A model generated the notes under the pieces. The model did no database searches, was not told the DNA's origin, and was given only the letters and a program-made list of their open reading frames with translations. The position numbers were made by a program, and so were the translations under genes. Source: a bacterium (lineage in GTDB: Bacteria > Zixibacteria > MSB-5A5 > WJJR01). Taken from it: a stretch of DNA of 45,858 nt. The stretch lies in contig DATMBC010000055.1 of assembly GCA_035559435.1 (NCBI GenBank), positions 1 to 45,858 of the forward strand, given 5' to 3'. Shown here one piece after another: positions 1 to 45,858 of this stretch (positions are counted from its first letter, which is position 1; every line of letters begins with the position of its first letter).

Positions 1-33
1 CGACCGGCGGGATGGATCCGCCGGTCGATTTCG
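1..33 (+). terminator. Terminator hairpin of a gene left of the window
   Basis: The first ten bases and bases 18-27 are perfect inverted complements around a 7-base loop. The stem is GC-rich and is followed by a short ATTTCG. This fits an intrinsic terminator for a + strand gene that ends just outside the window, although the U-tract is short. From 34 to 259 I see no gene. An in-frame ORF extends topA upstream to 35, but that extension does not look like protein. Confidence 0.5.
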
Positions 34-259
34 CTTGTCAAACCCGGTCGCGACAGGACAGATTGGCGGCCCTTTTGCCCCGACGCCGGGAGAAACTGTA
101 TCGCTTTTTGGCTGTTGGCTAAACCCAATACCTAATGACCCGATAACCCAAATCGTATCCTCTCCCGGCCTACAATCTGACCCGGCTGGGGAACAGAATC
201 GGATACGGAGACGTTGGAACCGGGCGGGTCAGGACAGCCAACACAAACGTAAGGTTAAT

Positions 260-2569
260 ATGGCCAAGAACTTAGTAATCGTCGAGTCGCCGACCAAGAC
301 AAAGACGCTCAAGAAATTCCTCGGGGCGAACTATGATGTGGCCGCCACGATGGGGCACATAGTTGACTTGCCGAGCAGCCGTCTGGGCGTCGATGTGGAA
401 AACGACTTCCGGCCCGAATACGAACAAATCGAAGGTAAAGAGAAGGTAATCAAGACCTTAAAAGAGGCGGCCAAGAAGGCCGACGTCATCTATCTCGCTC
501 CCGATCCTGATCGCGAGGGAGAGGCCATTGCGTGGCATGTAGCCGGCATTCTCAAGGGCTCGAAGGCCAAACTACGCCGTGCTACATTTAATGAGATCAC
601 CAAGAGCGCCGTGATTGAGGCGCTGAAGAACGCGGGCTCCATCGACCAGAACAAAGTCGATGCCCAGCAGGCCCGCCGTGTCCTCGACCGGCTGGTCGGC
701 TACCAGATCAGCCCCTTCCTCTGGAAGACGGTCTGCCGTGGATTGTCGGCCGGTCGGGTCCAATCGGTCGCGTTGCGTCTGGTCTGCGAGCGCGAGGCCG
801 AGATCCGCGCCTTCGTGCCGCAGGAATACTGGTCGATCGGCGTCGAATTGTACAAGAAGGGTGACAAGGCCAAGGCCAGCTTTACGGCCGTGGTCGCCGA
901 GCGCGACGGCGAAAAGCTCGACATCCTTGAAGGCGCCACCGCCCGGCGCATCGAAGCGGAATTGCGCGAAGCCGACTACAGCGTGGCTGCGGTCAAGACC
1001 ACCGACCGCAAGCGACAGCCCTACCCGCCGTATGTGACCTCCACGCTCCAGCAGGATGCCGCGGCACGGATCCGCTTCTCGCCCAAAAAGACCATGTCGG
1101 TCGCCCAAGCGCTCTATGAGGGCGTCGAAGTCGGCGACAAGGGCGCGGTCGGTCTCATTACCTACATGCGCACCGATTCGACCCGCGTGGCGCAGGAAGC
1201 CCAACAGGCCGCGCGCGAGTTCATCGTCAGCGAGTACGGCAAGGATTACTGCCCGGAAACCCCGCCGGTCTACACGTCCAAGAAGCGGACCCAGGACGCC
1301 CACGAAGCGATCCGTCCGACCTACTTCGACCTGCCGCCGGCCACGGTCAAGAAGTACCTGAGCGCCGATCAGTTGAAGCTCTACACGCTGATCTGGAACC
1401 GCTTCGTCGCCTCACAAATGGCACCGGCCGAAATCGAGCGCACCTCGGTTGACATCACCGCCGCGGTCGCCGATCCCAAGTCAAAGAAGGGACATCGCTA
1501 CACACTGAAAACCGGCGCCGAAAAGGTGGTCTTCCCCGGATTCCTCAAAGTCTACGAGGATGTCGCCGAGGAAAACGGCAATGGCAACGGCAACGGCAAG
1601 AAGGTCGTGGCCCTGCCCAAGCTGGCGGAACACGACCCGCTGGTCATGGTCGATGTGCTCCCCGAGCAGCACTGGACCAAACCGCCGGCGCGCTACACCG
1701 AGGCCTCGCTGGTCAAGGAACTTGAGGCCAACGGCATCGGCCGTCCGTCGACCTACGCCCAGATCATCTCCACCATCCTGGCGCGCAACTATGTCAAGCT
1801 GGAGGAGCGCCGTCTGTATCCGACCGGGCTGGGCGAGACGGTCAATGCGATTCTGGTCGACGCCTTCCCCGAGATGTTCAATGTCGAGTTCACCGCCGAA
1901 ATGGAACTGGAACTCGACCGCATCGAGGAAGGGACTGAAACCTGGACCGAGATCATGCACGCCTTTTATGGTCCCCTGTCCGGCTCCCTGGCGCACGCGT
2001 CCGAGCGCGTTGCCGAGATCAAACAGTCGCACCGCGAAGTCCTGCCCGATCCCTGCCCCGAATGCGGATCGCAGTTGATCGTGCGCTGGTCACGTTCCGG
2101 CAAGTTCATTGCCTGCTCGGCCTATCCGAAGTGCCGCTACACCAGCGATCCCGATCGCAAGGAGGCCGCAGCCGCCGAGCCGACCGACCAGGTCTGCGAA
2201 AAGTGCGGCGCGCCGATGGTGATCAAGAGCGGACGTTTCGGACGTTTCCTTGCCTGCTCGGCCTATCCGACCTGCAAGAACACCAAGCCGATTCCGACCG
2301 GCGTCAAGTGCCCTGAGGACGGCTGCAACGGCGAACTGGTGCCGCGGCGCACCCGCTTCGGACGGCCCTTCTATTCATGCTCGAATTACCCGAACTGCAA
2401 GTATGCCGTCTGGGACCGGCCGGTGCCGCGCGAGTGCCCGCAATGCCACTCGCCGTTCATGCTGGCCAAATCGACCAAGGCCAAGGGCGAGCATTTCCTC
2501 TGCCCGGTCTGCAAGCATGTGGTCATGGCCGAAACGGCTGTGGAACAACCCGAGCCAGTCGAAGCCTGA
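260..2569 (+). CDS. topA: DNA topoisomerase I (TopA)
   Basis: Type IA topoisomerase that relaxes negative supercoils by single-strand cleavage and passage; cytoplasmic, 769 residues. The start is the ATG at 260, where the typical MAKNLVIVESPTK opening begins. AAGG at 251-254 is a usable Shine-Dalgarno site, and the 75 upstream in-frame codons look untranslated. The Toprim domain comes first, with the acidic metal motif DPDREGE at residues 82-88. The catalytic tyrosine is Tyr302 in GLITYMRTDS. A short Asn-Gly repeat linker (ENGNGNGNGKK) interrupts the core near residue 435. The C-terminus carries four consecutive Cys4 zinc-ribbon modules, the last with the pattern CPQC...CPVC. Length and order match bacterial TopA. 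It heads the topA-xerC-hslV-hslU run, but a hairpin lies between topA and xerC, so topA is probably its own transcription unit. Confidence 0.97.
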   Translation: MAKNLVIVESPTKTKTLKKFLGANYDVAATMGHIVDLPSSRLGVDVENDFRPEYEQIEGKEKVIKTLKEAAKKADVIYLAPDPDREGEAIAWHVAGILKGSKAKLRRATFNEITKSAVIEALKNAGSIDQNKVDAQQARRVLDRLVGYQISPFLWKTVCRGLSAGRVQSVALRLVCEREAEIRAFVPQEYWSIGVELYKKGDKAKASFTAVVAERDGEKLDILEGATARRIEAELREADYSVAAVKTTDRKRQPYPPYVTSTLQQDAAARIRFSPKKTMSVAQALYEGVEVGDKGAVGLITYMRTDSTRVAQEAQQAAREFIVSEYGKDYCPETPPVYTSKKRTQDAHEAIRPTYFDLPPATVKKYLSADQLKLYTLIWNRFVASQMAPAEIERTSVDITAAVADPKSKKGHRYTLKTGAEKVVFPGFLKVYEDVAEENGNGNGNGKKVVALPKLAEHDPLVMVDVLPEQHWTKPPARYTEASLVKELEANGIGRPSTYAQIISTILARNYVKLEERRLYPTGLGETVNAILVDAFPEMFNVEFTAEMELELDRIEEGTETWTEIMHAFYGPLSGSLAHASERVAEIKQSHREVLPDPCPECGSQLIVRWSRSGKFIACSAYPKCRYTSDPDRKEAAAAEPTDQVCEKCGAPMVIKSGRFGRFLACSAYPTCKNTKPIPTGVKCPEDGCNGELVPRRTRFGRPFYSCSNYPNCKYAVWDRPVPRECPQCHSPFMLAKSTKAKGEHFLCPVCKHVVMAETAVEQPEPVEA

Positions 2570-2586
2570 TTGATCCGACAGAATCT

Positions 2587-2631
2587 CTCCTCAGTGAGGA
2601 GCAGGCCCCGAGCGGTGACGCTCGGGGCCTG
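2587..2631 (+). terminator. Tandem hairpins after topA
   Basis: Two adjacent hairpins begin 17 bases after the topA stop. The first (2587-2601) has a 6-7 bp stem. The second has a perfect 13-bp GC-rich stem (2602-2614 with 2619-2631) closed by a GTGA tetraloop, a GNRA-type loop. No long U-tract follows, so termination efficiency is uncertain. From 2632 to 2851 I see no gene. Confidence 0.55.
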
Positions 2632-2851
2632 GTTGCATTGGTGATCAGGGCAATCGCCTGCAATCGACGCGGGCCTACCGTGCGGCGGTGGCGCGCGCCG
2701 GGGATCCGGCAACGCGCGGCGGCACCGTTCTGTCAATCCCCTGCGGTTGCGTCGAAACCGCCGCTGTGATACCTTGTGCCGTCGCGTTTGTCGAGTCTTG
2801 CCGTGTCCGCCATCCGTGGACCGGCGGCCGCGCGAACGCGGGGATGGGGGC

Positions 2852-3754
2852 ATGGCGGACACTTTGTCGGTGTGGGCGGGACGGTTCATGACGGATCTGG
2901 CGGGGGCGCGTCGCTACTCGCCCTTGACCGTTTTGGCCTACGAGCGTGAGTTGTCTCGTTTTCTCCGCTCGCAGAAACTCGGCGACACGCCACCCGGCGA
3001 GCGCGCCTTCTCGCCGCAGCGGTTCCAGAATCACCTCGCATCGCTGGCCGCCGACGGGCTGTCGAATCGCTCGATTGCCCGCTCCGCGGCGGTGCTGCGC
3101 TCGTTTCTCTCCTTTCTGTACCGGCAGGGCGCGACGGAGGCCGACTGGGCCGAACGGGTGCCCTCGGTCAAGTTCGCGCCGTCGTTGCCGCGCTTTGTCG
3201 GTGAGTCGCAGATGGAGCGCTGGCTGGCGGCGCTGCCGACTGGGACACGCTGGGAAGTGCGCGACCGTGCGTTGGTCGAGTTCATGTACGCCACCGGCGC
3301 GCGCGTGGCCGAGGTCGTCGGATTGAACTGGAGCGATCTGCAATTCGAGGACGGCCTCGTGCGCCTCTACGGCAAACGTCGCCGCGAACGGATGGCGCCT
3401 CTGGGCGCGCGGGTGCAGGCGACGCTGAAGATGCTGGCCGCCGCCGGCCCCGTCGCCGCGGCCGCGCCGGGCAAACCGGTCTTCGTCAATCGCCGCGAGG
3501 GACGGCTCACCACCCGCGCCGTGGCCAACATCATCGCCGACTCATTCGCCCGCGCCACCGGCGGCCACACCTCGCCGCATCGATTGCGCCACACCTGCGC
3601 CACCCATCTGCTGGACCGCGGCGCCGATCTGCTTTCGCTGCAGCAATTGCTCGGGCACCAGAGCGTGTCGACCACGCAGATTTACACCCACACCACTCCG
3701 CACCGGTTGGCGGAGGTCTACCGCAAACACTTTCCCGGCGAAAAGGCGGGCTGA
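2852..3754 (+). CDS. xerC: Tyrosine recombinase XerC
   Basis: Site-specific tyrosine recombinase, 300 residues, the normal length for XerC/XerD, which resolve chromosome dimers at dif near the division septum. The ATG at 2852 (MADTLSVWAGRF) follows a G-rich stretch at 2841-2850. The upstream in-frame codons are arginine- and cysteine-rich and look untranslated. An N-terminal SAM-like core-binding domain occupies residues 1-100. The catalytic domain shows Arg151 in ATGARVAEVVGL, the HRLRH box, the second histidine in LLGHQS and the nucleophile Tyr278 in QIYTH. The stop is only 3 bases from hslV, so xerC, hslV and hslU are probably cotranscribed. XerC rather than XerD is called from the hslVU context; the sequence alone does not decide. 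Confidence 0.93.
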   Translation: MADTLSVWAGRFMTDLAGARRYSPLTVLAYERELSRFLRSQKLGDTPPGERAFSPQRFQNHLASLAADGLSNRSIARSAAVLRSFLSFLYRQGATEADWAERVPSVKFAPSLPRFVGESQMERWLAALPTGTRWEVRDRALVEFMYATGARVAEVVGLNWSDLQFEDGLVRLYGKRRRERMAPLGARVQATLKMLAAAGPVAAAAPGKPVFVNRREGRLTTRAVANIIADSFARATGGHTSPHRLRHTCATHLLDRGADLLSLQQLLGHQSVSTTQIYTHTTPHRLAEVYRKHFPGEKAG

Positions 3755-3757
3755 ACG

Positions 3758-4300
3758 ATGATGCGCGATCACCAGTGGCGTTCGACAACCGTGCTTGGCA
3801 TGACCCTGCGCGGGCAGACGGCCATGGGCGGCGACGGCCAGGTCACCTTCGATGACACGATCATGAAGCACACCGCCCAGAAGGTGCGCCGTCTGGGCGA
3901 CTGGCCGATCCTTGCCGGATTTGCCGGCGCCTCGGCCGATGCCTTCACGCTCTTTGAGCGCTTCGAGATGAAACTCGAGGATTTCAATGGCAACCTGCCG
4001 CGCGCCGCGGTCGAACTGGCCAAAGACTGGCGCTTGGACAAGTACCTGCGCCGTCTCGAGGCGATGCTGGCGGTCATCGATGCCGAACATGGGCTCATCA
4101 TCTCCGGCAACGGCGATGTGATCGAGCCCGATGACGGCATCATCGCGATCGGCTCGGGCGCGCCCTTTGCCCTGTCGGCGGCGCGGGCGCTGGTGCGCCA
4201 CTCCAAACTGCCGCCTGATCAGATCGTGCGCACCGCGCTGGAAATCACCGCCGACATCTGTATCTTCACCAACAAGGACATCACCGTCGAGGTGCTCTGA
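3758..4300 (+). CDS. hslV: ATP-dependent protease subunit HslV
   Basis: Proteolytic N-terminal-nucleophile threonine peptidase of the HslUV (ClpYQ) complex, 180 residues, cytoplasmic. The sequence [19 protein letters not shown] aligns with the start of mature HslV, so Thr10 should be the catalytic Thr1 after removal of a 9-residue propeptide ending WRS. The remaining family blocks are present ([41 protein letters not shown]). A second ATG at 3761 could shorten the propeptide by one residue. AAAGGCGGG at 3742-3750 serves as ribosome binding site. Enterobacterial HslV usually carries only the initiator Met before Thr1, so the longer propeptide is closer to the Bacillus CodW style. It partners with HslU, 8 bases downstream. 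Confidence 0.97.
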
Positions 4301-4308
4301 GCCATCCC

Positions 4309-5727
<1,419 letters not shown>

Positions 5728-5812
5728 GGTGCCGTCAACACAATCGACCCTATGTCGTTGCGATGCCCGCCGCTTCCTGGCGGCATGGGTTTCCGCGTTC
5801 CCCAGGCGGAAG

Positions 5813-5844
5813 AAAGGCAGATTCCTCGCTTCGCACGGAATGAC
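5813..5844 (-). repeat. Dispersed repeat, copy 1 (CHSERSEE-type)
   Basis: Read on the - strand, this 32-base stretch begins GTCATTCCGTGCGAAGCG. It matches the + strand stretch at 37178-37209 at 26 of 32 positions by eye. In one frame such copies read as CHSERSEE-like peptides, a pattern I recall from noncoding repeats in many bacterial genomes. It lies in the 307-base gap between hslU and argF, where I see no gene. Confidence 0.6.
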
Positions 5845-5887
5845 GTTTCTTGATGAGGAGCCGTTTCGCGATGTCTTGGAATCGTAG

Positions 5888-5912
5888 GGTGGGCACGCTC
5901 TTTGTGCCCACC
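5888..5912. repeat. Palindromic hairpin between hslU and argF
   Basis: GGTGGGCAC (5888-5896) and GTGCCCACC (5904-5912) form a perfect 9-bp stem with a 7-base loop. No U-tract follows on either strand, so it looks more like a REP-type intergenic element than a terminator. It sits 43 bases from the dispersed repeat at 5813-5844. Confidence 0.5.
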
Positions 5913-6034
5913 GCTTTCCTGATCTGCCACAATTCCGCAGGCAGTGACTCCCACATTTGAATCGGCTTGATCACTCGCGCGCCGTTGTATAACATTTGCG
6001 GCGCGTTTCGTGCCCAACAACTCGGAGACACCCT

Positions 6035-7063
6035 ATGCCTGCCAAGAAGAAGACCGCCCGCAAACCCGCCCGCACATCCAAGTCGTCCGCCAAACCGAAG
6101 AAGGCCGCCGCGCGTCCCAAACCGAAGACTCCCTCCGGAATGCCCGCGGGGGTCAAGGCCAAGGATTTTTTGCGCGTCAGCGATTTCTCCACCGCCGAGA
6201 TTCGCGCCACCCTCGACTGGGCGCTGGCCTGGAAGAAGGGGAAGGTCGCGCCGCGCCCGCTGATTGACCAGACGGTCGGCTGCATCTTCCATAAACCCTC
6301 GCTGCGCACCCGCCAGAGTTTCGAAGCCGGCATCGTCCGCTTTGGCGGCCATCCGATGTTCATCACCGACCGGGAAATCGAGCTCGGCGTGCGCGAGACC
6401 ATCGCCGATGTTGCCCGCGTGATGTCGCGCTACCTGGCCATGATCATCATCCGCACCTTCAAGCAGTCGGATGTCGAGGAACTGGCGCGCTATGCGACCG
6501 TGCCGGTCATCAACGCCCTCACCGACGCGTCGCATCCCTGCCAGATCATGGCCGACATCCTGACCGCGCGCGAGCATTTGGGCCGCATCGACAATCTGTC
6601 CGTCGCCTTCCTCGGCGACGGCAACAATGTGTTCAATTCCTGGGTCGAGTTGGCGGCGCGCATCCCGATGGACCTGCGCCTGGCCACTTCGCCGCAGACG
6701 CTGCCCGACATGGCGCTGGTCGAGATGGCGCGCAAGGAGGGGCATTCGAAAATCACCATCACCCACGAGGCCAGGGAGGCGGTGGCCGGCGCCGATGTCG
6801 TCTACACCGATGTCTGGGCATCGATGGGGCAGAAGGACCTGGCCTACGAACGCGAACGACTGCTCAGGCCCTTCCAGGTCAACACGGACCTGATGAAGCA
6901 TGCCAAGGCCACGGCGATCGTGATGCACTGTCTGCCCGCCGAGCGCGGGCGGGAGATCACCGCCGAAGTGCTTGACAGCAAGCAGGCGGTGGTCTTCGAC
7001 GAAGCCGAAAACCGGATGTGGGCGCAGGGCGCCATTATGGCGCAGCTGCTGGCACGACGCTAG
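6035..7063 (+). CDS. argF: Ornithine carbamoyltransferase with basic N-terminal tail
   Basis: Transfers the carbamoyl group to ornithine to give citrulline in arginine synthesis; 342 residues. Seen in sequence: the carbamoyl-phosphate motif as KPSLRTRQSFEAG, the DASHPCQ motif, the ornithine-binding loop DVWASMGQKD and the HCLPAERG block. The SMG and HCLP blocks point to the ornithine enzyme rather than aspartate carbamoyltransferase; an N-acetyl- or succinyl-ornithine substrate cannot be excluded. The first 45 or so residues form a Lys/Ala/Arg/Pro-rich tail resembling histone H1, which is not part of the usual fold. The start at ATG 6035 has GGAGA at the right distance. No other arginine gene is nearby, so it is a solitary unit. 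Confidence 0.9.
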   Translation: MPAKKKTARKPARTSKSSAKPKKAAARPKPKTPSGMPAGVKAKDFLRVSDFSTAEIRATLDWALAWKKGKVAPRPLIDQTVGCIFHKPSLRTRQSFEAGIVRFGGHPMFITDREIELGVRETIADVARVMSRYLAMIIIRTFKQSDVEELARYATVPVINALTDASHPCQIMADILTAREHLGRIDNLSVAFLGDGNNVFNSWVELAARIPMDLRLATSPQTLPDMALVEMARKEGHSKITITHEAREAVAGADVVYTDVWASMGQKDLAYERERLLRPFQVNTDLMKHAKATAIVMHCLPAERGREITAEVLDSKQAVVFDEAENRMWAQGAIMAQLLARR

Positions 7064-7101
7064 CGGAGAGATGAAGCGACATAACCAAGGAGGAGACTGG
7101 C

Positions 7102-8052
7102 ATGCGCAAATGGCTCCAGCCGGCCGCCGGAATGGCGCTGGCGCTCGGGATCGGTCTCTGCGCATTCGGTTGCGGCGACGATGACAAGGGGTCCGGCCCC
7201 GCGCAACTGTCCGAGGAGGAACAGTTCGAAATCATCCAGCAGTACTTTTCGTTTGATCCCGAAAACCAGACCGGCGCCGTCGACATCGCCAGCTATGTGC
7301 TGGGCCTGATGGCGGGCCAGTACTGGGACGGCATCGACACCTCCGATGTGGTCACGCTCGGCAAACGCGCGCTGCCGCCGGCCAAAGCCGGTGCGACATC
7401 CGTCGACGTCGAGTCGCTGTATGTGGATTACAACTTCGTATCAGGGTGGTGGGAGATCTATTACAGCATCTCGAGTACCGACGCGCAAAGCGCGTTTCAG
7501 GTGATCGCGCGCGACTCGATCCGGTTCAAAGACGGCCAGGGCAATCCGCAGATCGATCCCGATCCGGTGACCACGATGAGCGTCGAGATGGCGATGCAGC
7601 TGACCAGCAGCCTCTCGGGGACCGCGGCGCCGTTGTCCGCCGGCGCCGGTGACTACCTGTCGCTGAGCGCGCAGACCGCGACCCGGCTCGCGGTCAATAA
7701 AGTGGACGCCCTCACGGCGCAGGTGGACGGCGCCGCCGACGTCGGATTCCTGCTGCAAGCGGCTTCCGGCGACACCGCCGAAGCCGAAATCGACTTCGAC
7801 TTCACGGCCGATTACGATGAGGTGGTGGTCCCACTGACCGAATTCCGGGGTGAACTCTGTCCCACCAGCGGCGAGGTTTCCGCAGGACTGAATGTGGCGC
7901 TCGACGTCCGGCAGGGCGAGAACGAGGCCGAAGCCGAGGGCTCCTGGGACGCTTCGATCACCTTCACCGGCGGCGGCAACGCCACGCTGCATGTCGAATC
8001 GGGCGATTTCAGCGAGGATTTCAGCGGCCAAGTCTGCTATCCCCCCGATTGA
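7102..8052 (+). CDS. Putative lipoprotein of unknown function
   Basis: A 316-residue exported protein. A signal peptide (MRKWLQPAAGMALALGIGL) ends in a lipobox, AFGC, followed by GDDDK. The acidic residues after the cysteine would favour outer-membrane delivery in enterobacteria; the rule here is unknown. The rest is acidic, rich in Thr, Ser, Ala and Asp, and suggests beta structure. The perfect AAGGAGGAG ribosome site at 7087-7095 fixes the start. I do not recognise a family. The C-terminal pattern (Gly-rich strand, SGDF, then VC near the end) resembles that of the next lipoprotein (8166-8993), so the two may be distant paralogues. A strong terminator follows. Confidence 0.8.
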   Translation: MRKWLQPAAGMALALGIGLCAFGCGDDDKGSGPAQLSEEEQFEIIQQYFSFDPENQTGAVDIASYVLGLMAGQYWDGIDTSDVVTLGKRALPPAKAGATSVDVESLYVDYNFVSGWWEIYYSISSTDAQSAFQVIARDSIRFKDGQGNPQIDPDPVTTMSVEMAMQLTSSLSGTAAPLSAGAGDYLSLSAQTATRLAVNKVDALTAQVDGAADVGFLLQAASGDTAEAEIDFDFTADYDEVVVPLTEFRGELCPTSGEVSAGLNVALDVRQGENEAEAEGSWDASITFTGGGNATLHVESGDFSEDFSGQVCYPPD

Positions 8053-8074
8053 TCGGCCACGGCGAAGATTCCGG

Positions 8075-8109
8075 CCCCGCCCGCGTCCCGCGGGCGGGGT
8101 TGTTTTTTT
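8075..8109 (+). terminator. Intrinsic terminator between the two lipoprotein genes
   Basis: CCCCGCCCGCG (8075-8085) pairs perfectly with 8089-8099 around a 3-base loop, and seven T residues lie at 8103-8109. This is the clearest rho-independent terminator in the window. It separates the two lipoprotein genes into different transcription units. Confidence 0.9.
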
Positions 8110-8165
8110 CGCCGGGAATATGCTTAATGCCCGCCAGTAATAGCGGAACCGGAGGGTCAAACACG

Positions 8166-8993
8166 ATGACGACGCGCACATGGATTGGCTGGAGTCTGAC
8201 AGTGGCGTTGGCCGGGCTCCTGGGAATGGCCGGCTGCATGGATGACAAGGGCGCCAACGACGATACGCCGCTGGAGGCCGAACGCTACCCCGCCGTACAG
8301 CTGGCGGTCGACTCGGCGTTGTCACAGATGTGTGTGGCGATCAATGATGCCTTGAAGGCCCGTCTTGAGACCGACACCGGCTCCATCCCCGGCCTCGAGT
8401 GGCCCTTCTCGATGCCGCCCCGCCGGCGCGATGGCAGTTCGAACTTCGTCGACGAAAACACCAGCTGGGGCGTCGGCTACAACCGGGTCATCGACACCAC
8501 CCGCTATGTGGCGTTCTGGGATCTGGGACGACTGGTTGACACCGGCGTGCTGATTCACACGTCGCCGATCGAGGCCTCCCGTGTCGTGCATGAGGTGATC
8601 TACGGTCGTATCGACGGTTTCGGCGACGGGGCGGTGGAGTGGGAGGGCGTGCTCAAAGTGACGCTGGATGATCTGGACACAGAGACGGCCACTCTCTCCG
8701 CCAGTTTGCGGGCGTCCTACTCCGTTGGCAAACGTTGCAACGAACAACCGTGCGACTCGGTGGTGATCGCGATCACCGACGCCGAGTTTGACAAGAGCGG
8801 CGGTGTCTGGGATCTCGGCACGCTCTCCGGGCTTGTCAGCGGCCGCATTCGTCGCACCGAATTCGACGTCATCCTTGGCTACGATGTTGTTTTCGCCTGG
8901 GATCTCAGCGGCACGATTGTTGACGGGACGGTGGATCTGCGTCTCGCGTCCGGCCGCTTCGCGCAATCGGACACTTACACCGTCTGCCCTTGA
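8166..8993 (+). CDS. Putative lipoprotein of unknown function
   Basis: A 275-residue exported protein. The start is the ATG at 8166, with GGAGGG at 8151-8156. The signal peptide runs MTTRTWIGWSLTVALAGLLG and ends in a lipobox, MAGC, followed by an acidic MDDK. The mature part is predicted to be mostly beta: alternating hydrophobic strands, a KRCNEQPC cysteine pair and a final cysteine in TVCP. I recognise no family. The ending resembles the preceding lipoprotein, which suggests an old duplication, but full-length similarity is weak by eye. It lies 31 bases upstream of the thioesterase gene. Confidence 0.78.
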   Translation: MTTRTWIGWSLTVALAGLLGMAGCMDDKGANDDTPLEAERYPAVQLAVDSALSQMCVAINDALKARLETDTGSIPGLEWPFSMPPRRRDGSSNFVDENTSWGVGYNRVIDTTRYVAFWDLGRLVDTGVLIHTSPIEASRVVHEVIYGRIDGFGDGAVEWEGVLKVTLDDLDTETATLSASLRASYSVGKRCNEQPCDSVVIAITDAEFDKSGGVWDLGTLSGLVSGRIRRTEFDVILGYDVVFAWDLSGTIVDGTVDLRLASGRFAQSDTYTVCP

Positions 8994-9024
8994 TCCCCGG
9001 CCCGCGCGGGCGTATCGTGCGCGC

Positions 9025-9453
9025 GTGGAGGAGATCGTCAAGTACAGCGGTTGTTTTGTCTGCGGGGATCAGAATCCTCACGGGCTGCGCATCGCGTTTT
9101 ACTCCGACAACGACGAGGCCGTCGCCGCGTATGTCGCCGATGGCCGATACCAGGGGTACAAGGGCATCTTCCATGGCGGGCTGGTCTCGACCCTGCTGGA
9201 TGAGATCATGGCCAAGGCGGTCCTTGCGCGCAAGCGGTATTGCATGACGGTGGAATTGACAGTCCGCTTCCGCAAGGCCATCCCGGTCGGAACCTCGTTG
9301 CGGCTGGTCGGACGGGTCACCGGCGATCGCGGCCGCCTGCTGGAGACCTCCGGCGAACTCATCGGCGACGATGGAACGATCTTTGCCACCGCCACCGGCA
9401 AGTATCTCGAGGCGGCCTCGCGCATCGAGGGACTCACCCAATCGCTCGCCTGA
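9025..9453 (+). CDS. PaaI/4HBT-type hotdog thioesterase
   Basis: A 142-residue hotdog-fold protein, predicted to hydrolyse an acyl-CoA or related thioester in the cytoplasm. It opens with the CFVCGDQNPHGLRI signature of a thioesterase subgroup with an N-terminal Cys pair. It continues with the active-site helix HGGLVSTLLDEIMAKA and the later strands TVELTVRFRKAIPVGT and GKYLE. The start is taken as the GTG at 9025, which leaves a normal N-terminus; no good ribosome site is visible, so the start is uncertain. It lies 20 bases before the GNAT gene and may be cotranscribed with it. The substrate is unknown. Confidence 0.85.
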   Translation: MEEIVKYSGCFVCGDQNPHGLRIAFYSDNDEAVAAYVADGRYQGYKGIFHGGLVSTLLDEIMAKAVLARKRYCMTVELTVRFRKAIPVGTSLRLVGRVTGDRGRLLETSGELIGDDGTIFATATGKYLEAASRIEGLTQSLA

Positions 9454-9473
9454 CAGCGCGCGTTCCCAACAAC

Positions 9474-10445
9474 GTGGAACCCCTGAACCTGCGTCCGTAC
9501 GATCCGGTGGGTGACACCGCGGCGCTGGCCGGCATCGCCGCGCTGGTCACCGGCGAGCCCTATTCCTCCGAACGTATCCTCTACGACCTGACCATCCCCG
9601 GCATCGACCCGCGCCGCGACATCGCCGTCTGCGAATGCACCGATGGCCGCATTGGCGGCTATGCGGTGCTGTCGATCAACGATGTTTCCGGTGTCCGGCA
9701 GGGGCGACTGGACTGCCGGGTGCCCCCGGACGTGCCCGACTGGACACGGTTGTCGCGCGCGCTGCTCTTGTGGGCGGCGCGGCGCATGCAGGAAGAGCTC
9801 GACACGACCGCCGCCCCGGCCGCGCTGGTGGAAATGGTCAAGGATGAAGATTGGCCGCGGCGGGAGTTCCTCGAGGACGCCGGGTTTCGCGCCATCCGCT
9901 TCTACCGCATCATGCGGCTCGACAAACCCGCGGCCACCGTCGAATTGCCACCGCCTCCGGGATACTCCTACATCCACGGCCCCGGAGCACAGGCCGCCGC
10001 CGAGTATGTCGCCATGTTCAACGACACCTGGGTGGATCACTATGGTTTCATGCCCCTGACGATTGAGTACTTCCTCCACGACATCGAGTCCGATCCCGAC
10101 TACGATCCCGCGCTGGACATCGTGCTGGTGCATCCCGATGGCCGCTTCGCCGGATTCGCGTTCTGCCGCATCGAGCCACAGGATGACACGATCGGCGAGG
10201 TCCTCGCCATCGGCATCCGCCGCGGCCATCGCGGCGTCGGTCTGGGTCGCGTCCTGCTCACACACTCCATCCGCACCCTCACCGAGCGCGGTGTCGCCGC
10301 CGTGGAGCTAACCGTCGACTCCGAGAACCCCACCGGCGCCGAGCGGCTCTACGAGTCGGTCGGGTTCCAGATGGTCTCGATGAAGCGGCGCTATCGCCTG
10401 GAGGCCGACGGGATCATCCGTCTGGCCACACTCGGCATCTGCTGA
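9474..10445 (+). CDS. Tandem GNAT-family N-acetyltransferase
   Basis: A 323-residue protein with two GNAT-like halves, similar in layout to mycothiol synthase. The N-terminal half (about 1-155) is degenerate. The C-terminal half holds a clear acetyl-CoA loop, RRGHRGVGLGRVLL, followed by VELTVDSENPTGAERLYESVGFQ, the standard motif A/B region. The GTG at 9474 starts the recognisable sequence (VEPLNLRPYD). An acetyl transfer to a small amine or thiol is inferred from the family. The acceptor cannot be read from the sequence, and I see no other mycothiol gene here. Confidence 0.85.
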   Translation: MEPLNLRPYDPVGDTAALAGIAALVTGEPYSSERILYDLTIPGIDPRRDIAVCECTDGRIGGYAVLSINDVSGVRQGRLDCRVPPDVPDWTRLSRALLLWAARRMQEELDTTAAPAALVEMVKDEDWPRREFLEDAGFRAIRFYRIMRLDKPAATVELPPPPGYSYIHGPGAQAAAEYVAMFNDTWVDHYGFMPLTIEYFLHDIESDPDYDPALDIVLVHPDGRFAGFAFCRIEPQDDTIGEVLAIGIRRGHRGVGLGRVLLTHSIRTLTERGVAAVELTVDSENPTGAERLYESVGFQMVSMKRRYRLEADGIIRLATLGIC

Positions 10446-10625
10446 ACGTCGCGATTCTGCACTGCGCTGCAACCTGTTCAACGGACGCCGCACGGGCGCG
10501 CTCGACCAATCGTTGTAACGCGTTGGTTCTCTGCGCATTGGCGGTGTGGCGCGATTTCAGCCCCGCTCCGATCAACGGCATCCGGTTTGCCCCACTTACT
10601 CCCAGGCCACTGTTGGCCTGATGCT

Positions 10626-11081
10626 ATGCGCTGTTATATCTGGGGGACCAACAATCAGACCGACCGTGCCCGGCGGGGCCGGGGTGTCGCCTCGTTTGCC
10701 ATTCCCGACTGGGGGTTGCAATATCGCATGGCCCAGGATGGCACGGCCACCGTCTGCGAGTACGCCGCACTCTTGGCGCTCCTGCGGTTTGTCGAGGACA
10801 ACCCAAAGGCCTTCGAGGGTCAGCGCCTCGAAGTCCTCACCGACGCCGGCGCCTTGATCGAGCATCTGAATCAACGCATGCCCGTTGGTTCGGAGGAATT
10901 GAAAGTCTGGACCCTCGTGCGCGCTCTGAAAGAGAAAATCCCCTTCGAATTGTCCTGGGTGGCGCCGGAACAGAACCGCGCCATCGCCGGCGTGCTCGAC
11001 ATGGCGCCGCTGAAAATGAACATCCAGATTCAGACCGGATCGCGCCCCCGCAGGTCGCCGCCGTTTTCGCCCAAATCATAG
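10626..11081 (+). CDS. RNase H-like fold protein, probably degenerate
   Basis: A 151-residue protein starting MRCYIWGTNNQ. Its layout resembles the RNase HI fold: a first strand pair, then a helix with Glu in VCEYAALLALLRF, a strand ending in Asp in LEVLTDAGALIEHL, and a late strand, FELSWVAPEQNRA. In true RNase HI the first strand carries an Asp (DGS), but here that position reads WGTNN. The protein may therefore be catalytically inactive or use other residues. The last 20 or so residues are basic and Pro/Ser-rich. The ATG at 10626 is preferred because upstream in-frame codons look random. The family assignment is a by-eye fold match only. Confidence 0.55.
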   Translation: MRCYIWGTNNQTDRARRGRGVASFAIPDWGLQYRMAQDGTATVCEYAALLALLRFVEDNPKAFEGQRLEVLTDAGALIEHLNQRMPVGSEELKVWTLVRALKEKIPFELSWVAPEQNRAIAGVLDMAPLKMNIQIQTGSRPRRSPPFSPKS

Positions 11082-11161
11082 TCCCGCCGCTTTGCCCCCG
11101 CTTGCCTTTGCCGAGCGTTTCCGTTAGTGTTTTCCGGCCGCCGCCGGCGGCGGGAAACGGC

Positions 11162-11344
11162 ATGCCTGCGAAGGAACTCCAACTTGATCAAGCGGCCTGC
11201 GCCGAGTGCGGCCTCTGTGTGGCCGTCTGCGGCTATGACGCGCTGGTCCTCCATGCCACCGAATTGGAAGTCATCCAGAGCGAGTGCGTGCTCTGCGATG
11301 CCTGCGTAATCGCCTGCCCCACCGAGGCGCTGACCATCGAATGA
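11162..11344 (+). CDS. Small 2[4Fe-4S] ferredoxin
   Basis: A 60-residue ferredoxin with two cluster motifs, CAECGLCVAVCG and CVLCDACVIACP, each with CxxCxxCxxxC spacing. The first motif has Gly in place of the usual final Pro. It lies 13 bases before a geranylgeranyl-reductase-family flavoprotein. Such pairs are known in archaea and some bacteria, where a ferredoxin supplies low-potential electrons for saturating isoprenoid chains. The start is the ATG at 11162; codons further upstream are Pro/Ser-rich and unlikely to be translated. Confidence 0.9.
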   Translation: MPAKELQLDQAACAECGLCVAVCGYDALVLHATELEVIQSECVLCDACVIACPTEALTIE

Positions 11345-11357
11345 GGCGCACTGGCTG

Positions 11358-12560
11358 ATGCCGGTATCTGATCGCGACTATGATGTGGTGATCGTCGGCG
11401 CCGGGCCGGCGGGGGGCCTGGCGGCGATCACCACCGCGCGCGCCGGACTGCGCACCCTGCTGGTGGAAAAGCACGCGGTGATCGGCGAGCCGCTCTGCTG
11501 CGCCGAGGGCATCTCGCTGTGCGGTCTCAACGACAACATCCCGGTGGACCGTCGCTGGATCGACGCCGACATCGAGCGCTGCGTGCTCTACTCTCCCGGG
11601 GGCCGGCAACTGCGCCTGCATCACCCCGACGCCGGCTATGTGCTCTCGCGCCGCCGTTTTGAGCAGGGCCTGGTTGACATCGCCGCCGCGCACGGCTGCG
11701 ACGTGGTCACCAACACCGAGGCCACCGGACTGGTTGCCGACGATGGCGGCCGCTTCCGTGGCGTTCGTTTGCAGGAGAATGGCCGCGCGTACATCGCTGG
11801 TTGCGCCGTCATCATCGCTGCCGACGGCATCGAATCAATGGTGGCTCGTTGGGCGGGCCTGGACACGCTCTTGCCCACCGATCGTCTCGATTCGGCGGCG
11901 CAATTTCTGTTCTCCGGCGTGCCCGATCTCGACCCGACCCGCATGGAGTTCTACTTCGACACCGAGATCGCGCCGGGCGGTTATGCGTGGGTGTTCCCGA
12001 AAGGGGAGGACCTGGCCAATGTCGGCATTGCGCTCGCGCCGGCGGTCGCCGGATCGCGCAAGGCGATGCCGATGCTGCGTGAGTTCATGAAACGACGATT
12101 CGGCGCCGCCGCTCCGACGCCTCTGAAACGAACGGTCGGCGGCATTCCCGAATTCTGCGGACGCAAGTTCATGCTGAAACAGAACGTGCTGGTCACCGGC
12201 GATGCGGCCCGTCTTCTCGACTCGATCACCGGCGCCGGCATTGCCAACGCGCTGTGGTCGGGACGCTTGGCCGGGGAGACCGCCGTGGAGTTTCTGCGCG
12301 ATGGCCGCGGCGACCTGTCCATTCTTAAGCGGTATCCCGAGCGCTGGATGGCGGCGCGCGGTCGGCAGATGCGCTACTTTCTCTGGGCGCGGCAGATCTT
12401 CCTGCGCATGTCCAATGCCGATCTCGATGCCGTGATCGCCGCGACGGGCGCACTCTACAACGACCAGACCGTGACCGCGATCGATCCGATCGATGTGATC
12501 AAGAAGGCCCTGCGGGCCCGTCCGTCACTTTTACGGCTGGCCCGTCATGTGGTCTGGTGA
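11358..12560 (+). CDS. Geranylgeranyl reductase family FAD-dependent oxidoreductase
   Basis: A 400-residue flavoprotein. The N-terminal dinucleotide fold is YDVVIVGAGPAGGLAA, with the later FAD contact GDAARLLDSITGAGI near residue 280. The substrate-side element GEPLCCAEGIS resembles the Cys-containing motif of geranylgeranyl reductases. Family members reduce double bonds of isoprenoid chains on lipids, quinones or chlorophyll. The adjacent ferredoxin (11162-11344) is the likely electron donor. A long-chain polyprenyl synthase is encoded at 33925, so a partially saturated quinone side chain or polyprenyl carrier is a plausible product; this is inference. Confidence 0.85.
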   Translation: MPVSDRDYDVVIVGAGPAGGLAAITTARAGLRTLLVEKHAVIGEPLCCAEGISLCGLNDNIPVDRRWIDADIERCVLYSPGGRQLRLHHPDAGYVLSRRRFEQGLVDIAAAHGCDVVTNTEATGLVADDGGRFRGVRLQENGRAYIAGCAVIIAADGIESMVARWAGLDTLLPTDRLDSAAQFLFSGVPDLDPTRMEFYFDTEIAPGGYAWVFPKGEDLANVGIALAPAVAGSRKAMPMLREFMKRRFGAAAPTPLKRTVGGIPEFCGRKFMLKQNVLVTGDAARLLDSITGAGIANALWSGRLAGETAVEFLRDGRGDLSILKRYPERWMAARGRQMRYFLWARQIFLRMSNADLDAVIAATGALYNDQTVTAIDPIDVIKKALRARPSLLRLARHVVW

Positions 12561-12571
12561 CCCCACCAAAC

Positions 12572-12595
12572 AAAAACCCCGGCCGGGGCCGGGGC
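12572..12595 (-). terminator. Terminator of rpsT
   Basis: On the - strand a short GC-rich hairpin (arms 12577-12584 and 12587-12594, reading CCCCGGCC and its complement) is followed by five T residues and then GTTTGG. It lies 25 bases beyond the rpsT stop and is placed to end its transcript. The + strand side has no U-tract. Confidence 0.75.
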
Positions 12596-12619
12596 TTCGA
12601 TGATCGATGTCCACGCGGT

Positions 12620-12877
12620 TTACTTCGCGGTGTTCACCTTGCGCGCCAGACGCGATTTGATGCGCGCCGCCTTGTTCTTGTGGATCACGCCGCGCGCGGC
12701 GGCTTTGTCCACCACCGACGAAGCGGTCTTCAGCGACTCTTTCTTCTCGTCGACACCGGTGGCGGTCAGGACAGACTTGACCGCGCCGCGCACGGCCGAT
12801 TTGACCGAGCGGTTGCGGGCGCGACGTACCAGACTCTGGCGGTGACGCTTGCGAACGGACAGATGCTTTCTCGGCAC
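12620..12877 (-). CDS. rpsT: 30S ribosomal protein S20
   Basis: An 85-residue, strongly basic protein that binds 16S rRNA in the small subunit. It begins MPRKHLSVRKRHRQS and matches S20 throughout, including the conserved C-terminal helix HKNKAARIKSRLARKVN. The start codon is GTG, fixed by an AAGGAT site at 12883-12888. Escherichia coli rpsT also uses a non-ATG start (TTG) and is autoregulated at translation, so a similar control here is possible but not shown. It is divergent from murJ; rpsT and murJ are neighbours in several proteobacteria as well. Confidence 0.97.
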   Translation of the reverse strand: MPRKHLSVRKRHRQSLVRRARNRSVKSAVRGAVKSVLTATGVDEKKESLKTASSVVDKAAARGVIHKNKAARIKSRLARKVNTAK

Positions 12878-12882
12878 AGGAA

Positions 12883-12888
12883 ATCCTT
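12883..12888 (-). promoter_or_regulatory. Ribosome binding site deciding the GTG start of rpsT
   Basis: Read on the - strand this is AAGGAT with a 5-base spacer to the GTG at 12877-12875. It supports the non-ATG start. The 80-base divergent region up to 12957 must also hold promoters for rpsT and murJ, but I cannot place -35/-10 boxes with confidence. Confidence 0.7.
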
Positions 12889-12957
12889 AGTCGTACATTG
12901 TTTTAGCCATTGCCAACCCTGTGCGGGCGGCTATCCTACAGACCTCGATTATAACCA

Positions 12958-14562
12958 ATGCGGACCGAAATGACAATCGCCAAAGACGCTACCTCCGCCG
13001 CCGAGGGCACACAATCCGGGAGACGGTTTGCACGTCAGACGCGGGTGGTGGCGATGGCGACTTTCGCCTCGCGCGTCTTAGGCATTGTCCGCGAACAAGT
13101 TATCGCTTATTACTTCGGCGCCGGCGCGGTCACCGATGCCTTCGTCGCCGCCTTCCGTATCCCCAATCTGCTTCGCGACTTCCTCGCCGAAGGGGCCTTC
13201 TCCGCTGCCTTCGTGCCCACTTTCTCCGAAGTACTCGCCAAGGAGGGGCGTCCGGCGGCCATGGAGCTGCTGCGACGCGTGCTCGGCGTTTTCGTTCCCG
13301 CGCTGGCCATCCTTTGCGTGCTGGGCATCATTTTCACTCCGCAGATCGCCCATCTGCTTTCCGGCGGCACCGAAGAGACCCCCGGCAAGATCGCGCTTCT
13401 GGTTCACCTGGCCCGCTGGATGTTCCCCTTCCTGCTGCTCATCTCGCTGGCGGCGGTGCTGATGGGCGCGTTGAACGCTCTGGGGCGGTTCGGCATTCCG
13501 GCGCTGGCGCCCGCCGGCTTCAATGTCGGGATGATTCTCTGCGCCGTGTTGCTTGCGCGGCATGTCGATCCGCCCGTGCTGGCGCTGGCGTGGGGTGTGC
13601 TGGCGGGCGGCTTCCTGCAGTGGGCGGTGCAGGCGGTGGTCATCCATCGCGAAGGTTTCGACCACCGTCTGCGACTGGTTGCCGGTTGGCGTGACTGGCG
13701 GGTGCATCAGATCGGACGCCTGCTGGTGCCCGCGCTCCTCGGGCAGGCGGCGGTGCAGATCAATATCCTGGCCATCACTCGCGCCGCCTGGGAACTGGGC
13801 GATGGCCCGGTGGCCTACCTCAACTTCGCCTTCCGCATCCTCTTTGTCCCGCTCGGAGTCTTCGCCGTCGCCGCGTCCACGGTCGGCCTGGCGCGTCTGT
13901 CGAAGTATGTCGCTGACGGCGATGAGGCACGCGCCCGACAGACATACCGTCAAGCGCTTCAGACCGTTCTCTATCTGGTCGTTCCGACCGCCGTGGCGTT
14001 TGTGGCGCTCGGCGGGCCAATCTGCGCCGCGCTCTATGAGCGCGGGGAATTTGGCGCCGACGCCACCGCGCACACCGCGCGGGCGTTGGCGTTCTATGCG
14101 CTTGGTCTGCCGGCGATGGCCGCCATCCGCGCCTGCACACCGTTGTTTTTCGCCCACAAGGACACCCGCACGCCCACGCTCTGCGGCGTCGCCGCCGTGG
14201 TCGCCAATCTGGCCGGCATGGCGATCTTGACCCCCATCTTGGGATATGCCGGACTGGCGCTCTCGGTAGGACTGTCGGCCGTCCTTCAGGTCAGTATCCT
14301 CCTGGTGGTGGCGTCGCGCCGCTATGGAGCGATGGGATATGCGTCGATCGCCGGGCATGCGTTGGTCTTCGCCGTGATCGCCGCTCTGTCCGTCGGCGCC
14401 GGCTATTACCTCTGGTCGAATGCCTGGCTGTCGTTTATGCCGTTCGGCGTGGTGGGGCAGGCGCTGGCGATGGTGGCCGTCGCCGCGGTTCTGTATCTTG
14501 GCGCCACCTGGCTGGCCGGATATCGCAACTTGGGCAGTCTGCGCAAGTCCAGCACACCATAA
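12958..14562 (+). CDS. murJ: Lipid II flippase MurJ
   Basis: Inner-membrane flippase that moves lipid II to the periplasmic face for peptidoglycan synthesis; 534 residues with about 14 hydrophobic segments. Family hallmarks include ASRVLGIVREQVIAYYFG, TDAFVAAFRIPNLLRDFLAEG, SAAFVPTFSE, and the later RILFVPLGVFAVAASTV and FFAHKDTRTPT blocks. The N-terminus has a short hydrophilic lead, and a second ATG at 12970 is equally possible. A comEC gene follows 31 bases downstream. The presence of MurJ, with FtsB further on, shows a walled cell. Confidence 0.96.
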   Translation: MRTEMTIAKDATSAAEGTQSGRRFARQTRVVAMATFASRVLGIVREQVIAYYFGAGAVTDAFVAAFRIPNLLRDFLAEGAFSAAFVPTFSEVLAKEGRPAAMELLRRVLGVFVPALAILCVLGIIFTPQIAHLLSGGTEETPGKIALLVHLARWMFPFLLLISLAAVLMGALNALGRFGIPALAPAGFNVGMILCAVLLARHVDPPVLALAWGVLAGGFLQWAVQAVVIHREGFDHRLRLVAGWRDWRVHQIGRLLVPALLGQAAVQINILAITRAAWELGDGPVAYLNFAFRILFVPLGVFAVAASTVGLARLSKYVADGDEARARQTYRQALQTVLYLVVPTAVAFVALGGPICAALYERGEFGADATAHTARALAFYALGLPAMAAIRACTPLFFAHKDTRTPTLCGVAAVVANLAGMAILTPILGYAGLALSVGLSAVLQVSILLVVASRRYGAMGYASIAGHALVFAVIAALSVGAGYYLWSNAWLSFMPFGVVGQALAMVAVAAVLYLGATWLAGYRNLGSLRKSSTP

Positions 14563-14593
14563 GATCGCGCGCCCCTGATGCGCGTTTTGCGTG

Positions 14594-16894
14594 ATGGCGA
14601 CGGAGCTCTCTACCACTTCACCCCGCCGTGATTGGATTGCCGTGCGCGGCGCGCGGCACCCGGCGCTGTTGGCGGCCGCCGCGGTGGCGATCGGTGTATT
14701 CATCGGCGACACGCTCGATGTCGCCCCGATCCATCTCCTGTGGCTGGCGCTCGCGTTCTTTCCACTCGCGCTTTGGCTCTCCGGTTCCGCGCGCCCCGGA
14801 CTGCGTGTGCTCGCCGCGCTGGCGACGCTGGCGGCGTTGGTGTCGCTGGGGTGCTGGCGTATTGCAGCGGAAAACGCCGGACGTCCCTCGCCCGCCCTGC
14901 TGGAATTGATGTCGGCCCATCGCCGCGTTGAAATCTTCGCGCGCGTCGATGGCACCCCATTTCAAAAGACCAGCGGCTGGCGTGTGCCGCTGGACTTGGT
15001 CGGCGTGCGCGGCCGTTCCGGCAACATCCCGGTGTCCGGACGGGTTCTCTTGACCTCGATCTCGTCGCTTCAGGGCATACGCTATGGCGACTACCTGCGT
15101 TTTGATGGGCAGATCTTCGCGCCCTCCATCCGTCGCAATCCCGGCGGCTTTGACTACGCCGATTATCTCCACCGGCAGGGGTTTGACGCCACGATCCGTC
15201 CGGAAACTCCGCTGACCCACTGGGCGCAGCAGCACAATTGGTCGTTGACCAATATTGTCGATCCGCTCCGCCGCTGGATCCGCGCCGTCTTTGCCGAGCG
15301 TCTTGACCCCGACGCCGATGCGCTTCTGACGGGATTGCTCCTGGGCGACACCGACCGCCTGCCCAAGCCGGTCTATGATGTGTTTCGCGAGTCGGGAACC
15401 TCGCATCTTCTGGCGGTTTCCGGCGCGAACGTCTGGCTGGTGGTGGGGATGATCCTCCTGCCGATGTACTGGCTGGCGGTGCCGCGCTGGCCGCGCACTC
15501 TGCTGGCCCTGACCGTCATCCTGCTCTTCAGCTTTCTGACCCGCAACGAGCCCTCCGTTGTGCGCGCCTCGTTGATGGTCGGCTTCATACTGATCGGGCA
15601 ATTGCTGTGGCGTCCCGTTGCGGCGCTCAACGCGGTTGGGGCGGCGGCGCTCTTGATCTTGATTGTGGCTCCGGCGCACCTGTTTCGTCCCGGATTCCAA
15701 CTCTCGTTTGCGGCGGTGATCGGCATCCTGATCGCCGTGGCGACAGTCGAACCGCGCCTGCATGGTTTCTGGCGGCGCAAGTGGGCGTATACGGCGACTT
15801 TGTTCGTCGTGGCCTCGGTGGCGGCCACCGTCGCCACCGCGCCGGTGTCGGCGTGGCACTTTGGTACCGTGCCGATCGCCGGTGTCGTTTCCAATCTGAT
15901 CATGGTGCCGCTGGCCGGTTTCACGGCGCAGTTGGGGCTTCTGCTCCTGGCGATTTCGCCGTTGTCGGCGACTGTGGCCGGTCTTCTGGCCTGGGCCATC
16001 GGTCATCTGCTGAAACTGGCCGTGGCGGTCGCGCAGTATTTCGCCGCGCTGCCGTTGGCAGTGCTGTCGTGGCCGTCGCCGTCGATCTGGGTGATGCTTC
16101 ATCTGCTCCTGGCGACGGTCCTGTTGTTCAATCTGCGTCATCGCTACCGCTGGTTCCGTCCGTTGGCGTACTATGCCGTCCTGCTCCTCCTTGGCCTGTC
16201 GATCCACCGACTGCTCACCTCTCAAACGGCAACGCCCACCATCTCCCTGCTGGATACCGGAGGACGGCGTGTGGCCATCATTGCCGACGCCGCAGGCCAA
16301 GTCACCGGCTTGGTCGATGATCCCGGACTCGATGATGATCTGCGCCAGTGGGTCGTTGAGCCGTTCCTTCGCTACACCGTCGGACAGGACGATGCCGCCT
16401 CGTGGCTGCCTTGGCGGCGGGATGCTCGCTGGGCCCCGGCGGTCGGCGCGGCGACCGACCGGGAAGGTCCGCGCTGGACACGCTTCCTGTCGGCTGGGGT
16501 GGACACGACAGGGCAGCGACGAGTCTGGGCCGATCGTTGGTCTTCGGCACAAGGCACGATTCTGATGTTCCGCGATGTTCCGCCCCGCGATTTGCGGCTG
16601 CCGTGGGAGATGCCTTCGTATTCGGCCGAACCGCTGATCCTGATTGTGCCCGCCGCCGCAGCGCCGGCCTGGATCCGCGCGGCGGTCGACGCCTGCCGGC
16701 CATCGTCGCTCATCCTTTACGGATCGACCTTTCACCCACGCGACCCGGACGAGGCATTGTCATTCTGGCAATTGCGATTTCCACAATTGCCGATCTACCA
16801 GTCCGGCGCGCATGGCGGCATCACCATCGAATGCGGCCCCACCGGCCCGATCATCCATCCGACCGTCGCGAAAAACCCGCCGCCGGCGGGATAA
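14594..16894 (+). CDS. comEC: ComEC/Rec2-type DNA uptake channel with degenerate C-terminal domain
   Basis: A 766-residue membrane protein of the ComEC/Rec2 family, which carries transforming single-stranded DNA across the inner membrane. The N-terminal part has two membrane helices followed by an OB-like domain (about 90-200). The competence domain contains GLLLGDTDRLP and GTSHLLAVSGANVWL, then a series of membrane helices up to about residue 540. The C-terminal 230 residues keep the outline of the usual metallo-beta-lactamase domain (TISLLDTGGRR, then a YGSTFHPRD block near the end). However, no HxHxDH motif can be found, so nuclease activity is probably lost. GTG at 14591 directly precedes the chosen ATG. 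Natural competence would also fit the type IV pilus genes downstream. Confidence 0.88.
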   Translation: MATELSTTSPRRDWIAVRGARHPALLAAAAVAIGVFIGDTLDVAPIHLLWLALAFFPLALWLSGSARPGLRVLAALATLAALVSLGCWRIAAENAGRPSPALLELMSAHRRVEIFARVDGTPFQKTSGWRVPLDLVGVRGRSGNIPVSGRVLLTSISSLQGIRYGDYLRFDGQIFAPSIRRNPGGFDYADYLHRQGFDATIRPETPLTHWAQQHNWSLTNIVDPLRRWIRAVFAERLDPDADALLTGLLLGDTDRLPKPVYDVFRESGTSHLLAVSGANVWLVVGMILLPMYWLAVPRWPRTLLALTVILLFSFLTRNEPSVVRASLMVGFILIGQLLWRPVAALNAVGAAALLILIVAPAHLFRPGFQLSFAAVIGILIAVATVEPRLHGFWRRKWAYTATLFVVASVAATVATAPVSAWHFGTVPIAGVVSNLIMVPLAGFTAQLGLLLLAISPLSATVAGLLAWAIGHLLKLAVAVAQYFAALPLAVLSWPSPSIWVMLHLLLATVLLFNLRHRYRWFRPLAYYAVLLLLGLSIHRLLTSQTATPTISLLDTGGRRVAIIADAAGQVTGLVDDPGLDDDLRQWVVEPFLRYTVGQDDAASWLPWRRDARWAPAVGAATDREGPRWTRFLSAGVDTTGQRRVWADRWSSAQGTILMFRDVPPRDLRLPWEMPSYSAEPLILIVPAAAAPAWIRAAVDACRPSSLILYGSTFHPRDPDEALSFWQLRFPQLPIYQSGAHGGITIECGPTGPIIHPTVAKNPPPAG

Positions 16895-16977
16895 AGGTCT
16901 ACCGGAAATGCCCCGATAAGATGAAAGGCCCCCGGAGGATACCGCGGGCCAGGGAATCCTTTGGGCAGGAGCGCCAG

Positions 16978-18153
16978 ATGAGCTTCGCAGGCAATCTCAA
17001 GACGGTCAGTTTCGGCGACGTGCTGCAGTTGATCTCCACCGGGCGCCGCACGGGCGCGTTGGTCCTCCAGCGCCCGCACCGCGGCAAGAAGATCTTCTTC
17101 CGCTCCGGTGACATCATCGCCGCCGCTTCCGACCCGCCCACCGACGAAGACCGTCTCGGCCAGGTGCTGCTCCGCAAGGGGCTGATCAGCGTCGAAGATC
17201 TGGACAAGGCGCTCAAGCGTCAGCGATCGACCGGACGCCGCCTCGGGCAGATCCTGGTCGAACTCAATCTGCTCAAGCGCGACGAAGTCACCAACGCTCT
17301 GCGCATGCAGGTCGAGGAGGTTGTCTACGGTGTCTTTGGGTGGACGGATGGCGACTTCCACTTCAACGAAGGGGAGAAGCCCGAAGGCACGCAGATTCTC
17401 GTCGAGCTGAACACGCTGTCGGTGATGATGGAAGGCGCCCGGCGCTTCGATGAGTACTCCGGCATCGCCAACACCCTGCCGGCCGAAGAGACCGTGCTGC
17501 GGCTGGTTCCCTCGCCGCTGCTGAAGGATCCTGAGATCGTCCTGTCGGCGGAAGATGTCGATGTGCTCTCGGCGGTCAACGGCCATCGCTCGGTGGCGGA
17601 GATCGTGGCGACCTCATCCTACGGCGAATACGCCGCCTCCAAGTCGTTGCACAAGCTGCTGACGTCGCATCTGGTCGAGCCCTGTCCCGAGGTCGCCGGA
17701 GCGGCCAAGCAGAAAGCCGACGAACAGGAACTGACCGCGTTTGTCTTCAAGTTGTACGCGCACGCGCTGGCGACGGTGCATGCGACGCTGCGTGAATTCC
17801 TCGGCGCCGCCGGCGACCGTCTGTACTTCCGATTGCCCGCCGCCTGCTATGACGATCCCTGGGAACTGGCTGCGCCGCTGCTTGATTCCGAGGGCAACAA
17901 CGCCGCCGAGACCTTCCGCGAGTGCGTGGCCCGAATTCCCGCCCCGATTCGTCTCCACCGCGCCGTCTCCACCGCGCAGGCGCTGGTGCGCGAGGGGATG
18001 GGGGTCGTGCGCGACACACTTGGCGACCCGGTCCGTGGGCGCGTGGCGGAAACCATTAAGAAGGACTTAGCGGTCCTGCTGGCGCAGAAACGCGCGCTGG
18101 GCGATAAGTATGACCTCCACAATGAATTCTTCGCAGTTCTGAAGGGGAGATGA
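16978..18153 (+). CDS. DUF4388 (PATAN-like) protein with MshEN-like segment
   Basis: A 391-residue soluble protein. The first 65 residues (MSFAGNLKTVSFGDVLQLI, then TGALVL and KKIFFRSGDIIAA) are the DUF4388 domain found in gliding and signalling proteins. Next comes a stretch of about 70 residues (RLGQVLLRKGLISVEDLDKAL, GRRLGQILVELNLL) that looks like the N-terminal domain of PilB/GspE ATPases. The C-terminal half is mostly helical and unrecognised. The ATG at 16978 has AGGAG six bases upstream. Its link to the pilus and MglA genes that follow suggests a polarity or motility role; no reaction can be assigned. Confidence 0.8.
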   Translation: MSFAGNLKTVSFGDVLQLISTGRRTGALVLQRPHRGKKIFFRSGDIIAAASDPPTDEDRLGQVLLRKGLISVEDLDKALKRQRSTGRRLGQILVELNLLKRDEVTNALRMQVEEVVYGVFGWTDGDFHFNEGEKPEGTQILVELNTLSVMMEGARRFDEYSGIANTLPAEETVLRLVPSPLLKDPEIVLSAEDVDVLSAVNGHRSVAEIVATSSYGEYAASKSLHKLLTSHLVEPCPEVAGAAKQKADEQELTAFVFKLYAHALATVHATLREFLGAAGDRLYFRLPAACYDDPWELAAPLLDSEGNNAAETFRECVARIPAPIRLHRAVSTAQALVREGMGVVRDTLGDPVRGRVAETIKKDLAVLLAQKRALGDKYDLHNEFFAVLKGR

Positions 18154-18157
18154 TGCC

Positions 18158-18541
18158 ATGAAGCAGTTGCGCCTCATGTTGTTGACAATCTCCGGCCTGC
18201 TGACCGCCTGCGCGTCTGCGCTGGCCGACACGGCCGGTGAAACCACGGCGGCCGGCGTCTCGCAGGGGTCGATGGTCCTGCAGGCGGTCGCCTTGCTGGT
18301 GGCGTTGGGCTGTGTGCTGGCGGCGTTGAAGTTGCATACGGCGATTCGCGGCGGACGTGTCGCTCAGGGCTGGATCTGGATCTTTGTCGGACTGTTGGTC
18401 TTTGCCGCCGGTCAGGCGATGCTCTTCGCCGGGCAAATGGGATTCGTGCCGTTGACGACGATCTGGGTCGATGCCCTGCGTGTGGTGTCGTTGCTGTTGC
18501 TCTTCGTCGGCATCAATCAACTGCGCAAGATCATGGCGTAA
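18158..18541 (+). CDS. Small membrane protein of unknown function
   Basis: A 127-residue protein with an N-terminal signal-like segment (MKQLRLMLLTISGLLTACASALA) and three further hydrophobic helices at about residues 45-60, 75-92 and 100-120. It starts 4 bases after the DUF4388 gene and uses GGGGAGA in that gene's last codons as ribosome site, so the two are coupled. A terminator-like hairpin follows. I recognise no family. Small size and pairing suggest a membrane partner of the DUF4388 protein. Confidence 0.75.
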   Translation: MKQLRLMLLTISGLLTACASALADTAGETTAAGVSQGSMVLQAVALLVALGCVLAALKLHTAIRGGRVAQGWIWIFVGLLVFAAGQAMLFAGQMGFVPLTTIWVDALRVVSLLLLFVGINQLRKIMA

Positions 18542-18552
18542 TCCACGATGCC

Positions 18553-18595
18553 CCGCAGCCGGAGGGACGCGATTTCTCCGGCTGTGGGATTCTTC
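18553..18595 (+). terminator. Terminator-like hairpin after the DUF4388 pair
   Basis: Bases 18553-18564 and 18576-18587 form a 12-bp stem with one G-T wobble around an 11-base loop, starting 11 bases after the stop. The following GATTCTTCCC is only moderately T-rich. It probably separates the DUF4388 pair from the TPR-roadblock/MglA run. From 18596 to 18779 I see no gene. Confidence 0.55.
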
Positions 18596-18779
18596 CCACA
18601 CCGCGAACATGGGTTTTCAACCTCCCGGGGCCGGCGCACGGGAATTCACCGCTTTTGCCGCTGCCGCCAGGGTTAAGTCCATCGCCGTCCAAGTCGATAT
18701 CAATTAGTGTCCTATGGCCGACATCCCCGCCAGGGCATCGGGGCGGAGCTGTGACGGGCTATATCAGATGAGGGCAAGC

Positions 18780-19661
18780 ATGCTCAGCGTGGCGCAATTG
18801 GACGAACGCATCGAGAAGTGCCTGGCCATCCTGGCGGATAATCCGCATTCACAGGTGTTTGCCGCACTGGCCGAAGCGTACCGCAAACGCGGTGAGTTCG
18901 GACGGGCCTTCGCGGTCTGCAAGGGCGGCCTGAAGCACCACCCCGACTATGGCCCCGCGCACCTGGTGATGGCCAAGCTATTCCTCCACCAGGGCATGCA
19001 TGCCGCCGCTCTGCAATCGTTGAAACGATGTGAGGCGGCCGAGGGAGTCACCCGCGCCTCGGAGTACCTCGAAGCCGAAATCCGCATCGGCATGCGCGAT
19101 GTTCCCGGGGCCAGCGCCATTCTGGAGCGCCTGCGCTCCACCGATCGCGGCAATCCGGCACTCCGCGAACTGTTCCTGCAATTGCGCGACGTCACCGCCG
19201 CGCCCGTGCGCGCGGCCGAGCCGGATCAACACGTGCGCGGGGACCAGACCGTCGCAGCCACGCTCGCCAATACGGCGACGCCCGAATCGTTCGATTGGTC
19301 GACGTGGGCGGCGCAACTGGCGGCCCGTCCGCATGTGCTCAAGGCCTTTGCCATCGCGCTGTCGGAGGGCGAGACGATGCCCTTCTCCGTCATCGCCGAG
19401 CACGGAAGGGGACTCGACGGCGTGGATGTGGTGGGCGTATGCGCAACCCTCTTCGCGACGGTGGACGCCGAATGCCGCGCGCAGGGCCGCGGTCCCCTCT
19501 GCGAACTGCGGGTGGAACAGGCCGAACGCGAATGGTGGTGCCGCCGGATGGCCGGCTGCGTCATCGGACTGGCGGGTGAGCGCGGATTCGCCTTTGGCGC
19601 CATGCGGCAACAGGCGCTGGACGGCGCCGAACGCCTTCATCCCACGGAGACGATCCAGTGA
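18780..19661 (+). CDS. TPR protein with C-terminal roadblock-like domain
   Basis: A 293-residue soluble protein. The N-terminal half (about 5-140) is a set of TPR-like helical pairs (QVFAALAEAYRKRGEFGRAF, then GPAHLVMAKLFLHQGMHAAA). After a linker of about 50 residues rich in Ala, Pro and Thr, the C-terminal 110 residues (from ALSEGETMPFSVIAEHGRG to GERGFAFGAMRQQ) have the strand-helix layout of a Roadblock/LC7 domain. This assignment is weaker than for its neighbours. The start at ATG 18780 has GAGGG upstream. The stop overlaps a possible GTG start of the next gene, so it heads the MglA operon. The likely role is a scaffold linking the GTPase system to a partner. Confidence 0.75.
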   Translation: MLSVAQLDERIEKCLAILADNPHSQVFAALAEAYRKRGEFGRAFAVCKGGLKHHPDYGPAHLVMAKLFLHQGMHAAALQSLKRCEAAEGVTRASEYLEAEIRIGMRDVPGASAILERLRSTDRGNPALRELFLQLRDVTAAPVRAAEPDQHVRGDQTVAATLANTATPESFDWSTWAAQLAARPHVLKAFAIALSEGETMPFSVIAEHGRGLDGVDVVGVCATLFATVDAECRAQGRGPLCELRVEQAEREWWCRRMAGCVIGLAGERGFAFGAMRQQALDGAERLHPTETIQ

Positions 19662-19669
19662 GGACGACC

Positions 19670-20617
19670 ATGACACGAATGCATGCACGCGATCGTTCAA
19701 TCACGCCGGTGTTGCGGCGGACGGGCTTATACGTTGTGGGACTGATCCTGCTCCCCGTCCTGGTCTACCCGCGGCGGTTCGGGTTTCCCGCGCTGGATCT
19801 CAATCCGGCCGTGGGATTGCTCGAGTGGGCCTTCTACATCGCCGTCTTCAGCATCGCCACGGATCGGATGGGCGTTTCCACCCGAGTCGTCGCCGCCGGA
19901 TTCACCGTGGTGACGCGCCTGCTTGTAGGCGCGGCTTCCGGATGCGCGGTCGGCGGGACGCATGGCCTGCCCTTGGGTCAGACGGTGCCGGAACTGATGT
20001 GGTCGTATCCGCTGGCGCTAATTCCGCAGGTGTTGATCGCGCCGATTGTGACCAGCCCGCTCTGGGAACAGTTGATGTCGGTGCGCCCGGCGCCACGCGT
20101 CGCGCGGCCCGCTACGGTCCACTCGACGTTCACGGCACCCGCGGCCGTCACCGCGTCGCCGGCCCGCGCCTCGGCGTCGCGGGTGGCAATGGCGGGCGCC
20201 GGATTGACGCACGAGCCCAGTTTCGACGATGCGGTCTCTTACGTCGGCGAGTATTCCGGCGTGCGCCTCTGCTGGATCGTTGACAACGAAGGTCTGCCGC
20301 TGGCCGTCTGGCAGCGGCAGCAATACACCGGCGACGCCGATTTCTGGGCGCCGGTCAGCGTGGAGATGATGGAGTTCCACCAGCGTCGGCTGTCGGCCGG
20401 CGGCGATTCCTGTCATCCGGATCGCGTGGAAATCTGCACCGACCGCGGACGCCTGGTCGTGGAGGCGGTCCGTGATCTCTGGCTGGGTGTCCTCACCGAG
20501 CCTGACACCGATGAATTGATCAATGTGCGCATTACCCGTGCGCGGGAGATGATTGACCGACACTTGCAGGCGGAACGCGGCCGATTGGTCGCTGCCGGGG
20601 AGGCCGAATATGCATGA
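19670..20617 (+). CDS. Membrane-anchored Roadblock/LC7 protein
   Basis: A 315-residue protein. After a short basic lead, residues 15-140 contain about four hydrophobic helices (for example TGLYVVGLILLPVLVYP and WAFYIAVFSIATDRMG). An Ala/Pro/Thr-rich linker leads to a Roadblock/LC7 domain at about 185-305, with GVRLCWIVDNEGLPLAVW and ITRAREMIDRHL as first strand pair and last helix. Roadblock domains bind small GTPases of the MglA type. A version fixed in the membrane could recruit MglA to the envelope. The ATG at 19670 has GAGGA at 19660-19664; GTG 19658 is an alternative. It overlaps the next gene by 8 bases. Confidence 0.8.
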   Translation: MTRMHARDRSITPVLRRTGLYVVGLILLPVLVYPRRFGFPALDLNPAVGLLEWAFYIAVFSIATDRMGVSTRVVAAGFTVVTRLLVGAASGCAVGGTHGLPLGQTVPELMWSYPLALIPQVLIAPIVTSPLWEQLMSVRPAPRVARPATVHSTFTAPAAVTASPARASASRVAMAGAGLTHEPSFDDAVSYVGEYSGVRLCWIVDNEGLPLAVWQRQQYTGDADFWAPVSVEMMEFHQRRLSAGGDSCHPDRVEICTDRGRLVVEAVRDLWLGVLTEPDTDELINVRITRAREMIDRHLQAERGRLVAAGEAEYA

Positions 20618-20948
20618 ACAGTTGGCGGAACTCAACAAGACCATGGGCGTGACCGGCAGCATGCTGGTCGGCCATGACGGGATCGTCATCGCCGCCGATC
20701 TCGACGAAAAGACCGACGACGACACCCTCGGCGCACTGGCCTCCTCGATCGCGGCCACCGTGCGCCGCTCGATGTCCGAACTCGGCGGACACGACTTCGC
20801 CCAGATCACCGTCGAAGCCGACAATCAGAAGATCTTCCTGACCGATGCCGGCATCGGCACGCTGGTGGTCACCACCGAACCGCGTGTCAATATCGGTTTG
20901 GTGCGCCTGGAGATCCGGAACACGATCGGCGCCCTGTCGCGCCTCTAA
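20610..20948 (+). CDS. Roadblock/LC7 protein, MglB-like
   Basis: A 112-residue single-domain Roadblock/LC7 protein: GVTGSMLVGHDGIVIAADL forms the first strands, DTLGALASSIAATVRRS the first helix, and DAGIGTLVVTTEP with IGLVRLEIRN the last strand and helix. MglB dimers of this kind act as GTPase-activating proteins for MglA. The start overlaps the previous stop by 8 bases, with GGGGAGG upstream, which implies translational coupling. MglA follows after 46 bases. Confidence 0.9.
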   Translation: MHEQLAELNKTMGVTGSMLVGHDGIVIAADLDEKTDDDTLGALASSIAATVRRSMSELGGHDFAQITVEADNQKIFLTDAGIGTLVVTTEPRVNIGLVRLEIRNTIGALSRL

Positions 20949-20994
20949 CTGGAGCCGGCCACCCACCCACGGGGGGCGGAGAGACGAAGGAGTT

Positions 20995-21951
20995 ATGGTT
21001 TCCATCAACTACGCGTTCCGCGAGATCAGTTGCAAGATTGTCTATTATGGCCCCGGCCTGTCGGGCAAGACGACCAATCTGCAGTACGTGCACGACCGCG
21101 TCCCGGCCAAGTCCCGCGGCGACCTGATCAGTCTGGCCACCGAGGCCGACCGGACCCTCTACTTCGACTTCCTGCCCATTCATGTGGGCGACATCGGAGG
21201 GTTCTCGACCAAGTTCCAGCTGTACACCGTCCCCGGGCAGGTGTTCTACAATGCCACCCGCAAACTGGTGCTGCGCGGCGTCGACGGCATCGTCTTCGTC
21301 GCCGATTCGCAGAAGGCCAAGATGGACGAGAATATCGAATCCCTGGCCAACATGTTTGAGAACCTGCGCGAAAACGATATCGACCCGGCGACGATCCCGG
21401 TCGTCTTCCAATACAACAAGCGCGACCTGCCGGACATCGCCACCATCGAGGAATTGGAAAAGACCCTTAACCCCGACGGTCGTCCCTACACGGAGGCCAG
21501 CGCGGTCAAGGGTCTGGGTGTCTTCGACACGATGAAGCGCATCACGAAGCTCGTGCTGGAAGATACCAAGCGTCGCACCTCGGGCCAGTCGGCCCCGGCG
21601 CCCCGTTCCGAAGGGCTGGTGACGCCGCCGGAGCCGTCCATCGATGTGCTGGCGTCCTCCGGCCCGGTGTCGCGGCTGCGGAAATCGGCGCCCGCGGACG
21701 CCTGGAAGACCGGCCGCGTGGAGCTGCCGACGGTGGCAGTGCAAGAGCCAACCGTCGCCGTGCAACCGGAACCCGCGACGCCCGCGGTCGCGGCCAGCGT
21801 GTCCGGCCCAATTCGGGTGGGCACGGACGTTGCGCCGGCGCCTGTACCGCGCACGGTCCCTCCGATTATCACGGCCCAGAAGAGCATGCGTATTCGCCAC
21901 CGTCATCGTTCACTGTTCGATCGTCTGTTTGGCTGGCTGTTTGGACGTTAG
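20995..21951 (+). CDS. mglA: MglA-family polarity GTPase with long C-terminal tail
   Basis: Small Ras-like GTPase that in Myxococcus and Thermus sets cell polarity and directs type IV pili. The G domain fills residues 1-193: P-loop GPGLSGKT (19-26), the switch region with TVPGQ in place of the usual DxxG (an MglA hallmark), NKRD (141-144) and EASA (167-170). At 318 residues it is about 120 longer than typical MglA. The extra tail is rich in Pro, Ala, Val and Ser, contains a small TVAVQ repeat, and ends in a basic/aromatic helix, RSLFDRLFGWLFGR, that could lie on a membrane. AAGGAG lies close before the ATG at 20995. The next gene is a second MglB-like protein. Confidence 0.93.
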   Translation: MVSINYAFREISCKIVYYGPGLSGKTTNLQYVHDRVPAKSRGDLISLATEADRTLYFDFLPIHVGDIGGFSTKFQLYTVPGQVFYNATRKLVLRGVDGIVFVADSQKAKMDENIESLANMFENLRENDIDPATIPVVFQYNKRDLPDIATIEELEKTLNPDGRPYTEASAVKGLGVFDTMKRITKLVLEDTKRRTSGQSAPAPRSEGLVTPPEPSIDVLASSGPVSRLRKSAPADAWKTGRVELPTVAVQEPTVAVQPEPATPAVAASVSGPIRVGTDVAPAPVPRTVPPIITAQKSMRIRHRHRSLFDRLFGWLFGR

Positions 21952-21963
21952 AGGAGGTCTTGG

Positions 21964-22440
21964 ATGTCGTCGGGAACCTTTGTCCTATATGAAGAGCAGA
22001 TCGACCGCATCAACGCGGCCATGTTGCGCCTGCTGAAAAAGGCCGAGGCCAAGTGCGCCATCCTGGCGGACAAGGACGGCCATCTCATCACGCGCCAGGG
22101 ATTCACCCAGTCGCTGGACACCACCGCGCTGGCGGCCCTGATGGCGGGCAGTTTCGCCTCGACCCGCGAAATCGCCCGGCTGGTGGGCGAACCGGAGTTC
22201 TCCGTGCTCTTCCACCAGGGTGTGCGCGACCACATTCACATCTGCCTGGTCGGCGACCGCTGCATCCTGGCGATCGTCTTCGATGACCGCACAACGATCG
22301 GCATGGTGCGTTTGTACGCGAAGGAGACGGCCGACCGGCTCAAGGAACTGACCACGATGGCCGCCAATGCGCAGGCGGACCTGTCGGCGGATTTCACCGC
22401 CAGTGCCGACGAGCGCATTGACAGCATGTTCACGGAGTAG
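21964..22440 (+). CDS. Second MglB-like Roadblock/LC7 protein
   Basis: A 158-residue roadblock protein, close in length to Myxococcus MglB. The core reads AKCAILADKDGHLITRQGF, then LAALMAGSFASTREIARLVGE, HIHICLVGDRCILAIVFDD and TIGMVRLYAKETADRLKEL. N- and C-terminal helices flank it, and the acidic C-terminus ends FTE. AGAGGAGG lies six bases before the ATG, a strong site. With the protein at 20610 it may form the GAP/GEF pair for MglA; MglB and RomR/RomX play such roles in Myxococcus. Which of the two is the true MglB cannot be told from sequence. Confidence 0.87.
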   Translation: MSSGTFVLYEEQIDRINAAMLRLLKKAEAKCAILADKDGHLITRQGFTQSLDTTALAALMAGSFASTREIARLVGEPEFSVLFHQGVRDHIHICLVGDRCILAIVFDDRTTIGMVRLYAKETADRLKELTTMAANAQADLSADFTASADERIDSMFTE

Positions 22441-22534
22441 GAGCGCGAGATCCCGCAGGGACGGGGAACGCACAGATTGAGAGCTTGGCCGGCCGACCGC
22501 CGGCCCACCACGATGACTCCAACGACCACGGACG

Positions 22535-24235
22535 GTGACTGACGTGTCGCAGGAACTGGGACACATGCTGGTGCAGGCGGGGCGGATCACCCCCGAGCAA
22601 CTCGAGGCCGCCGTCAAGCAGCAGCGCGAGACCAACGAGAAGTTTTCCGACATTCTCGTCCGTATCGGCGCCATCGCCGACGAGGATGAGCTGACCCACT
22701 TTATCGGTCGTCAGCTCAACATCGGCGCGCTGCGTCTGTCCGATGTTGAGCTGGATCCCGAAGTGGTCAACCTCATCCCGTTGGACATCGCCCGGCGCTT
22801 CAACGTCATCGCGGTCTCACGCGTCAACAAGACGCTCGTCGTGGCCATTTCCGATCCGCACAACATCTACGTTCTCGACGCCATCAAGTTCATCACCGGC
22901 TGCTCGATCCAGCCGGTCATCTCGCCCGAGCGCGCCATCGCCCGCGCCATCGAGCAGTACTACGCCGATGCCGCCGGCATCAACGACCTGATCAAGGGGC
23001 TCGAGGAGGGCAGCGAACTCGAAGTCATCGACACCGAGGATCAGGTCAACGATCTGGACCTGCAGTCCCAGGTGCAGGACAAACCGCTGGTCCGCCTGGT
23101 CGACAAGATCATCATGGACGCCATCACCCGCGGCGCGTCGGATATTCACATCGAGACCTACGAAAAGATGCTGCGAGTGCGTTACCGCGTCGATGGCCAG
23201 TTGCGCGAGACGCCGCCGCTGCCGTTCAAGTACCGGGCCGCCATCGTTTCGCGCATCAAGATCATGGCCGATCTGGACATCTCCGAGCGCCGGCTGCCGC
23301 AGGACGGCCGCATCAAAGTTAAGATGCGCAACCGCGCCATCGACCTGCGCGTCTCGGTCCTGCCCACCATCTTTGGCGAAAAAGTCGTGATGCGTATCCT
23401 CGACCCCGAGGCGCTGCGCACCGACCTGACCAAGCTGGGATTCCCCGAGGTCGCCCTGAACAACTTCCGGCGGGCGATCGAGTTGCCGTACGGCATGATC
23501 CTCGTCACCGGCCCGACCGGGTCGGGAAAAACGACGACCTTGTACTCGGCGCTGAAGACTCTGAACAGCCCCGATGTCAACATCATGACCGCCGAGGACC
23601 CGGTCGAGTTCAACTTCGAGGGGATCAATCAGGTGCTCGTCCGCTCCGACATCGGGCTGACCTTCGCCGCGGCCCTGCGTTCGTTCCTGCGTCAGGATCC
23701 GGACATCGTGATGGTCGGTGAAATTCGCGACGGCGAAACGGCGGAAATCGCCATCCGCGCGGCCCTCACCGGACATCTGGTGTTCTCAACCCTGCACACC
23801 AACGACTCGGCCTCCACCATCCATCGTCTCGTCGATATGGGTGTGCCGGCCTACCTGGTGGCCTCCGCCACCAAGTTGATCATGGCACAACGCATGACGC
23901 GCAAGATCTGCAGCGCCTGCCGCGAGGAGATCCCGGTCGAGCCCGAGCACCTGGCGGCGCTCAACATGACCGAAGAGGAAGCCAAGGGGCTGCGGATCTT
24001 CGTCGGGCGCGGCTGCGGCGAGTGCGGCAACACCGGCCTGGCCGGACGCACCGGTATTTTCGAGGTCATGCCCATTTCCGGCAAGATCGAGCGCATGATC
24101 CTCGACGGCGCCAGCTCGGAAGAAATCCGCCAGCAGGCCATCGCCGAAGGGATGCAGACCCTGCGCATGGCGGCCATTGAAAAGATGAAAAAGGGCGAAA
24201 TCCCGCTCGAGCAGGTTCTGGCCGAGTCGGCGTAA
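22535..24235 (+). CDS. pilB: Type IV pilus assembly ATPase PilB
   Basis: Cytoplasmic hexameric ATPase that powers pilus extension; 566 residues. The N-terminal MshEN domain spans about 1-150 (LGHMLVQAGRITPEQLEAAV). The GspE core follows, with Walker A GPTGSGKTTT, the Asp box, Walker B DPDIVMVGEIRD and His box TGHLVFSTLHTND. A zinc site of two Cys pairs (CSACREE and GCGECGNTG) lies near residue 470. The GTG at 22535 is used; GTG 22544 is also possible. The 94-base gap to the mglB-like gene holds no gene. pilT and pilC follow in the usual order. No pilin gene is visible. Confidence 0.95.
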   Translation: MTDVSQELGHMLVQAGRITPEQLEAAVKQQRETNEKFSDILVRIGAIADEDELTHFIGRQLNIGALRLSDVELDPEVVNLIPLDIARRFNVIAVSRVNKTLVVAISDPHNIYVLDAIKFITGCSIQPVISPERAIARAIEQYYADAAGINDLIKGLEEGSELEVIDTEDQVNDLDLQSQVQDKPLVRLVDKIIMDAITRGASDIHIETYEKMLRVRYRVDGQLRETPPLPFKYRAAIVSRIKIMADLDISERRLPQDGRIKVKMRNRAIDLRVSVLPTIFGEKVVMRILDPEALRTDLTKLGFPEVALNNFRRAIELPYGMILVTGPTGSGKTTTLYSALKTLNSPDVNIMTAEDPVEFNFEGINQVLVRSDIGLTFAAALRSFLRQDPDIVMVGEIRDGETAEIAIRAALTGHLVFSTLHTNDSASTIHRLVDMGVPAYLVASATKLIMAQRMTRKICSACREEIPVEPEHLAALNMTEEEAKGLRIFVGRGCGECGNTGLAGRTGIFEVMPISGKIERMILDGASSEEIRQQAIAEGMQTLRMAAIEKMKKGEIPLEQVLAESA

Positions 24236-24326
24236 TCGCCGTCAAGAAGACCCCGGGCCCGGCCGATACTCGTAAAGAGGTGCCGATGGGCGGTCGGCGC
24301 CGCCGGAGACAGAGAGAATACTGACT

Positions 24327-25442
24327 ATGATGACCCTGCGGGAATTGCTGGAGCTCATGGCCGAACGCCGCGCCTCCGACCTGCACCTGACGGTCGGCTC
24401 GCCGCCGCGTTTGCGCATCGATGGTCGTCTGCAGAGCTTGGACGCCGACGTCCTGACGCCCGAGCAGACCAAGAAACTGGCGTACAGCATCATGAACGAG
24501 AAGCAGCGCAAGCGCTTCGAGGAAACCTGGGAACTCGACCTGTCGTTCGGGATCGAGAATCTCAGCCGATTCCGCTGCAACGTGTTTGTCCAGCGCGGCA
24601 ACGTGGCCATCGCCATCCGCCAGATCCCCTTCAGCATCCCCACCTTCGACGACCTGGGGATCCCGAAAGTCGTGGCCGAACTGGCCGATCTGCCGCGCGG
24701 ATTGGTGCTGATCACCGGACCGACCGGATCGGGCAAATCGACCACACTGGCCGCGTTGATCGACAAGATCAACCGTGAACACTTCTCGCACATCATCACC
24801 GTGGAGGACCCGATCGAGTACCTCCATCGGCATCAGTCGTCGATCGTCAATCAGCGCGAAGTCAACACCGACACGATGTCCTTCGCCTCGGCGCTCAAAT
24901 ACGCTCTGCGCGAGGACCCCGACGTCGTGCTCGTCGGCGAGATGCGCGACCTCGAAACCGTCGAGGCGGCGCTCAGCATTTCGGAGACCGGTCACCTCGC
25001 GTTCGCGACCCTGCATACCAACTCGGCGGCCGAGTCGATCAACCGCATCATCGACGTCTTCCCGGTCAACCAGCAGGAGCAGGTGCGCGTGGCGCTTTCG
25101 TTCGTGCTGCAGGCGATCGTCTCCCAGCAGCTGATCCCGAAGATCGGCGGCGGGCGCGTCCTGGCGATGGAGATCCTGATCTGCACGCCGGCCATCCGCG
25201 CCACCATTCGCGACGACAAGATTCACCAGATCTACAGTTTGATTCAGGCCGGTCAGAAGTACGGCATGCGGACCATGAACCAGTCGCTGGCGGAGGCGTA
25301 CCTCCAGCGGAAGATCACCTACGGTGACGCGGTCGCGCGGTCGTCGAATCCGCAGGAGCTCGACGACATCATCGCGCGCGCCAAGGAATCCGGTTCGGTC
25401 CGCGCGCGCGCCGGGTTAGGAGGGGAACGTGCCTCTGTTTGA
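24327..25442 (+). CDS. pilT: Twitching motility retraction ATPase PilT
   Basis: Hexameric ATPase that depolymerises pili and pulls the cell; 371 residues. PilT signatures: MTLRELLELMAERRASDLHL at the start, Walker A GPTGSGKST, Walker B DPDVVLVGEMRD, His box TGHLAFATLHTN, and the PilT-type C-terminal block TPAIRATIRDDK. No PilB-type N-domain or zinc site is present. The stop overlaps the start of pilC by 14 bases. Confidence 0.96.
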   Translation: MMTLRELLELMAERRASDLHLTVGSPPRLRIDGRLQSLDADVLTPEQTKKLAYSIMNEKQRKRFEETWELDLSFGIENLSRFRCNVFVQRGNVAIAIRQIPFSIPTFDDLGIPKVVAELADLPRGLVLITGPTGSGKSTTLAALIDKINREHFSHIITVEDPIEYLHRHQSSIVNQREVNTDTMSFASALKYALREDPDVVLVGEMRDLETVEAALSISETGHLAFATLHTNSAAESINRIIDVFPVNQQEQVRVALSFVLQAIVSQQLIPKIGGGRVLAMEILICTPAIRATIRDDKIHQIYSLIQAGQKYGMRTMNQSLAEAYLQRKITYGDAVARSSNPQELDDIIARAKESGSVRARAGLGGERASV

Positions 25443-26628
25443 GTACAAAGGAAAGACGGCCGCCGGAACCGCCGTGGCGGGGCAACTGAAGGCCCGCAAC
25501 AAGGCGGAACTCGACCGCCTGTTGCGGCAGAAGAAGATTGCGGTCGATACCGTCAACCGCAAATCCTCCGAGATCCACATCAAGCTCGGCACGGGGATCA
25601 AGAAAATTCACATCTCCCGCTTTACCCGGCAATTCGCCACCATGATCGGCGCCGGTCTGCCGATGGTCCAGTGCCTCGACATTCTGTCCAAGCAGATGGA
25701 GTCGGCCGAGCTGCGCAAGATCATCGCCCAGGTGAAGGATTCGGTCTCGTCCGGCTCGACGCTGGCCGAGGCGCTCGGCAAGCACAAGAAGGTCTTCGAC
25801 GACCTCTATGTGAACATGGTCGAGGCGGGCGAAATCGGCGGCGCGCTGGACACCATCCTGGTTCGTCTGGCCAACTACCGCGAAAAGGCCGACGCCCTGA
25901 TCCGCAAGGTGCGCGGCGCGATGGTCTACCCGACCGTCATCGTCATCGTCGCGGTCGGCGTCACCTTCGCCATGCTGACCTACATCGTGCCGGTGTTCGC
26001 CAAGATGTTCTCCGGACTCGGCGCCGAACTGCCGAAGCCCACCCAGGTGGTGCTCGGTATTTCCGAGTTTCTCCGCAGCAACATCCTGTTCATCTTCGGC
26101 GGCCTGATTGCCGGCGCCGTCGCCTTCCGCTACTGGGTCAAGACCGACAAGGGACGTTTGCGCTTCGACAAGATGATGCTGCGCGCGCCGCTGATCGGGA
26201 CGCTCATCCGCAAGAGCGCCATCTCGCGTTTCACCCGCACGCTCGGCACGCTGCTCTCCTCGGGTGTCTCGATTCTCGACGCGCTCGAGATCACGGCCAA
26301 GACCGCGGGCAACCGGGTCATCTCGGATGCGATCCGCAAGTCGGTGGTGTCGATCGCCGAAGGCGACACGATCACCGGGCCGCTGCGCGACACCGGCGTA
26401 TTCCCGCCAATGGTGACCCAGATGATCTCGGTCGGTGAGAAGACCGGCGGTCTCGACGAAATGCTCTCAAAGATTGCGGACTTCTATGATGAGGAAGTCG
26501 ATGCCGCGGTCAGCGCGCTGACATCGATTATCGAGCCGGTCATCATCGTCTTCATGGGCGTGGTGATTGGCGGCATCCTGATCGCCATGTACCTGCCGAT
26601 GTTCGACATCATCGGCAAGATCAAGTAG
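25429..26628 (+). CDS. pilC: Type IV pilus inner-membrane platform protein PilC
   Basis: Polytopic inner-membrane platform on which PilB and PilT act; 399 residues. Two GspF domains are visible, the first at about 65-185 (FTRQFATMIGAGLPMVQCL) and the second at about 265-390 (FTRTLGTLLSSGVSILDAL). Membrane helices follow each (YPTVIVIVAVGVTFAMLTYIV; IIVFMGVVIGGILIAMYLPMF). The GTG start at 25429 has AGGAGGGG upstream inside pilT. The neighbouring order pilB-pilT-pilC is that of the Pseudomonas/Myxococcus systems. Confidence 0.96.
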   Translation: MPLFEYKGKTAAGTAVAGQLKARNKAELDRLLRQKKIAVDTVNRKSSEIHIKLGTGIKKIHISRFTRQFATMIGAGLPMVQCLDILSKQMESAELRKIIAQVKDSVSSGSTLAEALGKHKKVFDDLYVNMVEAGEIGGALDTILVRLANYREKADALIRKVRGAMVYPTVIVIVAVGVTFAMLTYIVPVFAKMFSGLGAELPKPTQVVLGISEFLRSNILFIFGGLIAGAVAFRYWVKTDKGRLRFDKMMLRAPLIGTLIRKSAISRFTRTLGTLLSSGVSILDALEITAKTAGNRVISDAIRKSVVSIAEGDTITGPLRDTGVFPPMVTQMISVGEKTGGLDEMLSKIADFYDEEVDAAVSALTSIIEPVIIVFMGVVIGGILIAMYLPMFDIIGKIK

Positions 26629-26644
26629 GTGGCGACCATCCGAA

Positions 26645-26685
26645 CCGACGGCGGCGCGCGCCTTTGCGGCGAGCGCCGCCGTTGG
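26645..26685 (+). terminator. Hairpin between pilC and the histidine kinase
   Basis: Bases 26645-26657 and 26673-26685 form a 13-bp stem with one G-T wobble around a 15-base loop, 17 bases after the pilC stop and 21 before the kinase start. No U-tract follows, so partial termination or mRNA stabilisation is as likely as full termination. Confidence 0.4.
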
Positions 26686-26705
26686 TCTGCCGGGGCATTA
26701 CGCGC

Positions 26706-28442
26706 ATGCTGATTTACTCCCGCCGCCAACATCAGGGCGCACGTCCGGCCTGGATTCTGGCCACCCGCGTCGTGACCTGCGCGGTCACCGCCGCGCTCGC
26801 CTGGCCTCACCTGTCGGTGTCCCCTTCGCTGCAGACCGCGCTCTGGGTTTACGCGGCGCTTACCGCCGCCGCGGTCGCCCTGGTGCTGTTGGGCCGCCGG
26901 TTCCGCGTGCCGTTTCTTTCCTCGAACATTTTGGGATTGCAGGTGGCCGCGGAACTGGTGGTCATCTCCATGATCGTATACTTCACCGGCGGCATGCGTT
27001 CGCCGTACAACTCGCTGTACCTGATGACAATCATCTCGGCGGCGTTGTCGTACCGTCTGGTCGGCACGCTGCTGGTGGCGAGCATCGCCTCAGGGGCATT
27101 CTTCACCGCGGTCTGGATTGAAGCCGGGCGTCACGCCCGCCAACTGTGGTCGCCGGAGTTCTGGGGCGCGCTGGGGCAATTGTCGGATGAGGACTTCTAC
27201 ACCATCTTCCTGCGCCTCTGCGTCTTTTTCCTTTGCGCCTTCGCCGGCGGGTACCTCGCCGAGCGACTCTACTCCAAAGACGAGGCGTTGGCGCACACGT
27301 CCGAAGCGCTCAAGATCGCCAAGTTGGAAACCGGAGACATTCTCAAGCACCTGCGCTCCGGTGTGCTCACGCTCGATCTGGGCGGGCACATCGTCTACTT
27401 CAATCGCGCCGCCGAAGAGATCCTCGGCATCCCCGAAAAGAAAATCCGCGGACGCCACCTGCGTGAAGTGTTGGGTGTCGCCCACCCGGAACTGGCCGAG
27501 CGCTTGGACTGGGTGCTGGCCACGCAACAGATGGACTGCCGCTCCGAGCTGACGATCCATCGTCCGGACGGGAAGACCCTGCCGGTGGGCATCTCGACCT
27601 CGCTGCTTTCCGGCGCCAACGGCCGTTCGCGCGGCGTCATCGCGGTCTTCGCCGACTTGACCGAGGTGAAGGAGATCGAGGCGAAGATGCGCCGGCAGGA
27701 CCGTCTGGCGGCCATCGGCGAACTCTCCGCCGGCATCGCGCATGAGATCCGCAATCCGTTGGCGGCAATCTCCGGCTCGGTCGAAGTGTTGCGCAATGAC
27801 CTCGATGTCTCCGGGGAGAATGCGCAACTGCTGGACCTGATCGTGAAGGAATCGGCGCGTCTCAACAAGATCCTCAGCGACTTTCTGCTGTATGCGCGCA
27901 TCTCGCCGGTCGTCACCGGTCGCGTGTGCGTCGCCACCGCGCTCGATGAAGTGTTCGAGATCACCCGGCGCCGCTTTCAGCAGATGGGCATCGGCCCGAT
28001 CGAATTGGACGCGGAGATCGCCGACCGCACGGTGATGGTCGAAGCCGATCCCGACCATCTCAAGCAGATTCTCCTCAACTTGGTCTTCAATGGCCTTGAA
28101 TCGTCGCGCGGTCTCCGCCGCGTTGTGGTCCGGATCCGCAATCACACCGTCACCCGCCGTGATCGTCCCGACGGCATCCTGCCCGAGGGCGATTGGACCG
28201 CCATCGCCGTCTGCGATGAAGGCGCCGGTATCCCCGATCAGGTTCTCGCCCGGCTCTATGAACCCTTCGTGTCGACCAAGACCAACGGCACCGGCCTGGG
28301 GTTGGCCGTGGTCAAGCGCCTGGTCGACAATTGCGGCGGGCGGATTCTGGTTGAGACCCGCAAAGGCGAGGGCACGACGTTTACCGTCTTCCTCAAGCGT
28401 TGTCCGACAACGGCATCGGCGCCGGTCCCTGCCCGCGCGTAG
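26706..28442 (+). CDS. PilS-like membrane sensor histidine kinase
   Basis: A 578-residue sensor kinase. The N-terminal 170 residues contain five or six membrane helices, as in PilS. A PAS domain follows (HLRSGVLTLDLGGHIVYFNRAAEEILG). The H-box is AGIAHEIRNPLAAI, with the phospho-accepting His. The catalytic part has an N-box, LLNLVFNGLESS, where the usual Asn-Ala reads Asn-Gly, and G-boxes DEGAGIP and GTGLGLAVVKRL. In Pseudomonas PilS controls pilin transcription through PilR. No response regulator gene follows here, so the partner is elsewhere. The ATG at 26706 begins the recognisable sequence. Confidence 0.9.
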   Translation: MLIYSRRQHQGARPAWILATRVVTCAVTAALAWPHLSVSPSLQTALWVYAALTAAAVALVLLGRRFRVPFLSSNILGLQVAAELVVISMIVYFTGGMRSPYNSLYLMTIISAALSYRLVGTLLVASIASGAFFTAVWIEAGRHARQLWSPEFWGALGQLSDEDFYTIFLRLCVFFLCAFAGGYLAERLYSKDEALAHTSEALKIAKLETGDILKHLRSGVLTLDLGGHIVYFNRAAEEILGIPEKKIRGRHLREVLGVAHPELAERLDWVLATQQMDCRSELTIHRPDGKTLPVGISTSLLSGANGRSRGVIAVFADLTEVKEIEAKMRRQDRLAAIGELSAGIAHEIRNPLAAISGSVEVLRNDLDVSGENAQLLDLIVKESARLNKILSDFLLYARISPVVTGRVCVATALDEVFEITRRRFQQMGIGPIELDAEIADRTVMVEADPDHLKQILLNLVFNGLESSRGLRRVVVRIRNHTVTRRDRPDGILPEGDWTAIAVCDEGAGIPDQVLARLYEPFVSTKTNGTGLGLAVVKRLVDNCGGRILVETRKGEGTTFTVFLKRCPTTASAPVPARA

Positions 28443-28603
28443 CCGTCTATTCCGGCTCCCACTGCCCGGAGGCCGCACTCTCGCCACCGTTGGTCAAAAT
28501 TCTACGGAACTCTCTGCGCGCGGAAGTGTGCAATGCCCTGAATCGGAAGCGGCCCCCGCGCGGGGGTCGGAGAGTTCAACCATTCGCACGAAGGAGGAGC
28601 TCG

Positions 28604-29002
28604 ATGGCACGTCGTCTCATCACATTCGCGACCATCGCCGCCGTACTTCTCTCGTTCGGGACGCTGGGCGTGATTGCCGGCGACACCAAGCCGGCAGATC
28701 AGGCCGCCAAGACCGCCGCCACCACGACCGCGGCCAAGGCGGATGAGTCCCAGAAGATGGCGTTGGCCGCCAATTTCATCGCCGTCTGCGGATGCGGCAA
28801 GGCATTTATGCCGACCGCCAGCACGCCCTATGTCACCCAGGGCGGAAAGAAGTATGCGTGCTGCTCGGAGGCCTGCGAAAAGCTGGCCAGCGCCGATCTG
28901 GCTGGAACCGCCAAAAAGGCCGACGAGAACACTTCGAAGACGCTGGCGCAGTTGACCAAGTCGTCGACCGCCACCGCCACCACGGCCTCCAAGCCGAACT
29001 GA
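28604..29002 (+). CDS. Secreted TRASH/YHS-like metal-binding protein
   Basis: A 132-residue protein with a signal peptide (MARRLITFATIAAVLLSF, cleavage near VIAG). An Ala/Thr/Lys-rich low-complexity region is followed by a compact cysteine block: VCGCGKAFMP, about 16 residues, then CCSEACEKL. The spacing resembles TRASH/YHS metal-binding domains, which hold copper or other soft metals. The C-terminus is again Thr/Ala/Lys-rich. AAGGAGGAG at 28591-28599 fixes the start. A 14-base GC palindrome at 28553-28566 lies upstream. It stands alone between the kinase genes and faces the next gene. Confidence 0.72.
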   Translation: MARRLITFATIAAVLLSFGTLGVIAGDTKPADQAAKTAATTTAAKADESQKMALAANFIAVCGCGKAFMPTASTPYVTQGGKKYACCSEACEKLASADLAGTAKKADENTSKTLAQLTKSSTATATTASKPN

Positions 29003-29032
29003 TTGCGGACCGCCGCGACGGTCCACCCGCCG

Positions 29033-29058
29033 GACGGCCCCGTGCCATCGGGGCCGTC
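29033..29058. terminator. Terminator-like hairpin between convergent genes
   Basis: A perfect 10-bp stem (29033-29042 with 29049-29058, GACGGCCCCG and its complement) closes a 6-base loop. It lies in the 64-base gap between two convergent genes and could serve both, although no U-tract is present on either side. Confidence 0.5.
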
Positions 29059-29066
29059 GGCGTTCG

Positions 29067-31511
29067 CTATTGTTGGGTCATCGACGATGATGGCGCGGGC
29101 GATTGCATGCCGGCAAAGTGGGGATCCACCGAAACTTCAAAGTCGGATGGCCCCATCGGCTGCGAGAGGGCCAGTGTCAGCAGCTCGCGCGCACGAACCG
29201 CTTCGCCGAGGATGGCGTACACCCGGGCGCGCTCCAGCGTGATGGCGCCATTGCCGCCCTCCAGCTGGCCCACGCGCGACTCCTGGGCCACTGCCTCGTC
29301 GCGCGTGCCCAGCCGGGCCAGCGCCTGCGCCAGCGTCACCACGCAGTAGGGATTGTCAGGATCGCCCGACAGTTGCTTGCGGCACATTGACACGGTCGAC
29401 TCGAAACGCGCCATCGCCCGCTCGGTCGCGCCGTCGAGCGCGTCGAGGAGGCCCAGATAATAGAAAGCGAGGAACTCGACTTTGCCCAGCGTGATCAGGG
29501 TATTGTACGACTCCCGCGCGCCGGCGTGGTCGCCCCGCAACAGCAGCGCCCAGCCCAGATCGAGGTAGATGTTGACATCCGTCAGGTACTTCATCGCCGT
29601 GCGGTACTGGCGGACCGCCTCCTCGAGGAAGCCCAGTTTCTGGTGCACATTGCCCAGATGCAGGTAGGCGCGGCCGTAGTCGGGCGACAGCTCGATTGCG
29701 CGCTCGAAATGATGGCGCGCCTTGTCCCAGTCGCGCAAATCGAGGTAGTTCAGCCCCAAAAGCAGGTACGTCTCGCGGTCCATCGGCTTCATGCGCAGCG
29801 ATTTCATGCCCCAGTCAATCGAGTCTTCGTAGCGGTGCATGCCCTGGTAGATCCACGCGAGAGTGCGGTAGGCATCATGAAAATCCGGCTTCTGCCGGAT
29901 GGCGGTCTGGAAGGCCTCGATGGCCTCCTCGTTGCGGCCGTACTCCATCATGATCCGCCCCAGCGCGCGATGGGCCTCCGGCAGGTTGGGGTCAATCATC
30001 AGCGCCGTCTTGGCGACCGTTTCGGCCTTCTTCAGCCAGCGCTGGTCGCGATCGTAGTACATGACGTACATCTGCGTGTATGATTCCGCCAGCGCCGCAT
30101 TCGCTTGCGCGTATTTCGGATCGATTTCCAGCGCCCGATTGAACATGTCGATGGCGAAAGTGATGTTCTCCTGGCCGCCGCGGCGATGATAGTCGCGGCC
30201 TTTCAGGTAGTAGTCGTAGGCCTCGGCGTTGCGCGTGCCGCCGACCATGGCCACCGATGCCACCGCCGCGCCTCCGGTCAGCGCCGAGGCAACCTTCTGC
30301 GCGACTTCCTCTTGAAACTTGAAGATGTCGTCGGTGCGCCCGGAGAATGATTCCGACCACTCCTGATGGTCGGAACGCAGATCGCGCAGATAGAGGCGGA
30401 TTTTCAATTGATCGCCGGCGCGGAAGAGACTGCCGGAGACCACGTAATTCGCCCCCAGCGCCCGTCCCCAATCATCGGAGGATCCGCTCGATGGCCTGCC
30501 CGCCAACACGCGGTCGTGCGGCAGGACCTTGAAGCGTTGCGAGCGGCTCAACGTCGCGCCGATGTCTTCGGCGAAGCCTTCGGCATAGAACGCGAATTCC
30601 GGATCGGGAGACTTGTTTTCGAGGGGGAGGACCACGAGCACCGACAGCTCGGGCGCCGCCGGCGCTGAGCGCACCGCGGAGATGCCCGCGGCGTTGGAGG
30701 TGCCCGCCGGTGTGGCGATCAACGTCCGCAGCGTGGGCAGATCGGTCAGCCGGGAGGCCGGGTCTTTCTGCATCATCCGCCCGACCGCCTCGACCAACCC
30801 CTCCGGCAGGTCGGCGCGCAACGATGTCACCGGCGCCGGGTCATCGTTCACGATGGCATAGAGCACCGCCATTTCGTGAAAGCCGTCAAAGGGACGCTGC
30901 CCGGTCAGCATCTCATAGGCAATCACGCCCAGCGAGAACCAGTCGGCGCGTCCATCGACATCGCCGCCGCGCGCCTGCTCCGGGGCCATGTAGTAGGCGG
31001 TGCCGAGGATGGTCCCCGCCCGGGTTCGCCCCGGATCGCCCATCTTCTTCGCCAGCCCGAAGTCGGTGATTTTCACGACGTCATCATGGGTCACCATGAT
31101 GTTTTCCGGCTTGAGGTCGCGGTGGACGATCCCGGCCTTCCCGGCGGCCGCCAGTCCATCGGCGATCTGGAGGAGGAAATTCGTGGCCCGCGGCAACGGC
31201 AATTGACCGCCGGCGAGGATTCCGCGCAGTGTCTGCCCCTGAACCAACTCGAAGGCCACGTACCAGCCGACATCCGAAGGACCGGCCTCGAAGACCGTCG
31301 CGATGTTCTGGTGCAGCAGGTGGGAAGCGTTGCGCGCCTCGGAGTTGAACCGGGCCACCATGTCGGCATCCGCGGCCAGGCCGGGGGAGAGGACCTTGAG
31401 CGCCACAGGACGTCCCAGGTGCGGGTCCACCGCCCGGTAAACCACTCCCATGGCTCCCCGTCCCAATTCGCTCTGGATCTCGAATCGCCCGATATGTGTC
31501 GGCTCGGCCAT
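29067..31511 (-). CDS. Soluble Ser/Thr protein kinase with FlgO-like and TPR domains
   Basis: An 814-residue protein in three parts. Residues 1-270 are a Hanks-type kinase: GRGAMGVVY (17-25), the ATP-site Lys39 in VALKVL, HRDLKPEN, DFGLAKKMG and MAPEQ. Residues of about 300-430 match the FlgO/TolB-like domain seen after kinases and adenylate cyclases (LSVLVVLPLENKSPDPEFAFYAEGFAEDI begins it). The rest, about 440-800, is a long array of TPR repeats (for example EAHRALGRIMMEYGRNEEAI and GRAYLHLGNVHQKLGFLEEA). No membrane helix is seen, so it is probably cytosolic. The start is the Met of MAEPTHIGRF. Substrates are unknown. Confidence 0.9.
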   Translation of the reverse strand: MAEPTHIGRFEIQSELGRGAMGVVYRAVDPHLGRPVALKVLSPGLAADADMVARFNSEARNASHLLHQNIATVFEAGPSDVGWYVAFELVQGQTLRGILAGGQLPLPRATNFLLQIADGLAAAGKAGIVHRDLKPENIMVTHDDVVKITDFGLAKKMGDPGRTRAGTILGTAYYMAPEQARGGDVDGRADWFSLGVIAYEMLTGQRPFDGFHEMAVLYAIVNDDPAPVTSLRADLPEGLVEAVGRMMQKDPASRLTDLPTLRTLIATPAGTSNAAGISAVRSAPAAPELSVLVVLPLENKSPDPEFAFYAEGFAEDIGATLSRSQRFKVLPHDRVLAGRPSSGSSDDWGRALGANYVVSGSLFRAGDQLKIRLYLRDLRSDHQEWSESFSGRTDDIFKFQEEVAQKVASALTGGAAVASVAMVGGTRNAEAYDYYLKGRDYHRRGGQENITFAIDMFNRALEIDPKYAQANAALAESYTQMYVMYYDRDQRWLKKAETVAKTALMIDPNLPEAHRALGRIMMEYGRNEEAIEAFQTAIRQKPDFHDAYRTLAWIYQGMHRYEDSIDWGMKSLRMKPMDRETYLLLGLNYLDLRDWDKARHHFERAIELSPDYGRAYLHLGNVHQKLGFLEEAVRQYRTAMKYLTDVNIYLDLGWALLLRGDHAGARESYNTLITLGKVEFLAFYYLGLLDALDGATERAMARFESTVSMCRKQLSGDPDNPYCVVTLAQALARLGTRDEAVAQESRVGQLEGGNGAITLERARVYAILGEAVRARELLTLALSQPMGPSDFEVSVDPHFAGMQSPAPSSSMTQQ

Positions 31512-31748
31512 GGAGGTCAATCTAATGGCTTTCCCTCTCACTTCCAAACCCGGCCGCTGTCCCAAATCCGGTCCCAATCCCCAAAACGCCACGGGGGCGC
31601 GATTTTTGTTCCAGATAGCCCTTGTGCCGGCCTTGGATAGTCGATTACTTTTATCCGTTGTCCCGTACCACGCTTGCTCAAGCGTTCTGTGTACTTCGCC
31701 GTTGTCAACCCAACAGAGCCAGTCCGGACTCTGCGAGGAGTGTGCCCC
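31512..31748. promoter_or_regulatory. Divergent intergenic region with a short palindrome
   Basis: This 237-base region separates the - strand kinase from the + strand secreted protein and should contain both promoters. I cannot place reliable -35/-10 boxes. A perfect 7-bp inverted repeat with a 2-base spacer (31670-31685, ACGCTTG and its complement) could be an operator. GAGGAG at 31735-31740 is the ribosome site of the + gene. Confidence 0.35.
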
Positions 31749-32831
31749 ATGTGTATGCGCAAGTTGCTACTGGCCGTGGTGCTGGTCGTCGTGGCCGCCG
31801 GTTCGACGGCCCGCGCCGAGGTTCCCAAGCGCCTCAACTTCCAGGGCATCCTGCTGGATTCGGTTGAAGGAGTCGTGCCCGACGGTGTCTACAATCTGAC
31901 ATTCCGCATCTTTGATGCCGCCACCGGCGGCACCGCGCTGTGGGAGGAAACGCAGACGTTGCCGACCGAGAACGGTCTCTTCAACACCTTCCTCGGCTTG
32001 AGCGCCCCGGTGCCGGAATCGGTCTTCTCCGGCCCCGATCGCTGGTTGGAAATCCAATTGGTCGAAAACGCCGACCCGTATGTGCCGCGCGGCAAGATCG
32101 GCAGCGTCGCCTACGCCTACCGCGTCGGGACAGTCGATCAGGCCTCCGGCGGCGCGATCCTTGGCACGGTGGTCATTGAGGGCGACGCCAATGCGATCAC
32201 CTTGGCGCCCGACGCGGCTGGTGATGCCTCAGTGCAAGTGCCCGATGATGCCATCTCCAACGACGAGATTCTCGATGAACCCGGTCTGGCGCAGGGCTTG
32301 CGCGCCGGGGATGTCGACGTCACGCCGATGTTCTCCGTCAGCGATGTCGTCGTCTGCACCCTGAGCATTCCCGCGCCGGGATATATCGTTGTTGAAGCCA
32401 ACGGCCAGTCGCGCTTCGCCGGAACCAACGTCAACGACCCGAACTACTTCGATTTCCAGATCGATGAGACCGCCGGCGGATCAATCGACATCAACCACTA
32501 CCAGCGCGTCGGATTCGGCGCCTCGGCGGCCGTGGCCAACACCTGGTGGCCGATCTCGATACGCCGCACTTACTACAAGGCCACGGCGGGCACTTACCTG
32601 TTCCGTCTCGAGGCCGTCAACGGCAGCAACCAGGGCACGAAGTCGATTTGGAATCCGGTGATCACCGCGACCTATCTCCCGCGCGCCTATGGCCCGATCA
32701 TCAACGCGGCCGCCGTCGGCGATCCCACCATTCCCGCCTCCGCGCGCCTGTTGGATGTGCAGGGCGACAATGTCGCCAATCCCGGACCGTCACGGCAGGT
32801 TCTCGAATACGATATGAGCGAACCCAAGTAG
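31749..32831 (+). CDS. Secreted beta-rich protein of unknown function
   Basis: A 360-residue exported protein. The signal peptide is MRKLLLAVVLVVVAAGSTARA, preceded by a Met-Cys. The mature protein opens VPKRLNFQGILLDS, then GVYNLTFRIFDAATGGTALWEET, a pattern I associate with large secreted proteins of uncultivated FCB-group bacteria, often before tail-fibre- or collar-like segments. The second half (about 210-320) looks like a jelly-roll or C1q/TNF-like beta sandwich (FDFQIDETAGGSIDINHYQ, GTYLFRLEAVNGSN). The ATG at 31749 follows GAGGAG by 8 bases. A surface or extracellular structural role is likely; no enzyme motif is seen. It lies 20 bases before the dockerin-like gene. Confidence 0.7.
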   Translation: MCMRKLLLAVVLVVVAAGSTARAEVPKRLNFQGILLDSVEGVVPDGVYNLTFRIFDAATGGTALWEETQTLPTENGLFNTFLGLSAPVPESVFSGPDRWLEIQLVENADPYVPRGKIGSVAYAYRVGTVDQASGGAILGTVVIEGDANAITLAPDAAGDASVQVPDDAISNDEILDEPGLAQGLRAGDVDVTPMFSVSDVVVCTLSIPAPGYIVVEANGQSRFAGTNVNDPNYFDFQIDETAGGSIDINHYQRVGFGASAAVANTWWPISIRRTYYKATAGTYLFRLEAVNGSNQGTKSIWNPVITATYLPRAYGPIINAAAVGDPTIPASARLLDVQGDNVANPGPSRQVLEYDMSEPK

Positions 32832-32851
32832 GCCACCCCGGAGTCCTTGTG

Positions 32852-33439
32852 ATGAACACAATCGACACGAAGTTCTCTCCGCGGACGGTGGCCCGACGCT
32901 CGCTGGGCGCGGTCGGCGCGGCCCTGTTGGTAGCCGCTGTGGCCGTCAGCGCCGTCGCCTCAATCCGCATGGACGGCTCCGAATTCCAGGGCGCCAGTCT
33001 TGTGGGCACGACGACGACCAAGACCAAGGCCCTTTCGGGCGCCCAGCGGTACGCCGTGATCCCGGCGCGAATCGTCGCGACATTCAGCCAGCCGCTTATG
33101 GGCGTCGGCACGATGACCCCGGAAACCTCCAACGGCGTCGTCTTTAAGTTGGGCATCGGCTACGAATACAATGTCCGACACACTTCCTACCCCGAGCGTT
33201 GTGCCTGCGCCTGCGCCGGTGATCCTCGTTGCGATGGCGTGCTCGATGCCGCTGACGTGGTGATGTTGATCGATGTCGCTTACCGCGGACGCCCGGTTAC
33301 ATTGACAAACGGCTGTCCGTTGGCAAACACCGATGTCGACTGCTCCGGCGCCACCAACGCAATCGACGCCGTCCGCATGATTGATGTCGTCTTCCGCGCC
33401 TTCCCGCCGGAGACGCATTTCTGCAATCCCTGCGATTGA
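32852..33439 (+). CDS. Secreted protein with dockerin-like repeat pair
   Basis: A 195-residue exported protein with a signal segment (LGAVGAALLVAAVAVSAVAS). The C-terminal 75 residues hold two dockerin-like calcium repeats. One reads GDPRCDGVLDAADVVMLIDVAYRG, and the other has DVDCSGATNAIDAVRMIDVVFR. Each has acidic loop positions followed by a helix, and a Cys inside the loop, a variant I associate with Zixibacteria-type genomes. A CACAC cluster precedes the first, and CNPCD ends the protein, so disulfides are likely. The middle region is unassigned. Dockerins normally bind cohesins; none is seen here. It is probably cotranscribed with the preceding secreted protein. Confidence 0.72.
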   Translation: MNTIDTKFSPRTVARRSLGAVGAALLVAAVAVSAVASIRMDGSEFQGASLVGTTTTKTKALSGAQRYAVIPARIVATFSQPLMGVGTMTPETSNGVVFKLGIGYEYNVRHTSYPERCACACAGDPRCDGVLDAADVVMLIDVAYRGRPVTLTNGCPLANTDVDCSGATNAIDAVRMIDVVFRAFPPETHFCNPCD

Positions 33440-33466
33440 GATCGGCCAGGATGCATTGAGAACGCG

Positions 33467-33498
33467 GATGCGCGTCAGGGGAGACCCCGACGCGCATC
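33467..33498. terminator. Long hairpin after the dockerin-like gene
   Basis: GATGCGCGTC (33467-33476) pairs perfectly with 33489-33498, and the inner GGGG/CCCC extends the stem to 14 bp with one bulged A. It lies 27 bases after the stop. There is no U-tract, so a terminator call is tentative. Confidence 0.45.
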
Positions 33499-33518
33499 GT
33501 GCGTAAACGGGCAGGCCT

Positions 33519-33617
33519 CTAAAACGCGGTAACCACGCCCATGACCAGACGGTTTTCTTCATCCTCGATGTCGTAGGTCTTCTCCAGTGTCAGTCGGATG
33601 TTGGTCCGCAGCGAACA
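33519..33617 (-). pseudogene. Possible 3' remnant of an outer-membrane beta-barrel gene
   Basis: On the - strand the last 32 codons read protein-like: CSLRTNIRLTLEKTYDIEDE, then an amphipathic strand ending in Phe (VVTAF) and a stop. Alternating strands and a C-terminal Phe are typical of the last beta-strands of outer-membrane barrels. Upstream, the frame is arginine-rich and not protein-like, so the body of the gene is missing. It lies in a 485-base gap (33440-33924) that otherwise holds the hairpin at 33467 and no gene I can support. Confidence 0.4.
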
Positions 33618-33924
33618 GCCGACTTGGCCGGTGTTAGCTGAACGCCGCAGGCGCTTGGCGACAGATTGATGCCCCGGACCGCGCTGTCGGAGGAGTTCGC
33701 ATCTCTTCCCGGCGCGGGAGTTGCTGGTGAAATAGTTCACATGTGATCGAAGGGGGCGCCGCCGCCGATTGTTCGCTGTCAAAATCGCCGTGTGAGTGTC
33801 CTTTGACGCGCGTTCGGATGCTCATCCGCCATCGGATGGAGTGCGCGCTCGTCCTCTCGGCGCGAAGGGCCTTTTCCGTTGACTGGCATCGCGCCAGTGG
33901 ATTAAATGCAAGTCTGGCGGAATC

Positions 33925-34896
33925 ATGGATAAGGGGCTTGCTGACACGCTGACTCTGATCTCGGGCGGACTCGAGGAGTTCGAAAAGCGGTTCGCCGAGG
34001 AATTGGGGGGACATGCCGGCCTGATCGGCGCGATGGCGGCCCATGTGCTCGCCTCGCCGGGCAAGCGAATCCGTCCGGCCATGTATCTGCTCTCTTCCTA
34101 TGTCCACACTCCCGATCGCCAGGTGACCATCGAAGGGGCGGTGGCAATCGAACTGATCCATACCGCCACGCTCCTCCACGACGATGTCAACGACAACGCC
34201 GACCAGCGGCGGGGACGCCCCTCGGCCAACCGCATTTGGGGCAATCTGGCCGCGGTGCTGATGGGCGATCACCTTTTCGCCAAGGCCTTCCGCGTCATGG
34301 TCGACACCGGCAACCCCCGCATCCTGCGCACCATTTCGCTGGCGACCGAACGCGTCGCGGTCGGCGAACTGCTGCAGTTGCAGGAAACCGGCAACATCGC
34401 CGCCACCGAGGCGATCTATCTGCGCATTATCGGCGACAAGACCGCCTCGCTGTTTTCCGCCGCCTGCGAGGCCGGCGCCCTGACACACGGCAACGAGCAG
34501 TGGGGCGAGCGCTTTCGCTCGTTCGGCGAGTACGTCGGGCTGGGATTCCAGATCGCCGATGACCTGTTGGATTACTGGGGCGACACCGCCCGGACCGGCA
34601 AACCCACCGGCAACGACTTGAAGGCGGGCAAGGTCACCTTGCCGCTCATCTATGCCCTGCGCGACGCGCAGGACTCCGAGCGCCGCGACATCGCCCGGGT
34701 CCTCACCGGAGGATCCGACAACGGCATCGGCGAAGTGGTTGACTTTGTCCGCGCGCGCGGTGGCTTCGCCTACGCCCAGGCCAAGGCCGAGAACTTCCGC
34801 AATCTGGCGCTGGAGCAGATCGCCGACCTGGCCGATTCGGCCTACAAACGCGCCCTGATCGAGGTCGTGAACCATTCCGTCAGCCGCCAATCGTAG
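33925..34896 (+). CDS. Polyprenyl diphosphate synthase (trans, long chain)
   Basis: A 323-residue trans-isoprenyl diphosphate synthase. The first Asp-rich motif is LLHDDVNDNADQRRGRPS and the second QIADDLLDYWGD; the KRIRP substrate motif is at about residue 48. The first motif has DDVND rather than the common DDVVD. Length and motif spacing fit octaprenyl or similar synthases that make quinone side chains, rather than farnesyl synthase, but chain length cannot be read by eye. The start is the ATG at 33925, with GGCGGA upstream. The product could be the substrate for the flavoprotein at 11358; this link is inference. Confidence 0.9.
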   Translation: MDKGLADTLTLISGGLEEFEKRFAEELGGHAGLIGAMAAHVLASPGKRIRPAMYLLSSYVHTPDRQVTIEGAVAIELIHTATLLHDDVNDNADQRRGRPSANRIWGNLAAVLMGDHLFAKAFRVMVDTGNPRILRTISLATERVAVGELLQLQETGNIAATEAIYLRIIGDKTASLFSAACEAGALTHGNEQWGERFRSFGEYVGLGFQIADDLLDYWGDTARTGKPTGNDLKAGKVTLPLIYALRDAQDSERRDIARVLTGGSDNGIGEVVDFVRARGGFAYAQAKAENFRNLALEQIADLADSAYKRALIEVVNHSVSRQS

Positions 34897-34982
34897 ATCG
34901 CATCACCCCGGCCCGGGAAATTGCGTCGTCGCAACCGCCGCTGGTGTGTAGAATCCCGCTGTCCAGACCGCCGACCGCCTCC

Positions 34983-37136
34983 ATGAACCCACTCCTCGCC
35001 ATGCTCAGCTTCACCGCCTCGTACTGGGTGTGGGGGCTCTTCGTGCTGTTGTTGGCGATGGCCGCGGCGTGGCTCTATTATCGGCGCACGATGCCGCCGC
35101 TGCGCTGGCCGGTGAAGTCGCCGCTTCTGGCGTTGCGAATCATCGCCGCGCTGGCGCTCTTTCTGGCGCTGGCCGAGGCGCTCTGGTCGGCCATCCGCGT
35201 CGAACAGGACCGACAGGAGATCGTCGTCCTCTTCGACCGTTCCGCCAGCATGGCGCAGCGCGATGACGCCGATGCCGATCGGTTGTCCCGCGCTGCCAGG
35301 TACTTAAAGGAACACCTCACCGGCCCGTTGGCGGACCGCGCCGAAATCGTGTCGCTTTACTTTGACGACCAGTTGCGCGATCCCGCCGACCCGCTGCCCG
35401 ATTCGCTGGGGACAGCCACCGCGATCGGCGACGCGCTCGAGCAACTGCGACGCCGTCCGGCCGGCGAAACAGCGCCCCGCGCCGCCGTGTTGCTCAGCGA
35501 TGGCGCCTCCAATCGCGGTATCGATCCGGCCAGCGTCGCCGCCCGTCTGGGATATCCGATCGTCAGCGTCGGCTTCGGCGCGCCGGGCGCGGCGCAGGCG
35601 CAGGTGGCTGCGCTGACCGCGCCGGAGGTCGTTTTCACCGGCAAAGCCTTCGAAGTCGCCGTCGATCTGCAGGGCGGAAGCGTCCCCGGAAACGTAACCG
35701 TGCGGATGTCGTCACGGGGACGGACCCTCGAGCAGAAGCAGGCGACCCTCGCCGGGCCGGGGCAGCGTCTGCCACTGACCTTGACCGGTCAATACGACAC
35801 ACCCGGCATGCACGATCTGCGCGTCGAACTGCTGGGCCCCGATGGCCAGGTGATCCCCGCCGCCGGCAAGACTGCCTTCATCAATGCGATGAAGGGGAAG
35901 TTGCGAGTTTTCCTCGTCGGATTCCGGCTCGATTGGGAGTATGGCGCGCTGCGCCGCTGGCTGTCGCGTCAGGAGCGGGTCGAACTGATCGAGTACATCG
36001 CCGGCCCCTCGGGCAAGGGCTCGATCCCCACCGGCTCGGAGTGGCAGTCAATCGATATCGCCATCCTGCTGCATCCCACGCGCGACCAACTGGCGCGCGA
36101 CTGGGCGCCGCATGTCGAGGCCATGTCGCAGTCGACCAAGGGCACGATTATCCTGCTCAACGACCAGTTCTCGCGTGGCACCTATGCGTTGCCACCGCCC
36201 CTCGAATTCGTTCAGGGCGGGCTGGCGTTCCCGATGGGCGAGTTTTCATCGGATCCGATGGCCACACGCCAGAATCACCCGCTGGTTCGTCTCGATCCCG
36301 CCAACACCTGGGAGGACACGCGCCGGCAGTGGACCACGCGTCCGCCTTGGTCGAGTCTTGTCCTCTTTGACACCCTGCCCGCTGATGCCGATGTCCTTGT
36401 CCGCGCCGCCGTGTCTCCCGGACGCGACGCCCCGGTCGTCTTCACCCGCCCGCTCAAGCGCGGCCGCGCGCTGATCGTGGCCGGCGCGCCGCTCTGGCGC
36501 TGGGCGATGGAGAATGCCGCCTCCGGATTGGCGCCCGAAGAGTACGAGCATTTCTGGGGCAATGCCCTGCGCTGGCTGACCCTCACCGATGATGCCGACC
36601 GACTGGCGGTGCGCACCGACTTGGATGTCTATCACGCCGGCGAGCCGATCAATCTCGATGGACTGGTCTACGACGAGGCCTACCGTTTCATCGACCGCGC
36701 CGAAGTCTCGGCCCGTATCTGGTCGGAAGAAGGACGCGACACCGTCCGTTTGGTTCTCAATCCCGGCGCCGGTGACCGATTTCAGGGCCAGGTGAGCGCC
36801 CTGCCGCCGGGGACCTATCGCTACGACGGCGTCGCCAAGGTCGAAGACCAGACCCTGCCGCTGTCGGGCGGGATGTTCCGTATCGAACCCTATGGTCTGG
36901 AGCAACGGTTCGCGTCGCTGGATGAGGGAACTCTGCGCGCCATTGCCCGTGAATCGGGCGGGCGGTACTATTCCGAGGATGAGCGCCCTGCCGTGCTCGA
37001 CTCGCTCGATCTGACGCCGGTCGAACGGGAACGCAAACTCGAGCTGGCGCTGGGCAATCACTGGCTGATCCTCACCATCTTCATCGCCGCGCTCTCGATC
37101 GAGTGGTTTGTCCGCCGCCGCAAACAACTCCTGTAG
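34983..37136 (+). CDS. Membrane protein with VWA domain (BatA/GATase1-like)
   Basis: A 717-residue inner-membrane protein. Two N-terminal membrane helices (about 10-28 and 45-62) and one at the C-terminus (LILTIFIAALSIEWFV) bracket a large periplasmic or cytosolic part. A von Willebrand A domain starts near residue 85, with MIDAS residues in VLFDRSASM and a later LLSDGASNRG. The middle region (about 295-520) has the layout of a class I glutamine-amidotransferase-like domain seen in related proteins, without a catalytic Cys that I can identify. Such proteins sit in uncharacterised membrane complexes. No MoxR ATPase or second VWA gene, their usual partners, is in the window. Confidence 0.78.
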   Translation: MNPLLAMLSFTASYWVWGLFVLLLAMAAAWLYYRRTMPPLRWPVKSPLLALRIIAALALFLALAEALWSAIRVEQDRQEIVVLFDRSASMAQRDDADADRLSRAARYLKEHLTGPLADRAEIVSLYFDDQLRDPADPLPDSLGTATAIGDALEQLRRRPAGETAPRAAVLLSDGASNRGIDPASVAARLGYPIVSVGFGAPGAAQAQVAALTAPEVVFTGKAFEVAVDLQGGSVPGNVTVRMSSRGRTLEQKQATLAGPGQRLPLTLTGQYDTPGMHDLRVELLGPDGQVIPAAGKTAFINAMKGKLRVFLVGFRLDWEYGALRRWLSRQERVELIEYIAGPSGKGSIPTGSEWQSIDIAILLHPTRDQLARDWAPHVEAMSQSTKGTIILLNDQFSRGTYALPPPLEFVQGGLAFPMGEFSSDPMATRQNHPLVRLDPANTWEDTRRQWTTRPPWSSLVLFDTLPADADVLVRAAVSPGRDAPVVFTRPLKRGRALIVAGAPLWRWAMENAASGLAPEEYEHFWGNALRWLTLTDDADRLAVRTDLDVYHAGEPINLDGLVYDEAYRFIDRAEVSARIWSEEGRDTVRLVLNPGAGDRFQGQVSALPPGTYRYDGVAKVEDQTLPLSGGMFRIEPYGLEQRFASLDEGTLRAIARESGGRYYSEDERPAVLDSLDLTPVERERKLELALGNHWLILTIFIAALSIEWFVRRRKQLL

Positions 37137-37177
37137 TCGCCGCTGCAGGGCACCCAGGACCCATCCCACACCAGTCT

Positions 37178-37209
37178 GTCACTCCGAGCGCAGCGAGGAG
37201 TCTGCTTTA
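37178..37209 (+). repeat. Dispersed repeat, copy 2 (CHSERSEE-type)
   Basis: A 32-base stretch beginning GTCACTCCGAGCGCAGCG. It matches the reverse complement of 5813-5844 at 26 of 32 positions. It lies in the 210-base gap before enolase, where no gene is seen. Confidence 0.6.
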
Positions 37210-37271
37210 TCCGCCACGCGCCGCGAAGCCGATTCCCGCCCGGGGTGTCACATTCCCGCGAAAATCATTGA

Positions 37272-38639
<1,368 letters not shown>

Positions 38640-38648
38640 GAATTCGGG

Positions 38649-38685
38649 GCCGCGGCCGCCGGAACAGGGAACCGGCGGCCGCGGC
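38649..38685 (+). terminator. Strong hairpin after eno
   Basis: A perfect 14-bp GC stem (38649-38662 with 38672-38685) with a 9-base loop, 10 bases after the eno stop. No U-tract follows. It may reduce read-through into ftsB or protect the eno mRNA end. Confidence 0.5.
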
Positions 38686-38719
38686 GCAACCCGTCACAAC
38701 GCACCTTCAGGGGGCAGGG

Positions 38720-39118
38720 ATGGCTTGGCTGTTTAACCGCAAAAAGCACGCCCGTCGCGCCAGCTATGTCACGATCCGCGAGTACACCTATTCCAGTCTG
38801 CCGCGCCCGGCGGAAAACAAGTGGTCGGCCAAGGCGAAGGTCGCTTTTGCCGCCACGGCGATGGCGGCGTTCCTGTATTTTCTGATCTCGGGCGACCTTG
38901 GGTTGCTCCGTCTACGGTCGCTGCACCAATTGCACGACCAACTGCGGGCCGAGGAACTGGCGCTGGCCGCCGAAGTCGTCGATCTCGACACCCGCAAACG
39001 CCTGCTGGAGACCGACACATTGTTCATCGAGCAGGTGGCCCGCAGCGAATTCAAACTCTCGCGCCCCGGCGAGACCGTCTATGAACTGGTCCCGCGTCCG
39101 GCGCACACAAAGAAGTAG
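38720..39118 (+). CDS. ftsB: Septum formation initiator FtsB/DivIC family
   Basis: A 132-residue bitopic protein of the divisome. A cytoplasmic N-terminal part of about 45 basic residues is followed by one membrane helix (FAATAMAAFLYFLI), then a coiled coil (LHQLHDQLRAEELALAAEVVDLDTRKRLLETD) and the end block VARSEFKLSRPGETVYEL. That block matches the conserved ARxxLGMxxPGExVY region of FtsB. The N-terminal extension is longer than in E. coli FtsB. AGGGGG at 38709-38714 supports the ATG at 38720. Context after eno agrees. Confidence 0.88.
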   Translation: MAWLFNRKKHARRASYVTIREYTYSSLPRPAENKWSAKAKVAFAATAMAAFLYFLISGDLGLLRLRSLHQLHDQLRAEELALAAEVVDLDTRKRLLETDTLFIEQVARSEFKLSRPGETVYELVPRPAHTKK

Positions 39119-39150
39119 CCGGCGATGTCCTCACCGCGAGCCCGCGCGCA

Positions 39151-39927
39151 ATGCCCGCCCCCGAAGTCACCGAAGCGATCTGCCTGACCGTTCAGAAATT
39201 CTCCGAGACCTCCAAGATCGCGGTGCTTTACACCCGCGCCTGGGGACGGATTTCGGTCATCGCCAAGGGAGCGTTCCGGCCCAAGTCGCAGTTCTGGGGG
39301 CACCTGGAGCCATTGGCCATCTCCGAGTGCGTGGTCTACAAGAAGCCCAAGGAGCAGATCTACCTTCTGTCCTCCTGCCGGGCGATTGTGCCCTGGGTGC
39401 CATTGACCGCCTCGCTGGCGCAGGCGGGATACGCCTTCGGCGTGGTCGAGTTTCTCTACCGTCACAGCTACGAGGAACGCGACCCCGCATTGTATGACCT
39501 CTCGCGCGCCGCGTTGATCTCATTGGCCCGTCTGCCCGATGACGCTCTGGCGCGGCAGTATTGGGGCTATCTGCTCGGGGCCCTGGATTGCCTGGGGTTC
39601 CGTCCCGAACTCGACCGCTGCACCACCTGCGGCCGCGAGCCCGCGCCGGACCAGACGGTGGTCTTCGATGCGGCCGCCGGGCGGGTCATCTGCCGCGATT
39701 GCCGTGAAGGCCGCGCCGAAGAGGCCCGTCCCCATCGCCTCGGCCCGGCCGCGCTGGCCGAGTTGCGCCGCCGCCAGAATAAGCCGATATTAGAACAAAG
39801 CGAGCCCGCATTGGAGAATGGCGCGCTGAACGACATCGCCGCGGCGGTCGAGGATTTCGCCCGGTACCATCTGGGCGGCACCCGAATCAAGTCGCTCGAT
39901 TTTGCCCGACGCATGGGCGCGGTATAG
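39151..39927 (+). CDS. recO: DNA repair protein RecO
   Basis: Recombination mediator that helps load RecA onto SSB-coated DNA; 258 residues. The N-terminal OB fold covers about 1-80 (EAICLTVQKFSETSKIAVLYTRAWGRI). A helical domain follows, with a zinc site made of CTTCG near residue 155 and CRDC 25 residues later. The C-terminal helix ends GTRIKSLDFARRM, matching the conserved RecO ending. It stands 33 bases after ftsB and upstream of glyS, with one foreign-looking gene in between. recO next to a glycyl-tRNA synthetase gene is common in Firmicutes. Confidence 0.93.
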   Translation: MPAPEVTEAICLTVQKFSETSKIAVLYTRAWGRISVIAKGAFRPKSQFWGHLEPLAISECVVYKKPKEQIYLLSSCRAIVPWVPLTASLAQAGYAFGVVEFLYRHSYEERDPALYDLSRAALISLARLPDDALARQYWGYLLGALDCLGFRPELDRCTTCGREPAPDQTVVFDAAAGRVICRDCREGRAEEARPHRLGPAALAELRRRQNKPILEQSEPALENGALNDIAAAVEDFARYHLGGTRIKSLDFARRMGAV

Positions 39928-39944
39928 ACGACTTTCCACTAATT

Positions 39945-39984
39945 GTCATCCTGAGCGATGGGTGGCCCTGACCTTGGTCAGGGC
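39945..39984 (+). repeat. Repeat fragment and palindrome at the left edge of islet A
   Basis: GTCATCCTGAGCGATG (39945-39960) resembles the first half of the dispersed repeat at 37178. It runs into a perfect 9-bp palindrome (GCCCTGACC and its complement, 39965-39984, 2-base loop). It lies between recO and the orphan gene, 14 bases before that gene's ATG. Confidence 0.5.
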
Positions 39985-39997
39985 TCGCGAAAGAACG

Positions 39998-40522
39998 ATG
40001 GAAACGACTGAGAAGATCGTAGAGGCATACGTTCGATACGTAAAGGGGTGGTTTACAATTCCGAACATCAAATGCAAGGGACAGAAGGAAATCGACTTAT
40101 TGGCAATTGATCCGAGAGCCAATGGCAGGATGTCGCGGTACCACATCGAAAGCGGAGTATCGATTTCGAAGTCCTACTCAGGACTAACCGATAAACCATT
40201 CTCGGTGGAGTTGTTAAAGCAGAGGGTCCAAAAGGCCGGGCAACGACGCACGCTCGGTTACTTCATTGAGTATAAGTTTGAGGATAGAAACGTGGTTGCA
40301 GCGCTCGCCGAGTACGGTTTTCAGCCGGGACAGTACCAGAGGGTAATCGTGACCTGGGGTTGGACGGATGGGGTGGATCAATCCGCAGCAAGAAGTGGGA
40401 TCCTGCTCTGGGATTTTCGAGACATCTTGAGAGAGATCGCGAAGCAGAGCCGGGCGGTCAGCGCGTACTTTGCTGATGACACGATGCGCACACTCCAATT
40501 GATGGCACGCACAACGAAGTGA
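39998..40522 (+). CDS. Orphan protein, possible PD-(D/E)XK nuclease-like fold
   Basis: A 174-residue cytosolic protein. The first half (IVEAYVRYVKGWFTIPNI, KEIDLLAIDPRA, YHIESGVSIS) has the order helix with Glu, strand with Asp, strand with Glu seen in restriction-like nucleases. The last motif reads ESG where an E-x-K is expected, so catalysis is doubtful. The second half (VIVTWGWTDGVDQ, GILLWDFRDILREIAK) also resembles such proteins. Codons are richer in A and T than in the flanking recO and glyS, which suggests transfer. It splits a recO-glyS pair. I recognise no named family. Confidence 0.6.
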   Translation: METTEKIVEAYVRYVKGWFTIPNIKCKGQKEIDLLAIDPRANGRMSRYHIESGVSISKSYSGLTDKPFSVELLKQRVQKAGQRRTLGYFIEYKFEDRNVVAALAEYGFQPGQYQRVIVTWGWTDGVDQSAARSGILLWDFRDILREIAKQSRAVSAYFADDTMRTLQLMARTTK

Positions 40523-40608
40523 CCTGGTTGAGCAGGCTTGTACCTGCATGCATTGCTCGGGATTGAGGCAATAATTTTCTGGTATTCTACCGACACCCCG
40601 GAGGACCT

Positions 40609-41958
40609 GTGGCATCACCGAAAGCCGACCCCTTGATGGAAAAGATCGTCTCCCTCTGCAAGCGCAGGGGCTTTGTCTTCCAGTCCTCCGAAATCTACGG
40701 AGGCCTCAACTCCTGCTGGGATTTCGGCCCGCTGGGGGTCGAACTCAAACGCAACATCAAGGACCACTGGTGGAAGACGATGACCCATCGCCGCGATGAC
40801 ATCGAGGGGATCGATGCCGCCATCCTCATGCATCCGCAGGTCTGGGTCACCTCCGGCCATGTCGCCGGCTTCACCGATCCGCTGGTCGATTGCAAAGAGT
40901 GCAAGGCGCGCTTCCGGCTCGACCAGATCGACGAGGCCGAGTGCGGCAGCCCGGCCTACAAGGGGCGCAAGGCCGCCAAGTGCCACGCCGAGGGCAAGTT
41001 CACCGAGCCGCGCAACTTCAATCTGATGTTCAAGACCTTCATGGGGCCGGTCGAGGAGGAGGCCGCGGTCGTGTATCTGCGTCCCGAGACCGCGCAGGGC
41101 ATCTACGTCAACTTTCTCAACGTCATGGGCCCGATGCGCCGCAAACCGCCGTTCGGCATCGCGCAGATCGGCAAGGCCTTCCGGAATGAGATTTCGCCCG
41201 GAAACTTCATTTTCCGCTCGCGCGAGTTCGAGCAGATGGAAATGCAGTACTTCATCGACCCCAGGGACGACCAGAAGTGGTTTGAGTATTGGAAGGAAGA
41301 ACGGCTGAAATTCTACCTCGATCTCGGCATCCGCCGCGAGAAACTGCGCTTCCACCAGCATGGCCCCGGTGAACTGGCGCACTATGCCAAGGACGCCTAC
41401 GACATCGAATACGAGTTCCCCTTCGGCTGGAAGGAATTCGAGGGCATCCACAACCGCACCGACTTCGACCTCGGCCGTCACAAGGAGGCCTCGGGCGTTG
41501 ATCTGTCCTACTTCGACGAGGAAACCCGCGAGCGCTATATCCCCTACATCATCGAGACCTCGGCCGGCGCCGACCGCACCACGTTGGTCTGCCTCGTGGA
41601 CGGCTACAAGGAGGAAGAGGTGAAAGGGGAGAAGCGGGTGGTGATTTCTTTAGACCCTCGCATCGCGCCGATCAAGGCGGCGATCTTCCCGTTGGTCAAC
41701 CGCGACGGCATGCCCGAAATCGCCATGAGGATCACCGAGGACCTGCGCACGAAATTCAAGGTCTTCTACGACGACAAGGGCGCGGTCGGCCGCCGCTACC
41801 GCCGCATGGACGAGGTCGGCACCCCGTTCTGCGTCACCGTCGACTCCCAGACCCTCGAAGACCAGACCGTGACGATCCGGGATCGTGACTCGATGGAGCA
41901 GGAGCGCATCAGCATGGCGAGGCTGGTGGAATACTTGGAAGCACGGGCTCGCTGTTGA
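40609..41958 (+). CDS. glyS: Glycine--tRNA ligase, single-chain dimeric type
   Basis: Class II synthetase that charges tRNA-Gly; 449 residues, the alpha2 type also used by Gram-positives, archaea and eukaryotes, not the alpha2beta2 type of proteobacteria. Class II motifs: PRNFNLMFKT, YLRPETAQGIYVNF, AQIGKAFRNEISPGNFIFRSREFEQMEMQ and SAGADRTTLVCL. The C-terminal anticodon-binding domain starts at DPRIAPIKAAIFPL. The start is a GTG at 40609, with GGAGG at 40600-40604. The gene product is full length. Confidence 0.96.
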   Translation: MASPKADPLMEKIVSLCKRRGFVFQSSEIYGGLNSCWDFGPLGVELKRNIKDHWWKTMTHRRDDIEGIDAAILMHPQVWVTSGHVAGFTDPLVDCKECKARFRLDQIDEAECGSPAYKGRKAAKCHAEGKFTEPRNFNLMFKTFMGPVEEEAAVVYLRPETAQGIYVNFLNVMGPMRRKPPFGIAQIGKAFRNEISPGNFIFRSREFEQMEMQYFIDPRDDQKWFEYWKEERLKFYLDLGIRREKLRFHQHGPGELAHYAKDAYDIEYEFPFGWKEFEGIHNRTDFDLGRHKEASGVDLSYFDEETRERYIPYIIETSAGADRTTLVCLVDGYKEEEVKGEKRVVISLDPRIAPIKAAIFPLVNRDGMPEIAMRITEDLRTKFKVFYDDKGAVGRRYRRMDEVGTPFCVTVDSQTLEDQTVTIRDRDSMEQERISMARLVEYLEARARC

Positions 41959-41959
41959 T

Positions 41960-41983
41960 GTCGTTCTGAGTCGCCGTAAGGTC
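41960..41983 (+). repeat. Repeat fragment at the left edge of islet B
   Basis: GTCGTTCTGAG (41960-41970), followed by TCGCCGTAAGGTC, resembles the beginning of the dispersed repeat copies at 37178 and 39945. It lies directly after the glyS stop. The match is short and could be chance. The remaining bases to 42063 hold no gene. Confidence 0.35.
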
Positions 41984-42063
41984 TTGGTGCCCATGGGGGT
42001 ACGGCCATTGCCGGGTGTATTGCTTCTGTGGATTTGGAACCTGCGGGGTTGGAACCTATTGCT

Positions 42064-42762
42064 GTGAACGGTATATTTTACTGTAGACGTGCGGCAAGGA
42101 GGAAAACCATAGAACTCAACTTCGCATCAGTGGTCTGTGTGGGGCGATTCAATCCCGCAATTCTTACGCCGCACTTCCTAAAGGACGTCTGCGGACTTCA
42201 AACTCCATTCGAACCAGAGGGACAAACCGCACCAGTAGCGTCTCAGATAAGTTTCGGAGAGTTACAGTTCTATGTCGATCTGACTAAATTTCAAATTCGT
42301 TTGGATCGCCCAAGGGACCTCCAACCTCCACCATTCCTCGAAGTGGGCGCGAGGTACTTAAAAGTACTGGGATATACGCCATTGGATCGAGTCGGATTGA
42401 ATGTGAACTTCAATGTCGATGTGGGCTCACCAGAGCAATTCAGTGTCCAATCAGCCATGCAGGAGTTCGGACGTCTCTCACCAAGTTTTCATACGCCAGT
42501 GCTATTCTCAGCTACAGTGGGATTCTTAAGCACGAGCAACGCAGTACTTGTCGAAAATGACCTTCGTTGGCAGTTGAATGACCACAAGAGTCTCAGACTC
42601 CAACTCAATCGGAAGCAGAGTACGAGGTTCGCCTGTAATTTAAATCTGGAGACCATCGGGTTGGATAAAGATAGATCAAGAATTGATGCGATCATTACGG
42701 ACTTTGTGCTCTTCTCAGAACTAGTTCCACTTGTTTCCACTCACTTGGAGGAAAGACGATGA
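42064..42762 (+). CDS. Orphan protein, first gene of the islet B cassette
   Basis: A 232-residue protein if read from the GTG at 42064; another GTG lies at 42028. Neither has a ribosome site. A perfect AAGGAGG at 42096-42102 instead points to an in-frame ATA at 42109, giving 217 residues from IELNFASVV. The protein is predicted alpha/beta with long strands (SFGELQFYVDLTKFQIRLD, LGYTPLDRVGLNVNFNVD) and no membrane segment. There is a faint resemblance to TIGR04255-type proteins, which I would not rely on. Base composition is more AT-rich than the neighbours. It overlaps the next gene by 4 bases (ATGA), so the cassette is translationally coupled. Confidence 0.65.
   Translation: MNGIFYCRRAARRKTIELNFASVVCVGRFNPAILTPHFLKDVCGLQTPFEPEGQTAPVASQISFGELQFYVDLTKFQIRLDRPRDLQPPPFLEVGARYLKVLGYTPLDRVGLNVNFNVDVGSPEQFSVQSAMQEFGRLSPSFHTPVLFSATVGFLSTSNAVLVENDLRWQLNDHKSLRLQLNRKQSTRFACNLNLETIGLDKDRSRIDAIITDFVLFSELVPLVSTHLEERR
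42096..42102 (+). promoter_or_regulatory. Perfect Shine-Dalgarno site before an ATA codon
   Basis: AAGGAGG, then a 6-base spacer, then ATA (42109-42111) in the frame of the 42064-42762 gene. Spacing and sequence are ideal. It implies either initiation at ATA, or an ATG-to-ATA change or sequencing error. Confidence 0.55.
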
Positions 42763-43349
42763 AGGACAGAATCCACACAAGTGAGACCACTCCTTCCACT
42801 CCGGATCGGCAGCGGGCCAGCCGAGTGCAAATTCACTCGCTTGGCTGGCATCCAGCCCTTAATTCGCGCAGTGTGATTGTCAGCACCTCTTCAGCGGGAC
42901 TGCGCTCGCCCGACTCAGAGCCTGGAATACTGGCGGCTTACAACGATGCGCTACAGGCGACCTCCTATGAGGACTTGTTTGACTTGTCTAGCCTCCGGAT
43001 CCACGACTCAATTGTGACGATGAGTGCAATCACGGCGGACCTGCAGCCAATTAGTCAAAGCCAAGAGCTGCCGGCCAGGGTGGCCGCTTATGTCGGGGTT
43101 CGTAGATTGTGGGGCGAGATAGCGCTTTCCAAGTCACTTGTGCGAAAACACTTTCAGAATGTGTGGAGTGAGCACTTCACGATGGAAGCAGATCCAGAAA
43201 GTGCCGAAGTCTGGATTCTGCATTCCTTTACGACAATGGGCGAAGTTACAGATGTCGCGCTCGCGCACAAAGAGTATAGTTCTGAATGGACACGCGAAGT
43301 ATCGTGGCCAAAGTGTGATTACATCCGCCTATCCTTTAATATTGTGTGA
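42759..43349 (+). CDS. Orphan protein, second gene of the islet B cassette
   Basis: A 196-residue soluble protein starting at ATG 42759, inside the stop of the previous gene, with GGAGGAAAGACG upstream as ribosome site. The N-terminal 60 residues are polar and Ser/Thr-rich. The rest is mixed alpha/beta (YEDLFDLSSLRIHDSIVTM, SAEVWILHSFTTMGEV). No family is recognised and no catalytic motif is clear. The stop overlaps a possible start of the HEPN-like gene. Codon use is AT-richer than the surrounding housekeeping genes. Confidence 0.65.
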   Translation: MKDRIHTSETTPSTPDRQRASRVQIHSLGWHPALNSRSVIVSTSSAGLRSPDSEPGILAAYNDALQATSYEDLFDLSSLRIHDSIVTMSAITADLQPISQSQELPARVAAYVGVRRLWGEIALSKSLVRKHFQNVWSEHFTMEADPESAEVWILHSFTTMGEVTDVALAHKEYSSEWTREVSWPKCDYIRLSFNIV

Positions 43350-43812
43350 GTCGAATCACTTGGAGCCAACCGAATTTCAGAAGCTAGGCGAGGACCTAGC
43401 GAAGAAACCTCTTCCTGCGGCGATAAGAAGCGCTGTCAGCAGAGGCTACTATGGGGCGTTTCATTCATGTTCGAGATTCCTGAATAGCATCAATATACCC
43501 GTCGTGGCGAATTCGGGAGCGCACGGCACAATCCGAAATCTACTCCACAACTGCGGGGACACGGAGTTACGCACAGCGGCGAAGCAGCTTGCGGACCTGC
43601 ACAGTGCGAGAATACGTGCCGACTACCGACTCGACGATGATCGAGCGGATGACGCAAAGACCGCCGCTGCGTTACTGATCACGTCGCGCGGGATCATAGA
43701 GTGCGCAGCTAGTTGCCACGACGAAAACCGGCGTCGTCGTGTATTCGCGGCGATCAATCGTTACCGCAAGAAGATTTCCTCTCAGAACCTCGATACCGGT
43801 ACAGATGCCTAG
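43342..43812 (+). CDS. HEPN-like protein, third gene of the islet B cassette
   Basis: About 156 residues. After a short lead comes a helical bundle with HEPN hallmarks: SAVSRGYYGAFHSCSRFL, GAHGTIRNLLHN, and ADLHSARIRADYRLDD, where the R-x-x-ADY element stands in the usual Rx4-6H helix. That His is not obvious, so ribonuclease activity is uncertain. HEPN proteins are common toxins or effectors in defence and toxin-antitoxin pairs. The start is unclear: TTG 43342 overlaps the previous stop and TTG 43360 is an alternative; neither has a good ribosome site. It ends 1 base from the convergent next gene. Confidence 0.68.
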   Translation: MCESNHLEPTEFQKLGEDLAKKPLPAAIRSAVSRGYYGAFHSCSRFLNSINIPVVANSGAHGTIRNLLHNCGDTELRTAAKQLADLHSARIRADYRLDDDRADDAKTAAALLITSRGIIECAASCHDENRRRRVFAAINRYRKKISSQNLDTGTDA

Positions 43813-43813
43813 A

Positions 43814-44380
43814 CTAAGCTAACCCCGCCCGCTCATACCGCACCTGCACCAATCCGTTCGCGTAACTTTTCGTGCCCACAAGCGTCCATCGGCTTTCCGG
43901 GACATCCGCGCCGAAGAGGGGGATGCCCTGGCCGAGCAGCGTGGGAATCAGCGTGAGCGTCATGTCGTCGACCAGGCCCGCGGCCAGCCCCTGACGCACC
44001 GTCTGGCCGCCGTCGAGGTAGATGCGCCGCACTCCTTCGCGTCCCAGCGTCTCGACCAGGTCGGTCAGCGATCCCGCATAGGCCGTCTCATTGTGTTTTG
44101 ATGTCACGGGACGGTGCGTGAGCACGATCATCCGCGTGTCGCCATAAAGCCAGGTGTCGAACGACAACGCCAGATCGTAGGTGTTACGGCCCATGACGAT
44201 CGCGTCGACCGTGTCGAAGAAGTCCTTGAACCCGTAGTCCTCGTTGCCCGGGTCCTCATACCGCATCAGCCAGTCGATCCCTCCGTCGGCGCGCGCGATG
44301 AATCCATCCAGACTCACCGCGAGGAAGACCGAGACCCGAAGACGAAGCAATTGTGGGTTGGCACTGCTCTGCTGCATCAT
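43814..44380 (-). CDS. Dihydrofolate reductase family (RibD C-terminal-like) protein
   Basis: A 188-residue NADPH-dependent reductase fold. Seen: RVSVFLAVSLDGFIARADG at the start, DAIVMGRNTYDLAL, IVLTHRP, the IYLDGGQTVRQGL loop and LTLIPTLLGQGIPLF near the end. These are the marks of the RibD C-terminal/YyaP group, whose substrates are mostly unknown. It is probably cotranscribed with the glycosylase gene upstream on the - strand, across the inverted repeat at 44393. A second Met follows the first directly. Confidence 0.88.
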   Translation of the reverse strand: MMQQSSANPQLLRLRVSVFLAVSLDGFIARADGGIDWLMRYEDPGNEDYGFKDFFDTVDAIVMGRNTYDLALSFDTWLYGDTRMIVLTHRPVTSKHNETAYAGSLTDLVETLGREGVRRIYLDGGQTVRQGLAAGLVDDMTLTLIPTLLGQGIPLFGADVPESRWTLVGTKSYANGLVQVRYERAGLA

Positions 44381-44392
44381 CTCATCACCAAT

Positions 44393-44457
44393 GTAGGGGC
44401 GTATTGCATACGCCCGATCTCACATCGCGGCAAGGGGCGTATGCAATACGCCCCTAC
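44393..44457. repeat. Perfect 23-bp inverted repeat (MITE-like palindrome)
   Basis: Bases 44393-44415 and 44435-44457 are exact reverse complements around a 19-base loop. The arm begins GTAGGGGCGTATTGCATACG. In one frame such copies read GRMQYAPT-like peptides, a pattern I recall from dispersed palindromes in many bacterial genomes. It sits between two cotranscribed - strand genes. Its right arm supplies the TAG stop of the glycosylase gene (44454-44456), so it appears to have inserted at that gene's 3' end. Confidence 0.85.
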
Positions 44458-45044
44458 CGGGGGTCGATCTGACACTCCGCGTGCCGGAAACAACTCACCA
44501 AGTGGTCGTTGACCATCCCCGTTGCCTGCATGTGCGCGTACATGATCGTTGTGCCGACAAACCGGAATCCGCGCGCCTTGAGGTCCTTGGACATGGCATC
44601 CGAGATAGGTGTTGACGCCGGAATCTGCTTGGTGGTCTTCCAGCGGTTGACGATCGGACGGCCGTCGGTAAAGCGCCAGATATAGGCGTCGAAACGGCCG
44701 AACTCTTCGACCGTCTTCAGGAACGCCCGCGCGTTGGAGATCGTCGCCTCGATTTTCAGCCGGTTGCGGATGATGCCCTCGTTTTTCATCAGCGACTCGA
44801 CATTGTGCTTGTTGTAACGCGCAATCTTCTCCGGATCGAACCCATCGAAGGCCCGGCGGTAGTTCTCGCGCTTGTAGAGCACTGTCCGCCACGACAACCC
44901 CGCCTGCGCCACTTCGAGAGTCAGGAACTCGAACAACCTGCGGTCATCATGCACCGGCACGCCCCACTCACAATCGTGGTAATCGAGCATAAGCGGGTCA
45001 TCAGATGGCCAGGGACAGCGGGCGAAGTCGAAAGTCAGGTCCAT
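44454..45044 (-). CDS. tag: DNA-3-methyladenine glycosylase I
   Basis: Base-excision repair enzyme that removes 3-methyladenine; 196 residues. The family blocks are RCPWPSDDPLMLDYHDCEWGV, QAGLSWRTVLYKRENYR, GIIRNRLKIEATISNA, SDAMSKDLKARGFRFVGTT and GMVNDHLVSCF. The zinc ligands of E. coli Tag (Cys4, His17, His175, Cys179) have counterparts here: the Cys in RCPW, the His in DYHD, and the His and Cys in DHLVSC. The Met of MDLTFDFARC is preferred; an upstream Met at 45077 overlaps the previous stop. The C-terminal stop comes from the repeat, so the tail may be altered. Confidence 0.92.
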   Translation of the reverse strand: MDLTFDFARCPWPSDDPLMLDYHDCEWGVPVHDDRRLFEFLTLEVAQAGLSWRTVLYKRENYRRAFDGFDPEKIARYNKHNVESLMKNEGIIRNRLKIEATISNARAFLKTVEEFGRFDAYIWRFTDGRPIVNRWKTTKQIPASTPISDAMSKDLKARGFRFVGTTIMYAHMQATGMVNDHLVSCFRHAECQIDPR

Positions 45045-45073
45045 CGCGCTAACGAGAACTATCCTGGTGGGAC

Positions 45074-45619
45074 TCATCTTGCCGTACGGATCGAGCGGCT
45101 CAGGGCTTCCAGGAGTGAATCCTTGCGTATCTTCAAGTCATGTCTTCGGTAGAACAGATCTCTGAACTCGGCAACTGGTTCAAGCGAATCAACGGCTTCG
45201 TCCATCGCTGCCATCACAGTCCGGATGCGGTCATCAATGTCGTGCCATCTCACCGAGATTGAGTCGGCGAGCGGTTCCAATGCTGCTTTTCGCTCAAGTT
45301 CCGCCCTCGTACCGGTCGGAAGAAGACCTTGAGCGCCTGCTCGCTTGTTCGCAGTCGCAATACTGTCCGGGTACGCTTGTTCGATGCTGTCCAACAGCCG
45401 GCCGAATCTATCCAATTGGACTCCGATAGTGGCTTGGCCTTCGCGCGACGACATGGTGGGCTTGCACAGCACAAGGTATGCGGCTACCGCGGCGAATACC
45501 GCCGCAACAGCGGCTATGGCAGTCCAAACCGTCATCCATGATGGGCGACGGCATCGTTTCCCGGTGGGTTGTTGAGGAGCATTCTCTTCAGGTACTCCAG
45601 CAGAATCAATCATTGCCAT
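45074..45619 (-). CDS. Single-pass membrane protein of unknown function
   Basis: About 181 residues. A short polar, basic N-terminus (GKRCRRPSWMTVW) precedes one membrane helix (AIAAVAAVFAAVAAYLVL), and the remaining 120 residues are helical and charged, possibly a coiled coil. No family is recognised. Two Met codons (45619 and 45613) are possible starts; neither has a ribosome site. It overlaps an alternative start of tag by 4 bases. Function unknown. Confidence 0.55.
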   Translation of the reverse strand: MAMIDSAGVPEENAPQQPTGKRCRRPSWMTVWTAIAAVAAVFAAVAAYLVLCKPTMSSREGQATIGVQLDRFGRLLDSIEQAYPDSIATANKRAGAQGLLPTGTRAELERKAALEPLADSISVRWHDIDDRIRTVMAAMDEAVDSLEPVAEFRDLFYRRHDLKIRKDSLLEALSRSIRTAR

Positions 45620-45628
45620 ACAAAGAAG

Positions 45629-45644
45629 AGGGCCCGAAGGCCCT
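45629..45644 (-). terminator. TTCG-tetraloop hairpin upstream of the last gene
   Basis: Read on the - strand, AGGGCC-TTCG-GGCCCT is a stable UUCG-tetraloop hairpin followed by CTTCTTTG. It lies 10 bases before the possible start at 45619. It may terminate a - strand transcript from the right or act as a leader hairpin. Confidence 0.45.
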
Positions 45645-45858
45645 GTCAATCACTTTTGTGGCGGTCATGATACTTGTTCAAGGGCGGATCATCGCACGAC
45701 AAGGGCCGTCGAGAAATAGGCCTCCGGCATAGGAGCGACTCAACCTCTGAATCGATCGTGGTAGGAAACACAACTACGAAATTTGCTAAGTTAGTTTCCT
45801 GCTCATACAAGCTGGACAGAGACATTCACGCCACTTTGACACAAGATGCATGAGTCCG
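45645..45858. other. Right-edge noncoding stretch
   Basis: The last 214 bases are more AT-rich than average and contain no ORF, RNA gene or repeat that I can support. Confidence 0.5.

Follow-up and report, generated by a model that had tools for sequence, protein, structure and literature searches.

HEPN toxin modules are already known, and so, as a variant, is the type of HEPN protein that we describe here. In the HEPN-T proteins, typified by AF0298 (2hsb), an aspartate replaces the histidine of the motif, and another conserved histidine upstream could complete the site (Anantharaman et al., PMC3710099). The HEPN effector of retron-Kva2, a type IX retron, causes tRNA cleavage, and the substitutions H64A, R122A, and Y40-42A each abolish defence (PMC13405049, preprint). 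In HEPN-MNT (type VII) toxin-antitoxin systems, such as MntA-HepT, a HEPN protein is paired with a nucleotidyltransferase. TIGR04255, which turned out to be relevant to the locus, is a broadly but sporadically distributed protein family without an assigned function, and the open-access papers that we searched do not mention it by name.

We analysed a 45,858-nucleotide stretch of DNA from a member of the Zixibacteria (the window) and found a trio of genes, here ORF1, ORF2, and ORF3, that resembles the described HEPN systems in part. As in the HEPN-MNT systems, the genes form a tight operon and one product has a HEPN fold, and the HEPN of MntA-HepT (7bxo) was among the Foldseek matches of the ORF3 model. 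In contrast to those systems, no nucleotidyltransferase domain was found in ORF1 or ORF2 (no Pfam match, E<=1) and ORF3 lacks the RX4HXY motif. ORF3 is related to the HEPN of the type IX retron and has the same histidine and tyrosine positions in place of an RX4-6H motif, but searches of Pfam and NCBIfam found no reverse transcriptase or winged-helix protein in the trio.

A low-GC cassette behind glyS

The trio consists of tightly packed ORFs on the same strand (Table 1), located between two ordinary housekeeping genes, glyS, which ends at 41958, and a RibD-like reductase gene on the opposite strand (44380-43814). The upstream flank is recO, a small ORF, and glyS, and the downstream flank is the reductase gene and tag.

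Table 1. Positions of the three genes and of the start and putative active-site features within them.
Feature	Position	Strand	Length or start	Description
ORF1 (P0001)	42064..42762	+	232 aa from GTG 42064; 217 aa if ATA 42109 is the start	'FNPxIxxP' family; first gene; putative sensor/regulator
ORF2 (P0002)	42759..43349	+	196 aa	Middle gene; putative antitoxin to, or partner of, ORF3
ORF3 (P0003)	43360..43812	+	150 aa from TTG 43360; alternative TTG 43342	HEPN protein; predicted ribonuclease toxin/effector
Ribosome-binding site and start region, ORF1	42096..42111	+		Perfect AAGGAGG, 6-base spacer, in-frame ATA; homologues begin here
Y30-Y31 codons, ORF3	43447..43452	+		Align with Y41-Y42 of the retron-Kva2 HEPN (essential and RNA-positioning there)
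H55 codon, ORF3	43522..43524	+		Putative alternative catalytic histidine; aligns with H64 of the retron-Kva2 HEPN (36ht_I)
R84-I-R-A-D88-Y89 codons, ORF3	43609..43626	+		'R..[ACS]DY'-type motif in place of RX4-6H

The original prediction described the three genes as having overlapping ends, and this was accurate for the first junction, where ORF1 and ORF2 overlap by exactly four bases (ATGA). The junction between ORF2 and ORF3 is less certain, with two candidate TTG starts for ORF3. The in-frame TTG at 43342 overlaps the stop codon of ORF2, and only with this start would there be the stop/start overlap that had been described. Alignment of homologues favours the TTG at 43360, 10 bases past the stop. 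The true start of ORF1 may be the ATA at 42109, because of the ribosome-binding site in front of it and because the homologues begin there. The ATA itself is either a start codon or a lost ATG.

The cassette was acquired horizontally and recently, a conclusion that is well supported because its G+C content and GC3 are low and because it is absent from related genomes. The trio has a G+C content of 51.4%, compared to 63% for the window, and is the lowest of 883 equal-sized (1.75-kb) segments across it. The individual genes are at 47% (ORF1), 53% (ORF2), and 55% (ORF3), and their GC3 values of 48%, 57%, and 60%, respectively, are in marked contrast to the 80-86% of recO, glyS, the reductase gene, and tag. 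Six other genomes of the same family keep the recO-glyS order, and in none of these did a gene of the trio turn up near glyS. The contig ends within glyS in one of these (G002) and about 1.5 kb after it in another (G006), and for these two the genome-wide search carries the weight: it turned up no ORF1 in any other genome of the family. The exact trio was present in only one of the genomes searched here. Thus, the drop in G+C relative to the neighbouring genes that had been noticed is real. Both the G+C content and the composition at third codon positions differ from those of the neighbours, and the relatives lack the cassette, so that the first refuting condition set in the original prediction did not hold.

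ORF3 and its putative active site

The assignment of ORF3 as a HEPN protein is well supported by homology and by its predicted fold. A direct search of Pfam with ORF3 gave no match. A profile HMM made from the HEPN proteins of six sister operons (see below) matched ORF3 with an E-value of 1.3e-14 among 1055 ORFs (hhalign, 97%), and ORF3 also matched HEPN_IX in PADLOC (3.6e-4) and the phage family phrog_5176 in PHROGs (E=3.9e-13). In a HEPN set that included relatives of ORF3 from two genomes (G111 and G015), two members passed the gathering score of PF05168. An AlphaFold2 model, for which the input was ORF3 and three prophage relatives, was all-helical with a mean pLDDT of 83.8. The first Foldseek match of this model was the Archaeoglobus HEPN protein AF_0298 (2hsb; probability 1.00, E 0.06, TM 0.55/0.64), and this E-value, the best obtained, is weak despite the high probability. 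The model folds as a HEPN protein, in agreement with the likeness that had been noticed in the sequence.

The canonical RX4-6H motif is absent from ORF3, and another set of residues is conserved (Table 1). Y30, H55, R84, D88, and Y89 are invariant across seven aligned HEPN proteins from operons, and these five residues and Y31 are invariant in an alignment with three prophage HEPN proteins. The profile of the operon HEPN proteins also matched the HEPN effector of retron-Kva2 (36ht_I, E 6e-5). R84 would be the natural counterpart of R122 in Kva2, a residue that lies outside the local alignment. Ribonuclease activity of ORF3 is predicted from the residues that align with those of Kva2, and the relationship to the type IX retron effector points to reuse of one ribonuclease behind different sensors.

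HEPN proteins of the ORF3 type were found behind a partner gene on several mobile elements. These were a Vibrio phage (PQ189350.1, L072), in which the pair is beside a P2-like replication gene, a Klebsiella phage (MK416008.1, L073), the small Acinetobacter plasmid p5AsACE (NZ_CP015620.1, L075), in which the partner has TPR repeats, and a Mitsuaria plasmid and three IMG/VR contigs (L069-L071). They were also found behind MNT genes in four Zixibacteria genomes. In all of the phage, plasmid, IMG/VR, and MNT cases examined, the HEPN gene lies a short distance downstream of its partner gene. The Vibrio, Klebsiella, Acinetobacter, and IMG/VR pairs are like the trio in that a HEPN protein with a similar R..[AS]DY motif and histidine is directly behind its partner, but they have two genes, and the partner is larger (with TPR repeats in Acinetobacter) and unlike ORF2 in sequence. 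Searches of plasmids and phages with ORF3 itself by tblastn gave no match. The cargo pairs in L072, L073, and L075 are not annotated as HEPN.

The first two genes and a recurring three-gene layout

ORF1 and ORF2, which had been described as unrecognised, have no match in curated families. Neither gave a significant match in Pfam, NCBIfam, PADLOC, PHROGs, or PDB sequences, and no kinship of either with a known antitoxin or sensor could be detected. ORF1 is one of the four members that we found of a small family, as yet without a name, with the motif 'FNPxIxxP'. The only clear homologue among 132 genomes of the phylum is in G040 (33% identity, E 9e-21), with a distant one in G034 (locus L042, E 2e-4) and another on a viral contig (L045), and each of the three opens a tight operon. 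In G040 and G034 (L003/L042), the ORF1 relative is followed by a short gene and then by a 'CDL' protein. On the viral contig (L045, 4953-7279), it is followed by a 208-aa gene and then by a metallo-beta-lactamase (MBL)-fold-like protein. Searches of plasmids and phages with ORF1 by tblastn gave no match, and a scan of 85k species, done with just two short ORF1 patterns, returned only the relative that was already known. Weak matches to Csy3/Cas7f and to RavZ-like proteins in the family searches with ORF1 and ORF2 were dismissed as chance.

The nearest relatives of ORF3 in the Zixibacteria are the last genes of operons in which a TIGR04255 gene is followed by a middle gene of about 180 codons and then by the HEPN gene. 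Among the 129 genomes of the phylum that were searched, 16 encode TIGR04255 proteins, usually from the first of three genes, the third of which varies. The third gene encodes a HEPN protein in five Zixibacteria genomes (L017, L018, L019, L022, and L025) and on the Thermus brockianus plasmid pTB1 (L035), a PIN protein in one locus (L020; PF01850, E 1e-14), and a zeta toxin on a Vibrio plasmid (L038, E 3e-12). In two loci (L027 and L029), it is HicA-sized, and the one of these tested had no Pfam match. The commonest third gene encodes a protein with a 'QxCDL'-like motif (L021, L023, L024, L026, L028, L031, and L033), and similar third genes are in L037, L039, and the prophage contigs L055-L058. 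Two more third genes that looked HEPN-like by eye (L030 and L034) were not counted, as only that of L034 had a match to PF05168, and this was weak (E 0.0095) and below the cut-off. L020, L027, L029, and L038 illustrate the swapping of effectors behind one family of first gene. The unnamed 'QxCDL' family is also the one found behind the ORF1 relatives in L003 and L042, and the members tested had no Pfam match.

The trio has the layout of the TIGR04255 operons that end in HEPN. In both there are three genes in the same order and on the same strand, mostly with overlapping or nearly overlapping ends, and a homologous HEPN protein is in the last position. They differ in that the first gene of the trio is not TIGR04255 by sequence and its middle gene is not demonstrably homologous. 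ORF1 had no match to TIGR04255 above the NCBIfam cut-off, and the search for TIGR04255 in its genome (G000) gave none either. When the four-member ORF1 family was compared with 24 TIGR04255 proteins by hhalign, the local score of 18.9 exceeded those of all 60 column shuffles (mean 11.3, maximum 15.5) but covered only 36 columns, with a probability of about 1%, and homology of ORF1 to TIGR04255 was not demonstrated. An AlphaFold2 model of ORF1 from two sequences was unusable (pLDDT 36).

ORF2 occupies the slot of the middle proteins of about 180 aa in these operons and shares with them a DPE tripeptide near the C-terminal end. The HMM of the middle proteins did not match ORF2 significantly (E=16 in 1055 ORFs), and with only the tripeptide and the slot in common, membership in that family was not demonstrated. 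There was also no demonstrable similarity of ORF2 to the C-terminal domain of the phage-type partner. A match in one genome (G022, E 1e-3) was rejected, as its frame has four stops, and a tblastn search of plasmids gave none. Because there was no significant profile match for either ORF1 or ORF2, the evidence is one of positional equivalence and not of homology. ORF1 and its relatives open operons that end in HEPN or 'CDL' proteins, and ORF1 therefore fills the slot of TIGR04255 in front of two of the same kinds of effector. The statement of the original prediction that the trio matches no known module is thus correct for the exact combination of genes, but the layout fits a recurrent one of TIGR04255, a middle gene, and an effector.

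We tentatively suggest, as a possibility that we consider less likely than not, that the trio belongs with these operons to a modular class of three-gene conflict systems not yet described, where the sensor encoded first is exchangeable (TIGR04255 or 'FNPxIxxP') and is joined through a variable middle protein to exchangeable effectors, and that this class extends over Zixibacteria, Thermus, Proteobacteria, Bacteroidetes, and prophages. The effectors of such a class might, with similar reservation, comprise HEPN, PIN, zeta toxin, HicA-sized, 'QxCDL', and MBL-fold-like proteins. That TIGR04255 and a second unnamed family are repeatedly first in three-gene operons that end in HEPN, PIN, or zeta proteins gives TIGR04255 a testable role, in which it would supply the common sensor or antitoxin to a modular system, whether of toxin or of defence type. 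Neither the pairing of HEPN with a first gene of this unnamed family nor the modular connection with the TIGR04255 operons was found in the libraries or open-access papers searched.

Proposed function and alternatives

We favour, with a probability of roughly 0.55, the interpretation that the trio is a horizontally acquired toxin module of three components, with a HEPN ribonuclease as the toxin and a partner from a family that had no name, acting in toxin-antitoxin or abortive infection. ORF3 would be a ribonuclease of the HEPN-T type, with an aspartate for the motif histidine and H55 as the alternative histidine, and would act as a dimer that cleaves cellular RNA, probably tRNA, and stops growth. 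ORF2, co-translated immediately upstream, would keep ORF3 inactive in a complex. ORF1 would be the sensor or regulatory subunit that stabilises the ORF2-ORF3 complex or releases it on a trigger such as phage infection. That ORF3 has ribonuclease activity, which RNA it would target, that ORF2 neutralises it, that ORF1 acts as a sensor, and that the module has a role in defence are all things that we infer. The toxin-antitoxin or phage-defence function originally proposed is a reasonable reading in the same sense, because related HEPN proteins are mobile (on phages and plasmids and in MNT pairs) and because the layout recurs with PIN and zeta toxins in the last position.

The same observations might also be explained by a module that serves only for stability and has no anti-phage role, with ORF3 as the toxin, ORF2 as the antitoxin, and ORF1 as an autoregulator or second antitoxin. 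That sister operons end in PIN and zeta toxins fits this explanation, as do the partner genes of the plasmid HEPN relatives and the MNT-HEPN pairs of the phylum, which have a similar R..[AG]DY motif. We nevertheless consider it rather unlikely: the same type of HEPN is a defence effector in a retron and is found in P2-like and other prophages, whose cargo is often directed against other phages, and simple toxin-antitoxin pairs do not usually come with a third gene.

Two further explanations, in one of which the HEPN protein is not toxic and in the other of which the cassette is decaying, seem to us quite improbable. The lack of a canonical RX4-6H motif could mean that ORF3 is a regulatory or nucleotide-binding protein with a housekeeping use in a variable locus, but an alternative set of His, Arg, and Tyr is conserved, the His and Tyr positions are essential in Kva2, the contexts of this HEPN type are mobile, and the cassette is missing from related genomes. 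Likewise, the in-frame ATA 6 bases behind AAGGAGG could be what is left of an ATG, in which case ORF1 would be poorly made and the module would be degraded, partly dead, or kept only for ORF2 and ORF3. Against such decay, all three frames are open over their full length and have lengths like those of their homologues, the in-frame GTG 45 bases upstream of the ATA can serve as a start, and the putative catalytic residues of ORF3 are intact.

No defence-island genes were demonstrated near the trio. The small ORF between recO and glyS (P0004, 39998-40522, about 174 aa) is a second low-GC (51%) insert. It had no Pfam match and was not found near recO-glyS in the six relatives, and its sequence 'KEIDLLAID' presumably recalls the PD-(D/E)xK nucleases.
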